Assembly (NCBI GenBank): GCA_003220495.1
Contig: QHSP01000023.1
Coordinates: 43,886 to 107,885, forward strand
Source of the DNA: Candidatus Rokuibacteriota bacterium
Lineage (GTDB): Bacteria; Methylomirabilota; Methylomirabilia; Rokubacteriales; CSP1-6
DNA: 64,000 nucleotides
Reading direction: 5' to 3'
A program made the translations under genes and the position numbers. Under the pieces are notes generated by a model. The model had not been told where the DNA came from. It worked only from the letters and a program-made list of their open reading frames with translations, and ran no database searches. Shown one piece after another: positions 1-64,000 of the stretch (position 1 is the first letter of the stretch; each line of letters begins with the position of its first letter).

Positions 1-1048
1 TGACGGTGGCGGCGTTGCGCTCGAGCGCGCGCGCGTCGAGCGCCTCGTCGGCCGGGAACTCGCGCTCGACGATCCGGTCCAGGCCGTACGCCTGGCGGGT
101 CATCCGGATGTTGTGGCCGATGAAGGGCCGCTCGGCCGCAAGCTCGTTGGGCGTGACCCGGAAGCGCTGCAGGAGCGCCGGGTAGACGCCCAGGCCGACC
201 ACCCAGACCAGCGCCAGCGCCACCAGGCCACCGGCGACCAGGCGCAGTCCCGACCGCGCGATCTGGGCGAGGCACGCGACGGCGCACAGCGCCGCGAACA
301 CCGCGAGCGCGCCGAGCACCGGCAACGACGCGTAGATGTCGGTATAGGCCGCGCCGAACACGATGCCGCGGGGCGAGAAGACCAGCTCGAACCGGTCGAG
401 CCAGAAGCCGACTGCCTTGAGACCGAGCGCCACGGCGCCGAGGACGAGCAGGTGCGAGCGGGCGCCGGCCGCCAGCCGCGGGCCACGGCTCGTCAGCACG
501 AGGCTCCGCTGGAGCACGTAGACGGCCAAGGTGAGGACGATCGTCGCGCTGACGAGCGTGAGCGCCCAGCCGTGCACGAGCCGCCACAGCGGCAAGACGA
601 AGACGAAGAAGCTCAGGTCGTAGCCGAACAGCGGGTCGACGGTGCCGAACGGCGTGGCGTTGAGGTAGCCGAGCACCGTCTCCCAGTGGACGGTGGCGCG
701 CATGCCGGAGGCCAGCGCGATCAGCAGCAGCACGATCGGCAGGAACCGGCGGATCAGCGGCTCGATGATCACGCGACTCGGGAGCCCGAGCTGATCCTCG
801 AGCTCCCAGATGACGTCGGGCGCCGCCGTGCGGGCGGCGAACGTCAGGTTGGCGTAGAGGAAGACGAGCACCCCGATCGCGAGCGCGGCGAAGAGCGACC
901 CGCGCAGGGACAGCGTCTTGACGAAGACTTCCGAGTAGCCGACCTCGACGAACCAGAGCCAGTCAGTGTAGAGCGGCACGACCTGGGCGAGGAGGCCCAG
1001 GCCCAGGAGTAGCAGGAGGAGCAGGAGGATGGGCTGCGGCCGGTTCAT
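1..1048 (-). CDS. UPF0182 family integral membrane protein, N-terminal part
   Basis: Partial gene: it starts at the ATG at 1048 and runs off the left edge of the window, so only the first 349 residues are visible. I read it directly from the minus strand. It begins MNRPQPILLLLLLLLLG, a hydrophobic leader, followed by TDWLWFVEVGY and several long membrane segments (around residues 5-25, 50-70, 105-125, 150-185, 205-225 and 250-305). The conserved family segment PNELAAERPFIGHNI lies near residue 320. This order of an N-terminal multi-spanning region followed by the PNEL motif is typical of COG1615/UPF0182 proteins, which are usually about 900 residues with a large extracytoplasmic part. Function is unknown. 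It lies 19 bp downstream of ahcY on the same strand and is probably co-transcribed. The family assignment is confident; the role is not. Confidence 0.88.
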   Translation of the reverse strand, partial: MNRPQPILLLLLLLLGLGLLAQVVPLYTDWLWFVEVGYSEVFVKTLSLRGSLFAALAIGVLVFLYANLTFAARTAAPDVIWELEDQLGLPSRVIIEPLIRRFLPIVLLLIALASGMRATVHWETVLGYLNATPFGTVDPLFGYDLSFFVFVLPLWRLVHGWALTLVSATIVLTLAVYVLQRSLVLTSRGPRLAAGARSHLLVLGAVALGLKAVGFWLDRFELVFSPRGIVFGAAYTDIYASLPVLGALAVFAALCAVACLAQIARSGLRLVAGGLVALALVWVVGLGVYPALLQRFRVTPNELAAERPFIGHNIRMTRQAYGLDRIVEREFPADEALDARALERNAATV

Positions 1049-1067
1049 AGACCTCCGCGCGCCGGGA

Positions 1068-2342
<1,275 letters not shown>

Positions 2343-2415
2343 TTAATTAATCGGCCGTCGCCACCCGGCGTTTCCGCCGATGGCCGGACCGGCCAAGGCG
2401 TATCGGTGTGCTGAG

Positions 2416-3567
2416 CTACACCCCTGCGTCGTCGCGCAGGTCCTTGACGCGGTTCGTTCGTTCCCACGCGAACTGGGACTCCGCGCGTCCGAAGTGACCG
2501 TAGGCCGCGGTCTTCTTGTAGATCGGCCGGCGCAGGTCGAGATACTTGATGATCCCCGCCGGCGTGAAGTCGAAGTGACGCCGGATCAGCGCCTCGAGGA
2601 CCCGGTTCGGAACCTTCCCGGTGCCGAACGTGTCGACCATGATCGAGACCGGCTCGGCGACGCCGATCGCATAGGCGACCTGGACCTGCGCCCGCTGGGC
2701 CAGCCCGGCGGCGACGACGTTCTTGGCGACGTGGCGCGCCATGTAGCACGCGGAGCGATCGACCTTCGTCGGATCCTTGCCGGAGAAGGCGCCGCCCCCG
2801 TGCGGGCACGAGCCGCCGTAGGTGTCGACGATGATCTTGCGGCCGGTGAGACCGGTGTCGCCCATCGGCCCGCCGGTCACGAACCGTCCGGTCGGGTTCA
2901 CGTGGATGACGCACCGCTGCAGGTCGATCAGCTCGGCCGGGATCGTCGGCTTGATCACCTGCTCGATGACGTCCTCGCGGATCCGCTGCGCGCCGACCTC
3001 GGGGCTGTGCTGGGTGGACACGACGACCGTCTCCACCGCGCGCGGCACGCCGTCGACGTAGCGGATGCTGACTTGAGACTTTCCGTCCGGTCGCAGATAG
3101 TCGAGCGCCCCCGACTTGCGCCGCTCCGAGAGCCGCATCACGAGCTTGTGCGCGAGCATGATCGGCATCGGCATGAGCTCGGCGGTCTCGGTGCAGGCAT
3201 AGCCGAACATGAGCCCCTGGTCGCCGGCGCCGAGCTTGTCGACGCCCTGGGCGATGTCGGACGACTGCTCGTCGATCGCCGCGATGACGCCGCACGTCTC
3301 GTAGTCGAAGCCGAACTTCGCCCGTGTGTAGCCGACGTCGCGGATCGTCTCGCGCGCGATGCGCGGAATATCGACGTAGCACGACGTCGTGATCTCGCCT
3401 GCCACGACCACGAGCCCGGTGGTCAGCAGCGACTCGCAGGCGACGCGCCCGGTGGGATCCTGGGAAATGATCGCGTCCAGCACCGCATCGGAGATCTGGT
3501 CGGCGATCTTGTCGGGGTGACCCTCGGTCACCGACTCCGACGTGAACAGGTACTCGTCACGCGCCAT
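2416..3567 (-). CDS. metK: S-adenosylmethionine synthase
   Basis: Makes S-adenosylmethionine from ATP and methionine in the cytoplasm. The 383-residue protein carries [16 protein letters not shown] near residue 13, [12 protein letters not shown] near 115, and the phosphate loop [14 protein letters not shown] near 255, so it is a complete catalytic MetK. The reading frame is open further upstream, but I chose the ATG at 3567 (MARDEYLF). A GGGAGG Shine-Dalgarno sequence lies 6 nt before it, whereas the in-frame ATG at 3573 directly abuts that sequence. metK is followed by ahcY on the same strand. The 68 bp upstream contain no recognisable riboswitch. Confidence 0.97.
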
Positions 3568-3635
3568 CGACATCCTCCCGGGCACCGCGTCGTGCGATGC
3601 AAGCGCCGCAACTGTAACACGAATTTCGAGCGCGG

Positions 3636-4682
3636 CTAAGAGGCTCGCAGTCGTCGCTTCATCTCGTCGAGCACGGGAATCGGCCAGGGGTCGGTTCCGC
3701 GGCCGACCGCCAGGTAGTAGCTCGTCCACGCGCCGAGGTAGGCCAGGCCCAGGAGCCGCGCCACCCGTCCCGCGCCGCGCGTCGAGCACTCGCTGACATC
3801 GCCCGCGGCGGACGCGATGAGGTCGCGCATCACCGCGAAGCGCCGCGCGATTTCGGGTAACTCGTCGCGATCCCGCAGAAAGACCGCGTGCATCGTCGCG
3901 CCGACCGGCGCCCGCCACGCTTCGATCTCGTTGTGGTTCATCTCCGGGATCGCGCCGGCGATCGCGAACCGCTTGGCGTTCTCCTCGACCTCGGTCTTCC
4001 AGCGATACGCCACGCCGCCGGTCGATGGGCCCCCGTAGAACGCCGGCAAGCGCGTGCCGATCGCGAGCGCGAGCCGCTTGGCCTCGTTCTGGGCGACGGG
4101 GCGCGCCGGCCCGAGCTCGGCGGCGAGCGCGGTCACGACGTCGACCGCTTCGGCGATCTCGGCGTCGGTCGCGATCGCCAGCCCCGCGTCACACAGGATC
4201 CTGAGCGACGGGAAGAACAGGTACCCGAGCGCCATGCGCGGCATCAGCCCGTCGGGCAGCTTCACCCGCGACAGTCCCCGCGCGTCGGCGAGCGCTTCCA
4301 GCCGGCCCCCCGCGGTGAGCGCGACTAGCGGGACCGCGCGCTCGAGCGCTGCCTCGGCCGCCGAGAGCACTTCCGCCGTGTCGCCGGAGTAGGACGAGGC
4401 CACGACGAGCGTGTGCTTGCCCGCGGTCGGCGGCAGACCGTATCCGCGGTGGACGACGATCGGGACGTCGAGCCGCTCGGCGGCGCACCCCGCGATCAGC
4501 TCGGCGCCGGCGGCCGACCCACCCATCCCGACGAGGACGACGAGCATCGGGCGCGGAAGCGACATCGGAGGCGTCGCGCGGAGCGCGAGCGCGGCACGAC
4601 ACTGGGCCGGAAACGACGCCAGCGCCTCGCGCGCCCGGTGCGGGTCGGTCCGTTCGAACAGGGCTGGATCGTCGAGCGTCAT
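3636..4682 (-). CDS. Bifunctional phosphoglucose/phosphomannose isomerase family protein (SIS domains)
   Basis: 348-residue protein with tandem SIS folds that resembles the bifunctional glucose-6-phosphate/mannose-6-phosphate isomerases. The first sugar-phosphate site is visible as [14 protein letters not shown] near residue 52 and [13 protein letters not shown] near 95. The second half holds [20 protein letters not shown] and MNHNEIEAW, where the E and H are the expected catalytic region of the family. The start ATG at 4682 overlaps the stop of the GH57 gene by 4 nt (ATGA), which implies translational coupling. The neighbouring glucan enzyme suggests a role in storage-sugar metabolism. Substrate range cannot be read from the sequence. 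Confidence 0.85.
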
Positions 4683-6772
4683 CGACGCGCCAGGGTCACG
4701 GCCGCCTCGAGCGTCGCTGCCGCGTCGGGGTCGACGTCGAGGCGCCACACCAGCAGGAGCGCAGTGCCCTGATAGATCCGCTCGAAGCCGCCCTCGGAGA
4801 GCGACACCGTCTCGACCGGACCCCAGGCAAGCTCCGCCGCGGGACTCCAGCGCAGGCGCGCCTCCACGGCCGCCCACTCGTCCACCAGGGTCACCGCCGA
4901 GAGATCCGTCGCGCGTCCCGAGCTCCCGAGCGTGGGCCGCGCCGCGAGGTCGAGGTACCGGTCGGGCGCATGCCCGGCCGTGAGGGCCAGATTCCACTGG
5001 ACCGCCCAGCGTCCGGTGAGCCGCTGCCCGCGGGGCGGTCGTAGACGATAGCGCACCGCGAGCGTCGCGTCGCGGATCGTCACCCGCTTGTCCATCGCGA
5101 GCGGCAGATCCGGCGTCGGCGCGCGCGAGAGCACGATCGAGACGGCGTCGGCGTCGTCCTCGACGGCGCACTCGAGCCGCTCGACGCCGATCACGCCACG
5201 CGCCGCGGCCCAGGGCGCGACAGGATCGAGCGCCGTCTGGGCTTCGGCGAAGAGCCCTTCGGTGAGCGAGCCGCGCCGAATCGCGTCGTAGGCCAGCAAC
5301 GCGTCGAGACCGGCTTCCTTGGGCGTGGCGGCGTCGTGGATCGTCCGCGCGCCGTCGGAGGCGCCGAGACCCGCGCGAGCTCGCACCTTGTCGTGGTACG
5401 CCTCGGACCGGCGGGCCAGCACGTCGGCGACGTCGAGTCTTGCCGGGAAGTACCCGAGCTCGGTGACCATCCCGCCCGCCTCGGGCTCGAGCGTGACGGC
5501 CAGCGCGCGCGTGCGGACGTAGACCTCGACGCGTCCGTCGCCGTTGCCGTCTTCGCGAGTCCACGCGGTCTCGGCAGCGGCGCCCGCCTCCACCAGCGAG
5601 TGCTCGGCTTCCAGGAGCGAGGTCTTCACGGCGCGGCGCAGGTGCGGGAGATAACAGCCGCCGAACACACCGTGCCAGTACGCGTCGTTGGCCTGACCTC
5701 GCCAGAGCGCGACCTGACCGCTGATGAGCCGCGCGTCGTCCGGACGCCGCGCGAGGGCGCCGTGGATCGCGCGCGAGAGCCGGAGCATCTTCCAGTAGGT
5801 GTCGCCGACCTCGGGATACTTCACGAGGAAGCTTCGCCAGAAGCCGCCGCGCAGCAGGCCGACCAGCCGCTCGCCGTCGGCCAGCCGGCTGATCTCGATC
5901 TTGGCCGCGTCGAGCGCGCGCGCGGCATCGGCCGAGAGCGCCCACTCCCCCATCTCTCCGTACGAGGCCGTCGGGAGGTAGACACGGCCGCTCGCGGGGA
6001 CGCGCTCGACGACGTCGGCGAGGGTCGTCGCGTCGAGCCAGGGCGTGGACAGGATCCGGTCGAAGAAGCGGTCGAGCCAGCCTTCCGCGTAGACGTGGGC
6101 GTGGGTGCCCGGCCACACGCCGAACTTCTCGCCGTCGTCGACCATGGTGATCGCCGTCGCCCGTCCCCGCCAGGCGCTCAGATACTCGAACGTCTCGTCG
6201 ACACCGGCGAACGGAATCAAGTAGCGGAGCCGCTGGTTGATCGGGAAGACCCGCAGGCTCTGGCCCTGCTCGTCGGTCATGTAGTAGCCGCCGAGCGTGT
6301 CGACGTCGAGCCCCGCCAGCGCGAAGTGTCGGTCGTCGACCAGCACGTACTCGACGCCGGCCTCGCTCAGGACGCGCGGCAGCTGCGGCTCCCAGACGCG
6401 CTCGGCGAGCCACATCCCGCGCGGACGCACCCCAAAGTGCGACTTGAGAAACGTCGTCAACCGCTCGATCTGGCCGATCTTGTCGTGGTCGGGGAGCACG
6501 GCCAGGATCGGCTCGTAGAATCCGCCGGTCAGGAGCTCCACCTGCCCGCGCGCGGCGACGGTGCCGAGGAGATCGAAGGTACGAGGCGAACGCTCGCGCA
6601 GCCACTCGAGCAGGCTGCCGGTGCAGTGGACGCTCAGCCGGACCTCAGGCCGTTGCTCGAGCCGCTCGAGAAAAGGCCGGTAGGCGCGCTCGGTCGCCTC
6701 GACCATGACGTGATCGAAGTTGCCGATCGGCTGGTGGTTGTGGACGCCGAAGCAGAACGCCAGACGGTCCAT
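4679..6772 (-). CDS. Glycoside hydrolase family 57 alpha-amylase / 4-alpha-glucanotransferase
   Basis: 697-residue intracellular GH57 enzyme. The N-terminal (beta/alpha)7 barrel begins with FGVHNHQPIGNFD. The conserved region WLAERVWEP near residue 120 contains the nucleophile Glu by analogy with Thermococcus 4-alpha-glucanotransferase, and DDGEKFGVWPG near residue 215 contains the acid/base Asp. A C-terminal beta-rich half of DUF1926 type completes the protein. There is no signal peptide, so it probably acts on cytoplasmic glycogen or maltodextrin. Its stop overlaps the SIS isomerase start, suggesting one transcript that feeds released glucose phosphates into glycolysis. Hydrolase versus transferase activity cannot be distinguished from the sequence alone. 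Confidence 0.9.
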   Translation of the reverse strand: MDRLAFCFGVHNHQPIGNFDHVMVEATERAYRPFLERLEQRPEVRLSVHCTGSLLEWLRERSPRTFDLLGTVAARGQVELLTGGFYEPILAVLPDHDKIGQIERLTTFLKSHFGVRPRGMWLAERVWEPQLPRVLSEAGVEYVLVDDRHFALAGLDVDTLGGYYMTDEQGQSLRVFPINQRLRYLIPFAGVDETFEYLSAWRGRATAITMVDDGEKFGVWPGTHAHVYAEGWLDRFFDRILSTPWLDATTLADVVERVPASGRVYLPTASYGEMGEWALSADAARALDAAKIEISRLADGERLVGLLRGGFWRSFLVKYPEVGDTYWKMLRLSRAIHGALARRPDDARLISGQVALWRGQANDAYWHGVFGGCYLPHLRRAVKTSLLEAEHSLVEAGAAAETAWTREDGNGDGRVEVYVRTRALAVTLEPEAGGMVTELGYFPARLDVADVLARRSEAYHDKVRARAGLGASDGARTIHDAATPKEAGLDALLAYDAIRRGSLTEGLFAEAQTALDPVAPWAAARGVIGVERLECAVEDDADAVSIVLSRAPTPDLPLAMDKRVTIRDATLAVRYRLRPPRGQRLTGRWAVQWNLALTAGHAPDRYLDLAARPTLGSSGRATDLSAVTLVDEWAAVEARLRWSPAAELAWGPVETVSLSEGGFERIYQGTALLLVWRLDVDPDAAATLEAAVTLARR

Positions 6773-6786
6773 CGGTCACGAGGCTC

Positions 6787-7656
6787 TCACTCGCGCTCGA
6801 GGTCCCGATGGACGACGGTCGGCGCGTACCCGAGGCCGGTGAGGAACCGCCCGAGCTCCTCGGCCAGCGTGACCGAGCGGTGCCGGCCGCCGGTGCAGCC
6901 GATCGCGACGGTCAGATAGGCCTTGCCTTCCCGCTCGTAGCAGGGCAGCACGAACTTCAGGAAGTCCTCGAGCCGGCGGATCATCTCCTTGCTTTCCGGA
7001 TGATCGAGCACGAAGGCGCGCACGCGCTCGTGGCGGCCGTCGAGCGGGCGTAGCGACTCCACGAAGTGCGGATTCGGCAGGAACCGGACGTCGAACACGA
7101 GATCGGCGTCGAACGGAACGCCGTGCTTGAAGCCGAACGACACCAGCGAGGTGGCCAGGCCGGGCCGCGCTTTCGGCGCGACGTAGAGCTCGACGAGCCG
7201 GTCCTTGAGCTGATGGACCGTGAGCGCCGAGGTGTCGAGGATCCGATCGGCGATCTCGCGGAGGTCCGAGAGCGCTCGGCGCTCGGCCCGGATCCCGTCG
7301 AGCGCGTTGCCGTCGCCGGCCAGCGGATGACGGCGCCGCGTCTCGTGATAGCGGCGTACCAGCGCTTCCTCACTCGCCTCCAGGAACAGCACCTCCACGG
7401 CGTGGCCCCGCGCCCGCAGCTCGCGGATCGTGTCGAGCAGCCGCGAGAGGTAGGCGCCCTCCCGCACGTCCACGCCCAGCGCGACGCGATGGATCGGCTG
7501 CTCCGACCGCATGATCAGGTCGGCGAAGGTCGGAATGAGCGTGGTGGGCAGATTGTCGACGCAGAAGAACCCCATGTCCTCGAAGCACTTGATCGCGAAG
7601 CTCTTGCCCGCGCCGCTGAGCCCGGTGATGACGACGAACGAGAGAGGGGCCGGCAT
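6787..7656 (-). CDS. rapZ: RNase adapter protein / nucleotide-binding protein RapZ
   Basis: 289-residue P-loop protein of the RapZ/YvcJ family. The Walker A motif GLSGAGKS is at residues 11-18, followed by CFEDMGFFCVDNLP, a family hallmark. A helical middle region contains HPLAGDG. The C-terminal RNA/metabolite-binding domain contains GVPFDADLVFDVRFLPNP and IGCTGGRHRSV. In Proteobacteria RapZ controls GlmZ/GlmS and amino-sugar supply to the envelope; that role here is inferred. Genomic order rpoN-hpf-rapZ matches the classical rpoN locus, although no PTS genes are present between them. It follows hpf with a 3 bp gap. Confidence 0.94.
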   Translation of the reverse strand: MPAPLSFVVITGLSGAGKSFAIKCFEDMGFFCVDNLPTTLIPTFADLIMRSEQPIHRVALGVDVREGAYLSRLLDTIRELRARGHAVEVLFLEASEEALVRRYHETRRRHPLAGDGNALDGIRAERRALSDLREIADRILDTSALTVHQLKDRLVELYVAPKARPGLATSLVSFGFKHGVPFDADLVFDVRFLPNPHFVESLRPLDGRHERVRAFVLDHPESKEMIRRLEDFLKFVLPCYEREGKAYLTVAIGCTGGRHRSVTLAEELGRFLTGLGYAPTVVHRDLERE

Positions 7657-7659
7657 GGG

Positions 7660-7986
7660 CTAGTCTCCGCGCTCGCCCGCGGCGCCGGCTGGTGACCTGC
7701 GACTCCGCCGCCGCCGTGTCCGCGCCTCGCGCATCTGGCGGCAGAGCATCTCGACGGCGCCTTCGACGGCCGTCAGCAGGTGGTCGGCGCTCGCCTGGCA
7801 GGCGAAGTTGCGCCGCCGCGCGCGGGTGACGAGGCGGACCGTCTGCTCGAACCGCTGGGACGCGCAGGTGACGCGTACCGCGAGCGGGCGTGTCCCGCCG
7901 CGCTCGAGCTTCTCGACCTTGCGCTCGATCAGCGACCGGACCGATGGCGTCAGCACCACCCCGCGCCCGCTGATGATGAGCTGCAT
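7660..7986 (-). CDS. hpf: Ribosome hibernation promoting factor, short form
   Basis: 108-residue protein of the HPF/RaiA (YhbH) family, which binds the 30S decoding region and inactivates ribosomes in stationary phase. It begins MQLIISGRGVVLTPSVRSLI and has the beta-alpha-beta-beta-beta-alpha pattern and the basic helix ATTACHED to the QRFEQTVRLV strand. The C-terminus is Arg-rich (RTRRRRSRR) and lacks the long-form dimerisation domain. Start chosen at 7986 because GGGAGG lies 5 nt upstream; the frame is open further but without supporting signals. It sits between rpoN (34 bp upstream) and rapZ, as in many Gram-negative genomes. Confidence 0.88.
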   Translation of the reverse strand: MQLIISGRGVVLTPSVRSLIERKVEKLERGGTRPLAVRVTCASQRFEQTVRLVTRARRRNFACQASADHLLTAVEGAVEMLCRQMREARTRRRRSRRSPAGAAGERGD

Positions 7987-8020
7987 CGGGGTCCTCCCCT
8001 TGCCGCCCGGAGCCGGCGGC

Positions 8021-9484
8021 TCACCGCTTCCGCGGCGCGAGCCGGCGCTGGTGCGAGGGCAGGATGCCGAGCTCCTCACGGTACTTGGCGACCGTGCGCC
8101 GGGCGATCGTGAGACCTCGCTTCTGCAGCGCCTGGGCGACCTCCTGGTCCGATTGCGGCTTCGCCGGGTCCTCCGCCGCCAGAAGATCCTGGATCATCTT
8201 CTTGACCGAGACCGACGAGACCATCTCGCCGTCGCCGGACGCGATCCCGCTGTGGAAGAAGAACTTCAGCTCGAACAGTCCCTGCGGGGTCTCGACGTAC
8301 TTGTTCGTCGTCACGCGGCTGATCGTCGACTCGTGCATGCCGATGTCCTCGCCGACATCCCGCAAGGACAGCGGCCGCAGGTGGGGCAGGCCGCGGTCGA
8401 GGAAATCGCGCTGGAACTTGACGATCGACTGCGTGACTTTGCGGAGGGTGCGCTGCCGCTGGTCGACGCTCTTGATCAGCCACAGCGCCGAGCGCAGCTT
8501 CTGCTCGACGTACTGCCGCGCCTCGTCGACGCCGGAGTTCTTCAGCAGCGAGCGATAGAGCGCGTTGACCCGCAACCGCGGGACGCCGTCCTCGTTGAGG
8601 ACGATCGTGTACTCGTTGCCGAGCTTGTAGACGTACACGTCGGGCACGATGTAGCGCGAGTCGTTGCCGCCGAACCGCCGGCCCGGCTTCGGCTCGAGGC
8701 CCATGATTTCCTCGACCGACTCCATGATCCGGTCGACCGAGAGCTTCATGGTCCGCGCGATGTCCGGGTAGCGCCGACGGCTCAGGTCGTCGAAATGGAC
8801 CTCGATGATCTCGACCGAGACCGGATCCGGGAGCGGGTCGCGCTGGAGCTGGAGCAGGAGACACTCCTGGATGTTCCGCGCCGCCACGCCCGGCGGATCG
8901 AAGCCCTGGACGAGCGTGAGGACCTTGTTGACCTCCTCGGCGGTGACGCTGCAGCGCTGCGCGAGCTCCTCGAGCTCGGCGCGCAGGTAGCCGTCGTCGT
9001 CGAGGTTGCCGATGATCTCGGCCCCGATACGCCGGACGGCCGGATCCTCCGTCGCGAAGCGGAGCTGCTCGTCGAGATGGTCGGTCAGCGAGACCTGGTT
9101 CCGGACGACGTTCTCGAACGGCAGGTCCTCGCGATCCTCCTGGGAGACGAGCGAGCGCTCCTCGTGGTCGTCGTCGGCCGACATCACCGCGGTGAAATCG
9201 AACGGCAGCTCGTCCGTCTGGCGCTCGGTAGTCGGCGGCGCCTCCGTCGTCAGCTGCTCCACCGTCGGCGCCGGCGGGGTGTCGGCGGTGACCGGCGCGT
9301 CGGCGGGGGTCTCCGGCGTGTCGGGCGTGACCTCTTCGAGCAGTGGATTCTCGAGCAGCTCTTTCTGGACGACTTCCTGGAGCTCGAGCGTGGAGAGCTG
9401 CAGCAGCTGGATGGCCTGCTGCAGGAGCGGAGTCATGACGACCCGCTGGCTCTGCCGTAACGAGAGGCGCGCCTCCATGGCCAT
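8021..9484 (-). CDS. rpoN: RNA polymerase sigma-54 factor
   Basis: 487-residue sigma-54. The Gln/Leu-rich activator-response region I is at the N-terminus (LSLRQSQRVVMTPLLQQAIQ). It is followed by an acidic, Pro-rich region II (residues about 50-110), the core-binding domain, a helix-turn-helix around HESTISRVTTNKYV near residue 370, and the diagnostic RpoN box ARRTVAKYRE near residue 465. It is therefore complete. Two in-frame ATGs (9484 and 9478) are possible starts and neither has a clear Shine-Dalgarno sequence. It is located 17 bp after lptB on the same strand. It directs transcription from -24/-12 promoters and requires enhancer-binding ATPases, none of which is encoded in this window. 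Confidence 0.96.
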   Translation of the reverse strand: MAMEARLSLRQSQRVVMTPLLQQAIQLLQLSTLELQEVVQKELLENPLLEEVTPDTPETPADAPVTADTPPAPTVEQLTTEAPPTTERQTDELPFDFTAVMSADDDHEERSLVSQEDREDLPFENVVRNQVSLTDHLDEQLRFATEDPAVRRIGAEIIGNLDDDGYLRAELEELAQRCSVTAEEVNKVLTLVQGFDPPGVAARNIQECLLLQLQRDPLPDPVSVEIIEVHFDDLSRRRYPDIARTMKLSVDRIMESVEEIMGLEPKPGRRFGGNDSRYIVPDVYVYKLGNEYTIVLNEDGVPRLRVNALYRSLLKNSGVDEARQYVEQKLRSALWLIKSVDQRQRTLRKVTQSIVKFQRDFLDRGLPHLRPLSLRDVGEDIGMHESTISRVTTNKYVETPQGLFELKFFFHSGIASGDGEMVSSVSVKKMIQDLLAAEDPAKPQSDQEVAQALQKRGLTIARRTVAKYREELGILPSHQRRLAPRKR

Positions 9485-9501
9485 GGGAGTCTTCGCCTCG
9501 C

Positions 9502-10224
9502 CTAGAGCGCGAACCGCTCGCCCAGGTAGATCTCCCGGGCCACGGGGTTGTGGGCGATCTCGGTGGCGGTGCCCGCCACCAGGATCTTGCCGTCGTAGAG
9601 GATGTACGCGCGGTCGGTGATCGCCAGGGTCTCCCGCACGTTGTGGTCGGTGATGAGGATGCCGATGCCGCGCTCGCGGAGCCGGCCGACGATCTCCTGG
9701 ATGTCGCCGATCGCGATCGGATCGATGCCGGTGAACGGCTCATCCAGCAGCAGGTACTGGGGCGAGGTCACGAGCGCGCGGGTGATCTCGAGCCGACGAC
9801 GCTCACCCCCGGAGAGCGTGTAGGCCGGATACTGGGCCAGCGGTGTGAGATCCAGCTCGGCCAGGAGGTCGTGCGCCCGCTCGCGCCGCTCGTCGCGCGT
9901 CAGGTCGAGCGTCTCGAGAATCGCGAGGAGGTTTTCTTCGACCGTGAGCTTTCGGAACACCGACGACTCCTGCGGAAGATAGCCGACGCCCATCCGGCAT
10001 CGCTGGTACATCGGGAGCGCTGTGATCTCCTGGCCTTCGAGGAAGATGCGGCCGCCGTCCGCGGGCAAGAGGCCGACCATCATGTAGAACGACGTCGTCT
10101 TCCCCGCGCCGTTCGGACCGAGCAGGCCGACGATCTCGCCGCGCTGGATGTCGAGCGAGACGGAGTCGACGACCTTCCGGGTCTTGAACCACTTCATCAA
10201 CCCCTGCGCCACCAGGCCTTCCAT
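9502..10224 (-). CDS. lptB: LPS export ABC transporter ATP-binding protein LptB
   Basis: 240-residue ATPase that powers lipopolysaccharide extraction from the inner membrane together with LptF/G. Visible motifs are Walker [10 protein letters not shown] near residue 37, Q-loop [17 protein letters not shown] near 85, signature LSGGERRR near 138, Walker B YLLLDEPF near 158, and H-loop ITDHNVRE near 193. The C-terminal [21 protein letters not shown] extension is specific to LptB. The start at 10224 (MEGLVAQGL) lies 2 bp after the lptA stop. It forms an lptC-lptA-lptB unit followed by rpoN, the standard gene order. Confidence 0.96.
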
Positions 10225-10226
10225 CG

Positions 10227-10835
10227 TCAGTTCTTGCAGACTTCGGCCGAGCGCCGAGGCGCCGGCTGGCCGTCTTGCTTGCTTTCGTTCTGGGAGTAGA
10301 AGATGCCCTTCACACGCTCCTGCTTGCCGCCTTCCACGATCGTACGATCCTGCGCGACGTAGATCGTGATCGTGTCGCCGGACACGACGTTCTCGTCCTG
10401 CCAGACCCGCGCGTTGCCGATGAGCACCACCCGCTGATCGAGGTCGAAGTACTCCGCGCGCTGGGCCGTGCCGGTCCGGCAGTCCTTGGTGATGATGCGG
10501 ACCGACCCGGTCGAGACCGTTCTCAGGACCCGGTCGCCCTTCTCGTCCATGTAGACCTCGACGCGATCGGCGTACTGCACGGAGTTGTCCCGCCGCGCCA
10601 CGACGTTGCCGCTGAAGATGACGAGGCTCGCCTTTCCGAATCGCTCCATCTTGTCCGCGTCCACGGTCAGCGGCAGCGCGCCGTCGGTCTTGGCGTCCTT
10701 CGCCTTCGGCGTGAGGGACGACGCGGGCGGCGGCTGGACGGCGGGGGCTGCCGAAGTCTTCGGCGCCGACTGGCCGCCCGACACCGCGGGCGCCAGCACG
10801 AGCAGCAGCGCGGCAAGCAGCGGCCGCCACGTCAC
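10227..10835 (-). CDS. lptA: LPS transport periplasmic protein LptA (OstA-like)
   Basis: 202-residue periplasmic protein that bridges LptC and LptD. A signal peptide covers about residues 1-21 ([19 protein letters not shown]), followed by a Pro/Ala-rich stretch. The OstA domain starts near residue 55 ([20 protein letters not shown]) with repeated beta-strand edges ([22 protein letters not shown]). The start codon is GTG at 10835, overlapping the lptC stop (GTGA), so translation is coupled. The C-terminus is short and polar. Family assignment rests on the fold pattern and on its position between lptC and lptB. Confidence 0.88.
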
Positions 10836-11386
10836 CGGCGGTCCTCGGTGAAAACTGCGTGGACGCGTCCGCTCAAGGTCGTGTACTCCTCGGCCATTCG
10901 CACCTCGAGCGCCGAGCCGTCGGCGACTGCGCCCCCGCGCGAGAGCCGCACCGGCTCGTCCGTCCAGAGTCGCTTCTCGGAGCCCGTCCAGCGGAGGACG
11001 TTCGTTTCCAGGCGCACGCCGTCGCTCGAGGTGAGCACGACGTTTTTCCGGATTTCCAGATTCTTCGTGGCCTGGAACAGGTCGCCTTCTTCGCCCACGA
11101 TCGTCCAGGAGCGATCGCGCTCGAACACGTCGACCGCGATCGCGCGGAGCGCCGTGCGCCCCTCGGCCTCGAAGATCAGGGCCTGCGCAGCCTTGAGCCT
11201 CCAGCGCACGCCGGCGGTCACCTCTTCGATCTGGGCTTCCTTGATCCGGAGGTCGGCGCTCGAGGCGACCGAGCCGGCCGTCTCGGTAGGCGGCATCCGG
11301 CTCTTCGCGATCAAGGTGCCGGCAACCGCCAGGACGAAGACGACGACCATTCCTAGAATCGCCGCCGCCGCGAATCGCGTTCTCAT
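10832..11386 (-). CDS. lptC: LPS export protein LptC
   Basis: 184-residue bitopic inner-membrane protein. One transmembrane helix (residues about 6-25, [19 protein letters not shown]) anchors a periplasmic LptC domain of beta strands ([31 protein letters not shown]). It hands LPS from LptBFG to LptA. The ATG at 11386 is used because the frame upstream of it has no homology. A strong promoter (TTGCAC, 18 bp spacer, TAGAAT) ends only 10 bp before this ATG, giving an almost leaderless mRNA for lptC-lptA-lptB. kdsC, often found just upstream in this cluster, is absent here. Confidence 0.85.
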
Positions 11387-11396
11387 CACTCCATCG

Positions 11397-11426
11397 ATTC
11401 TAAAGGGAAGTCGGACCGGAGTGCAA
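11397..11426 (-). promoter_or_regulatory. Sigma-70-like promoter of lptC-lptA-lptB
   Basis: On the minus strand, -35 TTGCAC (11426-11421), 18 bp spacer and -10 TAGAAT (11402-11397, 5 of 6 consensus bases). The expected start site near 11390 is about 4 nt before the lptC ATG. The motifs are seen; transcription is inferred. Confidence 0.55.
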
Positions 11427-11483
11427 TTTCGATACCACGCTACCACAGACTCCGGGCTCGAAAAAGGGGAAACACCCTGAAAA

Positions 11484-12464
11484 CTATACGATCTTCGCCC
11501 TGAGTATGTCGTGCAGGTGGATCAGGCCGACGGGCCGACGGGCCTCGTCCACGATGACCAAGCTGGTTATTTGCCAGGTTTCCATCACCTCTAGTGCCTT
11601 GGAAGCCAGGTCCTCGGCGCGGATCGTTTTGGGCTCGGCGCTCGCCATCTGGCCCGCGGAGAGATCGTCGATGGATCGACCGGTCAGGTGGAGCCTCCGG
11701 AGGTCGCCGTCGGTGATGACCCCGGCGAGCCGGCCGGCCCCGTCGATGACCGTGGTCATGCCCTTGCGTTTCTGTGTCATCTCGACGATGACCTCCCGGA
11801 GCGGTGTGCTCTCCGGGACCACGGGGACGGCGTCCCCGGTGAGCATGAGATCCGAGACGCGGAAGAGGGCGCGCCAGCCGAGCGAGCCGCGGGGGTGCAG
11901 CGCCGCGTAGTCCTCCGGGCGGAGCCCACGGAGCTCGAGGAGCGCCAGCGCCAGAGCATCGCCGACGGCCAGCGCGGCCGTGGTGCTCGACGTGGGCGCC
12001 AGATTCATCGGGCACGCCTCTTCGGGTACGCTGACGTCGAGCACGACCTCGCACTGACGCGCCAGGGACGAGGTGGGATTGCCCGTCAGCAGCACGATGG
12101 GCACCCCCAGTCGCTTGAGCGGCGGAAGGATCGCCAGCACCTCGTCCGTCTCTCCGGAGTTCGACAGCGCCAGCACGACGTCGCCGCGCGCGACCATCCC
12201 GAGATCGCCGTGGACCCCTTCGGCCGGATGGAGGAAGTGGGCGGGGGTTCCGGTCGAGGCGAGCGTCGCGGCGATCTTGCGGCCGATCAGCCCCGACTTG
12301 CCCATCCCGGTGACGATCACTCGCCCGCTGCAGCCGCGCAGGAGCTCGACCGCGCGCTCGAAGCGCTCGTCGAGCCTGGGGATGAGCCCGAGGATCGCCT
12401 CGGCCTCGATGCGCAGCACCCGCTCGGCCAGGCGCCGGAGGTCCGGTTTCTTCTCTGCGCTCAC
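11484..12464 (-). CDS. kdsD: Arabinose-5-phosphate isomerase (KpsF/GutQ/KdsD family)
   Basis: 326-residue cytoplasmic enzyme converting ribulose-5-phosphate to arabinose-5-phosphate, the first step of KDO synthesis. The N-terminal SIS domain is visible as [20 protein letters not shown] near residue 52 and [14 protein letters not shown] near 100. [18 protein letters not shown] near residue 195 leads into two CBS domains (about 205-262 and 270-326, with VITDGDLRR and [12 protein letters not shown]). It overlaps kdsA by 4 nt and is directly downstream in the same operon, giving two consecutive KDO steps. A separate KDO-8-phosphate phosphatase is not found nearby. Confidence 0.95.
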
Positions 12465-13303
12465 GAATGAGCCGCCGCGCCGATGGCGCCGAGCTGTCCC
12501 AGGAGTCGCGGCAGATCGTCGATGCGCAGCATGTTCGGCCCATCCGAGAGCGAACGCCCGTCGGGCAAGGTGCGATCGGGATCCTCGTGCATCTCCATGA
12601 AGAGCGCGTCGACGCCGAACGCGACCGCGGCGCGCGCCAGCGCGGGCACGTACTCGCGCTCGCCGCCGGAGCGGTCTCCGGCTCCGCCGGGCAGCTGCAC
12701 GGAGTGCGTCGCATCGAAGACGATCGGGTATCCGAAGGCACGCATGATGGCGAGACCGCGCATATCGACGACGAGATTATTGTAGCCGAAGCTCGTGCCC
12801 CGCTCGGTCAACAGAATGGCCTCGTTGCCCTTCGAGAGGATCTTGTCGACGACGTTCTTCATGTCGCGGGGGGCCACGAACTGCCCCTTCTTGACGTTCA
12901 CGGGCTTGCCCGTCGCCGCCGCCGCGAGGATCAGGTCGGTCTGGCGGCAGAGGAACGCCGGAATCTGGATCACGTCGAGAACCTCGGCGGCGGGATCCAC
13001 CTCGCTGACCTGGTGGACGTCCGAGAGCACCGGAACGCGGAGCGTGTCACGCACCCTGCGGAGGATCCGGAGCCCTTCGACGAGCCCCGGCCCGCGGTAG
13101 CTGTTGACCGACGAGCGGTTCGCCTTGTCGTAGGACGATTTGTAGATGAACGGCACCCGACAGTCGGCCGCGATCGTGGCCAGACGCTCGGCGGTCATCA
13201 ACGCGTGCCGCTCGTTCTCGATGGCGCAGGGGCCCCCGATGAGGACGAGCGGCCCGCCGCCGCCGATCGTGAGGGAGCCGACCGCGACCGCACGCGTGGT
13301 CAT
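12461..13303 (-). CDS. kdsA: 3-deoxy-8-phosphooctulonate synthase
   Basis: 280-residue KDO-8-phosphate synthase that condenses arabinose-5-phosphate with phosphoenolpyruvate. Motifs seen are [13 protein letters not shown] near residue 24, [12 protein letters not shown] near 54, DVHQ near 95, FLCRQTDLI near 118, [10 protein letters not shown] near 142, and [12 protein letters not shown] near 200. The CAIEN/CRQTD region is typical of the family; the Cys at about residue 26 is compatible with a metal-dependent enzyme, an inference. The start at 13303 overlaps the pyrG stop by 4 nt and its own stop overlaps kdsD by 4 nt, so pyrG-kdsA-kdsD is a tightly coupled set supplying CTP and KDO for lipid A decoration. 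Confidence 0.96.
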
Positions 13304-14907
13304 GGCGCGGCGTGCTCGAGCGCGGCCTTGACGAACCCGGCGAAGAGCGGATGCGGCTCCCACGGCCGCGAGCGGAACTCGGGATGGAACTGACCGGCGA
13401 CGAAGTACGGATGCTCGGGGATCTCGATGATCTCGACCAGCTGCTTCTCGGCCCAGATCCCGGAGATGCGCAGGCCCGTCTTCTCGAGGCGCGGGAGATA
13501 GTCGTTGTTCACCTCGTACCGGTGGCGATGACGCTCCTGGATGATCCCCTGCCCGTAGAGCCGCGAGGCCAGGCTGCCCTCGCCCAGGACGATCGGATAG
13601 AGCCCCAGTCGCATCGTGCCGCCCTTGTCGGCGAGCCCGCGCTGCTCGGGAAGGAGGTCGATCACCAGATGCGGCGCCGACGAGTCGAACTCCGAGGAGC
13701 TCGCGCCGCGCAGACCGCAGACGTTGCGGGCGTATTCGATGACCGCGCACTGCATGCCCAGGCAGATCCCGAGGTACGGCACGCGCTGCTCGCGCGCGTA
13801 GCGGACCGCCTCGATCTTGCCCTGGATTCCCCGGTCGCCGAAGCCGCCGGGCACGAGGATGCCGTGGACGCCCGTGAACTGCGCCTCGGCGCCGTCGCGC
13901 TCGATGTGCTCGGCGTCGACCCACTGCACGTCCACGCGCGCCTCGTTGGCGATGCCGCCGTGGGCGAGCGCTTCCACGAGGCTCTTGTAGGAATCCTTCA
14001 GCTCGACGTACTTACCGACCACCGCGATGCGCGTCTCGAGCAGCGGCGACTTCACCCGACGCACCACGGCCTCCCAGCGCGACAGGTCGATTCGCCTCGG
14101 CTCGAGGCCGAGGAGCTTCACGATGATCTCGTCGAGCCCCTCGCGGTGGAAGTTCAGCGGCACCTCGTAGATCGTCTCGACGTCCTTGGCGGTGATGACG
14201 GCCTCTTCCTCGACGTCGCAGAAGAGCGCGATCTTCGACTTGATGCCGGGCGGCAGATAGCGGTCCGTGCGACAGAGCAGGACGTCCGGCTGGATCCCGA
14301 TCGCCCGCAGCTCCTTGACCGAGTGCTGCGTGGCCTTGGTCTTCAGCTCGGAGGCCGCCTGCATGTACGGCACGAGGGTCAGGTGCACGTAGATGACGTT
14401 CTCGCGTCCGACGTCCTTCCTGAACTGGCGGACGGCCTCCAGGAACGGGAGCCCCTCGATGTCGCCGACGGTGCCGCCGACCTCGACGATGACCACGTCG
14501 GTGTCGCGCGAGACCTTGCGGATGGACGCCTTGATCTCGTCGGTGATGTGGGGAATCACCTGGACGGTCCGTCCGAGGTAGTCCCCGCGGCGCTCCTTCT
14601 GGATGACCGAGTAGTAGACCTTGCCGGTCGTCACGTTGTGGTCGCGCGTCACCCGGCTCGAGGTGAACCGCTCGTAGTGGCCCAGATCCAGGTCGGTCTC
14701 GCCCCCGTCGTCGGTCACGAAGACCTCGCCGTGCTGGTAGGGGCTCATGGTCCCCGCGTCCACGTTGATGTACGGATCCATCTTCTGCAGCGTCACGCGG
14801 AAGCCGCGTGCCTCCAGCAGCGCGCCGATCGAGGCCGCCGCCAGACCCTTGCCAAGGGACGACACGACGCCGCCGGTCACGAAGATGTATTTCGGCGCCA
14901 AACTCAT
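13300..14907 (-). CDS. pyrG: CTP synthase
   Basis: 535-residue enzyme making CTP from UTP, ATP and glutamine. The synthetase domain begins with [16 protein letters not shown] (P-loop) and contains [20 protein letters not shown]. The C-terminal class I glutamine amidotransferase has the nucleophile Cys in [12 protein letters not shown] near residue 380 and the His/Glu pair in [15 protein letters not shown] near 510. I use the ATG at 14907, which overlaps the upstream stop (ATGA) and places the P-loop at the usual distance from the N-terminus. Its GAGGAGG sequence is unusually close, directly adjacent to the ATG. An alternative ATG at 14925 adds six residues but has no ribosome site. Confidence 0.96.
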
Positions 14908-16544
14908 CCTCCTCTCGCGATCCATTGTCGGACGTGCGCTTCTTCCATGGCCCGGCTCGCGAGCCTCCCGTCCAGCCGCGCGTCCCGCATCTCCGCCAGG
15001 ACGCGCGCGACGGCGGGGCCGCGCGGGACCCCGAGCGCGACGACGTCGTCGCCGCTCAGGGAGACGATGCGCGGATCGAGGCCGGCGAACCAGTCGACCG
15101 CTTCGCGGACCTCGCGCTCGCCGGTGAGCCAGAGCCACGCGAGCTCGAGGGGCGCGCAGGCTCGAAGCTCGCGCGCGCGCTCGCTGGGCGCTCCGGCGGC
15201 CGCCAGGCGCGCGGCGAGCGCCCCGCCGTGGGCGTGCGCGCGCTCGAGGACGGCCAGCGGCCCGCCCGCGAACCCGAGCCTCGTGAAGAGCGCACCGGCC
15301 GCCGGCGGCGAGTCCGCCAGGGCGAGCGCCGCGAGCCCGACGGCGTCGACGTCGAGCCCGCGACCGCGGGCCCAGGCGAGCGCCTCGGGCAGCGCGCCGA
15401 GGCGGCGCCGGCTCGGCGTGGTGAACCGGTAGCCCGGGTCCAGCAGCCGGAAGGCACCCGAGCGCCCGAGCCGGAGGAGGATGGGTCCGGCCTGGGATTC
15501 GCTCAGGATCAGCTCGAGCTCGGCGGCGATTCGCTGACCGGAGAGCGCCGCGTAGGGAACGAGGCGCAGGGCCAGCGCCTGCGCGCGGGTCGTGGCGCCG
15601 TCGGGCGAGAGCCCGAGCCGCGCGGCGTATCGCGCCGCCCGGAAGATGCGAGTCGGATCCTCGACGTAGGAGAGCGGGTGCAGCACGCGGAGCCGGCGTC
15701 GCGCCAGGTCGAGCCGGCCCCCGAGCGGATCGATCAAGCCGAAATCGCGGGAGGCGAGCTCGATCGCCATCGCGTTGACCGTGAAGTCGCGCCGCCGCAG
15801 ATCCGCGGCGATCCCCGCGGGCAGCACGCGCGGCAGCGCGCCCGGAGCCTCGTAGCGCTCCGAGCGTGACGTGGCCACGTCGATCCGCCCAAACCTCGGC
15901 GTGTCGACCGACGCGGTCAGGAATCGGTGGTGCTCGACGACGGAGCCGCCGAGCGCTCGAGCGAGATCGCGCGCGAGCACGCGGCCGTCGCCCTCGACGA
16001 CGATGTCGAGATCGCGCCGAGCAGGCGTGGCGCCGCGCCACAGATCGCGGACGAGCCCGCCGACCAGGTACGCGCGGCCATCCTGCTCCTCGGCGATGCG
16101 GCCGATCGTCTCGAGCAGCTCTTGGACCTCTCCCGGCAGGCCACGGGTGACGCGGCCGGCCGCCGAGGCGTCGGCGAGCCGGACGCCGGCGGCGCGGCCG
16201 CTGACGGCGCCCGCGGCGCCTCGCGAGCCTCGTACCACGACGAGCGGCGCGCCGGCCGCGAGCAGGCGGCGGACCTTCGCCTCGCTCGCCGCCGGGTCGA
16301 CGCCGGGCAACGCACGCGAGAGCTGCGCCGCCCGGAGCGCGCCGAGACCGAGCGACGTCGCGCGGACGAGGTCGTCCCGCAGCACGTACGCCGCGCCGGC
16401 CGCGATCACGCCGGCGTTCCGCTTGCGCGCGAGCACGAGCGCCTCGGCCACGCCGACGCCGGCGGGCGCCGCCGCGACCGCGACGTCGACGAGGTCGGTC
16501 GCCGCAAGACTGACCTGGGGGTACACGTGAGCCCGCTTTGCCAT
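14904..16544 (-). CDS. tRNA nucleotidyltransferase / poly(A) polymerase head-domain protein with CBS-like N-terminus
   Basis: 546-residue protein. Residues about 1-165 contain CBS-like segments ([38 protein letters not shown]). The nucleotidyltransferase head follows near residue 170 with [11 protein letters not shown], the catalytic pair in [24 protein letters not shown], and [17 protein letters not shown] helical tail follows. Proteins of this architecture add A (or CCA) to tRNA 3' ends. Longer relatives also carry an N-terminal DHH phosphoesterase domain, which is missing here. Start ATG at 16544 is 2 bp after the recombinase stop, and the stop overlaps pyrG by 4 nt. Whether it adds CC, A or CCA cannot be told. 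Confidence 0.85.
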
Positions 16545-16546
16545 GC

Positions 16547-17431
16547 TCACGCCCGTGGGTGGAAGCGCCGGTACATTTGCAGCAGGGTCGCCGACGGCAG
16601 GTGCGTGTAGATCTGCGTCGTCGCGATGTCGGCGTGACCGAGCATGGCCTGGATCGAGCGCAGATCGGCGCCGCCTTCGAGCAGATGGCTCGCGAACGAA
16701 TGCCGCAGGACGTGAGGCGAGATGCGCTGGCGGAGACCGGCCCGCGTGGCGGCGTGCCGCACGATCGTCCACAGCGACTGGCGCGAGAGGCGCCCCCCGC
16801 GCGGGTTCACGAACAGGCGGCCGCTGTCGCGGACGCGCGTGTACAGGGCGCGGACGTCCCGGAGGTAGCGGCTCACCCACTGCGTCGCTTCGCCGCCGAC
16901 GGGAACGAGGCGCTGCTTCTGGCCCTTTCCCGTGCACACCACGTAGCCCGCGCTCAGGTTGACGTCGTCCAGGGTCAGGCCGAGACACTCGGAAGCGCGC
17001 ATGCCCGTGGCGTACAGGAGCTCGAGCACGGCGCGGTCCCGCACGCCGCGCGGCCCGCTCAGGTCCGGCGACTCGACGAGCGCCGCGATGACCTCGCGCG
17101 ACAGCGTCCGCGGAAGCGCCCGCGCGCGCCGCGGTGTTTCGAGATGCTCGGTGGGATCGCGTCGCAGCGCGCCCTCGCGAACCAGATGCCGGTAGAGACC
17201 GCGGAGCGCCGAGATACGTCGCGCGACGCTCGCCGGGCGCAGGCCGCGGGTGCGCAGACGCTCCAGGTATCCGACGATGTCGTCGGGCCCGGCGCGGCGC
17301 AGACTGCGGTGGTGATCGTGGAGGAACTGGGTGAAGTCGGCGAGATCGCGGCGGTAGGCACTGAGAGTATTTCGGGAGGCCCCCCTCTCTGCCTGGAGGG
17401 CGCCGAGATACTCGACTACCGCATCGGTCAT
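16547..17431 (-). CDS. Tyrosine recombinase XerC/XerD family
   Basis: 294-residue site-specific recombinase. The N-terminal SAM-like core-binding domain (residues 1-90) contains [15 protein letters not shown]. The catalytic domain shows the Arg in [12 protein letters not shown] near 150, Lys in CTGKGQKQR near 173, HVLRHSF (H-x-x-R) near 244, the second His in [13 protein letters not shown] near 267, and the Tyr of that motif as nucleophile. The length and motif order match chromosomal XerC/XerD, which resolve dimers at dif, rather than phage integrases. There are no adjacent mobile genes or attachment sites. Which of XerC or XerD it is cannot be decided without a tree. Confidence 0.92.
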
Positions 17432-17517
17432 AGAGTGACCACGTCGGATTCTATCACGACGCTCGGCAATCGAGAAGGGCGCGCGCGAGTGCGACGCGCG
17501 TCGTGGATCGCGTCGCG

Positions 17518-19089
17518 TCAGAGCGCGGCGTCGCGCTCGCGCCGACGGGCGAGGCCGAGGAGCGCGGTGCGCTCGGAGATGCCGAGCGCCGCGCTGGCGG
17601 CCCAGAAAGCTCCGGTGCCGGCCGCGATCGTCGCCGCGAGCCACGCCGCGTCGACCACGAATGACGGGTGCGGCGGCCACCACGCGAGCGCGAGCCAGCA
17701 CAGCGCCGCGAGCGGCGCCGATGCCAGCAGCGTTCTCGCCGCGCCGTCGACGAGCGCGCGCCCGCCGAGTCGGCCGAGCCGCAGCCGCGCGATCACCAGG
17801 AGCGCCAGCAGATTCACGTAGGCGCCGACCGATGCGGCGCCGGCGAGGCCGGCGTGGCCGAGCGGTCCCATCAGCGCGAGGGCCGCCACGACGTTGGCGA
17901 CGATCGAGACGATCCCCCATCGGACGGCCGTGGCGGCCTCGCTCCGCGCGTAGAAGGTCTGCGCCACGATGCGCGAGCCGGCGAAGCCGGCGAGGCCGAC
18001 CGCGTACCACGCGAGCGCCTCCGCAGTGGCCGCGGTCTCCGCCGGACCGAACCGGCCGCGCTCGAACAGCACGCGCACGATCGGCGTGCGCAGCGCCACC
18101 AGGCCGACGGTGGCCGGCACCGACACGTAGAGCGCGAGGCGGAGGGCGAAGTTCAACGTGTCCGCCAGCGCGCGGTCGTCCCGGGCCGCCGCGTGGCGCG
18201 ACATCACCGGCAGCGAGGCCGAAGCGAGCGCGATCCCGAACACGCCGAGCGGGAACTCCATCACGCGGTCGGCGTAGTAGAGATACGAGATCGAGCCCAG
18301 CGGTAGCAGCGAGGCGAGCAAGGTGTTGACGAACACCATCAGCTGCACCGCCGCCAGGCCGAAGACCGCCGGCAGCAGGAGCCGCGTGATCCTCCTGATC
18401 GCCGGGTGGCGGAGGTCGCGCGAGGGCATCACCAGGAGCCCGCACGCTGAGAGGGTTGGCACCTGCACGACGAGCTGCCCGACGCCGCCCGCGAGCACGC
18501 CGATCGCCAGCGAGACGATCGGCTGATCGAGATAACGCGGGAGCAGCACGACGGCGACGATCATCCCGACGTTGAGCACCGCCGGGCCGATCGCGCTCGC
18601 GAAAAACCGCCCCTGCGAGTTGAGGACGCCCGTGGCCATCGCGGCGAGCCCGACGAGGATCAAGTACGGAAACATGATCCGCGTCAGCGACACCGCCAGC
18701 GAGGCCTGCGCCGGATCGTTCATGAAGCCCGGCGCGATCGCCTGGAGGATGGCGGGCGCGAACAGGATGCCGAGCACCGTGGTCACCGTCAGCGCCAGGA
18801 GCGAAAGCCCGAGGACGGCGCGCAGCATGCGATGGAGCTCGGGCCGATCCTCGCGCGCCATGTAGTCGGTGAAGACCGGGATCATCGCGGTGGACAGCGC
18901 GCCTTCGGCGAGGAGCCGCCGGAGGATGTTGGGGATGCGGAAGGCCACGAAGAACGCGTCGGTGACGGGCCCGGCGCCGAAGGCCCTCGCGACGACCATG
19001 TCTCGCACGAACCCGAGGAGCCGGCTCAGCAGGGTCGCGCCGGCGATGCCGCCGAGCGCCTGGACGACCTGCCCCTCGCTCGCGCTCAC
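17518..19089 (-). CDS. murJ: Lipid II flippase MurJ
   Basis: About 523-residue polytopic inner-membrane protein of the MurJ/MviN (MOP) family, which flips lipid II for peptidoglycan synthesis. It has around 14 hydrophobic helices. Family motifs include SRLLGFVRDMVVARAFGAG near residue 22, RIPNILRRLLAEGALSTAMIPVF near 48 (two parts), and FPLGVFGIALASASLPVMS near 255. I prefer the GTG at 19089, because GAGG lies 9-10 nt before it and this start fits the family. An ATG at 19116 would add nine residues without a ribosome site. It is divergent from rpsT. Confidence 0.92.
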   Translation of the reverse strand: MSASEGQVVQALGGIAGATLLSRLLGFVRDMVVARAFGAGPVTDAFFVAFRIPNILRRLLAEGALSTAMIPVFTDYMAREDRPELHRMLRAVLGLSLLALTVTTVLGILFAPAILQAIAPGFMNDPAQASLAVSLTRIMFPYLILVGLAAMATGVLNSQGRFFASAIGPAVLNVGMIVAVVLLPRYLDQPIVSLAIGVLAGGVGQLVVQVPTLSACGLLVMPSRDLRHPAIRRITRLLLPAVFGLAAVQLMVFVNTLLASLLPLGSISYLYYADRVMEFPLGVFGIALASASLPVMSRHAAARDDRALADTLNFALRLALYVSVPATVGLVALRTPIVRVLFERGRFGPAETAATAEALAWYAVGLAGFAGSRIVAQTFYARSEAATAVRWGIVSIVANVVAALALMGPLGHAGLAGAASVGAYVNLLALLVIARLRLGRLGGRALVDGAARTLLASAPLAALCWLALAWWPPHPSFVVDAAWLAATIAAGTGAFWAASAALGISERTALLGLARRRERDAAL

Positions 19090-19163
19090 CTTGAAATTCC
19101 TCGGCCCCTGCGGCATGATGCAACGCGGACTCGACATCGACCCGAACGACGAGGAGCTCTGAT

Positions 19164-19415
19164 TTGGCGAACACGAAGTCGGCAAAGAAGCGGATTCGAC
19201 AGAGCGAGCGCCGGCGCCTGCGCAACCGGGCCACGCGCTCGAAGCTCCGCGGCGCGATCAAGACGGCGCGCGGCGCCGAGGGCGCCGCGAAGCCCGCCGC
19301 CGTCCTCGAGGCGATCCGCGCGCTCGACAAAGCCGTCAGCAAGGGTGTGGTCCATCGCAACACGGCCGCGCGCAAGAAGTCCGCGCTCGCCCGCCGCCTC
19401 GTCGCCGCGACCTAG
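19164..19415 (+). CDS. rpsT: 30S ribosomal protein S20
   Basis: 83-residue basic protein, complete. It begins with ANTKSAKKRIRQSERRRLRN, the classic S20 N-terminus, and ends in ARRLVAAT. It binds 16S rRNA and stabilises the 30S subunit. The start codon is TTG (19164-19166), with GAGGAG 7 nt upstream; a TTG start of rpsT is also known in E. coli, where it is linked to autoregulation. It is the only plus-strand gene in the first 37 kb and is divergent from murJ, a common arrangement. Confidence 0.97.
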   Translation: MANTKSAKKRIRQSERRRLRNRATRSKLRGAIKTARGAEGAAKPAAVLEAIRALDKAVSKGVVHRNTAARKKSALARRLVAAT

Positions 19416-19432
19416 CACCCCGGTCCTCTTCA

Positions 19433-19463
19433 CGCGCCTCGGCCCCGGCCGGGGCGCCCCGCG
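19433..19463. terminator. GC-rich palindrome between convergent rpsT and ceramidase-like gene
   Basis: The 52 bp gap between two convergent stops contains a perfect palindrome, GCCCCGGCCGGGGC (19442-19455), followed by GGGGCGCCCC. It could terminate both transcripts, but there is no T run. Its first 12 bases and last 8 bases match the reverse complement of the dispersed repeat at 34554 and 55778, so it may be a diverged copy of that family. Confidence 0.4.
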
Positions 19464-19467
19464 CCGC

Positions 19468-20838
19468 TCATCGCGACCCGGTTCCCGGCTCGCACGTCGC
19501 GGCCGCGCGCGTCGCCGAGCCCGACTTCGGGCCGAGCCCACGCAGCAGGTCGATCGCCGCCTCCGTGAGACAGCGGCCGGCCGATCGGCCGTAGACTGTC
19601 GCGCACGCGACGTACTTGCCGCCGCGCGCGTCCTCGGGTGTCGTGAAATACCCGAGGTAGTCGTTCGAGAGCCCCGCCACGACGACCGACGCGAAGCGCG
19701 CGTGCGCCTCGCGCTTGATCGTCTGGCCGAGCGCCGTCTGCAGCTCGCCCGGAACCGTCACCCACGCGGTGTCCCCGAGCGCGCCCGCGACGAGCGACAC
19801 GGCGCGCGGCATCGCTCGACCGAGCGGAACCGCGAAGAAGCGGGGCACCCAGCTGCCGAAGCAGCGCTCGAGCGACACGGCCGCCGCCGGCAGCTGGACC
19901 CGTCGTTCCGCGACCCGCAAGGTCGTGACGGGCCCCGGCCGTGCTTGCGTCCAGCCGACCTCGACCGCCGCGGCCAGTGCGGCGGCCGTCTCGATCATCG
20001 CGGCCTCGCCGTGGCGGGCGGGGCTTACGTCGCCGACCGCGCCGTTGACGAAGAGAGCCGGCACCCCGAGCTTCTGCTCGAGCCGCGCGGACGCGATGCC
20101 CATGACGTCGCCCGACAGGCGCAGGTTGCTCGCCGAGAGCATGGTCCCGTGAATCGTGAAGTTCCACACCAGCGCGAGCGGCGATCCGCTGAGAGCCGTG
20201 AGCTTCAGCACGACGATCTCCAGGTCGAGCGGCTTGCCCAGCCGGCTTACGGTCACCGCGGGCGCCGAGACGCTGGTCGCCGCCACGAGCGCCGGGGCCC
20301 GCGCGCGGTCCGCCCGCTGGATCGCCGACACGGCGCTCGCCACGAGCGCGTCGCGCACCTCAGGGTCGAGCCGGTCCACGGCGACGAAGCCCACGAGTCC
20401 CGAGCCCATGAAGGCGCCGGGTCCCGAATGGGTATGGGAGGCCGAGACGACGAGAGCCGTGGCGGGAACGCCCGAGCGGGTGAGCCGGTCCCGGACCATG
20501 TCGACGAATGCACGGTCCACGGCGATGAGGTCGAGCGTGACCCACGCGAGCCGAGTCGCTCCCGCTTCGAGCACGAGCGCGCGCGTCATCAACGGATCGC
20601 GCTCCCCGATCGAGGGCTTGAACCAGAACGCGTGGGCGTGGCGGTCGAAGACGTCGGGCAACAGGAGGCGCCGCTTCATCGAGCCGTAGCCGGCCAGCGG
20701 TGTTCCGGACGGGACGCGCAGGGTGTCGGACGCCGCGCCGGCGGTCACGCACTCCGCGCAGGGCACGGCGGCGGTCGCGATTCCCGTGACGCCGGCGCCG
20801 GCCAGGAGGAGGGCCAGGGCGAGCGAGCGGCCGATCAC
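19468..20838 (-). CDS. Secreted neutral/alkaline ceramidase-like hydrolase
   Basis: 456-residue protein with a signal peptide (RSLALALLLAGAGVTGIATA). It carries hallmarks of the non-lysosomal ceramidase catalytic domain: SASHTHSGPGAF near residue 145 and NFTIHGTML near 235, which in Pseudomonas ceramidase supply zinc-binding His, and NGAVGDVSPARHG near 275, matching the active-site GDVSP motif. It lacks the C-terminal Ig-like domain of about 150 residues found in full-length ceramidases. The substrate is therefore uncertain; it may be an amidase of lipids or an unrelated hydrolase on the same fold. Start is GTG at 20838, overlapping the holA stop (GTGA). Confidence 0.75.
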   Translation of the reverse strand: MIGRSLALALLLAGAGVTGIATAAVPCAECVTAGAASDTLRVPSGTPLAGYGSMKRRLLLPDVFDRHAHAFWFKPSIGERDPLMTRALVLEAGATRLAWVTLDLIAVDRAFVDMVRDRLTRSGVPATALVVSASHTHSGPGAFMGSGLVGFVAVDRLDPEVRDALVASAVSAIQRADRARAPALVAATSVSAPAVTVSRLGKPLDLEIVVLKLTALSGSPLALVWNFTIHGTMLSASNLRLSGDVMGIASARLEQKLGVPALFVNGAVGDVSPARHGEAAMIETAAALAAAVEVGWTQARPGPVTTLRVAERRVQLPAAAVSLERCFGSWVPRFFAVPLGRAMPRAVSLVAGALGDTAWVTVPGELQTALGQTIKREAHARFASVVVAGLSNDYLGYFTTPEDARGGKYVACATVYGRSAGRCLTEAAIDLLRGLGPKSGSATRAAATCEPGTGSR

Positions 20839-21845
20839 CTCTCCGCGCACAGGTCGGCCACCAGCGCGACCATCTCCGCCCGCGGCTCTCCACTGCTCTT
20901 GAGCCGGCGCTCGGCGTCCCAGCACCGACGGAGCTTCCACGCGAAGTGGGCCTCGGAGCCGCTGGTGGAGCCGGTGAGTGTCTCGATCACGACGGGCGGC
21001 CGGCGGAGCGCCCGGGCGATCTCTTCGACCGACCGTCCGCGCCGCCGCAGCGCGACCGCGGTCCACGCCGTCCGCACGTCACGCGCGAGGACCGTGAGCA
21101 GGAGCATCGCGTCCTCGGTCGCCAGCAGGCGGTCGAGTGTCTTGAGCGCACCGGCCCGGTCGCGGCGCTCGACGGCGCGCGTCAGGTCGAAGATGTCGTC
21201 GAGCCGCTGCTCGCCGACGATCGCGCCGACGTCCTTGACGCCGACGTTCCGGTTGTCGGCCCCGCCCGCGAGTGCGGCCTTACGCGCCTCGCCCAGCAGG
21301 GTCGCGGTGTCCTCACCCGTCAGCTCGACCAGGAGCCGCGCGGCCTCGTCGGTGAGCGTCAAGCCTTCGAGCGCCGCACGCTGGCGGATCCATCCCGCAA
21401 GATCGCGAGCGCCGCGCGTCGGGAGCTCGACGATCGCCGCGGCCGGCAGGGCCGAGAGCAGCCAGTGATCGGTGCGGCGCTCGCGCGAGGCGCGAAGCGG
21501 CTCGTCGGCCAGAAGCAGGAGACAGGTCGCCGGGTTCGGGCTCTTCGCGTAGCCGACGAGCGCGTCCGCGCCCTTCGCGGCGAGCACCTGCGCGCGGCGG
21601 ACGGCCACGAGCCGGCGATCGACGCCGAGCGGCAAGGTCGAGGCCGCACGCACGATCTCGTCGGCGGTGCTCTCTCGCGCGTCGAAAACCTCGCGGCCCC
21701 AGGCGGCGAGCGCGCGATCCGGGAACAGCGCGCGGGTCGCGGCGTCCAGCGCGTCATCGAGGAGCTGGACGTCGCCGCCGTGGAGCAGGATCAGCGCCGG
21801 CGCCTCGCCACGGTCGACCTGCTTCATGAACGTCGCGTAGTCCAT
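20835..21845 (-). CDS. holA: DNA polymerase III delta subunit
   Basis: 336-residue clamp-loader subunit that opens the sliding clamp. N-terminal AAA+-like fold with APALILLHGGDVQLLDDAL near residue 15 and conserved ELTGEDTATLLGEARKAAL near 165. The C-terminal collar domain contains IFDLTRAVERRDRAGALKTLDRLL and ALRRPPVVIETL. There is no Walker A, as expected for delta. The order leuS-lptE-holA followed by rpsT nearby is seen in several Gram-negative groups, which supports the call. A 238 bp gap separates it from lptE upstream. Confidence 0.9.
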   Translation of the reverse strand: MDYATFMKQVDRGEAPALILLHGGDVQLLDDALDAATRALFPDRALAAWGREVFDARESTADEIVRAASTLPLGVDRRLVAVRRAQVLAAKGADALVGYAKSPNPATCLLLLADEPLRASRERRTDHWLLSALPAAAIVELPTRGARDLAGWIRQRAALEGLTLTDEAARLLVELTGEDTATLLGEARKAALAGGADNRNVGVKDVGAIVGEQRLDDIFDLTRAVERRDRAGALKTLDRLLATEDAMLLLTVLARDVRTAWTAVALRRRGRSVEEIARALRRPPVVIETLTGSTSGSEAHFAWKLRRCWDAERRLKSSGEPRAEMVALVADLCAER

Positions 21846-22083
21846 TTATCGAGTAGTTTTAGGCCGCAACCCACGAGGGTGGCCTGCTGTGGGCGCGGGT
21901 GGCTCCGCTACGCCCGTTCATTTCGTTGGCGTTGCTCGGCCCGGGTTGGCGTATCGACGGCCCGAGGGCCGACAATCCGATGTGGGGAGCGTGACCGCAC
22001 GGCCGAGACCTTGAGACATTCCTTGAGGTCTGGTGGTTCGACTCGCCCGGGCTTCGGCGTGGATCGCGGGAAGATCTGCGGGG
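21846..22083. other. Intergenic region between lptE and holA with repeat-like sequence
   Basis: 238 bp without a gene. It contains a REP-like stretch (21875-21925) that resembles a sequence inside an ABC exporter gene at 54757-54808. It also has the palindrome CGGCCCGAGGGCCG (21959-21972) and a direct repeat CTTGAG (22010-22028) inside a GACCT/AGGTC hairpin. I see no convincing promoter for holA. Confidence 0.4.
21875..21925. repeat. REP-like element, copy A (intergenic)
   Basis: Shares with 54757-54808 the ordered blocks GAGGGTGGCCTG, GGGCGCG, GGCTCCG, TA and GCCCG at the same or nearly the same spacing, with differences concentrated in the linkers. GGGCG can pair with CGCCC to form a small hairpin. 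Seen in sequence; a repeat family is inferred from two copies only. Confidence 0.4.
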
Positions 22084-22595
22084 TCAAAACCTGTCGATGG
22101 TCAGGCTGACGATCGAGCGGGCGATCTCGATCGCCGCCGAGCGTACCGCGCCCTCTTCGGCCCCGATGGTCTGCGACACGGCCCCGAGAACCTGGAAGTC
22201 GGCTTTCTCCCTGAGGCTTTGCTGCTCGAACAGGACCGAGTTGCGGCGCACGTCGCGCAGTTTGAGATTCATCGTCACGAGCAGCCGGTACTGGCGCACG
22301 TTGGCCTGGTTGTCGAACGCGGTGGACTGGACGCTGTAGCCGACGACCTCGCCGTCGAGGATCGCGTCGGCGTCCTCCGGCTTGACCACCCGGAGCCGAC
22401 CGTTCGAGGCGAAGGCCGCGACGACCGCGCTGGTCAGGAGGGTCTCGACCGCCGGCTCGGCGGTCCGGTTCGCGAAGACGGGTACCGCGATGGTCTTGAT
22501 GTGATCGGGAAGATTGCCGCGGAACGAATAGCCGCAGCCCGCGAGGCCGATGGCGAGCAGCGCGAGGCCGAGGGCCGGCGCCCGCCCGGTCCGTG

Positions 22596-22599
<4 letters not shown>
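22084..22599 (-). CDS. lptE: LPS-assembly lipoprotein LptE
   Basis: 171-residue lipoprotein. The signal sequence (APALGLALLAIGLAGC) ends in the lipobox LAGC, so the mature protein begins at Cys near residue 22, followed by GYSFRGNLPDHIKTIAVPVFANRT, the typical LptE start. It plugs the outer-membrane LptD channel. The pairing with leuS (stop and start overlap by 4 nt) and with holA downstream is the usual arrangement, which raises confidence. lptD is not in the window. Confidence 0.88.
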
Positions 22600-25109
<2,510 letters not shown>

Positions 25110-25121
25110 GATTACGCTAGA

Positions 25122-25150
25122 TTTTTAACATACTTAGCCAGCAGGGGCAA
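25122..25150 (-). promoter_or_regulatory. Promoter of leuS-lptE, near-leaderless
   Basis: Minus strand: -35 TTGCCC (25150-25145), 16 bp spacer, -10 TTAAAA (25128-25123; TAAAAA with 17 bp is an alternative). The predicted start near 25116 leaves a leader of about 7 nt before the leuS ATG, which also lacks a ribosome binding site. Confidence 0.5.
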
Positions 25151-25206
25151 GCGTTGCTGACGGCGATCGGCGGTGTCTGGCGCCTCGGGCGGTCGAGGGG
25201 TCGCGT

Positions 25207-25458
25207 CTACTTCTTCACGCCGAGCATGCCGAGCGCCTCGTTGGCCTCGCGCATGGAGTCGACGTGCTTGCCTTCCTTGTGGAGAGCCGCGGCGCGGTCG
25301 AGCTTGGCCAGCGCGTTCTTCACGTTCGGATCGTTCTGGTTCATCGTCGCCGCGGCGTCGCGGCCCTGCTTGATGAGGACGGGACACATGGACGCGGAGG
25401 CCGCCGACGAGACGAGCGTCAGGGCCAGCACGGTCGCGCAGCCGAGTCGGAATCGCAT
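25207..25458 (-). CDS. Small secreted protein, paralogue of the upstream neighbour
   Basis: 83-residue protein of unknown function. Signal peptide MRFRLGCATVLALTLVSSAASA, then a short helical mature part with one Cys (MCPVLIKQGRDAAATM) and NVKNALAKLDRAAALHKEG. It is clearly related to the gene at 25534: both have a Cys-Pro shortly after the signal cleavage site, KxGRxAA, NDPxVKxAxAKLD and HxES/DSxxxANEA. The ATG at 25458 has GAGGTG upstream. A periplasmic helical-hairpin protein is likely. Confidence 0.75.
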   Translation of the reverse strand: MRFRLGCATVLALTLVSSAASASMCPVLIKQGRDAAATMNQNDPNVKNALAKLDRAAALHKEGKHVDSMREANEALGMLGVKK

Positions 25459-25490
25459 CGTGACACCTCGCTGAGAGGCTCCGGCGTGAC

Positions 25491-25507
25491 GCGGCCATTT
25501 CGGCCGC
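25491..25507 (-). terminator. Hairpin between the two small secreted-protein genes
   Basis: GCGGCC-ATTTC-GGCCGC forms a 6 bp stem with a 5 nt loop 27 bp downstream of the gene at 25534. No T run follows, so it may only attenuate transcription. Confidence 0.35.
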
Positions 25508-25533
25508 CGCGCCACGCCCAAACCGGTGTCGCT

Positions 25534-25782
25534 CTACTTCTTCAGATCAGCAGCAGCTTCGTTGGCCAGCTTGAGCGATTCGGCGTGCTGGCCCCCGTCG
25601 TGGAGCTTCTGCGCCTCGTCGAGCTTGGCGACCGCCGCCTTCACCTTCGGATCATCAGCCTTCATCTTCGCGGCCGCTTCGCGGCCCTCCTTGATCACCT
25701 TCGGGCACGAGCTCGCGAATGCCGCACCCGCGGTGAAGGCCAGCGCGACGGTGACTGCCGTGACTGCCATGAGCTTTCTCAT
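25534..25782 (-). CDS. Small secreted protein, unknown function
   Basis: 82-residue protein: signal peptide MRKLMAVTAVTVALAFTAGAAFA, then SSCPKVIKEGREAAAKM and a Lys/Glu/Ala-rich amphipathic helical region ending DLKK. It has a strong ribosome site (GGGAGGTGA, 6 nt before ATG) and overlaps the uvrC stop (ATGA), so it is translated from the uvrC message. Together with its paralogue at 25207 it forms a tandem duplication. No characterised family is recognised. The strong ribosome site and small size suggest high expression. Confidence 0.78.
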   Translation of the reverse strand: MRKLMAVTAVTVALAFTAGAAFASSCPKVIKEGREAAAKMKADDPKVKAAVAKLDEAQKLHDGGQHAESLKLANEAAADLKK

Positions 25783-27656
25783 GGGCTGTCACCTCCCTTT
25801 GAGCCCGGTTGGCTCGCGTCATTGTAACAGTCGGTCGTGGGCTCCGGTTCCATCTCGGTCGAGGGGTGGAAGTGGTCGAAGATCCGCTGGGCGAGCTTCG
25901 GGGTGACCTTCGGCACCGCGGCCAGCTCCGCGACCGAGGACTCCCGCACCCGGCGCGCCGAGCCGAGCGTCTTCAGGAGGCTCGTACGGATCGTCGGTCC
26001 CACCCCGGGGATCGTGTCGAGCACGGACTGGATCGTGCGCTTCGCCCGGAGCTTCTTGTGATACGTGATCGCGAAGCGATGCGCCTCGTCCCGAATCCGT
26101 TGCAGGGTGTGGAGCGCCGGCGACGTCTGATCGAGCACGAGCGGATGCAGGCTGTCGGCCTGGTAGACCTCTTCGGCCTGCTTCGCGAGCCCGACGGCCG
26201 GAATGTAGTCGAGGCCGAGATCCTGGAGCACCTTCAGCGCGGCGTTGAGCTGGCCGCGGCCGCCGTCGATCAGGATGAGATCGGGAAGCACGCTCCCCTG
26301 CTCCAGCGCCTTCGCGAAGCGCCGGGAGAGCACCTCGGCCATCGACGCGAAGTCGTCGGCGCCGGCGACGGTCCGGATCCGGAAGCGCTTGTAGTCGTCC
26401 TTCTTCATCCCGCCGTTTTCCCAGACGACCATCGAGCCCACCTGCTCGGTCCCCTGGATGTTGGAGATGTCGTAGCCCTCGATGCGATTCGGCAGCCCGG
26501 GCAGGCCGAGCGACCGCTGGAGCTCCTCGAGGACGAGCTGCTGGCGGTTGTCGCGCGAAAGCAGGCGATTCTGGAGCGCGATGGCGGCGTTCGCCTCGGC
26601 CATGGCGACGAACTGCCGCTTGGTTCCGCGCTGAGGCGCCAGCACCTGCACCCGGCGCCCGGCCAAGGTCGAGAGCCACTCGGTCGTGAGCTCGGCCTCG
26701 GGCAGCTCTTCGGACAGGAGGATCTCGGGAGCGGGCGCGACGGCCTTGCCGTAGAACTGGCGCACGAACGCCGAGAGGATCTCCCCGTCGCTCCAGCCGG
26801 CGACCTTGTCGAAGAAGAACGGCTCCTGGCCGACGAGCCGGCCCTTGCGCACGAAGAAGAGCTCGACGCACGCGTCGCTCCCCTGGCGAACGACGCCGAC
26901 GACGTCCTGGTCGACGTCTTCCGTCGAGATGATCTTCTGGCGCTCGCGGACCTTGTTGAGCGACTGGATCTGATCGCGGAGCACGGTCGCGCGCTCGAAC
27001 TTCAGCTCGGCGGCGGCTTCTTCCATCTCCTTGGTGAGCCGCCGCGCCAGCTCCTCGTCGCGGCCCTCCAGGAAATGCGCGACGTCCTCCACGGTCCGCG
27101 CGTAGCCCTCCCGGGTCTCCCAGCCCGTGCACGGCGCGTTGCAGCGATGGATGGCGTACTGGATGCACGGCCGCTCGAGCGAGCCGTCGATCGTGATCGA
27201 GCACGTGCGCAGCGGAAACAGCTGGCGCGTGAGTCGGAGGGTCTCGCGCATCGCGGTGGCCGGATAGAAGGGGCCGTAGTAGCGGGCGCCGTCGCGCTGG
27301 ACGCGACGGGCCACCACGAGGCGCGGGAACTCTTCGTTCGTGGTGAGCTTCAGAAACGGGTAGTGCTTGTCGTCCCTGAGAATGATGTTGTAGCGCGGCC
27401 GGTGGCGCCGCACCAGGTTGGCCTCGAGCATCAGGGCCTCGAGCTCGTTGTCGGTCACGATGTACTCGAGGTCGCGGACCTGGCGCACGAGCGCGTCGGT
27501 CTTGGGATCACGCGGGCGCGACTCCTGGAAGTAGGACCGGACGCGGCTCCTGAGGGACGCGGCCTTGCCGACGTACAGGACCTGCTGCTTGCCGTCGCGG
27601 TAGAGGTAGACTCCCGGCCTGTCCGGCACCCGGGCGATCTTCTCGTCGAGGTCCAT
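25779..27656 (-). CDS. uvrC: Excinuclease ABC subunit C
   Basis: 625-residue nuclease making both incisions in nucleotide excision repair. The GIY-YIG domain is at the N-terminus (RPGVYLYRDGKQQVLYVGKA). A Cys-rich segment PCIQYAIHRCNAPC is near 155, the UVR motif near 205, the RNase H-like endonuclease domain contains GYDISNIQGTEQVGSMV near 400 and LILIDGGRGQLNAAL near 465, and tandem HhH motifs (VLDTIPGVGPTIRTSLL) are at the end. It is complete. It is adjacent to uvrB on the same strand, separated by 55 bp. Confidence 0.97.
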   Translation of the reverse strand: MDLDEKIARVPDRPGVYLYRDGKQQVLYVGKAASLRSRVRSYFQESRPRDPKTDALVRQVRDLEYIVTDNELEALMLEANLVRRHRPRYNIILRDDKHYPFLKLTTNEEFPRLVVARRVQRDGARYYGPFYPATAMRETLRLTRQLFPLRTCSITIDGSLERPCIQYAIHRCNAPCTGWETREGYARTVEDVAHFLEGRDEELARRLTKEMEEAAAELKFERATVLRDQIQSLNKVRERQKIISTEDVDQDVVGVVRQGSDACVELFFVRKGRLVGQEPFFFDKVAGWSDGEILSAFVRQFYGKAVAPAPEILLSEELPEAELTTEWLSTLAGRRVQVLAPQRGTKRQFVAMAEANAAIALQNRLLSRDNRQQLVLEELQRSLGLPGLPNRIEGYDISNIQGTEQVGSMVVWENGGMKKDDYKRFRIRTVAGADDFASMAEVLSRRFAKALEQGSVLPDLILIDGGRGQLNAALKVLQDLGLDYIPAVGLAKQAEEVYQADSLHPLVLDQTSPALHTLQRIRDEAHRFAITYHKKLRAKRTIQSVLDTIPGVGPTIRTSLLKTLGSARRVRESSVAELAAVPKVTPKLAQRIFDHFHPSTEMEPEPTTDCYNDASQPGSKGGDSP

Positions 27657-27711
27657 AGCGACTAGATTACCGGCTCGCTTCGCCGGCGGCTCGCAAGGCC
27701 ACCCGCGCGGC

Positions 27712-29694
27712 TCACTTGATCTGCTGCTTGCGCAGCGCCTTGAGCCGGTCGCGCAGCTCGGCCGCCTGCTCGAAGTCGAGGCGCTTGGCCGCCTCCTTCA
27801 TCCGCGCCTCGAGCTCGCCGATGCGCGCCTGGAGCGCCGCCGGTGACTCGAAGGTCTCGGCGGTCGGCTCCTCGACCGGCACCGTGTAGTAGTCGCGCTC
27901 GTAGACCGTCTGGAGCAACTCGCGGATCGAGGACTTGATCGACTCCGGCGTGATGTCGTGCGCGTCGTTGTAGGCGCGCTGCAGCTCGCGTCTCCGCTCG
28001 GTCTCTTGGATCGTCGCCGCCATCGAGTCCGTGACGTGGTCGGCATACATGATGACCTCGCCGTTGACGTTGCGCGCCGCGCGCCCGGATGTCTGGATGA
28101 GCGAGGTCGAGGAGCGCAGGTAGCCTTCCTTGTCGGCGTCCAGGATCGCCACCAGGGACACCTCGGGAATGTCGAGCCCCTCGCGCAGGAGGTTGATGCC
28201 GATGAGGCCGTCGAACTTGCCCAGCCGGAGGTCGCGGATGACCGCGACCCGGTCCAGGGTGTCGATGTCGGAATGGAGGTAGCGCACGCGCAGCCCGAGC
28301 TGCTGATAGTACTCGGTGAGGTCCTCCGCCATCCGCTTGGTGAGGGTCGTCACCAGGACGCGCTCGTTCCGGTCGGCGCGCGCCCGCAGCTCGGCGAGGA
28401 GATCGTCGACCTGGTCCTTGGCCGGCCGTACGGTGATCTTGGGATCGGTGAGCCCGGTCGGTCGGATCACCTGCTCGGCGAGCGCGTCGGCCGCGAGATC
28501 GAGCTCGTAGGCGCTAGGTGTCGCGGAAACGTAGATCGTCTGACGGGTGCGTCGCGTAAACTCGTCGAACGTCAGCGGCCGGTTGTCGAACGCGGAGGGC
28601 AGCCGAAACCCGTACTCGACGAGCGCCTCCTTGCGCGACCGATCGCCGTAGTACATGCCGCGGATCTGGGGCACCGCGACGTGGCTCTCGTCGATGATGA
28701 TCAGGGCGTCCTTCGGCAGGTAGTCGATCAGGGTCGGCGGCGCCTCGCCCGGGCGGTGCCCGGTGAGGTGGCGCGAGTAGTTCTCGATGCCGTGACAGAA
28801 GCCGAGCTCCCGCAGCATCTCCATGTCGAAGATCGTGCGCTGCTCGAGTCGCTGGGCCTCGAGCAGCCGGTTCTTCTGGCGCAGGAAGGCCAGCCGCTCG
28901 CCGAGCTCTTCCTGGATCGTCGAGAACGCGCGCTCGAGCTGCGCCGCCTCGGTGACGTAGTGGCTCGCCGGATAGATGTGGACCCGGTCGATGCGCTCGA
29001 GCACCGCGCCCCGCAGCGGGTCGATGCGCGAGATCGCGTCGATCACGTCGCCGAAGAGCTCGATGCGGAGCGCGATCGACTCCTCGTTGGCCGGGAAGAC
29101 CTCGACGACGTCGCCGCGGACGCGAAAGGTCCCGCGATGGAAGTCGTAGTCGTTCCGCTCGTACTGGACCGCGACGAGGCGGCGGATGATCTCGTCTCGG
29201 TCCATCCGCTCGCCCTGGCCGAGCTCGAGATGGAGCCCCTGATAGGTGTCGGGCTCGCCGATGCCGTAGATGCACGAGACCGAGGCGACCACGAGGACGT
29301 CGCGCCGCTCCAGCAGCGACTTGGTCGCCGAGTGGCGCATCCGATCGATCTCGTCGTTGATCAGCGCGTCCTTCTCGATGTACGTGTCCGACTGCGGGAT
29401 GTAGGCCTCGGGCTGGTAGTAGTCGTAGTACGACACGAAGTACTCGACCGCGTTCGACGGGAAGAAGGCCCGGAACTCGCTGAAGAGCTGGGCGGCCAGG
29501 GTCTTGTTCGGCGAGATGACCAGCGTCGGCCGGTCGACGCTCGCGACTACGTTGGCGATCGAGTAGGTCTTGCCCGAGCCCGTCACGCCGCGGAGCACCA
29601 TGTGCCGGCGGTTCTCGCGCACGAAGCCCGTGAGGGCGGCGATGGCCTGCGGCTGGTCGCCGCGGGGCGAGTACTCTGACGACAGCTGGAACAC
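27712..29694 (-). CDS. uvrB: Excinuclease ABC subunit B
   Basis: 660-residue damage-verification helicase. Walker A is [10 protein letters not shown] near residue 39. The beta-hairpin region begins [12 protein letters not shown] near 95, the DEAD-type box is IIDESHV near 338, helicase motif VI is [12 protein letters not shown] near 538, and the C-terminal UVR motif ([22 protein letters not shown]) is at the end in two parts. The start codon is GTG at 29694. It is complete and should act with UvrC (adjacent) and UvrA (not in the window). Confidence 0.97.
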
Positions 29695-29708
29695 GGTGTC
29701 GAGCTACG

Positions 29709-30239
29709 TCAGGAGGGTGTCGGAACGGCGAGGAGGTATTTTCGCCAAGAATCCAGGAGCGAGTGCGCATGCGGATGCCGGAGCATGTGCGTCGAGAACA
29801 CGAACTTGGGATGCACCGGCTCCCGGATGAGCCGCATCCCGACCTCGTCGGCGAGGCGGTTGCCCTTGCGCAGATTGCAGCGGAGACAGGCCGCGACCAC
29901 GTTCACCCAGCTCGTCTCGCCCCCGCGCGAGCGCGGCACGACGTGGTCGACCGTGAGCCGCTCGCCGCGGCGGTTGCAATACTGGCAGGTGTAGCCGTCG
30001 CGGCGCAGGATGTTCTTCTTGTTGAAGGCCACGCGGTCCAGGAACGGCTTGCGGATGTACATGGCGAGCCGGATCACCGCCGGCAGGGCGAACGTCACCG
30101 AGGGCGACCGGACCACGCGCGGCGACGCTTCGACGGCTTCCGCCTTGCCGGCCAGGAGCAAGGTGATCGCGCGGCGGGCGTTGGTGAAATGCAGCGGCTC
30201 AAAGGTGTAGTTGAGCACTAATACCGCAATTTCATCCAT
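29709..30239 (-). CDS. HNH endonuclease family protein
   Basis: 176-residue protein with a zinc-bound HNH fold. The motif runs CQYCNRRGERLTVDHVVPRS near residues 85-104, then CLRCNLRKGNR near 120. It has CxxC...DH...N...CxxC, the McrA/5-methylcytosine-nuclease type. The N-terminal part (AVLVLNYTFEPLHFTNARRA) is shared with widespread stand-alone chromosomal HNH proteins whose role is unknown. It lies upstream of uvrB (14 bp gap) and so may be co-transcribed with the repair genes. Promoter TTGACA/TAGACT ends 12 bp before its ATG, implying a near-leaderless message. Confidence 0.88.
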   Translation of the reverse strand: MDEIAVLVLNYTFEPLHFTNARRAITLLLAGKAEAVEASPRVVRSPSVTFALPAVIRLAMYIRKPFLDRVAFNKKNILRRDGYTCQYCNRRGERLTVDHVVPRSRGGETSWVNVVAACLRCNLRKGNRLADEVGMRLIREPVHPKFVFSTHMLRHPHAHSLLDSWRKYLLAVPTPS

Positions 30240-30251
30240 ACTTACCGAGTT

Positions 30252-30280
30252 AGTCTAGTCGGCGCGTCGCGGGGTGTCAA
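30252..30280 (-). promoter_or_regulatory. Strong sigma-70-like promoter of the HNH-uvrB-uvrC genes
   Basis: Minus strand: perfect -35 TTGACA (30280-30275), 17 bp spacer and -10 TAGACT (30257-30252). The expected start near 30245 lies about 6 nt before the HNH ATG at 30239. Confidence 0.65.
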
Positions 30281-30289
30281 ATCACGACC

Positions 30290-31162
30290 TCACCCCCGGA
30301 GAAGCTGCCGGAAGAGGAACGCGAGGTTCGCCGGCCGCTCGGCGAGGCGCCGCACGAAGTAGCCGTACCAGTCCTCCCCGTACGGGATCAGCACGCGGAG
30401 CCGGCTGCCCGCCGCGCCGAGCGTCGCGTGCAGATCGTGGCGGATTCCGTAGAGCATCTGGATCTCGTACCGGTCGGCCGTTACCCCTCCCGCCTTCGCT
30501 TTCTCGCGGGCCCGCGCGATCAGGCGCTCGTCGTGGGTGGCGAACGCCGGGTACACGCCCCGCGCCAGCGCGTCGGCCGACAGCAGCCGATCCAGCAAGC
30601 GGGCGTAGCTCGCGTCGACGTCGCGCTTGTCGGGAAACGCGATCGCAGGAGGCTCGCGGTACGCGCCCTTGCACAGGCGAACGGTCGCGCCGATCTCGAT
30701 CAGACGCTCGACGTCCTGCGCGGTGCGTCTGAGATACGACTGAACGACGCAGGCCAGGTTGGAATACGTTGGGTGGAGGCGCCGGTACAGCTCGAGCGTG
30801 CGGTCGGTGTAGGCCGAGGACTCCATGTCGACCCACACGAGCGTCCGGGTCGCGAGCCCGCGCGCCGCGACCCGCTCGAGGTTCTCGCGGCACACCGCGT
30901 CGCCGAGATCGAGGCCGAGGTGGGTCAGCTTGAGCGATGGGACGGCCCGGAGCCGCCTCCGCCCGATCTCGGCGAGCACCTCGAGGTATGCGTCGGCCGC
31001 GCGCGCGGCGTCGTCGGTCGTCGCGACATTCTCGCCGAGGTGAGTGATCGCGGCGTCGACGCCGGCGGCGTTCAAGCGCGCGGCGACCCCGAGGGCGTCC
31101 TCGAGCGCCGGACCCGCGACGAAGCGCCTGACGAACCGCCGCGCCGCCGGGAGGCGGTCCAT
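30290..31162 (-). CDS. Proline dehydrogenase (monofunctional, FAD-dependent)
   Basis: About 290 residues. It oxidises proline to pyrroline-5-carboxylate and passes electrons to the respiratory chain. The (beta/alpha)8 barrel is seen with ATRTLVWVDMESSAYTDRTL, VRLCKGAYREPPAIAFP (substrate and FAD region), and YEIQMLYGIRHDLH near the C-terminus, all PutA-type ProDH motifs. The start is uncertain: the ATG at 31162 is the first standard start after the gppA stop. However, the preceding in-frame residues LLLRLSTHRRIGDA resemble the normal N-terminus of such enzymes, so translation may begin slightly upstream at a non-standard codon. The partner P5C dehydrogenase is not in the window. Confidence 0.85.
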   Translation of the reverse strand: MDRLPAARRFVRRFVAGPALEDALGVAARLNAAGVDAAITHLGENVATTDDAARAADAYLEVLAEIGRRRLRAVPSLKLTHLGLDLGDAVCRENLERVAARGLATRTLVWVDMESSAYTDRTLELYRRLHPTYSNLACVVQSYLRRTAQDVERLIEIGATVRLCKGAYREPPAIAFPDKRDVDASYARLLDRLLSADALARGVYPAFATHDERLIARAREKAKAGGVTADRYEIQMLYGIRHDLHATLGAAGSRLRVLIPYGEDWYGYFVRRLAERPANLAFLFRQLLRG

Positions 31163-31193
31163 CGCATCGCCGATCCGCCGATGCGTCGAGAGC

Positions 31194-32147
31194 CTAAGGA
31201 GCAGCGCCCGGCCGAGATCCGTGGTGGCCCTCGATCGCGTCCACGAGGACGCCTTCTCGCAGCCCGTATTCGCTGACTCGAAGCTCGTCGATCCCGATCT
31301 GGTCAAGGGTGGCCATCACGATGGCCGTGCCGGGAATGATGAGATCGGCTCGGCCCGGCTCGAGACACGGGAGCACCGCCCGCTCCTCGACCGTCAGCCC
31401 GCACAGCTGGTCCAGAAGCCGCTCGACCGCGGCGCGGCTCAGAACGTGCCCCTGCACGCGGTCCGGATCGTAGCGGACCAGACCGAGGTCGAGGGCCGCC
31501 AGGGCGGTCACCGTCCCCGCGGTTCCGACCAGATGGGCCACGCGGGCCGTGCGAATCGCTTCCGGGAGCTCGCGGTCGAGGCGCTGGCGCACCGCGTCCT
31601 GGAGCTCGCGATAGCGCGATCGCTCGACGATGCCGGGAAACGGGAAGCGCTCGGCGAGCGGGACGACGCCCAGCCGCAGACTGATCATCGAGAGGACCGC
31701 GTCGCCCTCGGACAGCACGTATTCGGTGCTCCCTCCGCCGATATCGAACGTCAGCACCAGGCCCGACAGGGGGCCGAGCCCGTGTCGTACGCCGCGGAGC
31801 GTGAGATGGGCCTCGACCTCGCCGCTCACCACGTCGACCCGGTGGCCGGTCGCGCGCTCGACCGCCGCCGTGAACGCGCGACCGTTCGACGCTTCGCGCA
31901 CGGCGCTGGTGGCCACGATACGGATGTCGCTCGCGCCGAGGCGGGCACCGCGCTCGACGTACGTCAAAACGGCCGCGAGCGTTCGCGCCATCGGCGCCTC
32001 GCCCAGCGCGCCGGTGTGCGCGAGGTTCTCGCCAAGCCGGGTGATGGTCTGGTCCTGGTCGGCGATGCGCCACGCCCCGACGCCGACCACGTCGGCGACG
32101 AGCAGGCGCACCGTGTTGCTGCCGACGTCGATCGCGCAGAGGCGCAT
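31194..32147 (-). CDS. Ppx/GppA family phosphatase (exopolyphosphatase / pppGpp phosphohydrolase)
   Basis: 317-residue protein with the actin-like ASKHA fold. N-terminal MRLCAIDVGSNTVRLLVADV is the phosphate-1 motif, IVATSAVREASN follows near 80, and LTFDIGGGSTEYVL near 135 is the second phosphate loop. GTAGTVTALAAL near 225 is the adenosine-type motif. It lacks the C-terminal HD domain of E. coli Ppx/GppA, so it is the short two-domain form. ATG at 32147 is chosen by homology. A terminator hairpin lies immediately upstream, separating it from the cytochrome gene. Confidence 0.9.
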   Translation of the reverse strand: MRLCAIDVGSNTVRLLVADVVGVGAWRIADQDQTITRLGENLAHTGALGEAPMARTLAAVLTYVERGARLGASDIRIVATSAVREASNGRAFTAAVERATGHRVDVVSGEVEAHLTLRGVRHGLGPLSGLVLTFDIGGGSTEYVLSEGDAVLSMISLRLGVVPLAERFPFPGIVERSRYRELQDAVRQRLDRELPEAIRTARVAHLVGTAGTVTALAALDLGLVRYDPDRVQGHVLSRAAVERLLDQLCGLTVEERAVLPCLEPGRADLIIPGTAIVMATLDQIGIDELRVSEYGLREGVLVDAIEGHHGSRPGAAP

Positions 32148-32162
32148 GGCCGAAAGCGACAA

Positions 32163-32189
32163 CGCCCCGCCGGAACGTCCGGCGGGGCG
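32163..32189 (-). terminator. Perfect 11 bp hairpin after the cytochrome c gene
   Basis: CGCCCCGCCGG and CCGGCGGGGCG pair perfectly around loop AACGT, 24 bp after the cytochrome c stop. The minus-strand sequence after it, TTGTCGCTTTC, is moderately T-rich, so it is a plausible intrinsic terminator. Confidence 0.6.
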
Positions 32190-32212
32190 TGTGGACATCT
32201 GAACGGGGTCGG

Positions 32213-32614
32213 TTACTTCCCCTTCAGGGTGCGAATGTAGTTCACGACCTCCCAGCGGTCCTTTTCCGGGAGGTGCTTCCACGGCGGCATCGCGCCGCGG
32301 CCGTTCGACATCTTCCAGAAGATCTCACCGTCGGTCTCCTTCTGGACGGCTTCGGAAGTCCAGTTCGCCGGCTTGGGCGGAGGCAACGCCGCGGCGGCCG
32401 GGCCGTCACCCTTGCCCCCGGGACCGTGGCACGAGACGCAGTTCGTCTCGACCGTCTTCTTCGCGTTGCCGATACCCTTCACTGGATTCTTCACCGTCTT
32501 CGCTTCGGGCGGCGCCACCCAGGGCCCCTGGGCCGAGACCACCGCCGCGCCGGCCGAGACCACGAAAACAATCGCGGCAACGACGATGCTCAGCGACTTC
32601 TCGAACGCGCTCAT
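32213..32614 (-). CDS. Class I c-type cytochrome, secreted or membrane-anchored
   Basis: 133 residues. N-terminal hydrophobic signal or anchor (LSIVVAAIVFVVSAGAAVVSA), then a mono-haem domain with CVSCHG (CxxCH) near residue 59 and the distal Met ligand likely in GRGAMPPWKHLPEKDRWEVVNYI, the usual cytochrome c C-terminal motif. It carries electrons in the periplasm; its partner is unknown. It has its own promoter (TTGACC/TTAAAT) and a GAGGAGG ribosome site, and a hairpin behind it, so it is a monocistronic unit. Confidence 0.92.
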   Translation of the reverse strand: MSAFEKSLSIVVAAIVFVVSAGAAVVSAQGPWVAPPEAKTVKNPVKGIGNAKKTVETNCVSCHGPGGKGDGPAAAALPPPKPANWTSEAVQKETDGEIFWKMSNGRGAMPPWKHLPEKDRWEVVNYIRTLKGK

Positions 32615-32661
32615 GAAGCCTCCTCTCGTACGATCGTGACCATGTTCACAAAACGGAATCC

Positions 32662-32691
32662 ATTTAACACTCCTACGACGAAAGAGGTCAA
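32662..32691 (-). promoter_or_regulatory. Promoter of the cytochrome c gene
   Basis: Minus strand: -35 TTGACC (32691-32686), 18 bp spacer, -10 TTAAAT (32667-32662). It overlaps the end of the permease gene. It leaves a leader of about 40 nt with a good Shine-Dalgarno sequence, unlike the leaderless promoters elsewhere in the window. Confidence 0.5.
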
Positions 32692-34085
32692 GCAGTTATT
32701 CGGCGGTTTCGCGCCGAGGCCAGCCAGCAGATCGCCGCGAGGGCGCCGTAGGCTCCGCCCAGATGGCCCGGGATCGCCGACGGCGGCGCCCATGGCCAGA
32801 AGAGCGCGCCGCTGATCAGTGGCGAATGGATCACGCCGAACATCGACGCGGCGCTCGCGACCGCGAAGAGGAGCCCCGCGAGCACCAATCGGTGGTCGAT
32901 GATCGCCACCAGCGCCCAGCCCCAGAGCACGGCGGTGAGAATGAAGCCGTTGCCGAGCACGACGAGCGCCTGATAGCCCAGGGCGGCGTCGCCGCCGAGG
33001 GCGCTGGGAGCTGTGCCGAGGGCCGCGAGCAGGCCGCCCGTCTCGATCAGCACCACCGCGGCCGCGACCGGCACGAAGGTCAGCGCGACCGCGGCGCCGT
33101 GGCGTGGCGGTGTCGCGAGGAAGCCCTGCGCGGTGATCTCGAGTCCGATGAAGACGAGGATCGGGGCGATGGCGGCCTCGGGGAGCAGCGCGACGAGGAG
33201 CGAGAGCACGCCCGTCGCGGCGCCGGCCCCGATCACGAGGCCCGTAGCCACGGTGTACCCTGCGCACGCGCCCATCGCCTTGTAGGCCGGGTGGCCGATG
33301 TAGGGTGTGTTTTGCACGACACCGCCGCAGCAGCCGGCGAGCGCGGTCGCGGCGGCCTCGATCAGGAGGATGTCGCGCGTGCGGTACTCGTCACCGGCGG
33401 CCGCGGCGCTCTCGGTGTTGTCGATCCCGCCGATGATCGTGACGAGCGCGAACGGCAGCGCCATCGAGAGATACGGCAATGTCTCCGGCAGCGCCTCGAG
33501 CCAGCCAAGGGTCGGCCAGGGCAGCGACAGACGGAGCGGAGCCACGGCGATCGCCCCGCTCGGTCCCAGCCCGAGCGACGCGCGCCCCCAGAAGATCACG
33601 GTGCCCGCGAGGACCGCGACGAAGGCCCCGGGAAGCCCCAACGGCATCCGCACGCGACCGAAAAGCGCGAGCAGCAGGAGAATCAGCGAGACCAGGCCGA
33701 TCAGCGGATCGCGAAGGATCTTGAGCGTAGGGAGGAAGGCGATCAGGAGAATCGAGATTCCGCCGATCGATCCGAGCAGCGCGGCGCGGGGCACGACGCG
33801 TCTGGCCCAGTCCCCGGCGAAGGCGAGGCCGAGCTTCGCCAGGCCGATGGCGATCGTCGCCGCCATGCCGACCTTCCACGCGAGCACCGGATTCCCGGTC
33901 GCGAGCATCACCGGACCGAGCACGCCGAACACCATCGCGAACAGGGTCGGCGTGTCGATCCCAAACGGCATCGCGGTCACGTCCTCGCGTCCCGTCCGGC
34001 GCATGAGTCGCACCGCGAGCCACGTGTAGGCCAGATCGCCGAGGAGCACGCCGAGCGCCGTCCCCGGGACCATTCGCTGGAGCAC
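32688..34085 (-). CDS. NCS2/xanthine-uracil-type permease
   Basis: At least 465 residues with about 12-14 membrane helices. Family-like segments are GDLAYTWLAVRLMRRTGR, TAMPFGIDTPTLFAMVFGVLGPV (two parts), IGGIDNTESAAAAGDEYRTR near 225, and NTPYIGHPAYKAMGA. It probably imports a purine-like or other small organic solute by cation symport. The first standard start is GTG at 34085. The frame is open to 34247, though, and the residues WIRPGDLNGFLGLALDNVTQ encoded upstream (from about 34198) match the normal N-terminus of this family, so the true start is an unrecognised or non-standard codon. Its upstream neighbour ends at 34210. Confidence 0.8.
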   Translation of the reverse strand: MLQRMVPGTALGVLLGDLAYTWLAVRLMRRTGREDVTAMPFGIDTPTLFAMVFGVLGPVMLATGNPVLAWKVGMAATIAIGLAKLGLAFAGDWARRVVPRAALLGSIGGISILLIAFLPTLKILRDPLIGLVSLILLLLALFGRVRMPLGLPGAFVAVLAGTVIFWGRASLGLGPSGAIAVAPLRLSLPWPTLGWLEALPETLPYLSMALPFALVTIIGGIDNTESAAAAGDEYRTRDILLIEAAATALAGCCGGVVQNTPYIGHPAYKAMGACAGYTVATGLVIGAGAATGVLSLLVALLPEAAIAPILVFIGLEITAQGFLATPPRHGAAVALTFVPVAAAVVLIETGGLLAALGTAPSALGGDAALGYQALVVLGNGFILTAVLWGWALVAIIDHRLVLAGLLFAVASAASMFGVIHSPLISGALFWPWAPPSAIPGHLGGAYGALAAICWLASARNRRITA

Positions 34086-34209
34086 CAGGTCGACGGGGAA
34101 CTTGAAGACGCCGATCAGGAGCGACGAGAGGATGACGAGCTGCGTGACGTTGTCGAGGGCGAGACCGAGGAACCCGTTGAGGTCCCCCGGCCGGATCCAG
34201 CGCGGGGTG

Positions 34210-34518
34210 CTAGAGCTTGCGGACGTCGGCGGTCCCCCGATGGGCGCTCATCAGCTCGAGGGCGGAGCGCTTGGTCCGTTCGGCGAGGGCCGAGCACCAC
34301 GCGAGGCTCCCGCGATTGTCGGCGACGTCGCGGAACTCGAACTCCATGGTCGGGCCGAGGTGGTGGAGGAACCTCAATCGCGCGCCGTACGACTTTCCTT
34401 CACGCTCGTCGTCGGCGTCCAGCTCGACCTCGAAGCGCGGATCGACGCGCTTGGCGTGCGCGGTCAGGAAATTCCAGAGCCAGCGAGCGACTTCCGGGTA
34501 GGTTCCGCCCGAGAACAC
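34210..34518 (-). CDS. Small protein of unknown function
   Basis: 102 residues, no signal peptide, mixed alpha/beta character: MFSGGTYPEVARWLWNFL at the start, an acidic segment ELDADDEREGKS, and FRDVADNRGSLAWCSALAER. I recognise no family. It directly precedes the permease gene on the same strand and its stop lies within the permease's extended open frame, so the two may be translationally coupled. GGCGTG-type sequence upstream gives no clear ribosome site. It could be a small soluble regulator, but that is speculation. Confidence 0.6.
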   Translation of the reverse strand: MFSGGTYPEVARWLWNFLTAHAKRVDPRFEVELDADDEREGKSYGARLRFLHHLGPTMEFEFRDVADNRGSLAWCSALAERTKRSALELMSAHRGTADVRKL

Positions 34519-34553
34519 GCCGGCAATTCTAACAGGGGTGCGCGCCGTGGGTC

Positions 34554-34587
34554 GTCGCGGGGCTGGGGCCCCGCCGGCCGAGGCGCG
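34554..34587. repeat. 34 bp GC-rich dispersed repeat, copy 1
   Basis: Identical over 34 bases to 55778-55811, with a related shorter sequence at 19433-19463. It contains a hairpin-forming GCGGGG...CCCCGC. This copy is intergenic, between nrdJ and the small gene at 34210. Confidence 0.7.
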
Positions 34588-34599
34588 CCTCTGAATCCT

Positions 34600-34624
34600 G
34601 GAGGGGCCGGCCGCCGGCCCCTCC
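34600..34624 (-). terminator. Perfect hairpin downstream of nrdJ
   Basis: GGAGGGGCCGG and CCGGCCCCTCC form an 11 bp stem around CCG, 11 bp after the nrdJ stop. No T tract follows, so it is either a strong pause/terminator or an mRNA 3'-end stabiliser. Confidence 0.55.
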
Positions 34625-34635
34625 GTCTCGATCGA

Positions 34636-36927
34636 TCAGCACTCGTTGAAGCCGCACGAGAGGCACTTCTTGCAGCCTTCCTCGTAGACGAACGTCGCCT
34701 GGCCGCACTCCTTGCAGAGGTCCCCGATCTGCTTTCGCGTATCGACGGCCGCCTGGGCCTCCGGCGCCGCCTTCAGCTCGCCGATGTGCTCGGCGAGGGT
34801 CCGCGAGAGCGCGTCCGGAAGCGAGAGAATCTTGGTGGGGCCGAAGCCGGTCGGCTGGCCGCCTCCGATTCGAGCGAGCTGGCTGATGACCTCCTCGAGC
34901 CGACGCTGAGCCGAGAACGGTGAAGGTAGCCTCAGGATGAGCGAAATCAAACGCCCCAGGGCTTCCGCGACGGCCATCGTGTCCGAGCCGCCCTTGCCGA
35001 CCTGGACGAAGACTTCGAAGGGCTCGTGCTCGTTGTTCTCGGTGATGGTGATCCACGCCGTCCCGATCGGTGTCTCGGTCCGATAGGTCGAGCCCTTGAG
35101 GCCGCGGGGGCGTGGCTTGATGACGGCCGGCCCCGTCGATGCGGCGACGGCCGGGCTCTTGTCCTTCTTGGCCGAGACGCCGATGTTCAGGACCTGCTCG
35201 CCCTTGCACCCGTCGCGGAACACCGTGATGCCCAGGCACCCCAGCTCCCACGCGAGGCGGTAGGCGCGCGCCACGTCTTCCTCGGTCGCGTTGTTCGGCA
35301 GGTTGATCGTCTTCGAGACGCCGTTGTCGGTGGAGCGCTGGAACGCGGCCTGATGCCGCACGTGCCACTCGAAGCCGATCTCGTGCGAGGTCTTGAACAC
35401 GGTCGCCGCGTGCTCCGAGAGGCCGCGGATCCCGTGGAGCGAGCCGCGCTTGGCGATCTCCTGCATGAGCGCGTCCGAGTAGAACCCCTGCTCCTTCGCG
35501 AGCCGCTCGAAGGTCTCGTTCACGAAGGTCAGGACGCGTTCGCCATCCGGCTGCTTCACGCGATGCTCGAAGGCCAGCGCGAAGATCGGCTCGACGCCGG
35601 ACGAGCAGCCGGCGATCATCGAGATCGTCCCGGTCGGGGCGATCGTCGTGACCGTCGAGTTGCGCATCGGCCGGTCGTTGCGGTAGATCGACCGATCCCA
35701 GTTCGTGAAGGGACCGCGCTCTTCGGCCAGCTTCGCCGACTGGTCGTGTGACTTTTCCTTGACGAACGTCATCAGCCGGTCGGCGAGGTCGATCGCGTCC
35801 TGCGAGTCGTACGGAATCCCCATCGTGAAGAGGAGATCGGCCCAGCCCATGATGCCCAGGCCGATCCGACGATTGGCCTTGACGGTCGCGTCGATCACCG
35901 GCAGCGGATACGGGTTCATCTCGATCACGTCGTCGAGGAAGCGCACCGCGAGGCGCACGACGCGTTCCATCTCGTCCCAGTCGACCGACCACTCGCCCGC
36001 GTCGCTCCGGCGGGCGAACTTCGAGACGTTGAGCGAGCCGAGATTGCACGCCTCGTTGGGCAGCAGCGGCTGCTCGCCGCACGGGTTGGTCGCCTCGACC
36101 ACCCCGATCGCCGGTGTGGGATTCGCCGGGCTCGCGTTGATCCGGTCGATGAACACCATGCCCGGATCACCGGTGCGCCAGGCGGCCCGAACCATGCGGT
36201 CGAAGACCTCCTTCGCCAGGAGTCGGCCCGTGACCGCTACGCTGTGCGGATTGATCAGCTCGTACTCACCGCCCGAGGCGAGCGCGTCCATGAAGCGGTC
36301 GGTCGCCGCCACCGAGATGTTGAAGTTGGTGATGCCGCCATCGAGCTTGCAGTCGATGAACTCGAGGATGTCCGGGTGGTCGACCCGGAGGATCCCCATG
36401 TTCGCGCCTCGACGCGTTCCACCCTGCTTCACCGCCTCGGTGGCGCTGTTGAAGACGCGCAGAAAGGACACCGGGCCCGACGCGCGGCCGCCGGTCGAGG
36501 CGACGATGTCATCCTTTGGGCGCAGCCGCGAGAACGCGAAGCCGGTTCCACCGCCCGACTTGTGGATGATCGCCGCGGCCTTCACCGAGTCGAAGATCTC
36601 TTCCATCGAGTCGCCGACCGGCAGGACATAGCACGCGGAGTACTGAAGGCCGTTTCCCTTGCCGGCGTTCATGAGGGTTGGCGAGTTCGGCAGGAAGTTC
36701 CCCTCGATCATGATGTCGTAGAACGCCTCGGCGATCTCCCTGACCGCGGCCTCGCTCCGCCCGTATCGCGCCTCACCGCGCGCGATGGTGAGCGCGACCC
36801 GCCAGCACATCTCCTCCGGGGTCTCGACCACCTCGCCCCCCTGCCTGGTCAGATAGCGCTCCCGCAGAACCCGCAACGCAGGCTCGGTCCACTTCCCGAC
36901 TTTCGCTGGGCGAGTCTCAGACAGCAT
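34636..36927 (-). CDS. nrdJ: Adenosylcobalamin-dependent (class II) ribonucleotide reductase
   Basis: 763-residue enzyme reducing ribonucleotides to deoxyribonucleotides with B12 and without oxygen dependence. Family motifs are FLPNSPTLMNAGKG near residue 95, GGTGFAFSRLRPKDD near 130, TRRGANMGILRVDHPD near 170, NPCGEQPLLPNEACNLGSLN near 280 (active-site Cys/Glu loop) and APTGTISMIAGCSSGVEP near 430. The C-terminus carries a Cys-rich zinc/redox tail (CKECG, CKKCLSCGFNEC) used to recycle the active site. The ATG at 36927 has GGAGGAGG 6 nt upstream. The upstream region holds two NrdR-type boxes overlapping a promoter. Confidence 0.96.
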   Translation of the reverse strand: MLSETRPAKVGKWTEPALRVLRERYLTRQGGEVVETPEEMCWRVALTIARGEARYGRSEAAVREIAEAFYDIMIEGNFLPNSPTLMNAGKGNGLQYSACYVLPVGDSMEEIFDSVKAAAIIHKSGGGTGFAFSRLRPKDDIVASTGGRASGPVSFLRVFNSATEAVKQGGTRRGANMGILRVDHPDILEFIDCKLDGGITNFNISVAATDRFMDALASGGEYELINPHSVAVTGRLLAKEVFDRMVRAAWRTGDPGMVFIDRINASPANPTPAIGVVEATNPCGEQPLLPNEACNLGSLNVSKFARRSDAGEWSVDWDEMERVVRLAVRFLDDVIEMNPYPLPVIDATVKANRRIGLGIMGWADLLFTMGIPYDSQDAIDLADRLMTFVKEKSHDQSAKLAEERGPFTNWDRSIYRNDRPMRNSTVTTIAPTGTISMIAGCSSGVEPIFALAFEHRVKQPDGERVLTFVNETFERLAKEQGFYSDALMQEIAKRGSLHGIRGLSEHAATVFKTSHEIGFEWHVRHQAAFQRSTDNGVSKTINLPNNATEEDVARAYRLAWELGCLGITVFRDGCKGEQVLNIGVSAKKDKSPAVAASTGPAVIKPRPRGLKGSTYRTETPIGTAWITITENNEHEPFEVFVQVGKGGSDTMAVAEALGRLISLILRLPSPFSAQRRLEEVISQLARIGGGQPTGFGPTKILSLPDALSRTLAEHIGELKAAPEAQAAVDTRKQIGDLCKECGQATFVYEEGCKKCLSCGFNEC

Positions 36928-36969
36928 GCCGGACCTCCTCCTCAATGATAACGACAGAATCCTACGGGG

Positions 36970-37017
36970 TCACTACATCTTGTGGTGTCCGCGAATCTAG
37001 CACGCTGAATCTAGGGG
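36970..37017 (-). promoter_or_regulatory. nrdJ: Pair of NrdR boxes upstream of nrdJ
   Basis: Two 16 bp sites spaced 32 bp centre to centre, as is usual for NrdR. Site 36970-36985 reads TCACTACATCTTGTGG (13 of 16 against the ACACWATATCTWGTGT-type box). Site 37002-37017 reads ACGCTGAATCTAGGGG (11 of 16). They flank or overlap the -10 region of the nrdJ promoter, which suits repression by NrdR when dATP is high. Confidence 0.6.
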
Positions 37018-37024
37018 CCGTCAA
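36994..37024 (-). promoter_or_regulatory. nrdJ: nrdJ promoter
   Basis: Minus strand: -35 TTGACG (37024-37019) and extended -10 TGC-TAGATT (hexamer 36999-36994) with a long 19 bp spacer. The leader is about 60 nt and contains a Shine-Dalgarno sequence. The distal NrdR box lies between the -35 and -10 elements. Confidence 0.45.
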
Positions 37025-37119
37025 GAAAAAACGTATCCACCGTGCATCCACCGGCTGTCCACCGACGAGCGTGCGCGGCGCCCAACGCCGCCCACACCGC
37101 GTGGTATTCTTTTGTGCCC

Positions 37120-38490
37120 ATGTCCAGCCCTCGTATGCTCGCGGCGCCAACCTCGATCGCTTTCCTCGTTTCCATCGTCTTGACGAGCGCCGCGGGTGCC
37201 CAGGCGCCGGCACCTCCCGCGGCTCCTGCACCGGTTCCGGCGCCGGCGCCTCCGTCGACGCAGGTCGCGGGCCGCGTCTTGACGCTCGAGGAATGCATCG
37301 CGATCGCGCTCGAAGCTCAGCCGCGAATCCAGGCGACGCTCGCCGATTATGCCGCGGCGCGCTATCGGGTGAATCAGGCCTTCGCGCCGCTGCTGCCCCA
37401 GTTCTCCGGACTCGTCAGCGCGACCAAGAGCAACATCCCGACCGTCACCACCACCGGCTCGGGCGCGAACATAGGCTCCGTGCAGACGCGGGCGTTCGGC
37501 GATACGTTCCTCGCCCAGGTCCAGCTCTCGCAGCTCCTCTTCGACTTCGGCAAGAATCTGGCGGCCACCGACGCGGCGCGGAAGCTCGCCGAGGTCGCGG
37601 TCGAAGACGTCGAGCTGCAGCGCCAGCTGATCTCGTTGACAGTGAAAGAGGCGTACACGAACACGCTCTTCAGCCAGCGTCTCATTCGCGTGCAGGAGCA
37701 GGCGGTCGAGCGCGCCGAGCTGAACCTTCGATCCGCGAGGGGCTTCTTCGACGTAGGCACGCGTCCCAAATCCGACGTCGCGCGCGCCGAAGTCGACGTG
37801 GCCAACGCGCGCGTCGACCTGATCCGGGCCCGGAACGCCCTGCGCACGGCGATCGTCGCACTCAACATCGCGATGGCGATCGACGTCGATTCGCCGACCC
37901 AGATCGTCGACAACCTGATCTACCAGCCGGTGACCTTGGACCGCCAGCTGCTCCGGGCCGATTCGCTGCGCCAGCGCCCCGAGTACCGGCAAGCCAAGCT
38001 GCGCGCGGCCGCGGCCGAGGCCCTGGAGCGGCAGACCTTCCGCAATTTCTTTCCGGATGTCACGGGCAGCGGCGCCTACGGTGGCGCGCAGCCTCAGTTC
38101 AACGAGTCATGGTCGGCCACCCTGTCTCTGAACTGGTCCCTCTTCGACGGAGGAAACCGGATCGCGCGTTATCAGGAAGCCAAGGCGAACGTCGAGGGCG
38201 CGAGAGCGCGGGTGAAGTCCACCGAGCTCGACATCGTGCAGAACCTCGAGCAGGCCGAGATCGCCGTCGAGGAAGCCCAGGAGCGGATCCAGGCGGCCCA
38301 GACCCTCGTGGCCTCGGCCCAGGAAAATTTCCGGCTCGCCCAGGGTCGATTCGACGCCGGCGTCGGAACGATCCTCGAGCTCACCGACGCTCAGCTGGCC
38401 CTCACCCAGGCCCAGAACACCGAGAGCCAGGCCCTGGCGGACTACCGGATCGCCCTCGCGAGGCTGGATCGTGCCGTCGGTCGCCGCTGA
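37120..38490 (+). CDS. TolC-family outer-membrane efflux channel
   Basis: 456 residues. Signal peptide (MLAAPTSIAFLVSIVLTSAAGAQ, in the first 38 residues) and then a Pro/Ala-rich linker. Two repeated outer-membrane efflux domains follow: VLTLEECIAIALEAQPRIQA near 60 opens the first, and long coiled-coil helices are rich in Ala/Glu/Gln/Arg. The second repeat ends ALADYRIALARLDRAVGRR. Beta strands such as ATLSLNWSLFDGGNRIARYQ are typical. It forms the exit duct for the MacA/MacB pump encoded directly downstream. ATG at 37120 lies 9 bp after a TATTCT -10-like sequence. A degenerate relative of its C-terminus survives at 43215-43370. Confidence 0.92.
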   Translation: MSSPRMLAAPTSIAFLVSIVLTSAAGAQAPAPPAAPAPVPAPAPPSTQVAGRVLTLEECIAIALEAQPRIQATLADYAAARYRVNQAFAPLLPQFSGLVSATKSNIPTVTTTGSGANIGSVQTRAFGDTFLAQVQLSQLLFDFGKNLAATDAARKLAEVAVEDVELQRQLISLTVKEAYTNTLFSQRLIRVQEQAVERAELNLRSARGFFDVGTRPKSDVARAEVDVANARVDLIRARNALRTAIVALNIAMAIDVDSPTQIVDNLIYQPVTLDRQLLRADSLRQRPEYRQAKLRAAAAEALERQTFRNFFPDVTGSGAYGGAQPQFNESWSATLSLNWSLFDGGNRIARYQEAKANVEGARARVKSTELDIVQNLEQAEIAVEEAQERIQAAQTLVASAQENFRLAQGRFDAGVGTILELTDAQLALTQAQNTESQALADYRIALARLDRAVGRR

Positions 38491-38532
38491 TCCCGAGGAA
38501 ACGGTTCGCCCGCGACTGCGTCTAACAAGTTG

Positions 38533-40179
38533 ATGAAGCGGGTCGTTTCTCTCGTCGTCGTCGCCGTGGTGGTCGGCGGCGCGGTTTGGGGCTACCTCTA
38601 CGCTCAGAGCCGCGGCAACGTGCCCAAGTACCGCCTGGTCCGCGTCGAGCGCGGCCCGCTCACTGCGGCGGTCTCCGCGACGGGCAATCTCAACGCCGTC
38701 ATCACGGTCCAGGTCGGCAGCCAGGTGTCCGGTCAGATCAAAGAGCTCATGGTCGATTTCAATTCGATCGTGAAGAAGAACCAGGTCATCGCGCGGATCG
38801 ACCCGGACATCTTCGTGGCGAAGGTCAACCAGGCGAAGGCCGATCTCGACTCAGCCCGCGCGACCGTGCTCAACCAGGAAGCCCAGATCGAGCGGGCGCG
38901 CGCCGATGTCGAGAACGCCCGGGCGGCGCTGGCCGAGTCGAAGGCCCAGACCGCGAAGGCGCAGGTCGCGGTGGTCGACGCCAAGCGCGACTTCGACCGC
39001 AAGACCGAGCTGTTCGCCAGGAGGCTCATCGCCCGGAGCGATCTCGACTCGTCCCAGGCCGGCCACGACTCCGCCATCGCCCAGGTCGAGTCGGCCAAGG
39101 CGCACGAGCAGGCGCTCGATTCCGCCATCCAGTCGGCGATCGCGCAGCTCCGCGTCGCCCAGGCCATGCTGGTGTCGGCGCGCGCGCAGGTCGATCAGAA
39201 GAACGCCGGCCTCAAGCAGGCGCAGGTCGATCTCGATCACACGACGATCCTGGCGCCGGTCGACGGCGTCGTCGTGTCGCGGCAGGTCGACGTCGGCCAG
39301 ACCGTCGCGGCGAGCCTGCAGGCGCCGATCCTCTTCACGATCGCCCAGGACCTGACGAAGATGCAGGTCGAGACGAGCGTGGACGAGGCGGACATCGGCC
39401 GCCTCAAGCTCGAGGATCGGGCAAGCTTCACGGTCGACGCGTTTCCCGGCGAGACGTTCGCGGGCATCGTGACGCAGATCCGCAAGGCTCCGCAGGTGGT
39501 CCAGAACGTCGTGACCTACACGGTCATCGTGGGCGTCGAGAACCCGTCGGGACGGCTGATGCCCGGGATGACGGCCAACGTCAAGCTCGTCGTCGCTGAG
39601 AAGCCGAGCGCCCTCAAGGTGCCGAACGCGGCGCTCCGGTTCCGACCGGCCGGCGTCGACGCGCCGGCGCCCGCCGGGCCGGCATCGGGTGGCGCGGCGG
39701 GCGGTGCGGCGAGCAGTGGACCGCCCTCGGCCGAACAGATTCGCGAGCGTCTCGTCAAGGGGCTCGGCCTGACCGAGGAGCAGCAGAAGAAGCTCGAGCC
39801 GATCCTCCAGGATAGTCGCGAGCAGCTCCGCGCGCTTCAGGGCCTTGCCGACGCCGAGCGCCGGCCGAAGGCGCAGAAGATCCGCGAAGCCCAGCGCGCG
39901 CGCATCCGCGAGTTCCTCACCGACGAGCAGAAGGCGCGCTACGACGAGATGACCGCGACGGCCGGCGAGGTGCGCAGCGGCACCGCCGGACGTGTCTGGG
40001 TCCTCGGACCCGACGGCAAGCCGGCAGCGGTCACGCTCACGCTCGGGCTGAGCGACGGCGCGTCGACGGAAGTGCTCCGGGGCGACGTGCGCGAAGGCCA
40101 GGAAGTCATCGTCGGGTCCGCGGGCGCTGGCGGTCGCGGCGCCCAGCCCACGCAGGGCGCGCCGCGTCTCAGGCTCTAG
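38533..40179 (+). CDS. MacA-like periplasmic adaptor with an embedded LTxxQ (Spy-like) module
   Basis: 548-residue HlyD/MacA-family adaptor linking MacB to TolC. N-terminal anchor ([21 protein letters not shown]), beta-barrel/lipoyl halves with [29 protein letters not shown], a very long Ala/Gln/Lys-rich hairpin coiled coil (residues about 90-235), DVDGVV-like lipoyl return [21 protein letters not shown], and a beta-barrel domain. Unlike ordinary MacA (about 370 residues), an insertion of roughly 110 residues follows VPNAALRF (residue 362): a Gly/Ala/Pro linker and a charged helical segment with LTEEQQKKL at 413 and LTDEQKARY at 462, which resemble the repeated LTxxQ motifs of Spy/CpxP chaperones. 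The start may also be the TTG at 38530. Confidence 0.88.
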
Positions 40180-40181
40180 CC

Positions 40182-40927
<746 letters not shown>

Positions 40928-40931
<4 letters not shown>

Positions 40932-42160
40932 ACGTCTGGCAGAGCGTCCGCATCGCGGGCCGGGCCCTCCGGGTCAACAAGCTCCGGAGCGCCCTGACGA
41001 TGCTCGGCATCATCATCGGCGTCAGCGCGGTGATCGCCATGGTGGGCGTGGGGTCCGGCGCTCAGGCCCGCGTCGCCGAGCAGATCCAGAGCCTCGGGTC
41101 GAATCTGATCATCGTGCTGTCCGGCAGCACGAACAGCGCTGGCGTGCGGCTGGGCATGGGGAGCCAGCTCACGATCTCGGAGGACGACGCCATGGCGATC
41201 GCCCGCGAGGTTGCGAGCGTGCAGGCGGCGGCGCCCTCGGTGCGCGGCAACGCGCAGGTCGTCTACGGCAACCTCAACTGGGCCACGCAGATCCAGGGCG
41301 TCACGCCGCCGTACTTCGAGGCGCGCGACTGGCCCGTCGACGAAGGACGGCCGGTGTTCCAGGAGGACGTGGACGGAGCCACCAAGGTCGCCCTTCTCGG
41401 CCAGACCACCGCCTTCAACCTCTTCGGCGAGTCGGACCCCCTCGGGCAGATCATCCGGATCAAGAAGGTTCCGTTCACGGTGATCGGCGTTCTGTCGCGC
41501 AAGGGACAGAACTCCTGGGGACAGGATCAGGACGACCTCATTCTCGTCCCGCTGTCGACCGCGAAGAAGAAAGTCCTCGGCGTCAGCCAGGCCAACGCGC
41601 GCGCGGTCGGCTCGATCTCCGTCAAGGTCCGCCCCGGCGAGGACATGACCGAGGCCGAGGACCAGATCCGCGGGCTCCTTCGCCAGCGCCATCGCCTCCA
41701 GCCGTTCCAGGACGACGACTTCTGGCTGCGGAATCTCTCCGAGATCCTCCAGACCCAGGAGGAATCGTCGCGCGTGATGACCTATCTGCTGGCGGCGATC
41801 GCGTCGGTGTCCTTGCTCGTGGGCGGCATCGGCATCATGAACATCATGCTGGTGTCGGTCACCGAGCGCACACGCGAGATCGGTCTGCGCATGGCGGTCG
41901 GCGCCCGCCGGCGCCACATCCTGCTCCAGTTCCTGATCGAGGCCATCACGCTCTCGCTGATCGGCGGCATCGTCGGCATCGCGCTCGGCGTCGCCGGCTC
42001 CGAGGCGATCAGCTACTTCGCCGAGTGGCGCACCCTGGTCGCCCCCGAATCGATCCTGATCGCGTTCGGCTTCGCCGCGGCGATCGGGATCTTCTTCGGC
42101 TTCTACCCGGCGCGCAAAGCCTCGCGCCTCGACCCGATCGAAGCGCTGCGCTACGAATAG
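40928..42160 (+). CDS. MacB-type ABC transporter permease
   Basis: 410 residues with four transmembrane helices. One is at the N-terminus ([24 protein letters not shown]), and three are at the C-terminus ([56 protein letters not shown]). Between them is a large periplasmic core (MacB_PCD) from about residue 45 to 270. The coupling-helix motif [22 protein letters not shown] is near 315. It is the last step of a tolC-macA-macB(ATPase)-macB(permease) operon probably exporting a macrolide, lipopeptide or heme-like compound; the substrate is unknown. Confidence 0.93.
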
Positions 42161-42210
42161 TCGCCGTAGAATGGGGCGCCGCGCGCGCCTCCTGCTATTT
42201 TGGAGGAGCG

Positions 42211-42777
42211 ATGGCCCGTGCGCGCCGGCGCCGCCGGAAGACGAAGACCCGATCGGCCTCCAGAATCGTCCGTCGCGTCCCGGCCGGCGAGGCCCCGGCC
42301 AAGCGACGGCCTGCGGCGCGCCCCACTCGTACGCACGCCTCGGCCGCCGGGGCCGCGCGCACGACGCGTCGAATCCCCTTCGCGATCCCCCGGCCTTCGC
42401 GCGCCGAGACCCTTCTACTGACCCTCGCGAAAGATCTGGCCGATGTGCCGCTGGACCGTGCTCTTCGGCGAATCGCCGATGCGTTCATGCCGGGCTCCGA
42501 GCTGCCCCGCGAGGTGTTCAACGCCTGGATCAAGACCCGGCAGGAGAAGACGGCGTTGCTGGCCCTGAGCTGGGCGCGCGAGCAGGTCCGGCTGAGCCTC
42601 GAGGAGACGCTCGTTCGCTCGTCGAGAGGACGCCCGCCGCTCGGAGTGGCGCCGGCCACCCTGGCGTGGCTCCTCCTCGCCGCCTGCGAGGCGATGGCCT
42701 ACGAGCCGCCGTCCGCGGTCGCCGACCGTCTCCGCACCGTGCTCGAGCTCAGCGGTCACGCCGCGTCGAGCGGCTGA
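42211..42777 (+). CDS. Protein of unknown function with basic N-terminus
   Basis: 188 residues. The first 65 are very basic and Ala/Pro-rich (ARARRRRRKTKTRSASRIVRR), perhaps nucleic-acid binding. The remainder is helical (RAETLLLTLAKDLADVPLDR, LAWLLLAACEAMAYEPPSAV) and is reminiscent of the ligand-binding half of a TetR regulator, but no helix-turn-helix is visible, so I do not assign it. A clean GGAGGAG ribosome site lies just before the ATG at 42211, 50 bp after the macB permease. Its last 29 bp overlap the convergent DUF4149 gene. Confidence 0.65.
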   Translation: MARARRRRRKTKTRSASRIVRRVPAGEAPAKRRPAARPTRTHASAAGAARTTRRIPFAIPRPSRAETLLLTLAKDLADVPLDRALRRIADAFMPGSELPREVFNAWIKTRQEKTALLALSWAREQVRLSLEETLVRSSRGRPPLGVAPATLAWLLLAACEAMAYEPPSAVADRLRTVLELSGHAASSG

Positions 42778-43204
42778 ACGTCTCGAGCAGCAGCAGCGCC
42801 GCGCCGGCGAGCAAGGTGAGGCCGTTGAGCTGGACGGACGTGCGATGCGCGAGCGCGAACGCGCGGTCGTCGCGCACCTGCCGCGCCGATTCGGCGCGCG
42901 GCAGGATCACGATCGAGGCCCACAGCAAGAGGCAGAGCATCAGCCCGCAGAGCCCGACGCCGGCGAGCGCGCGGCCGCGCGGCCTCCGACCCGACACGGC
43001 CTGGACCGCCGAGGCGGTCGCCGCGATCGCGCAGAGGACCACGCCCCAGTCGTAGTAACGCGGCAGCACCGCGGCGACCAGCTGACCGGCGACGGTGCGG
43101 TCGATCACGCGGAAGGCGAGCGGCGCGACCGCGAACGAGAAGAACGCGCTGATCGCGAGCCAGCCGGCGATGCAGACGAGGGCGAGTGTTCGCAGGATAT
43201 CCAT
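42749..43204 (-). CDS. DUF4149-type membrane protein
   Basis: 151 residues with four predicted membrane helices (TLALVCIAGWLAISAFFSFAV, WGVVLCAIAATASAVQAV, ALAGVGLCGLMLCLLLWASI, LNGLTLLAGAALLLLETF). It contains FAVAPLAFRV near residue 28 and a loop with ARQVRDDRAFALAHRTSVQLN, as in the TMEM205/DUF4149 family. Function is unknown. It converges on the gene at 42211 with a 29 bp overlap at the 3' ends. Confidence 0.75.
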   Translation of the reverse strand: MDILRTLALVCIAGWLAISAFFSFAVAPLAFRVIDRTVAGQLVAAVLPRYYDWGVVLCAIAATASAVQAVSGRRPRGRALAGVGLCGLMLCLLLWASIVILPRAESARQVRDDRAFALAHRTSVQLNGLTLLAGAALLLLETFSRSTRRDR

Positions 43205-43214
43205 CGGGCCTCCC

Positions 43215-43370
43215 CTACCGTCGTCCAGCGGCTCGATCCAGCTGGGCGAGCGCGACAGCCGCCTCGACGGCGATCTCGGCCTGCTCGAGGTTCTGGATGA
43301 GCGTCAGCTCCGCGACCCTGACCTGAGCGCTCGCGGCGCCCAGGTTCGCCTTCGCTTCCTCGCGTTGCGG
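43215..43370 (-). pseudogene. Remnant of a TolC-family efflux protein (C-terminal end with internal deletion)
   Basis: The 156 bp between the flavin oxidoreductase stop and the DUF4149 gene read, in the frame continuing from that stop, as 51 residues plus TAG. Segments are EEAKANLGAASAQVRVAELT, QNLEQAEIAVEA and ALAQLDRAAGRR. The intact TolC homologue at 37120 has YQEAKANVEGARARVKSTEL, QNLEQAEIAVEE and ALARLDRAVGRR. The first two blocks and the last are collinear, but about 55 residues between them are missing. There is no start codon or ribosome site of its own, so it is a decayed fragment. Confidence 0.75.
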
Positions 43371-44294
43371 CTACTCGGGAGCGAGCACGCGCTCGGCGAA
43401 GAGCTCCATCATGCCGGTGGCGGGGAAATCGGCGAACCCGAGCATCAGGTCGGTGACGCCGGCCGCCGCGTACTCCGCGATGCGCGCTCGCACGGCGTCG
43501 ACGGTGCCGATCAGCGCCGTGGCGAGCAGCGCGTCGTCCGCCTCGATCCCGCGCGCCGCGCAGAACCGCCGGAGCGACTCGTCCGCCTCGGCATCGGTGA
43601 GTCCGAGGATGACGTCGAGCTCGACCGAGCGGCGGTAGTCCCACCACGGGCGTCCCACCTCCTCGAGCAGGGTCCGGAGCCGGCTCCAGCGCGCGCCGAA
43701 CGACGACGGCGTCAGGTACGAGGCCTCCCACCCCGACGCGCGGCGGGCGGCGACGCCGAGCGCCCCTGGCCCCATCGCGGCGAGCCAGACCGGAGGTCCC
43801 GGCTTCTGAATCGGCGGCGGCTCGAGCCGGGCGCCGCGGAGCGTATAGAACCGGCCGTCGTAGTCGACGGCCTCGCCGGTCCACAGCCGCTCGAGGATCT
43901 CGATCGTCTCGGCGACGAGCGCGACACGCGTCGGCGCGTCGGGATAGGGGATCGCGTGGCTCCGCCACGCGGCCGCCGTCGTCGAGTCCTCGGCGCCCAC
44001 GGCGAGCCGCAGATCGAGCCGGCCGCCGGAGAGATGATCGACGGTGACCGCGCGCTTGGCGAGCCATGACGGATGATGAGACGACGGGTCGAAGCAGTAC
44101 GTTACGGCCGGGCCGAGGCGGGCGCGCCGCGTGAGGCCGGCGAGCGCGCCGAGCATCGTCCAGCCGTCGTGGGTCCAGCCCCAGAGGCCGTCCCCGTAAG
44201 TGATGCGCGCGTACCCGAGATCGTCGGCGGCTCGCCAGGAGCGTCGGAGCGCGACGACGTCGGTCCCCCACGTCTGCACGCCGAACGAGATCAC
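43371..44294 (-). CDS. LLM-class flavin/F420-dependent oxidoreductase
   Basis: 307-residue bacterial-luciferase-like TIM barrel. FGVQTWGTDVVALRRSWRAA at the N-terminus, LGPAVTYCFDPSSHHPSWLAKRAVTVDHLSGGRLDLRL (two parts) near 65, and GRFYTLRGARLEPPPIQKPGPPVWL near 165 (two parts) are characteristic of F420-dependent members. VTDLMLGFADFPATGMMELF closes the barrel. Substrate unknown. The start is the GTG at 44294, 7 bp after a weak -10; no ribosome site is present. It is divergent from the TPR gene at 44370. Its stop is followed in frame by a TolC remnant. Confidence 0.87.
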   Translation of the reverse strand: MISFGVQTWGTDVVALRRSWRAADDLGYARITYGDGLWGWTHDGWTMLGALAGLTRRARLGPAVTYCFDPSSHHPSWLAKRAVTVDHLSGGRLDLRLAVGAEDSTTAAAWRSHAIPYPDAPTRVALVAETIEILERLWTGEAVDYDGRFYTLRGARLEPPPIQKPGPPVWLAAMGPGALGVAARRASGWEASYLTPSSFGARWSRLRTLLEEVGRPWWDYRRSVELDVILGLTDAEADESLRRFCAARGIEADDALLATALIGTVDAVRARIAEYAAAGVTDLMLGFADFPATGMMELFAERVLAPE

Positions 44295-44324
44295 GAACCG
44301 GAGGATCGCCGACGCCTCCGGGGG

Positions 44325-44338
44325 AGTCAAGATTGACG
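44325..44338. promoter_or_regulatory. Back-to-back -35 elements in a divergent promoter
   Basis: AGTCAAGATTGACG contains TTGACT on the minus strand (44330-44325, for the oxidoreductase) and TTGACG on the plus strand (44333-44338, for the TPR gene), forming the palindrome GTCAA-GA-TTGAC. It may simply be two -35 boxes or also an operator for a shared regulator. Confidence 0.45.
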
Positions 44339-44361
44339 CGCCGCGCCCCCGACGGTAGAGT
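44333..44361 (+). promoter_or_regulatory. Sigma-70-like promoter of the TatT-like gene, leaderless
   Basis: -35 TTGACG (44333-44338), 17 bp spacer, -10 TAGAGT (44356-44361). Only 8 bp separate the -10 from the ATG at 44370, so the transcript should start at or within about 2 nt of the start codon. Confidence 0.6.
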
Positions 44362-44369
44362 GCGCGGCG

Positions 44370-45107
44370 ATGCGCGTCCGCTCGCTGGTCGTCGTTGCCG
44401 TCGTTCTCGCGGCCGTCGCCGGGGCGCGGGCCCAGACCCCCGTCGAGGCGGCGCGCGCCCTGGTGGCCCGGTATCACGAGGACCTCGCGGGGCTCGACCG
44501 CGCGCGCGATCTTCTCCAGGCGGCGCTCGCCACGGATCGGAAGGTCGACACGATGGTCATGCTCTCGTACGTCCAGTTCCTCGTCGGCGACGTTCGGGCC
44601 ACCACCGCCGAGGAGAAGCTCGCCGCCTACGACCGCGGCCGCGAGATCGGCCGGCGCGCGGTCGAGCTCGCGCCGAAGAGCCACGACGCGCACCTCTGGT
44701 ACGCAATCAACACGGCGCGCTGGGGCGAGACCAAGGGCGTGCTCCGGTCGCTGTTCCTCCTGCCCACGATTCGCGAAGAGCTCGACACGTTGCTCGCGCT
44801 CGATCCGCGCTCGGTCCGCGCCCACATCCTGGCCGGCAACGTGCTCCTGGAGGTGCCGGGATTCGCGGGCGGCGATCGCGCGAAGGCCGAGGAGCACTTC
44901 AAAAAGGCGCTCGCGATCGATCCGCGCTTCACCAATGCCCGGGTCGACCTCGCGCGCGTCTACATCGCCGACGCGCGCTATGCCGAGGCTCGTCGCGAGC
45001 TGCAGCGAGTCGTCAACGAAACCAGTCCGTCGGTCGTCGCCGACTGGACCGTGAAGGACGCGCCACGCGCCAGAAAGCTTCTCGAGTCCATCAAGGACCG
45101 CACGTAG
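44370..45107 (+). CDS. Periplasmic TPR protein, TRAP-associated TatT-like
   Basis: 245 residues. Signal peptide [20 protein letters not shown], cleaved before QTPVEAAR. The rest is alpha-helical with TPR-like repeats (AAYDRGREIGRRAVELAPKS, AEEHFKKALAIDPRFTNARV, DARYAEARRELQRVV). The arrangement with HLWYAINTARWGETKG in the middle resembles the TatT family of periplasmic TPR proteins associated with TRAP transporters, but no TRAP permease is near, so the partner is unknown. It overlaps nothing; nth follows after 11 bp. Confidence 0.75.
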   Translation: MRVRSLVVVAVVLAAVAGARAQTPVEAARALVARYHEDLAGLDRARDLLQAALATDRKVDTMVMLSYVQFLVGDVRATTAEEKLAAYDRGREIGRRAVELAPKSHDAHLWYAINTARWGETKGVLRSLFLLPTIREELDTLLALDPRSVRAHILAGNVLLEVPGFAGGDRAKAEEHFKKALAIDPRFTNARVDLARVYIADARYAEARRELQRVVNETSPSVVADWTVKDAPRARKLLESIKDRT

Positions 45108-45118
45108 CGATCGGCGTC

Positions 45119-45751
45119 GTGATCCGCCGGCTCCAGCGGAATGCGCCGCGCTGGAACCCGACCGCGCTGGCGGTGCTCGCGGAGCGCGACCGCGACCCGT
45201 TCCGCGTCCTCGTGGCCTGCATCCTCTCGCTGCGCACCCAGGACACGACGACCGGGCCGGCGTCGGACCGCCTGTTCGCCGTGGCCGCGACTCCGGAGGC
45301 CATGCTGAAGCTGACGCCGCGGCGAATCGCGCGCCTGATCTATCCCGTCGGCTTCTACCGCACGAAGGCGCGGGTCATCCTCGGCATCTGCCGGGATCTC
45401 CTCGAGCGCTTTGGTGGCCGCGTGCCGGACACGATCGACGAGCTCCTCACCCTCAACGGCGTGGGGCGGAAGACGGCTAACCTCGTCGTGACGATGGGCT
45501 ACGGCAAGCCTGGAATCTGCGTCGACACGCACGTGCACCGGATCTCGAATCGGCTCGGCTACGTGAAGACCCGGAGCCCCGAAGAGACCGAGATGGCGCT
45601 CCGCGGAAAGCTCCCCCGGCGCTACTGGATCGGCTACAACGACCTCCTCGTCTCCTTCGGCCAGAACATCTGCGTCCCGATCTCCCCCCGCTGCTCCCTC
45701 TGCCCCGTCACGACCCTCTGCCCCCGAATCGGCGTCACCACCACCCGCTGA
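45119..45751 (+). CDS. nth: Endonuclease III (DNA glycosylase/AP lyase)
   Basis: 210-residue base-excision repair enzyme removing oxidised pyrimidines. The helix-hairpin-helix is LNGVGRKTANLVVTMG near residue 115, with the catalytic Lys (GRKTAN) and Asp (CVDTHVHRISNR near 140). The C-terminus binds a [4Fe-4S] cluster with Cys spacing 6-2-5 (CVPISPRCSLCPVTTLC). A GTG at 45119 is used as start, 11 bp after the TatT-like stop; other codons upstream are not standard starts. It converges on nfo, the AP endonuclease of the same pathway. Confidence 0.93.
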   Translation: MIRRLQRNAPRWNPTALAVLAERDRDPFRVLVACILSLRTQDTTTGPASDRLFAVAATPEAMLKLTPRRIARLIYPVGFYRTKARVILGICRDLLERFGGRVPDTIDELLTLNGVGRKTANLVVTMGYGKPGICVDTHVHRISNRLGYVKTRSPEETEMALRGKLPRRYWIGYNDLLVSFGQNICVPISPRCSLCPVTTLCPRIGVTTTR

Positions 45752-45903
45752 AGAAGCACGACGACGCGCGACTGGGCAACGCGAGCTCAAGCGCCGCCTG
45801 ACCGAAGCGAGGTCAACCAGCTCCGAAAGCGCGGCGGGAGAAGACGCAGATATTCGACATCCGTCGACGCGTCCGAGGCTTGCGGCTACCGAGCCCGGCC
45901 GCC
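45752..45903. other. Non-coding stretch after nth
   Basis: About 150 bp between the nth stop and the structured repeat at 45904. I see no gene, promoter or terminator in it. Confidence 0.4.
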
Positions 45904-46028
45904 AGCGCGGGGCGGACGGGGAGGGGGACAGGCGAAGTGGGACCCCCTCGTCCCGCCCGCAGCGCGAAGCGCTGCGAATCGGGCGAGCGGGTGACGCAGC
46001 CTGTCCCCCTCCCCGTCCGCCCCACGCT
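45904..46028. repeat. Structured palindromic element, copy 1, between convergent nth and nfo
   Basis: A 30 nt left arm (45904-45933) is the reverse complement of the right arm (45999-46028) at 29 of 30 positions. The 65 nt between them hold a hairpin GCAGCGC-GAA-GCGCTGC (45959-45975), a GGGAC...GTCCC hairpin (45940-45955) and CGCCC/GGGCG pairing around the first. The arms are G-rich on one strand and C-rich on the other. The right arm touches the nfo stop codon (46027-46029). The same architecture occurs at 49437-49582, with about 90% core identity and compensatory changes in stems. Confidence 0.85.
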
Positions 46029-46899
46029 AGCGACCGAGCCGACGCCGCAGCCGACGAAGCACGGCAAGGTTCCGGAGATCAGCAGCAGGCTCCGGCTCCT
46101 TAGGAGTCTCCAACACCTTGGGCACGCGAGCGAAGCGACGGTCGTTGAGCAGAAGTCGGAACGGAACAAGCCCGAGAAGCCCGCGGCCGATGTTCTCGTG
46201 ACGGTCGAGACCCGAGCCGAGCGGAGCCTTTGCGTCGTTCAGGTGAAACGCGAGCACCCGGCAGCGCCCCACGGTTGCCTCGCACTCCGCCATCGCGCGA
46301 CGGTAGCCGGCCCCGGTGCGGAGATCGTAGCCGGCGGCGAACAGATGGCACGTGTCCAGGCAAACGCCGATCCGCTCGGGCCGGGCGGCGCGCTCGAGCA
46401 AGGTGGCCAGCTCGCCGAATGTCCGGCCGATCGTGTTCCCGGCGCCGGCCGTGTTCTCGAGCGCTATCTTGACCCGATAGCCCGCGGTCCGTGCGAGCGA
46501 CTCGTCGAGCGCGGCCGTGACCCGGCCGATCCCCGCCTCGAGTCCGGCGCCCATGTGCGAGCCGGGATGGATGACCACGCATGAGAGGCCGAGTGCCTCG
46601 GCGCGCTCGAGCTCGTCCGTGAACGCGGCCACCGCCTGCGACCACAGAGCGGGGTCGGGATTGCCCAGATTGATGAGGTAGCTCGAGTGCGCGAAGACGT
46701 GCCGGATGGCGGTCGCCCGGCGAGCGGCGCCGAACGCGCGGACCTCGTCCGCCACGAGGGGCTTCGCCGCCCACTGCCGCTGGTTTTTCAGGAAGATCTG
46801 GACCGCGCCGCAGCCGACTTCGCGGCCGCGTTCGAGGGCGAGATGCAGGCCACCCGCGATCGACATGTGCGCGCCGATCTCGTCGCGACGGGGAGTCAT
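46027..46899 (-). CDS. nfo: Endonuclease IV (AP endonuclease)
   Basis: About 290-residue zinc-dependent TIM-barrel enzyme cleaving 5' to abasic sites. Motifs are EIGAHMSIAGGLHLAL at the N-terminus, QIFLKNQRQW near 35, FAHSSYLINLGNP near 70, VIHPGSHMGAG near 108, ALENTAGAGNTIG near 145, GVCLDTCHLFAAGYD near 180 and FHLNDAKAPLGSGLDRHENIG near 215: together the three-zinc site. I use the ATG at 46899; a GTG nine bases upstream would fall inside a TATCGT -10-like box. Complements Nth, which generates its substrate. Confidence 0.94.
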   Translation of the reverse strand: MTPRRDEIGAHMSIAGGLHLALERGREVGCGAVQIFLKNQRQWAAKPLVADEVRAFGAARRATAIRHVFAHSSYLINLGNPDPALWSQAVAAFTDELERAEALGLSCVVIHPGSHMGAGLEAGIGRVTAALDESLARTAGYRVKIALENTAGAGNTIGRTFGELATLLERAARPERIGVCLDTCHLFAAGYDLRTGAGYRRAMAECEATVGRCRVLAFHLNDAKAPLGSGLDRHENIGRGLLGLVPFRLLLNDRRFARVPKVLETPKEPEPAADLRNLAVLRRLRRRLGR

Positions 46900-46933
46900 G
46901 GCGGCCACGATAGCACTCTGTTATCCTGCGCCA

Positions 46934-47908
46934 ATGAAACCCTTCACGATCCCCTCGGCGTACACGACGACGTTTACCCTCGAGTACGGGGTCTCCGAAG
47001 CCGAGATGCGGCGGCTCTACGAAAACGCCAAACGAGACCAGTGGAACGCCTCACGGGACATCCCGTGGACGGACGCGTTCCCGTCCGACGGGCGCGTGAT
47101 CGCGGACGAGCTGATCGACATCTACGGGAGCCCGCTCTGGGAGAGTCTCCCGGAAGCCGACAAGGTCGCGCTGAACCGCCGCATCGCCGCCTGGCGACTG
47201 TCGGTGCTGATGCACGGAGAGCAGGGCGCGCTGCTGGCCTGCAGCCAGATGGTGGACATCGTGCAGGGCGCGGACCAGAAGTTCTTCCAGGCCACTCAGG
47301 TGCTGGACGAGGCGCGCCACAACGAGGTCCTCAGCCGCTACCTCGCCGACCGCCTCGACGGCCTCACCTATCCGATGCCGGTGAACGAGAAGGACCTCTT
47401 CGACTCGATCCTTTCGGAGAGCCGCTGGTACCTCAAGACGATCGCGCTGCAGCTCGTGGCGGAGACCTTCGCAGTCGCCCTGTTCAAGATGATGAGCGAG
47501 AGCGCACGCGATCCGGTCCTCGGCACCATCTGCAAGCGCATCCTCCAGGACGAGTCGCGCCACATGGGATTCGGGATGCTGGCGCTGCCCCGCGTCGTGA
47601 ACGAGGCGTCGGAGGCCGAGCGGCGAGAGCTCGAGGACTACACCTGCTTCGCGCTCGAGAAGACCTTGATGGGATTTTTTCCGCTCGAGGCCTATCAGGA
47701 CGTCGGCTTCAGCGGACAGCAGATCGACGAGGTCAAGCGCTATCGGCGCGAGACGGCCGCGGCCAACGACTACGCACCGTTCCGCAAGTACTTCAAGAAG
47801 GACATGCACGGCGCGATGGTGACGAACCTCGCCCGGCTGGGCCTTCTGACCGATCGCGTGCGGCCGCGCCTCGAGAAGCTCGGCGTCAGCCTGCCGGCGT
47901 CGAGCTGA
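46934..47908 (+). CDS. Ferritin-like diiron protein (R2-like ligand set)
   Basis: 324-residue helical protein. Two ExxH elements separated by about 80 residues (LDEARHNEV near 122 and QDESRHMGFG near 203), each preceded by a Glu about 30 residues earlier (GEQGALLACSQMV and LVAETFAVALF), make the four-helix diiron site of ferritin-like and AurF/R2-type oxygenases. No signal peptide. The substrate is unknown; a desaturase, N-oxygenase or oxidase role is possible. ATG at 46934, with TTATCC 7 bp before, suggests a leaderless start. Its 3' end overlaps the convergent SRPBCC gene by 23 bp. Confidence 0.8.
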   Translation: MKPFTIPSAYTTTFTLEYGVSEAEMRRLYENAKRDQWNASRDIPWTDAFPSDGRVIADELIDIYGSPLWESLPEADKVALNRRIAAWRLSVLMHGEQGALLACSQMVDIVQGADQKFFQATQVLDEARHNEVLSRYLADRLDGLTYPMPVNEKDLFDSILSESRWYLKTIALQLVAETFAVALFKMMSESARDPVLGTICKRILQDESRHMGFGMLALPRVVNEASEAERRELEDYTCFALEKTLMGFFPLEAYQDVGFSGQQIDEVKRYRRETAAANDYAPFRKYFKKDMHGAMVTNLARLGLLTDRVRPRLEKLGVSLPASS

Positions 47909-48359
47909 CCGGCGCGACCAGCTCGCCGAGCCGCCGGGTCCGATAGCGCCACATCGCCGCGATCTGCCGGCGCACGAGCAGCGCGTGCGCGGCCCGTCCG
48001 AGCGGCCCGAGCGGCAGCCGATACGTGATCCGGTCCTCCACCCAGGTCCCGCCGCGCTCCTCGAGAAAGCGGTGGCGGTGCTCCCAGCGCGCGTACGGAC
48101 CCCGCACCTGAACGTCGACGAATCGATAGGGCGGATCCCACTCGCGGATGAACGCGCGCCAGCGGAGCGGGACGCCGAGCCAGGACATCCGGAGGTCGAG
48201 CACCGCGCCCGTCGAGAGCGCGCGCGGTCCGGCGACCACCTCGAGACGGAACGACGGCGGCGTGACGAGCGTCAGGTGCTCGGCCGCGGCGAAGAACGCG
48301 AAGACGTCGGTGCGCGCCCTGGCGAGCCACACGCGCGACTCGAGGATGTAGTCGGCCAT
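47886..48359 (-). CDS. SRPBCC-fold (START/polyketide cyclase-like) protein
   Basis: 157 residues: YILESRVWLARARTDVFAFF at the N-terminus, LRWRAFIREWDPPYRFVDVQ in the middle, and WVEDRITYRLPLGPLGRAAH. This alternation of strands with a long C-terminal helix is the SRPBCC fold, which binds hydrophobic ligands. It belongs to the ligand-binding type often annotated as cell division inhibitor or SRPBCC domain protein; function unknown. ATG at 48359 lies 12 bp after a TATGAT box shared with the divergent exporter gene. Confidence 0.8.
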   Translation of the reverse strand: MADYILESRVWLARARTDVFAFFAAAEHLTLVTPPSFRLEVVAGPRALSTGAVLDLRMSWLGVPLRWRAFIREWDPPYRFVDVQVRGPYARWEHRHRFLEERGGTWVEDRITYRLPLGPLGRAAHALLVRRQIAAMWRYRTRRLGELVAPVSSTPAG

Positions 48360-48370
48360 GACGCGCGCGC

Positions 48371-48377
48371 TATCATA
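48371..48377. promoter_or_regulatory. Symmetric -10 element shared by two divergent genes
   Basis: TATCATA reads as TATCAT towards the exporter (6 bp before its GTG at 48383) and as TATGAT towards the SRPBCC gene (12 bp before its ATG at 48359). The whole divergent gap is only 23 bp. No good -35 is visible in either direction. Confidence 0.4.
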
Positions 48378-48382
48378 GGCAG

Positions 48383-49381
48383 GTGCCCGGAGCGAGTCAA
48401 ACACGCGCCTACGCGACGCTCCTTCTGAGCGTGGCGCTCTGGGGCAGTTTTCCCGCCACCGCCAAGCTCGCGCTCGTCGACTTCTCGCCGTTCTTCCTCG
48501 CCGCAGTCCGCTGCACGGCCGCCTCGTGCTTTCTCCTCGTGCTGCTGGCGCGCTCGTCGAGCGACACGATCCGAGGGCTCGGACCGGGCGCCGCCGGGGT
48601 GTTTCTCGTGCTCGGCGCGGCCGGCATCTGGGGCTCGATGCAGTTCACCTATCTCGCGATCTACAACACGACCGCGGGGAACGCGGTGATCCTCCAGGCG
48701 GCCACACCGGTGATCGTCGTGCTGATCGCGCGCTTCTACCTGGGCGAGCGGCTGCTCCGCGTCCAATGGCTCGGCGTCGCCGCCTCGGTGCTCGGCGTGC
48801 TCCTGGTCATCACCCGCGGGCCCTTCGCCGTGCTCGAGCCGGCGGAGCTGCACTCGGGCGATTTCATCACCTTGCTCTCGCTCGGGAGCTGGGCCGTCTA
48901 CACCGTCTACGGCAAGCGTGTGCTCGCCTCGTACTCTCCGCTGCTCGCGACGACGGCCGCGTACGTCCTGGGCACGATGCTGGTCCTGCCGACCGCGGCG
49001 ATCACCGCGCCGCTCTTCCCCGCCCCGCGCCTGGCGTCGCTCACGGCGTGGGCGGTCGTCTTCTATCAGGGTATTCTGGGCGCCGTCGCGCACATCTGGT
49101 GGTACGAGGCGGTGCTGGTGGTGGGGCCGAGTCAGGCCGCCATCTTCACGAACCTCCAGCCGATCATCGGCATCGTGCTGGCCCCGCTCTTACTCGGCGA
49201 GCGCATCGGCATCTGGCACGTCGTTGGCACGCTCTTCGTGCTCGCGGGCGTCGGCCTCGCGACGCGTGTGTACGCGACCCAACCACTCGACGAGCCCGAC
49301 CCAGCCGCCGAAACAAAACCAGCCCGCGAGGCAAGATCGAGCCACGACGCACGGCCTGCCGATAACGAGAACCCGACCTAG
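48383..49381 (+). CDS. EamA/DMT-superfamily exporter
   Basis: 332-residue drug/metabolite transporter with ten membrane helices in two EamA repeats, for example SVALWGSFPATAKLALVDF, GVFLVLGAAGIWGSMQFTYL, AVILQAATPVIVVLIARFYL and SQAAIFTNLQPIIGIVLAPL (each helix shown in part). A polar, Pro/Glu-rich tail of about 30 residues follows the last helix. Probably exports an amino acid, threonine-like or other small metabolite; substrate unknown. Start is GTG at 48383. A structured palindromic element begins 55 bp after the stop. Confidence 0.88.
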   Translation: MPGASQTRAYATLLLSVALWGSFPATAKLALVDFSPFFLAAVRCTAASCFLLVLLARSSSDTIRGLGPGAAGVFLVLGAAGIWGSMQFTYLAIYNTTAGNAVILQAATPVIVVLIARFYLGERLLRVQWLGVAASVLGVLLVITRGPFAVLEPAELHSGDFITLLSLGSWAVYTVYGKRVLASYSPLLATTAAYVLGTMLVLPTAAITAPLFPAPRLASLTAWAVVFYQGILGAVAHIWWYEAVLVVGPSQAAIFTNLQPIIGIVLAPLLLGERIGIWHVVGTLFVLAGVGLATRVYATQPLDEPDPAAETKPAREARSSHDARPADNENPT

Positions 49382-49436
49382 GAGCGAGGCAGAGAGCCGG
49401 ACGGGACGCTGAGAGATTCGAACACCGCGATGGGGA

Positions 49437-49582
49437 GCACCGAATGGGAGCCGGGGCGGGCGGGGGACCCGATCAGCGAAGTGGGACCCCCTCGTCCCGC
49501 CGCAGCTCGAAGAGCTGCGATCCGGGCGAGTGGGTGACGGAGCCGATCGGGTCCCCCGCCCGCCCCGGCTCCCGTTCGGTGC
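49437..49582. repeat. Structured palindromic element, copy 2, between convergent exporter and peroxiredoxin
   Basis: 38 nt arms (49437-49474 and 49545-49582) are reverse complements at 37 of 38 positions. The core between them repeats the copy at 45904: GCGAAGTGGGACCCCCTCGT, a hairpin GCAGCTC-GAA-GAGCTGC and GGGCGAGTGGGTGACGG. Compared with copy 1, the hairpin pair T-A replaces G-C at the same position, and arm substitutions are compensated on the other side. The right arm ends 4 bp before the peroxiredoxin stop codon. Confidence 0.85.
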
Positions 49583-49586
49583 GTTT

Positions 49587-50057
49587 CTACGGCGAGAGCT
49601 TCTTGATCTCCGAGAGGATCTTGTCGGGCTCCGGCAACTCCCCTTTGCCATACCGCTCGACGAATCGGACCTTTCCTTCCTTGTCCACGATGAACGTCGC
49701 GCGCACGTTGGCGTTCCAGTCGGGCCAGTAGACGCCGTAGTCCTTGGACACGGTACGGTGGATGTCCGAGAGCAGCGGGTAGTGGCTGATGCCGACCGAT
49801 CGAGCCCAGTTGTCGTGGCTGAAGGGGCTATCCGTGCTGATACCCAGCACCTGGGTATTGGCCGCCTGAAAGTCGCTGATGCGCTTGTCGAAGGCAGGCA
49901 TGCACGTGCTTCAGCCCGGCGTCCAGTCGAGCGGGTAGAACAGGATCACCACGTTCTTGCCGCGGAACTCCGCGAGGCCGACCTCCTTGAGGCCGATCGT
50001 CCTGAGCGTGAAGTCGGGCGCTGTGTCGCCGACGTTGAGCACCTTGTTGTCGCTCAA
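49587..50057 (-). CDS. Selenocysteine-containing peroxiredoxin (in-frame UGA at the catalytic position)
   Basis: 156 residues including one in-frame TGA (49913-49911) read as selenocysteine. Upstream of TGA: VGDTAPDFTLRTIGLKEVGL and FYPLDWTPG; downstream: STCMPAFDKRISDF, VLGISTDSPFSHDNWARSVG, YPLLSDIHRTVSKDYGVYWP, ATFIVDKEGKVRFV. This is a complete AhpC/TSA peroxiredoxin in which the peroxidatic Cys of the FYPLDWTP-x-C motif is replaced by UGA, giving a UxxC pair. A stem-loop at 49901-49879 could be the SECIS. The TTG start at 50057 has AAGGGGGG 8 nt upstream and overlaps the UPF0282 stop (TTGA). Standard gene callers would begin at the Met at 49901 and lose the N-terminus. Confidence 0.8.
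49879..49901 (-). promoter_or_regulatory. Candidate bacterial SECIS hairpin
   Basis: Starting 10 nt after the UGA: AUG pairs with CAU, UG with CG, and CUU with AAG around the tetraloop CGAC, with small bulges (CC and C). The loop G is 22 nt after UGA, inside the 16-37 nt range described for bacterial SECIS elements with a G in the first loop bases. The stem is short, so this is only plausible. Confidence 0.4.
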
Positions 50058-50983
50058 TCCGAGAACCCCCCTTTCGCGAACTTCCGCGGTGTGCGGTCGT
50101 CCATCTTAACACGCGGCACCGGCACTCGCGCCGGGGGCTTGCGCGTGGCGGCCCACGCGCGGTTTCGTCGGCTCTCCAGCGGCGTCACGTCGAGGCCCAG
50201 ATGGGACGCGGCGGTCGCGACCCGATTCGTTTCCCAGAGACGCGCGAATCGCTCGGCGAATCCGGCGTCGCGGAGCGCGTGGTGATCCATGATGACCTTG
50301 CAGCCCGTGGCGTCCATGACGCGGACGAGCTGGTCGATCGCGCGCTCGATCGCGTCGCGGCCGACGTCGCGCTCGAGGTACGACACCGGTCCGGACACGT
50401 AGAGGAGCGTCGGCCGCTGCTGGATGAGGTAGGCGGCGGCGACCGTGGAGGCCGGCCCCTGGAGGTCCGAGGCGAACACGAACCGCTCACGCTCGGCCAG
50501 ATCGACGATCGTCAAGGCCACGATCGAGCCGAAGGGCGTTCCGTCGACGCCGTGCGGCAGCGGAGACGACACGACGAGCTCCAGATCCGCCTCGCGGCGC
50601 CTGGCGCCGTCCGCCCTCTCGACGCGCGCCTGGCCGTCCAGCGCCTTCCAGAGCGCTTCGCCTCGTTGCGCCTGCTTGCCGCTGATCATCCGCCGGGGAT
50701 CCTTGGCGAGCACGATCCGGCCCGCGTACGACGCGGGATCCGACCGGAAGTGGTCCTCGTGGTAGTGACTCACGAAGACGAAGCTCGAGCGTGCCGCGTA
50801 GGCCGAGATGCGATCGTTCGCCCGGCGCAGAGCTTCCCACTCGTCTTCGGTCGGGGGCAACCCGAAGCGCGCGGGCGCCAGGGTCGCGCCGGGGTCGATG
50901 AGGATGCCTGTGCGCCCGACTTCGACGTACGTCGCCATCGACCGCACCCCGAGAGACTCGGCGGCCAGCGGAATGACCTTCAT
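50054..50983 (-). CDS. UPF0282 metallo-beta-lactamase-fold protein (archaeal type)
   Basis: 309 residues. Starts MKVIPLAAESLGVRSMATYV, the signature opening of UPF0282. The metal site HYHEDHF (HxHxDH) is near residue 74; later HHALRDAGFAERFARLWETN and a Lys/Arg-rich tail. Family members are mainly archaeal and their function is unknown; the fold suggests a metal-dependent hydrolase. Start ATG at 50983; its stop overlaps the TTG start of the selenoprotein by 4 nt, so the two are coupled. A fresh look at possible redox or nucleic-acid roles is justified only by this pairing. Confidence 0.87.
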   Translation of the reverse strand: MKVIPLAAESLGVRSMATYVEVGRTGILIDPGATLAPARFGLPPTEDEWEALRRANDRISAYAARSSFVFVSHYHEDHFRSDPASYAGRIVLAKDPRRMISGKQAQRGEALWKALDGQARVERADGARRREADLELVVSSPLPHGVDGTPFGSIVALTIVDLAERERFVFASDLQGPASTVAAAYLIQQRPTLLYVSGPVSYLERDVGRDAIERAIDQLVRVMDATGCKVIMDHHALRDAGFAERFARLWETNRVATAASHLGLDVTPLESRRNRAWAATRKPPARVPVPRVKMDDRTPRKFAKGGFSD

Positions 50984-50999
50984 GGCTTACCGGCTCTCG

Positions 51000-51761
51000 C
51001 TAGATGCAGCGGCCGCCGTCGACTTCGACGCACGTGCCCGTGATCATCGCCGCGTCGTCGGAGGCGAGAAACACGGCGGTGCGCGCCAGGTCCTCCGGCT
51101 GGTTGAGTCGGCCGAGCGGGACCGTGGCGACGTAGCGGGCGCGGCCTTCGTCGTCCACCACGCGCTTGCCCATGAACGCGGGAAGCATCGGTGTCTCGGT
51201 GGCGACCGGCGCGATCGAGACCACCCGGACGCCATGGCTCGCCGCCTCGAGCGCCAGGCTCTTGGTCAAGGTGACGACGGCTCCCTTCGAGGCCGCGTAC
51301 GCCTGCACGCCGGGTCGGGGTCTGATGGCCGCGGTCGACGCCGTGATCAGGAATACTCCGCGCCGCTGCTTCTTCATCGGCGGCATCGCGTACTTCGCGC
51401 CCAGCCAGACGCCCTTCACGTTGACCGCCATGATCCGATCGAAGAGCGCCTCGTCCACGTCCTCGACGTTCTCGGGCGACTGCGGAACGCCCGCGTTGGC
51501 GAAGAAGACGTCGAGCCGGCCCCACCCGGTGAGCGCCTTCTCGACGATCATCTGGTTGTCAGCGGCTCGGGTGACGTCGGCCCGCACCGCGAGGGCCTGA
51601 CCGCCGGCCTTCTCGATCTGCTCGACCGTGGATTTCGCGCTCGCCTCGTTCAGGTCGACCACGACCACGCGAGCCCCTTCCTTCGCCATCGCCAGCGCGG
51701 AGGCCGCGCCGATACCCGAGCCCGCACCGGTGATCACCGCGACCCTTCCGTCGAGTCTCAT
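51000..51761 (-). CDS. Short-chain dehydrogenase/reductase
   Basis: 253 residues. The glycine-rich NAD(P) loop TGAGSGIGAASALAMAKEG is near residue 11, and DLN after the second strand suggests NAD preference. The catalytic tetrad is visible as N (FFANAG), S (ITASTAA), Y and K (YAASKGAV). The C-terminal PLGRLNQPEDLARTAVFLAS and TGTCVEVDGG are typical classical-SDR ends. Substrate cannot be predicted. It lies between UPF0282 and the alkyltransferase-like gene on the same strand. Confidence 0.93.
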   Translation of the reverse strand: MRLDGRVAVITGAGSGIGAASALAMAKEGARVVVVDLNEASAKSTVEQIEKAGGQALAVRADVTRAADNQMIVEKALTGWGRLDVFFANAGVPQSPENVEDVDEALFDRIMAVNVKGVWLGAKYAMPPMKKQRRGVFLITASTAAIRPRPGVQAYAASKGAVVTLTKSLALEAASHGVRVVSIAPVATETPMLPAFMGKRVVDDEGRARYVATVPLGRLNQPEDLARTAVFLASDDAAMITGTCVEVDGGRCI

Positions 51762-51785
51762 GCTCCAGCCTCCAAGCGTCTGTCG

Positions 51786-52160
51786 TTACGAGCGTAGTTC
51801 GACCAGCGCGTCGGCGTCGAAGCCCCGACGGCGGGGGGCGCGCGCCACTGCGCGGCGCCCAGCGGCGCCACCGTCCCATCGGAAGCGGCGCAGGATGACT
51901 CGGCCGCGCCGGAACAGGACGCCTTCCTGCTCGAGTCGGATCCGCTGCGTCACCATGCCCGTCATCCGCGCGCGACGGCTGATGCCGCCCTGCGCATTGA
52001 CGACGCGGTGCCAGGGAACGCCGTCGGCCTTGCTCATGACCCGCCCCACCGCGCGCGCCGAGCGCGGCTTCCCGGCAAGCGCCGCCAGCTGGCCGTAGGT
52101 CGCGACGCGGCCGCGCGGGATCCGCGCGACGAGCGCGAGCACGGCCGCATCGAATTTCAC
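51786..52160 (-). CDS. Alkyltransferase-like (ATL) DNA-binding protein
   Basis: 124 residues related to the DNA-binding domain of O6-alkylguanine-DNA alkyltransferase: VLALVARIPRGRVATYGQLA, RAVGRVMSKADGVPWHRVVN. The Ogt active-site PCHRVV is replaced by PWHRVV, so it cannot accept an alkyl group; such ATL proteins flag alkyl lesions for nucleotide excision repair. GTG start at 52160 overlaps the ABC exporter stop (GTGA). The C-terminus is Arg-rich. UvrB and UvrC are encoded elsewhere in this window. Confidence 0.85.
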   Translation of the reverse strand: MKFDAAVLALVARIPRGRVATYGQLAALAGKPRSARAVGRVMSKADGVPWHRVVNAQGGISRRARMTGMVTQRIRLEQEGVLFRRGRVILRRFRWDGGAAGRRAVARAPRRRGFDADALVELRS

Positions 52161-53950
52161 GCCGACGCCGCGCCGGTCTGCAGCTCGTAGAGCCTCGCGT
52201 AGAGGCCGCCGTGCCGCAGGAGCTCGGCGTGAGTGCCGTCCTCGTGGACGCGTCCGCGGTGCAAGACTAAGATTCGATCGGCGGCGTGCACCGTCGAGAG
52301 TCGATGCGCGATCGTGATACTCGTACGCCCCGCGAGAAGTCCAGTCATCGCCTGCCGGATGAGCGCTTCGGATTCGGGATCGACGCTCGACATCGCTTCG
52401 TCCAGGACGAGAACGGCCGGATTGTACACGAGGGCTCGGGCGATGGCCAGCAGCTGGCGCTGTCCGTGCGAGACGTTCGCGCCGCGCTCGCCCAGCAGCT
52501 CGCCGAGCCCGCGCGGCAGCTCGGTGACGAAGCCCGCGCGCGACGTCTCGATCGCCCGCGCGAGGTCCGCCGGGGACACGGCCCCGTCGGCGCCCAGCCG
52601 CAGATTCTCCTCGATGGTGCCCGCGAACAGCACGCTGTCCTGGAAGATGATGCCGACGTGGCGACGCAGGCCCGCCAGATCCCACTCGCGAACATCGACG
52701 CCGTCCACCAGGACCCGCCCCTGCCGGACGTCGTAGGATCGGTTCAGCAAGCGGGCGCAGGTGGTCTTGCCTTCACCGGTCGCGCCGACGATCGCGACAC
52801 GCTCCCCGGGCGCCACGCTGAACGAGCAGTCGCGCAGCACCCAGTCGTCTCCGTCGTACGCGAACCACACCGAGTCCAGCTCGACCGCCGGAGCGCCCGT
52901 CCGCGCGGGTCGCGGACGCGGCGCCGCGGGCGACACGATCGCCGGCGCGCGGTCCAGGAGGCCGAAGATCCGCTCGGAAGACGCCATCGCCCATTGCATC
53001 ACGGTGTACTTCGCGCCGAGATCGCGGATAGGCAGGAAGAAGCGGTTGGTGTACTGGATGAACGCGACCAGGGCGCCGAAGGTCAGGGACTCGGCGATGA
53101 TCCGGCCGCTGCCGTACCAGATCAGGAGCGCGAGCGCGACCGACCCGAGGGCCTCGACGACCGCGTAGAGCGACGCTTCCCACCGCGTCGAGCGGAAGAG
53201 CGCTCGCCGATACTCGGTGTTGAGCCCGCGGAACCGCTCGCGCTCGTCGCGCTCGCGCACGAAGAGCTGCACGACCGTCATGCCCTGGAGCGATTCCTGG
53301 AGAAACCCGTTGAGGCGCGCCAGGCGCCGGCGCACCTCGCGGTAGGCGTCGCGGGCGTTCAGCCGGAAGTACGTGGCCACGACCAACAAGATCGGCATCA
53401 AGGAGAACGTCACCAGCGCCAGGCGCCAGTCGATCCAGAGCATCACGATCACGACGCCGGTGAGCGTGACGAGGTCGGCCACGACGGCGAAGAGGCCGCT
53501 CGTGAACGCCTCGCTGACCGCCTCCACGTCATGGAGCACGCGCGTCATCAGTCGTCCCACCGGATTGTGGTCGAAGAAGCGCGCCTCCAGCCGCAGGAGG
53601 TGATCGAAGATCGTCTCGCGCAGATCGTGGATCACGCGCTGGCCGGTGAGCTGCATCAGGTAGGCCTCGACGGTTCGAAGCGCGTAGAGGACGGCGAGCA
53701 CGGCGATGTACAGCCCGGCGACCCACGTCAGACCGACCCAGTCCGATCGCAAGATGTGCTCGTCGATCGCGACCTTCAGGAGCCACGGCTGGGCGAGCTC
53801 GACGACCGCGACCAGCGGGAAGAGGAGCAGCGACCCGGTGATGAGCCCGCGATGCGGTCGCGCGGCCTCCATGAGCCGGGCGGCCAGCCGCCGGTCGAAC
53901 GCGCGGCCGAGCTGCTCCTCGGCTTCGGGGTCGTAGAGCGAATCAGGCAC
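52157..53950 (-). CDS. ABC exporter half-transporter (MsbA/LmrA-like), second subunit
   Basis: 597 residues: an exporter transmembrane domain with six helices (residues about 45-320, including VIHDLRETIFDHLLRL), then a nucleotide-binding domain with Walker A VGATGEGKTTCARLLNRS near 390, Q-loop IFQDSVLFAGTIEENLRLG near 438, signature VSHGQRQLLAIARAL near 493, Walker B VLVLDEAMSSVD near 515 and H-loop IAHRLSTV near 548. The signature reads SHGQ rather than the usual SGGQ, and the Walker A contains Glu for Ser. Both suggest a heterodimer with a degenerate site, paired with the neighbouring gene. Confidence 0.92.
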   Translation of the reverse strand: MPDSLYDPEAEEQLGRAFDRRLAARLMEAARPHRGLITGSLLLFPLVAVVELAQPWLLKVAIDEHILRSDWVGLTWVAGLYIAVLAVLYALRTVEAYLMQLTGQRVIHDLRETIFDHLLRLEARFFDHNPVGRLMTRVLHDVEAVSEAFTSGLFAVVADLVTLTGVVIVMLWIDWRLALVTFSLMPILLVVATYFRLNARDAYREVRRRLARLNGFLQESLQGMTVVQLFVRERDERERFRGLNTEYRRALFRSTRWEASLYAVVEALGSVALALLIWYGSGRIIAESLTFGALVAFIQYTNRFFLPIRDLGAKYTVMQWAMASSERIFGLLDRAPAIVSPAAPRPRPARTGAPAVELDSVWFAYDGDDWVLRDCSFSVAPGERVAIVGATGEGKTTCARLLNRSYDVRQGRVLVDGVDVREWDLAGLRRHVGIIFQDSVLFAGTIEENLRLGADGAVSPADLARAIETSRAGFVTELPRGLGELLGERGANVSHGQRQLLAIARALVYNPAVLVLDEAMSSVDPESEALIRQAMTGLLAGRTSITIAHRLSTVHAADRILVLHRGRVHEDGTHAELLRHGGLYARLYELQTGAASA

Positions 53951-55829
53951 GCGCGATCTCCTCCTCTAGCTGCTGGATGCGCCAGAGGCGCGCGTAAACG
54001 CCGGCCCGGCCCAGGAGCTCCTCGTGGCGGCCGCTCTCGATCACGCGTCCGGCCTCGAGGACGACGATGCGGCCGGCCGTGCACGCGGCGCGGAGCCGGT
54101 GCGTCATCAGCAGCACCGTGCGCCCGGAGAGAGCGCGCCGGAGATTCGCGAGAATCTCCTCCTCCTTCGCCGCGTCGACGGAGGCAAAGGCGTCGTCGAG
54201 CACGAGCACCGGCGCCTCGCCGGCCAGCGCCCGCGCCAGGGTCACCCGCTGGCGCTGGCCGCCCGAGAGCGTCAAGCCGCGCTCGCCGACGACCGCGTCG
54301 AATCCCGCGGCGAACTGCTCGACTTCGTCGGCGACTCCGGCGGCCACGGCGGCCGTGTGGAGCTCATCGCGCCCCACCCCCTCGCGGCCGAGGGTGATGT
54401 TGTCGGCAATGGAACGCGAGAAGAGGAAGCCCTCCTGCGGCACGTAGCCGATCCCGGCCCGCAGGGTGTCGAGCGACAGCTCCCTCACGTCGCGTCCACC
54501 GAGGAACACCGTCCCGGGCGGTGGCTCCCAGAGCCGCGCCAGCAGGAGCCCGAGCGTCGACTTGCCGCTTCCGGTCGCGCCGACCACGGCCACCGTCTCG
54601 CCGGGCGCCACCTCGAAGCTCACGTCGCGGAGCGCCGGCTGGCGGTCGGCGTACGCGAACGTGAGGTGCGAGAACCGGATGCCGGGCGTGGTTGTCGTCG
54701 CGGGGTTGGTTGTCGCGGGGTTGGTTGTAGCGGGGTCCGTGAGGCCGGATTGGACCGAGGGTGGCCTGAGAAGGGCGCGAGCCGGCTCCGGTATGCCCGC
54801 TCTTCCGCTGGTGTTGGATTCTTCGACGATTTCGAGGATGCGTGCCATCGAGGTCAGGCCGCGGCGCACCGTCGAGAGGGTCCAGCCGAGGGCCAGGGTG
54901 GGCCACGTGAGATAGGCCAGATAGCCGTTGAACGCCACCAGCGCGCCGAGGGTCAGCCGGCCGTCGACCACGGCTCGGCCTCCCGCCCAGAGCACGATCA
55001 AGGTCCCGATCCCGGCGATCAGTCCCATCAGCGGCGAGAATCCCGCCTCGGTCCGCGCGAGGGCCAGACTCAGCCGCAGATACTCGCCGTTGGCGCGACC
55101 GAAGTCGGCGCGGGCGCGCGGCTCGAGCGTGTAGGCGCGGACCACGGCCATGCCGGCCACGTATTCTTGAACGCGCTCCGTGAGGACACTGAGCTGGTTC
55201 TGGGCCGCCTCGGTCCGCTCGTTGACCCTGAGGTTGAAGCGCCGGGCCAGGACGATCAGGATCGGAGAGGGCGCCAGCGACCAGAGGGTCAGCCACGGAT
55301 CGACGGCGAGCATCGCGGCCAGCACGCCGACGAAGGCGAACGTCGTCGACACCAGGCTGATCGTGCCGAAGCCGAGGAGCGACCGCACCGCGGTGATGTC
55401 GCTCGTGGAGCGCGCCATCAGGTCGCCCGTCGAATGCGTCGCATAGAAGCGCGGGGGGAAGCTCTGCAGGGCCGCGAACAGATCCGTGCGGATCTCCGAC
55501 TCGATGCGCTGGCAGCCGCCCGTGATCGCGAAGCGCGAGCCCAGCCGCGCCAGGCCGTTGACGACGGCGGAGAGTGCGATCAGCGCGACGAAGTATCCCA
55601 CCGGCGCCGAGGCCGCGTCGGCCTGGAGGCCGTCGATCGCGCGCTTCACCGTCCAGGGGATCGTGAGCGAGGCGTAGGTGCCCACGCCCAGGCACGCGAT
55701 GCCGAATCCGTAGCGCGCTCGATAGCGCCAGACGTAGCGCCAGGCCGCGCGAGCGGGCGAGCTGCGCGCTGCAGGCGGTCGCGGGGCTGGGGCCCCGCCG
55801 GCCGAGGCGCGACCATGGATCGAAGTCAG
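53943..55829 (-). CDS. ABC exporter half-transporter, first subunit; CTG start and repeat-bearing linker
   Basis: 628 residues. Six-helix transmembrane domain starts near residue 45 (ARYGFGIACLGVGTYASLTI), and the nucleotide-binding domain shows Walker A VGATGSGKSTLGLLLARL, signature LTLSGGQRQRVTLARAL, Walker B VLVLDDAFASVD (Asp instead of the catalytic Glu) and H-loop MTHRL. No ATG, GTG or TTG is available before TM1. The only sensible start is CTG at 55829, which follows GGGGAGG and overlaps the panE stop (CTGA), like other pairs here. The N-terminus includes a copy of a 34 bp dispersed repeat (GRASAGGAPAPRP). Its linker to the ATPase domain carries another repeat-like insertion and a TTNPA tandem repeat. 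Likely partner of the 52157 gene. Confidence 0.85.
   Translation of the reverse strand: MTSIHGRASAGGAPAPRPPAARSSPARAAWRYVWRYRARYGFGIACLGVGTYASLTIPWTVKRAIDGLQADAASAPVGYFVALIALSAVVNGLARLGSRFAITGGCQRIESEIRTDLFAALQSFPPRFYATHSTGDLMARSTSDITAVRSLLGFGTISLVSTTFAFVGVLAAMLAVDPWLTLWSLAPSPILIVLARRFNLRVNERTEAAQNQLSVLTERVQEYVAGMAVVRAYTLEPRARADFGRANGEYLRLSLALARTEAGFSPLMGLIAGIGTLIVLWAGGRAVVDGRLTLGALVAFNGYLAYLTWPTLALGWTLSTVRRGLTSMARILEIVEESNTSGRAGIPEPARALLRPPSVQSGLTDPATTNPATTNPATTTTPGIRFSHLTFAYADRQPALRDVSFEVAPGETVAVVGATGSGKSTLGLLLARLWEPPPGTVFLGGRDVRELSLDTLRAGIGYVPQEGFLFSRSIADNITLGREGVGRDELHTAAVAAGVADEVEQFAAGFDAVVGERGLTLSGGQRQRVTLARALAGEAPVLVLDDAFASVDAAKEEEILANLRRALSGRTVLLMTHRLRAACTAGRIVVLEAGRVIESGRHEELLGRAGVYARLWRIQQLEEEIARA
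54688..54735. repeat. Tandem 15 bp repeat in the exporter linker
   Basis: Two copies of a 15 bp unit (54706-54720 TTGGTTGTCGCGGGG; 54721-54735 with one change) follow an 18 bp variant. They encode the Pro-Ala-Thr-Thr-Asn repeats between the membrane and ATPase domains. Confidence 0.7.
54757..54808. repeat. REP-like element, copy B (inside the ABC exporter coding sequence)
   Basis: Shares the ordered blocks GAGGGTGGCCTG, GGGCGCG, GGCTCCG, TA and GCCCG with the intergenic copy at 21875-21925. In the gene it encodes part of the linker (SGRAGIPEPARALLRPPSV), adding about 30 residues between the transmembrane and ATPase domains. Confidence 0.45.
55778..55811. repeat. 34 bp GC-rich dispersed repeat, copy 2
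   Basis: Identical over 34 bases to 34554-34587. Here it lies within the N-terminal coding part of the ABC exporter and encodes GRASAGGAPAPRP. Confidence 0.7.
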
Positions 55830-56746
55830 CCGCGCCTCCCCGCCGCGTGCGGCGCGAGGGCCCCGTAGACGGCGAAGATCGTGGGAGTCGGCACGCCGAG
55901 ACGCTCGCCCAGACGCGCCGCGTGCCCGTGCAGCGCCTCGAGCTCGAGCCGTCGTCCCTGGAGCAGGTCCTGAGCGAGCGAGGCCCGGTTGCCGGGGGGA
56001 ATGGTCTCGGCGAACTTCATGATCTGCTCGACGGCGTCGTTCGCGAGGTCGACGCCGGCGGCGCGCGCCAAGGCCGCGACTTCCTCGACGATCGTGCGGA
56101 ACAATCGCCAGGTGGCCGGCGTGTCGCGAATGACCCCGAGCGTCTCGCGCGTCACGGCGGTCGTTCCGCCGACCGCGCAGATCAGGAGGTACTTCTCCCA
56201 CAGCGCCCGGCGGATCGTCTTGGACAGCTCGACCGGAATCTCCGCGTGCGCGAACGCGTCGCGCAGCCGCTCGCCCCGCTCGCTGACCCGTCCGTCCAGC
56301 TCGCCGAAGATGATGCGGCCCGCGGCCTGATGCCGGATCACCCCGGGCGATTCGATCGTCGCGAACACCTGCGCGACGCCGCCCATCGCGCGCCCGGCGC
56401 CGAGCGTCGCGTCGATCCTGTCCTCGTTGTCCACGCCGTTCTGGAGCGAGAGCACGGCGGTGTCGGGCCCGAGGATCGACCAGAGGCGCGCCGCCGCATC
56501 GTCGGTGTCGAACGACTTGACGCAGAAGAGCACGGCGTCCGCCCGGTCGACGCCTTCGAGGCGCTCGACGACCGCGGTGCGCACCACGGTGTCGCCCTCG
56601 ATCGCCGACCGGATCGCGAGGCCCGAGCGTTTGAGCGCCTCGAGATGGGCGCCGCGCGCGACCAGGGTCACCCGCTCGCCGGCGCGCTGGAGCTTCGCGC
56701 CGAAATACCCGCCGACACCGCCGGACCCCATCACCACGATGTGCAC
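55826..56746 (-). CDS. 2-dehydropantoate 2-reductase family protein (ApbA/PanE)
   Basis: 306 residues. N-terminal Rossmann loop MGSGGVGGYFGAKLQRAGE, then VARGAHLEALKRSGL, VLFCVKSFDTDD, LSLQNGVDNEDRI and GGVAQVFATI are the ketopantoate reductase signatures; the helical C-terminal half contains WEKYLLICAVGGTTAVTRET with the catalytic Lys. It would reduce ketopantoate for pantothenate (CoA) synthesis, or a related 2-ketoacid. Start codon is GTG at 56746, 7 bp from a symmetric TATGATA. Overlaps the exporter start by 4 nt. Confidence 0.88.
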   Translation of the reverse strand: MHIVVMGSGGVGGYFGAKLQRAGERVTLVARGAHLEALKRSGLAIRSAIEGDTVVRTAVVERLEGVDRADAVLFCVKSFDTDDAAARLWSILGPDTAVLSLQNGVDNEDRIDATLGAGRAMGGVAQVFATIESPGVIRHQAAGRIIFGELDGRVSERGERLRDAFAHAEIPVELSKTIRRALWEKYLLICAVGGTTAVTRETLGVIRDTPATWRLFRTIVEEVAALARAAGVDLANDAVEQIMKFAETIPPGNRASLAQDLLQGRRLELEALHGHAARLGERLGVPTPTIFAVYGALAPHAAGRRG

Positions 56747-56752
56747 GACACG

Positions 56753-56759
56753 TATGATA
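56753..56759. promoter_or_regulatory. Symmetric -10 element between panE-like and suhB-like genes
   Basis: TATGATA gives TATGAT towards the phosphatase (15 bp before its ATG) and TATCAT towards the reductase (7 bp before its GTG). The divergent gap is only 27 bp. Confidence 0.4.
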
Positions 56760-56773
56760 CATTGCGCGGCAGC

Positions 56774-57568
56774 ATGGCATCGCTCGAACGACGCGTGGCG
56801 ATCGACGCCGCGCGGGCCGCCGGGCAGCTCTTGAAAAATGAGCTGCCCGGATCGCGCCGCATCGCCTACAAGGGTAGCCCGACGAACCTCGTGACCGAGA
56901 TGGATGCTCGCGTCGAGGAGCTGATCGTCGGGCGCCTGGCGGCGTCGTTTCCCGACGACGCCGTCCTCGGCGAGGAGCGCGGCGCCTCGACGGGGCGGTC
57001 CGGGCGGCGCTGGATCATCGATCCGCTAGACGGCACGACGAACTACGCCCACGGGTTTCCGGCCTTCGGCGTGTCGATCGGACTGGAGTCCGCCGGCCGC
57101 GTCGAGCTCGGCGTGGTCTACGATCCGAATCTCGACGAGATGTTCGTGGCCGAGCGAGGGCGCGGGACCACGGTGAACGAGCGCCCCCTCGCGGTGTCGT
57201 CGACGCCGACGCTCGACGAGAGCCTGCTGGCGACGGGATTCCCGTACAACATCCGCGAGGCGCGGGACAACAACTTGAAGGAGTACGCCGCGTTCAGCGT
57301 GCGCGTTCGCGCGGTGCGGCGGCTGGGCTCGGCGGTCCTCTATCTCGCGTGGCTGGCCTGCGGGCGGCTCGACGGCTACTGGGAGCTTCGACTGGGCCCG
57401 TGGGACGTCGCGGCGGGCAGCCTGCTCGTCGAGGAGGCGGGCGGCCAGATCACCGACCTGACGGGCGGCGCCCTGAACCTCGATTCACCCTCCCTCGTCG
57501 CGAGCAACGGCCGGATCCACGCCGCGATCCTCGACGTGCTCAGGGAGGTCCGGGGAGGAACACCGTGA
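56774..57568 (+). CDS. Inositol monophosphatase family protein
   Basis: 264 residues. The Li-sensitive phosphatase metal site is seen in NLVTEMDARVEELI near residue 38, VLGEERG near 68, and WIIDPLDGTTNYAHGFPAF near 84 (metal-binding Asp residues), with GPWDVAAGSLLVEEAGGQITDLTGG near 215 (two parts) closing the site. It dephosphorylates inositol-1-phosphate or related sugar phosphates. The frame is open far upstream but the ATG at 56774 fits the family. It overlaps the MmgE/PrpD gene by 4 nt (GTGA). Confidence 0.92.
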   Translation: MASLERRVAIDAARAAGQLLKNELPGSRRIAYKGSPTNLVTEMDARVEELIVGRLAASFPDDAVLGEERGASTGRSGRRWIIDPLDGTTNYAHGFPAFGVSIGLESAGRVELGVVYDPNLDEMFVAERGRGTTVNERPLAVSSTPTLDESLLATGFPYNIREARDNNLKEYAAFSVRVRAVRRLGSAVLYLAWLACGRLDGYWELRLGPWDVAAGSLLVEEAGGQITDLTGGALNLDSPSLVASNGRIHAAILDVLREVRGGTP

Positions 57569-58944
57569 CGCTCTCCGCTGCCAGGCGTCTCGCACGCTTC
57601 GTCGTGGCGCTCGAGCCGACGGGCTTGCCGGCGCCCGTCGTCGAGAAAGCCGGTCTCCTGGCGCTCGATACCCTGGGATGCAGTCTGGCGGCGGCCCGCT
57701 ATGACTTCGGCCGCGCCGCGCGCGCGACGGCCGAGCGGCTCGGCGGAAAACCGGAGAGCACCGTCGTCGGCGGCGCGGTTAGGGTCGCGGCCGCCAACGC
57801 CGTGCTGGCGAACGCGACCCTCGCGCATGGGCTCGATTTCGACGATACGCGCGAGGACGCGATCGTCCACACCGGCTCGGTCGCGGTCCCCACGAGTCTC
57901 GCCGTCGGCGAGGCGACGGGCGCTTCGGGGCGCGCCACGCTCACCGCGATCGTCGCCGCGGTCGAGGTGATGTGTCGTGTCGGGCTCGCCGTCCCCGGCA
58001 AGTTCCACGCGCGGCACTACCATCCGACCGCTCTTGCCGGCACGTTCGCCGGCGCCGCGGCGGCGGGAAAGCTCTACCGGCTCACGGAGGACGAGCTGGT
58101 GCGCGCCTTCGGGATCTGCGGGAGCCAGGCCGCCGGGATCATCGAGTACCTGGCCGATGGCTCGTGGACCAAGCGCCTCCACCCGGGCTGGGCGGCCCAT
58201 GCCGGCGTCGTCGCCGCGCTGCTCGCCCAGTCCGGCTTCACCGGGCCGGAGACGGTCTTCGAGGGCGAGCACGGCTTCTATCGCGCGTTCGCGGGCGACG
58301 TTCAGTTCGAGCGTCTCGAGGAATTGCTCGCGAGCCTCGGTCGCGTCTGGGAGCTCGAGCAGCTCACCTTCAAGCCCTACCCCTGCGGCTCGATCGCCCA
58401 GCCCTACATGGACTGCGCGCTCCGACTTCGCGAGATGCGCGGGGTGCGCCCCGAGGACATCGTCGAGATCCGGTGCCGCACGGCCGCGGGACCGGTGCCG
58501 CGCCTCTGGGAGCCGCTCGCGTCCAAGCACACGCCGCAGAACGGGTACGCCGCCAAGTTCAGCCTGCCGTATCTCCTCGCGGTGATCCTGACCCGCGGCC
58601 GGGCCAGCCTGGCCGAGTTCGAGGACGACGTCGTACGCGACCCGGCGCTCCTCGCCCTCGCGGCGCGCGTGGGCTACGAGCTCGATTCGACCATCGACTA
58701 CCCGCGCCAGTTCGTCGGCCACGTCCGGGTGCGCCTGAAGGACGGGCGGGTCGTCGAGGAGTGGCAGGACCATCCACGCGGCGGCCCCGATTCTCCGATG
58801 GCTCCAGACGAGATCGAGGCGAAGTTCCGGGGCAACGCGAGCCTGGTGATGTCCGACGACGGCGCGTCGCGCGTGATCCGGAACGTCCGGACGCTCGGCG
58901 CCGAGCCGAGTCTCGAAAAACTGATGCGATCACTCACCCTGTGA
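57565..58944 (+). CDS. MmgE/PrpD family protein (2-methylcitrate dehydratase-like)
   Basis: 459 residues. The helical MmgE/PrpD fold is seen in LLALDTLGCSLAAARYDFG near residue 32, ANATLAHGLDFDDTREDAIVH near 82 (two parts), HARHYHPTALAGTFAGAAAA near 150, WTKRLHPGWAAHAGVVAALL near 205, FKPYPCGSIAQPYMDCALRL near 270 and EDIVEIRC. Members dehydrate 2-methylcitrate or act on other hydroxy-acids, often with isomerase-like roles in itaconate or aromatic catabolism. In this operon it is next to a solute importer, so it may act on the imported compound; that is inference. Confidence 0.9.
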   Translation: MTLSAARRLARFVVALEPTGLPAPVVEKAGLLALDTLGCSLAAARYDFGRAARATAERLGGKPESTVVGGAVRVAAANAVLANATLAHGLDFDDTREDAIVHTGSVAVPTSLAVGEATGASGRATLTAIVAAVEVMCRVGLAVPGKFHARHYHPTALAGTFAGAAAAGKLYRLTEDELVRAFGICGSQAAGIIEYLADGSWTKRLHPGWAAHAGVVAALLAQSGFTGPETVFEGEHGFYRAFAGDVQFERLEELLASLGRVWELEQLTFKPYPCGSIAQPYMDCALRLREMRGVRPEDIVEIRCRTAAGPVPRLWEPLASKHTPQNGYAAKFSLPYLLAVILTRGRASLAEFEDDVVRDPALLALAARVGYELDSTIDYPRQFVGHVRVRLKDGRVVEEWQDHPRGGPDSPMAPDEIEAKFRGNASLVMSDDGASRVIRNVRTLGAEPSLEKLMRSLTL

Positions 58945-58955
58945 GGAGCACGTTC

Positions 58956-59978
58956 ATGAAAAGCTGGAGCGCCCTCGTGGGTCTGCTCGTGTCGATCGGG
59001 ATGCTCGTCACCGTCCCCGCCGCGGCGCAAGATGCCCGCCTGGAGGCGGCGAAGAAGGAGGGCAAGGTCGTCTGGTACACCTCGCTGGCGCTGCCGACGG
59101 CCGAGAAGATCGCGAAGCTCTTCGAGGCCGCGTACCCGGGCGTCAAGGTGGAGGTTCACCGGACCGGCTCCCAGCGCATCTTGCAGCGCGTGATGCAGGA
59201 GATGCAGGCGAACCTCAAGCTCGTCGACGTGATCCACACCTCCGACGCCGGCCACTTCGTGTTGCTCAAGGAGAAGAAGCTCTTGATGAAGTACACGCCG
59301 CCGGGCGTCGAGGCCTTCCCCGCGGGCTTCAAGGACAAGGACGGCTACTACTTCACCCTGCGCGCGACCGTCAACGTGATCGCCTACAACACCAAGCTCG
59401 TGCCGGCCGCGGAGGCACCGAAAGGCTGGAAGGACCTGCTCGACGCGAAGTGGCGGGGCAAGATGGTGACGGCGCATCCCGGCTACAGCGGCGTCATCTC
59501 GACGCACGTGCTGGCGCTCGTGCAGCTCTACGGCTGGGACTACTTCAAGCAGCTCGCCCAGAACAAGCTCATGCTGGTCCAGTCGGCCGTCGATCCCGCC
59601 GGCGTCGTGGCATCCGGCGAGCGCCAGGTGGCGGTGGACGGGGGCGACTACTACTACTATCAGATGAAGAAAAAGGGGAATCCGATCGAGGTCGTCTATC
59701 CCAAGGAGGGCGTGCCGCTCGTCATCTCGCCCACCGCGATCGCGAGCTTTGCGCCCCACCCGAACGCCGCCAAGCTCTTCACCGACTTCACCTTCACTCG
59801 CCAGCTCCAGCAGGTGATGGCTGACAGTGAGGGCCTCTACACCGGGCACCCCGAGGTGAAATATCCGGCCGACAAGCCCAAGCTGTCGGACCTCAAGCTC
59901 CTGACCGTCGACCCGGAAGAGCTCGAGAAGCGAAACGAGGAGATCAAGACCCGGTTCGTCGAGTTCTTCGGAGCCTGA
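58956..59978 (+). CDS. ABC transporter substrate-binding protein (Fe3+/thiamine-type)
   Basis: 340 residues. Signal peptide (SALVGLLVSIGMLVTVPAAA) is cleaved before QDARLEAAKKEGKVVWYTSL. The two-lobed periplasmic-binding fold continues with FEAAYPGVKVEVHRTGSQRI, IHTSDAGHFVLLKEKKLLM, WRGKMVTAHPGYSGVISTHV and PTAIASFAPHPNAAKLFTDF. It belongs to the FbpA/extracellular-solute-binding family 1 clan used for iron, thiamine, phosphonate or organic acids; many Rokubacteria-like and soil bacteria have large expansions of unknown ligand. It precedes its permease by 7 bp. Confidence 0.9.
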   Translation: MKSWSALVGLLVSIGMLVTVPAAAQDARLEAAKKEGKVVWYTSLALPTAEKIAKLFEAAYPGVKVEVHRTGSQRILQRVMQEMQANLKLVDVIHTSDAGHFVLLKEKKLLMKYTPPGVEAFPAGFKDKDGYYFTLRATVNVIAYNTKLVPAAEAPKGWKDLLDAKWRGKMVTAHPGYSGVISTHVLALVQLYGWDYFKQLAQNKLMLVQSAVDPAGVVASGERQVAVDGGDYYYYQMKKKGNPIEVVYPKEGVPLVISPTAIASFAPHPNAAKLFTDFTFTRQLQQVMADSEGLYTGHPEVKYPADKPKLSDLKLLTVDPEELEKRNEEIKTRFVEFFGA

Positions 59979-59985
59979 GCCGGCC

Positions 59986-61671
59986 GTGAGCTTCGCCCGC
60001 CTCCAGGGCCTCGACCGCTCCCTGCCCGTCTGGGTCGCCTCCGTGCTCGCGCTGGTCTTGTTGATGGCGCTTCCGATCGGCTGGATCGCGTCGCTCAGCG
60101 TCGGCGGCGAGTCCGGCCCGACCGTCGCGCACTATCGCCGCGTCTTCGCCGATCCGGCGCTCCAGAAAGCCCTCTGGAACACGATTGTGCTCGCGTTCTG
60201 GGTGGGGCTCGCGTCGATCGCGCTGGGCGCGCCGCTCGCGTGGCTGACGGCTCGCACCGATATACCGGGCCGGGGTCTGATCCGCGGGCTGGTCCTGGCC
60301 TCGTTCGTAACGCCGCCCTTCCTCGGGGCCTTCGCGTGGGTGATGCTGGCCGGGCCGAACGCGGGGAGCATCAACAAGCTCTGGCGAAGCCTCACCGGCT
60401 CCGACGAGCCACTCTTCAACATCTTCAGCATGCCGGGGCTCGTCTTCGTCGTCACGATCTACACCTTTCCCTACGTCTACATCATGATCGCCAACACCCT
60501 GGCGCTCATCGCCTCGGACCTGGAGGAAGCCGCGGCGATCCTCGGCGCCGGCCGGCTCACGGTGGCGCGCACGGTGACGTTGCCGATGGCGGCTCCCGCG
60601 CTCTTGAGCGGGTTCATCCTGTCGGTCCTGCAGGCGCTCGCCCTGTTCGGCTCGCCGGCGATCCTCTCGCTGCCGGCGGGCTTCCACACGATCACCACGC
60701 AGATCTGGACCTTCTTTCAGTTCCCGCCGAAGACCGAGATGGCCGCGGCGTTCTCGATGCCGCTGCTGCTGGCCACGGCGCTGCTGCTACTCGTGCAGAA
60801 GCGGCTCCTCGGCCGGCGGGGCTACGCGGCGGTCGGCGGCAAGGGCGGCCAGCGCCGGACGATTCCCCTCGGCGCGTGGCGATGGCCGGCGCTCCTCGCG
60901 ATTCTCGCCGTGATGGCGTGTCCGATCTTTCTACCCTACGCGGTGTTGGCGAAGGCGTCGGTATCGCGCGCCTGGGCCCAGCCGCTCAGCTGGGACAATC
61001 TCACGCTCGCCAACTTCTCCTTCACCTTCTTCGAGTACAGCGCGACGCAGGCGGCGATCCTGAACACGCTCGAGCTCGGCGTGATGACGGCGTGTGTGGG
61101 CGCCGGGCTGGTGGCCCTGCTCTCCTACGTGACGAGCCGCCAGCTCGTCGTCGGTCACCAGCTCGTGGCGTTTCTCGCGCTGGCCCCCGTCGTCATTCCC
61201 GGCGTGGTCCTCGCCGTCGGCCTGTTCATCGCCTACACGCGACCGCCGCTGCTCCTCTACGGCACGCTCTGGATCCTGTTCATCGCCTACCTCACGAAGG
61301 AAATGCCGGTCGGCTACGCGCAGTCCGACACGACGTTCCGCGCGATTCCCGTCGATCTCGAGGACGCCGGACGGATCCTGGGCGGCGGCCGTCTGCGCGT
61401 CCTCCGGGACATCACGGCGCCTCTGGCCCGGAGCGGCGTCATCGCGGCCTGGTGCTTCATCTTCATCGGCGTGATCCGCGAGCTGTCCGCCTCGATCATT
61501 CTCTTCACGCCGTCGACCAAGGTGATGTCGGTGGTGATCTTCGACCTGAAGGAAGAGGGGCAGTTCGGCGCCATCGCCGTCCTGGGGATCGTGATGCTCG
61601 CGATGACCTTCGCGACGGTCGCGCTGGTGCAGCGCGTGCTGGGGCGGGATTTTCTCGGGGCGCGAGAGTGA
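59986..61671 (+). CDS. ABC transporter permease, fused two-domain (FbpB/ThiP-like)
   Basis: 561 residues with about 12 membrane helices in two MetI-like domains. The EAA loops are DLEEAAAILGAGRLTVARTVTLPM (near 178, two parts) and DLEDAGRILGGGRLRVLRDITAPL (near 455, two parts), each contacting an ATPase. GTG start at 59986. The cognate ATP-binding protein is not in this window, so it may be encoded elsewhere. Its stop overlaps the start of the following lipoprotein (GTGA). Confidence 0.93.
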   Translation: MSFARLQGLDRSLPVWVASVLALVLLMALPIGWIASLSVGGESGPTVAHYRRVFADPALQKALWNTIVLAFWVGLASIALGAPLAWLTARTDIPGRGLIRGLVLASFVTPPFLGAFAWVMLAGPNAGSINKLWRSLTGSDEPLFNIFSMPGLVFVVTIYTFPYVYIMIANTLALIASDLEEAAAILGAGRLTVARTVTLPMAAPALLSGFILSVLQALALFGSPAILSLPAGFHTITTQIWTFFQFPPKTEMAAAFSMPLLLATALLLLVQKRLLGRRGYAAVGGKGGQRRTIPLGAWRWPALLAILAVMACPIFLPYAVLAKASVSRAWAQPLSWDNLTLANFSFTFFEYSATQAAILNTLELGVMTACVGAGLVALLSYVTSRQLVVGHQLVAFLALAPVVIPGVVLAVGLFIAYTRPPLLLYGTLWILFIAYLTKEMPVGYAQSDTTFRAIPVDLEDAGRILGGGRLRVLRDITAPLARSGVIAAWCFIFIGVIRELSASIILFTPSTKVMSVVIFDLKEEGQFGAIAVLGIVMLAMTFATVALVQRVLGRDFLGARE

Positions 61672-62633
61672 GGCGCTCGGCCGAGCGAGCCGTCGGATGG
61701 ACGAGAGCGGGTCTCGTGGTGTGTCTGATCCTGGCTGGCTGTGCCGGTCCTTTGCCCGCTCGCTCGGACAGGCCCGATCCGCAAGCGGATTTCGACGCGC
61801 GGTGCCACGCTCCAGGCGTCGTCAGATGCATCGGATTCGACTCGGCGCGCGAGACTGATCCCTATCTCCATCCGCCCTGGGGGGAACGGCAGAAACGGGC
61901 GCGAATCGACACCGACGTGAAGGCGTCGGGGGCCGGCTCTCTCCGCTTCGAGGTTCCATCCAACTCGGGGAACGACACCTCCGGAAGCTTCCAGATGAAC
62001 TTTGCCGATGATCTTTCGGTCCAGTTTGGCGAAGGGGACGAATTCTTCGTCCAATGGCGGCAACGGTTCTCGCGGGAGTTCCTGTCGACTTACTACGGCG
62101 GCGGGTACGGCTGGAAGCAGGTCGTCGTCGGCGAAGGCGACCGGCCCGGGTACGGTGCCCCGGGTTGTACGCAACTCGAGCTGGTCGTGACGAATACCGA
62201 CCAGCTCGGCTTCCCCCAGATGTACCACAGCTGCGGTGGCAAGGACGGGATGTACGAGCCGCTCGGCGGAGGCGCCGGCTACGTCGCGAATGAATGGATG
62301 ACTTTCACGATCCGCATCAAGATCGGGACTTGGTATCGGAACGATGGTCACTATCACCGCGACAGCACGGTTCAGCTCTGGGTGGCTCGAGAAGGGCAGC
62401 CCGGGAAGCTCGCGGTCAACCTGAGCCCGGAACCGATGAGCCTCTTCGGGATCAGGATTCCCGGAACCGGCTCAGGGTACGACCTCGCGAACGAGAACCC
62501 GGCGGCGCGATACGGGAAAGTGCTTCTAACGCCCTATCACACCGGGAAGGACCCCGCTCAGCGCCATCCAACCGGATACGTGTGGTACGACGAGCTGATC
62601 GTCGCGACGTCTCGGATTCCGGATCCGAGGTGA
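61668..62633 (+). CDS. Predicted lipoprotein with a concanavalin-like/polysaccharide-lyase-like fold
   Basis: 321 residues. The lipobox LILAGC near residue 24 makes it a lipoprotein; the mature part begins GPLPARSDRP. Aromatic-rich beta strands (FFVQWRQRFSREFLSTYYGG, WMTFTIRIKIGTWYRND, VQLWVAREGQPGKLAVN and GYVWYDELIVATS) form a jelly-roll with a Trp/Tyr-rich cleft, like secreted sugar-binding or alginate/heparin-lyase-type proteins of uncertain activity. ATG is absent at the front; the GTG at 61668 overlaps the permease stop. It may bind or process a polysaccharide at the outer membrane. Confidence 0.75.
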   Translation: MRRSAERAVGWTRAGLVVCLILAGCAGPLPARSDRPDPQADFDARCHAPGVVRCIGFDSARETDPYLHPPWGERQKRARIDTDVKASGAGSLRFEVPSNSGNDTSGSFQMNFADDLSVQFGEGDEFFVQWRQRFSREFLSTYYGGGYGWKQVVVGEGDRPGYGAPGCTQLELVVTNTDQLGFPQMYHSCGGKDGMYEPLGGGAGYVANEWMTFTIRIKIGTWYRNDGHYHRDSTVQLWVAREGQPGKLAVNLSPEPMSLFGIRIPGTGSGYDLANENPAARYGKVLLTPYHTGKDPAQRHPTGYVWYDELIVATSRIPDPR

Positions 62634-62682
62634 GTGACGCAGACCTCAGCGCAGATTCGACGGGGGCGGGAGAGCGCTACGC

Positions 62683-63963
62683 TCAGTTGAAATGGAACGG
62701 ATAGCCGAACTGCACACCGAATGTGACCCGGTTTTGATCGACCTGAAGCTCCGTCGTCGACGAGCTGCCCGTACGTTGTTGAAAGAACGAGTATCCTCCG
62801 AAAATCGAGACGGCAGTCGCAAGTTGGTAGGAAGCTTTCAAATCTACCGTGAGCGTTTTCACGTGGATCTGGGCCGTTTGCCGGCTGGTCAGGGAGTCGG
62901 CGATGATGTACGAGGGGCTGATGCCGAGGATCAATCCTCGAACCCAGGTCGAAATGGCAAGCACGCCACTAATGGTCTGGGTATCGGTCGCCCCACCAAA
63001 TCCGCCCGCGACACTGACACCCCGACTGTACAGGATGCTGGCCTGGCCAAATCGCAGATCCTGGACGAGGCTGGCGACCCCGGCCGGAGACAGAGTCGTC
63101 TCACCATGAATCTGGGTAATTGCGGGTCCGCCGACGATGTTGGCCGTGAGACTCGGGGTCAGCCGATAGCTGAAACTAACCTTCGGAGTATGGGTGGTCG
63201 AGACGCCGTCCAGCTGCGAATCGAGATACTGGAAGTCATAGTGGAACCCGGCCGTCAGACGCCCCGTGAACTTGTGGTCGTAGCCGGTCAGGATCTCGTA
63301 CGTATCGGAATTGAACCCCCCGCCCTGGCCCAGGAAACGCACGACGCTGCTCCTGAGCGCGAGTCCCACGGTGTCCTGCGCCGTCACGTTCCACAGTAAG
63401 CCCGTGGTGAAGGAGTTGCTCCATGACTCCTGCCGACCGGTTGAAAAGCCTTGGGCGACGACATTCGTGTTGTGGTCGTATGAAAACCGATCCGAGACTT
63501 CGAATCTCAGGGTGGACGTAGGCCGATAGGAGCCGAAAGCGATCAAACCCTGATGCTCGAATACGTTGTTGAAACGCTCTTCCTTGGCGTACAGCTGACC
63601 TGAGAACGTGTAGCCGACGTTGAGCGAATACGAAGGACGGTTGACAGTCAGCACGAGGGCCGGGCTGAAGCTCGTAATGAGATCCCAGTGCCGATTCGAA
63701 TTGTCGAGGAAGATATTGTCGTTGTACTCTTCCGAGATCGCGAGCGACGGCGTCAAGGTCGTTCCCCCGCGGGGAGGCGTCGCAAGCCCCAACAACTCAA
63801 GGGGATACGCTCCGAGTGCAGGCCCGGGCAGTGGCTCGGCCGCTGGCGGCAGGGGCTCCTCTTTTGGCGCGCTCTGGGGGGCCTGCTGGCACCAACCGTA
63901 GGAGGCCATCAAACAGATAGAGATTCCGACAGTCCACTGCCCCCATACCCTTGGCCCTGTCAC
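62683..63963 (-). CDS. Outer-membrane beta-barrel protein
   Basis: 426 residues. Signal peptide (WTVGISICLMASYGWCQ), a Pro-rich segment (EPLPPAAEPLPGPALG), and then a barrel of alternating strands such as TPSLAISEEYNDNIFLDNSN, YSLNVGYTFSGQLYAKEERF, TPKVSFSYRLTPSLTANIVG and AVSIFGGYSFFQQRTGSSST. The chain ends VTFGVQFGYPFHFN, with aromatic residues typical of the final strand recognised by BamA. The repeated YNDNIF-type start resembles exopolysaccharide/PEP-CTERM-associated barrels, a tentative link. The start codon is GTG at 63963, 11 bp after a perfect TATAAT. Confidence 0.85.
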   Translation of the reverse strand: MTGPRVWGQWTVGISICLMASYGWCQQAPQSAPKEEPLPPAAEPLPGPALGAYPLELLGLATPPRGGTTLTPSLAISEEYNDNIFLDNSNRHWDLITSFSPALVLTVNRPSYSLNVGYTFSGQLYAKEERFNNVFEHQGLIAFGSYRPTSTLRFEVSDRFSYDHNTNVVAQGFSTGRQESWSNSFTTGLLWNVTAQDTVGLALRSSVVRFLGQGGGFNSDTYEILTGYDHKFTGRLTAGFHYDFQYLDSQLDGVSTTHTPKVSFSYRLTPSLTANIVGGPAITQIHGETTLSPAGVASLVQDLRFGQASILYSRGVSVAGGFGGATDTQTISGVLAISTWVRGLILGISPSYIIADSLTSRQTAQIHVKTLTVDLKASYQLATAVSIFGGYSFFQQRTGSSSTTELQVDQNRVTFGVQFGYPFHFN

Positions 63964-63974
63964 AATGAAGCCAG

Positions 63975-63980
63975 ATTATA
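63975..63980 (-). promoter_or_regulatory. -10 TATAAT of the outer-membrane barrel gene
   Basis: A perfect TATAAT on the minus strand lies 11 bp before the GTG start; the -35 would fall at the window edge or just beyond. Predicts a leader of about 5 nt. Confidence 0.5.
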
Positions 63981-64000
63981 GGAGTCGACAGGGCGTTACC

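Follow-up and report, generated by a model that had tools for sequence, protein, structure and literature searches.

The window, i.e. the whole 64-kb stretch of DNA analysed here, harbors two long hairpins of the same type (type A), each between two genes that end towards each other. The genes were called with our own codon-usage script and the proteins were named from Pfam. The two loci comprise the following features:

45119..45751, plus strand: left gene of copy 1, HhH-GPD DNA repair protein
45896..46036, plus strand: copy 1, type A, complete hairpin without recognisable terminal inverted repeat
45896..45933, plus strand: copy 1, 5' arm, G-rich; the end of the AP-endonuclease gene recurs here, imperfectly and inverted, in the outermost part
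45932..46000, plus strand: copy 1, conserved core of 69 nt that matches the core of the 219-bp MITE consensus at 59/69 positions
45999..46036, plus strand: copy 1, 3' arm, C-rich; holds CTAG 46027-46030 with the TAG stop of the minus-strand gene
46027..46908, minus strand: right gene of copy 1, AP_endonuc_2; TAG stop within the 3' arm
48431..49381, plus strand: left gene of copy 2, EamA transporter; longest ORF from 48383
49437..49582, plus strand: copy 2, type A, complete hairpin without recognisable terminal inverted repeat
49437..49474, plus strand: copy 2, 5' arm, G-rich
49476..49543, plus strand: copy 2, conserved core of 68 nt that likewise matches the core of the MITE consensus at 59/69 positions
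49545..49582, plus strand: copy 2, 3' arm, C-rich; 4 nt separate its end from the TAG stop of the peroxiredoxin gene on the minus strand
49587..50045, minus strand: right gene of copy 2, AhpC-TSA peroxiredoxin with an in-frame TGA; 50045 is a provisional 5' limit

The convergent arrangement reported in the initial annotation holds for both copies, with gene ends at 45751 (+) and 46027 (-) around copy 1 and at 49381 (+) and 49587 (-) around copy 2. The 3' arm of copy 1 overlaps the final 10 nt of its minus-strand gene, including the stop CTA (46027-46029), and copy 2 ends 4 nt from the minus-strand stop. The TAG stop of the EamA gene sits in the other CTAG of the copy 2 region (49378-49381). 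Both copies together are the sole hairpins of the 64-kb window that score at least 14 with a loop of at most 130 nt; their scores of 29 and 35 compare with a best value of 15 in shuffled windows, and five locally shuffled windows yielded 0, 0, 1, 1 and 0 hairpins at the same criteria. The alignment confirmed a common core of about 69 nt with about 90% identity (62 of 69 positions, 45932-46000 versus 49476-49543) and arms that are unlike between the copies yet self-complementary. Pairing amounts to 35/38 positions between 45896-45933 and 45999-46036 in copy 1, with 29/30 in the inner part, and to 37/38 between 49437-49474 and 49545-49582 in copy 2. The paired change of the inner hairpin, G-C in copy 1 and T-A in copy 2, is also real. 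Rfam 15 retrieved no match in the window at gathering score. A search of nine type A loci at E <= 1 gave one match, MIR918 on L020, whose 41.4 bits against a gathering score of 268 are weak and look like a long-hairpin artefact, and none was obtained at this threshold for another nine loci, namely eight of type B plus L093.

Stable stems at convergent gene ends would suit intrinsic terminators that act in both directions and whose long stems undergo compensatory evolution, but we regard this explanation as improbable. Inspection of the sequence bore out that neither hairpin has a T run, and the T run that follows the stem of an intrinsic terminator is thus absent from both. The window contains just these two long hairpins, so most of its gene ends do without; moreover, the elements are patchily distributed between species, and their intact copies carry terminal repeats and CTAG ends.

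The family occupies 21 places in the genome of the window (G000) and is present in 13 of 58 relatives. A pattern search retrieved 99 stretches, and all 80 of those with a title belong to Rokubacteria; plasmids and phages were searched as well and gave no match. Hairpins with good arms number 92 of type A and 36 of type B, selected from 146 and 41 candidates, respectively; the type A pattern is loose and picks up chance matches and copies without arms as well, and type B counts in genomes derive from at most 40 scored first-look candidates each. Both expectations of the initial annotation, further copies in the genome and arms that stay complementary, were borne out: long complementary arms are kept in 16 of 20 examined copies and lost in L011, L014, L015 and L021. 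Imperfect inner loops are retained in all 16 aligned copies; this alignment omits the latter four and L023, in which the arms are broken or the core is cut, as well as L009 (L001 read in reverse) and L022 and L024 (weak matches).

The association with convergent genes is less general among the other copies of the genome. Among 20 distinct copies in the same genome (the L004/L005 pair counted once; L023 was missed by the pattern), 10 are convergent, eight tandem and one divergent, and one was called inside a gene. This weakens the idea of a convergent-gene module, and “beside a stop codon” is the stronger positional rule. Relatives that align on both sides lack a type A copy at the site of copy 1 (G001, G003, G005, G007 and G008) and at that of copy 2 (G003, G005 and G007). 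The L006 site contains core A in G000, a coreless 17-bp hairpin in G006 and core B in G001 and G008; an exchange of cores within one ancestral hairpin is here indistinguishable from repeated insertion at the same place.

In their intact form, the relatives of these hairpins are palindromic MITEs of 219 bp bounded by terminal repeats (CTAGCCCG...). In total, 76 repeat-bounded elements of 62-291 nt were found, all non-coding and 54 of them with core A; 50 of these 54 measure 205-222 nt and yield a 219-nt consensus, a single palindrome with a conserved imperfect core and CTAG ends. The terminal repeat matched 33+34 times in G021 and 44+28 times in G029, versus 0+0 and 1+0 for the reversed control. 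At family level, the elements are accordingly short, non-coding and multi-copy with terminal inverted repeats, as in a MITE. None of the eight matches to the repeat in G000 lies on the contig of the window. The two window copies have the common core (59/69) and no recognisable terminal repeats, and we therefore read them as eroded derivatives rather than as intact MITEs.

The position of the intact elements relative to stop codons is conspicuous. The facing gene stops exactly on the terminal CTAG in 55 of 100 cases (51 TAG, 4 TAA), distributed over 53 of the 76 elements; the loci were chosen because they hold elements, and the figures thus describe elements and not random sites. Some of these exact stops could stem from genes that the insertion truncated. 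Stops located 13-400 nt away from the arms are frequently TAG, too (36/70 for type A and 10/22 for type B, baseline 63/208), which shows that the TAG excess near the arms is not entirely positional. CTAG sites are scarce in these genomes; in the window they number 19 versus 181 expected, and eight of the 19 lie on TAG stops. An element that seeks this rare and often stop-associated tetranucleotide would settle at gene ends and leave the genes unbroken. One of four filled/empty comparisons is clean, namely L134 versus L126, and it documents an insertion at a CTAG that already served as TAG stop, with the same stop in both; the other three involve the own element of L126, L389 and L395. The empty CTAG in L126 and CTAG at both ends in L134 represent a target-site duplication for the family in this one pair, which fits a duplication of 4 bp (CTAG) or of 2 bp (TA) alike; TA is found at both termini of 35 of the 54 type A elements.

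IS1380-family insertion sequences of 1.5-1.7 kb, which are coding and whose transposase model NF033539 scored 262.7 bits (cut-off 180), have ends that match the MITE terminal repeats. With up to 5 of 22 mismatches allowed, the repeat was located at both ends of seven and at one end of three of the 10 distinct close homologues (at least 60% identity), and at none of four distant homologues. The MITEs hence have their ends in common with an autonomous insertion sequence, which makes mobilisation in trans likely. Of seven IS1380 elements, only one has its end exactly at a called stop. IS630 was rejected as partner, because none of 13 DDE_3 loci in eight genomes had the repeat at up to 6 mismatches. 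The genome of the window contains no close IS1380 transposase at E <= 1e-30, and since both window copies lack the terminal repeat, their descent is judged from core and position.

The initial annotation had considered a REP/MITE-like family and proposed to look for a linked RAYT transposase. The MITE part stands, given the terminal inverted repeats, the CTAG target, multiple copies, presence/absence and a matching transposase family, but the REP part does not. The elements are imperfect palindromes, multi-copy and mostly intergenic like REP/BIME elements, which depend on a RAYT (Y1) transposase for their spread; however, Y1_Tnp (PF01797) had 0 matches in the own genome, whereas 5 of 14 control genomes were positive, and the family has DDE-type terminal repeats and CTAG ends instead. 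We consider a REP/BIME origin very unlikely.

In our view the hairpins are quite probably eroded copies of a 219-bp Rokubacteria MITE that was moved by IS1380 and inserted at CTAG, with arms kept by template switching. Core and stop-side position suggest that both descend from insertions of this MITE, for which an IS1380-family transposase is predicted to act in trans. The target of the MITE would be CTAG, in many cases the TAG stop of a gene, and template switching between its arms in the course of DNA replication, rather than selection for pairing alone, would probably have kept them complementary thereafter.

Covariation is widely held to be the best evidence for functional RNA, and the initial annotation had deduced selection on a folded RNA or cruciform from it. 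This conclusion does not follow, because arms were lengthened in concert, cores inverted and coding ends rewritten, a combination that, judged from sequence comparison, points to template switching of DNA. At one site in two species the arms comprise 50/50 nt (L073) and 40/40 nt (L013). Of the 16 orthologous pairs, which represent 11 sites, four pairs at four sites have an inverted core; in one of these pairs, L003/L089, the arms are so divergent (0.45 and 0.38) that separate insertions are possible. The arms of L239 give two convergent proteins identical last nine residues. Inverted cores, arms lengthened in concert and common protein endings are all expected from template switching. Comparison with the orthologues of L239 revealed an extension of both genes into the arms, and the notion that arms are always inverted copies of a gene end was dropped for this reason; for the arm of window copy 1 such an origin is possible.

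Two observations, which pure decay plus template switching does not predict, leave room for a function. On the core strand, G.T exceeds A.C among the arm mismatches with 103:68 in type A (39 vs 13 copies) and 28:12 in type B (16 vs 4 copies), with nominal p-values that treat related copies as independent; the excess leaves open a role of the folded strand. Furthermore, the core is conserved at 0.885 versus 0.725 for third codon positions in the 16 orthologous pairs from 11 sites, means that include L096 with its cut core and omit L091/L113 (identical element), L004/L086, L117/L129, L126/L134 and L131/L139. Both are in agreement with one-time MITEs that were retained as structured modules of 3' ends, in which the element strand or the adjacent mRNA folds and protects or ends transcripts while pairing and core are under selection, as are the adjacency to stops and the retained inner loops. 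We regard this as possible but doubtful: no type A copy occupies the corresponding convergent sites of alignable relatives, the core orientation is flipped in 4 of 16 pairs, no Rfam family reached its gathering score in the window, and the G.T excess falls on a strand that in most cases is antisense to its neighboring gene, as close stops are located on the 3' side of the core (41:19 and 25:4). A tentative extension of the MITE scenario would combine both, with a stop-codon-seeking MITE whose arms and neighboring protein ends are rewritten and whose core is flipped by template switching, and whose constrained core may have become a host 3'-end module after mobility was lost.

The family resembles IS1380 elements in the transposase family and the 22-bp ends, but the latter are coding and far exceed the repeat-bounded elements in size. 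BOX elements differ from it in their modular boxA/B/C structure. According to the relevant sections of PMC3049150, the BOX repeat of Streptococcus pneumoniae in 36 cases occupies the very 3' end of a gene and encodes its stop codon, which resembles the present family, whereas the proposed IS partner is a different one, ISSpn2. The RUP of the same species (107 bp, proposed to be mobilised by IS630-Spn1) is likewise a small non-autonomous repeat whose terminal repeats resemble those of a resident IS (PMC2229807, PMC3049150, relevant sections), but it has a TA-containing target and an IS630-type partner instead of CTAG and an IS1380-type partner, and the Rokubacteria family is distinguished by its almost fully palindromic body and its habit of ending on stop codons. 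The MITE-like Correia/NEMIS repeats of Neisseria (about 107-156 bp, inverted repeats of 24-26 bp) belong to a type said to yield highly base-paired transcripts (PMC2229807, PMC3049150); host and partner differ, and a core with hypervariable arms is not described in the sections of these papers considered here. Arm homogenisation, multi-base compensatory change and loop or spacer inversion are shared with the template-switch hairpins of Monttinen and Loytynoja 2022 (PMC8794818) and Abraham and Hazkani-Covo 2021 (PMC8604942), which concern RNA genes and yeast coding genes, whereas the present hairpins form a mobile family that is dispersed and has arms of about 38-61 nt.

Judged by titles and abstract starts, none of the open-licence papers retrieved treats palindromic repeats of Rokubacteria or IS1380-linked MITEs, and no paper that combines IS1380, CTAG and target site was found among them. 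The family suggests a strategy by which a mobile element may live harmlessly, namely by targeting a tetranucleotide that is under-represented in the genome and frequently belongs to a stop codon. If the tentative extension of the scenario is true, template switching would yield RNA-grade covariation without selection on RNA. The 92 type A and 36 type B hairpins exhibit strong arm covariation that is partly concerted and DNA-templated in appearance, and the set could therefore serve to calibrate RNA-discovery methods against template switching.

The element from which the two hairpins of the window likely derive is a bacterial MITE in kind. The initial annotation's guess of a REP/MITE-like family thus hit the right kind with MITE, to which terminal repeats, CTAG ends and IS1380-type ends can be added. 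Three of its traits are unusual: the CTAG/stop-codon habit, a likely IS1380 parentage and a palindromic body that is probably self-correcting. The intact form is seen in two genomes of other genera, G021 and G029, where copies remain homologous far past the core, up to terminal inverted repeats that start with CTAG. A terminal-repeat scan gave 33+34 (G021) and 44+28 matches (G029) versus 0+0 and 1+0 for the reversed-repeat control; elsewhere it gave 27 matches in G026 and one to eight in the other five genomes. The 76 distinct repeat-bounded elements from 431 loci have MITE anatomy: 54 contain the core of the window copies (type A), three the second core type B (e.g. L410:633-906) and 19 neither. 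Fifty of the core A elements measure 205-222 nt and yield a 219-nt consensus, which folds into one long hairpin with imperfect stretches; both termini carry TA in 35 of the 54. Derivatives without a core, 56-128 nt long and with the same terminal repeats (L406, L407, L408, L409, L412, L414), look as if their inside had been symmetrically deleted. G026 harbors a distinct group of MITEs (L399-L404, L415-L417), whose ends (GCCCGGATTATGCGTGAACAC) are related, and several of these copies lie at contig ends.

The features of the window are as follows.

45896-46036: copy 1, arm-core-arm hairpin with type A core, between convergent genes
49437-49582: copy 2, same architecture and core type, between convergent genes
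49587-50045, minus strand: peroxiredoxin gene (AhpC-TSA) adjoining copy 2

Both hairpins have the long arms and common core originally described. They are the only ones in the 64-kb window with a score of at least 14; their scores are 29 and 35 versus 15 for the best chance hairpin in five locally shuffled windows, which held at most one each. Each core shares 59 of 69 positions with that of the MITE consensus, and both copies are read as eroded derivatives of the MITE, because their own terminal repeats are unrecognisable. The adjoining peroxiredoxin gene has an in-frame TGA (FYPLDWTPG-U-STCM) at the position that we take to be that of the active-site cysteine, and it is therefore predicted to encode, probably, a selenocysteine peroxiredoxin.

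A DNA search of the own genome (G000; 5.98 Mb, 159 contigs) returned 24 rows. A covariance model, the kind of check originally proposed but here based on 16 copies, returned 23 rows, two of them reverse-strand readings of the same hairpin, hence 21 places. Under stricter filters, with which weak matches can drop out, it matched 14 of 59 genomes including the own one. The distribution is very patchy within the genus (30 rows in G007, eight in G003, none in G005 and G008) and extends to other genera (15 rows in G029, 12 in G021). A pattern scan with one genome per species found 99 stretches, and all 80 with printed titles are from Rokubacteria. G000 (C47:42223-42596) and G007 (C147:116529-116902) each contain one pair of oppositely oriented type A copies at a distance of about 280 bp.

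IS630 was rejected as transposase partner, since none of 13 DDE_3 loci carries these terminal repeats. L451 of G003 is the only one of 24 DDE_Tnp_1 loci with the repeats on both sides; they lie 1,532 bp from each other and enclose a transposase that scores 262.7 bits against the IS1380 model NF033539 (NCBIfam; cut-off 180). Relatives of this transposase (E <= 1e-30) are present in 13 of 57 genomes of the family and absent from G000. The repeat flanks seven of ten distinct loci with at least 60% identity on both ends (spans of 1,532-1,698 bp) and three on one end; it was found at none of four more distant homologues. Because close IS1380 loci and the MITE have these ends in common, trans-mobilisation by an IS1380 transposase is likely. 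One study uses IS1380 as outgroup to piggyBac and describes piggyBac as duplicating TTAA or, rarely, a variant such as CTAA or TTAG (PMC10813416); a tetranucleotide target of CTAG is accordingly plausible.

Of 100 gene stops that face an end of the 76 elements, 55 (51 TAG, 4 TAA) match the position of the terminal CTAG exactly, with at least one such coincidence in 53 elements. In one filled/empty pair, CACCTAGGCC of the empty locus L126 (G021) corresponds to CACCTAG-element-CTAGGCC in L134 (G029; element at 1942-2158), and that TAG is the gene's stop at either locus; three other comparisons were not clean. Likewise, the AP-endonuclease gene (AP_endonuc_2) at copy 1 ends at the same TAG in G003, which is without the element. 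CTAG is rare in these genomes (19 sites in the window versus 181 expected), and the 19 sites comprise eight at TAG stops, four inside genes and seven between genes; an element seeking CTAG would therefore have been led to gene ends. Counting against gene-end targeting, only one of seven IS1380 elements has a called stop at its end. TAG accounts for 26 of 42 (type A) and 13 of 17 stops (type B) within 12 nt of good-armed copies. Its enrichment near arms is partly not positional, because TAG is also common at stops farther off (36/70 and 10/22; baseline 63/208). The stop-facing gene of tandem cases lies on the 3' side of the core in 8/8 cases of the own genome, 6/13 in G007, 7/10 in G001-G006 and 12/16 for type B. 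Close stops on this side versus the other number 41:19 (A) and 25:4 (B), a pattern that would fit a bias blurred by core inversion.

Pairing is well kept. In 16 aligned copies 93.8% of the cells of the named structure are paired, and 74 cells changed on both sides versus 26.4 after shuffling. Complementarity of the arms within copies is 0.906 (92 type A copies) and 0.939 (36 type B copies), and their identity between copies is 0.51 and 0.49 versus 0.40 and 0.43 in shuffles. The initial annotation took covariation as an argument for selection on a folded RNA or cruciform, a conclusion that is not secured, as arm length, core inversion and the gene endings at L239 point to template switching. 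One orthologous site, L013/L107/L102/L073, has perfect arms of 40/40 nt in L013 and of 50/50 in L073, both lengths differing together. The core is inverted relative to its flanks in 4/16 orthologous pairs (4/11 sites), of which L003/L089 possibly reflects separate insertions given its very different arms. At L239 the arms enter both convergent genes by 32 nt, so that both proteins terminate in AASVPGEAR; orthologous proteins end earlier or differently. These three patterns are hard to get by point mutation and selection. When inverted repeats undergo template switching, the reported signs are arm homogenisation and spacer inversion (PMC8604942), and another study proposes that RNA hairpins are created and maintained this way (PMC8794818). 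Template switching is probably the main maintainer of arm complementarity. A serious rival is a function of the folded strand that keeps pairing and core. It is favored by arm mismatches on the core strand, G.T exceeding A.C by 103:68 (type A) and 28:12 (type B), and by a core that, imperfect loops included, is kept better than third codon positions. Mean identities in the 16 orthologous pairs are 0.885 (core), 0.65-0.68 (arms), 0.725 (third codon positions) and 0.855 (flanks); on average, the still paired arms thus turn over faster than third positions, and these faster than the core.

The type B core, GACCCGTTCC...GGATGGAGCCCAGCC...CGTGCCGCGTGGTC, is different and longer within the same architecture (e.g. 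L157:5210-5371, L191, L198, L220-L249). Each of the nine genus genomes has between 14 and 42 rows that match it, and in most of them it outnumbers type A. Hairpins with further loops occur in G007, G000 and others. Other loops are also seen in long, nearly perfect hairpins at L149:459-619, L093:3902-4065 and L185:6598-6734. The copy 2 site, aligned on both sides, is without an element in G003, G005 and G007. The same holds for the copy 1 site in G001, G003 and G005 (G002 and G004 were not alignable across it), and this site is occupied by core A in G000, core B in G008 and a hairpin with a different loop in G007. At the site of another own-genome copy, L006, G006 has a perfectly paired hairpin of 17 bp that lacks a core and has a loop of 4 nt (L190:10204-10241).
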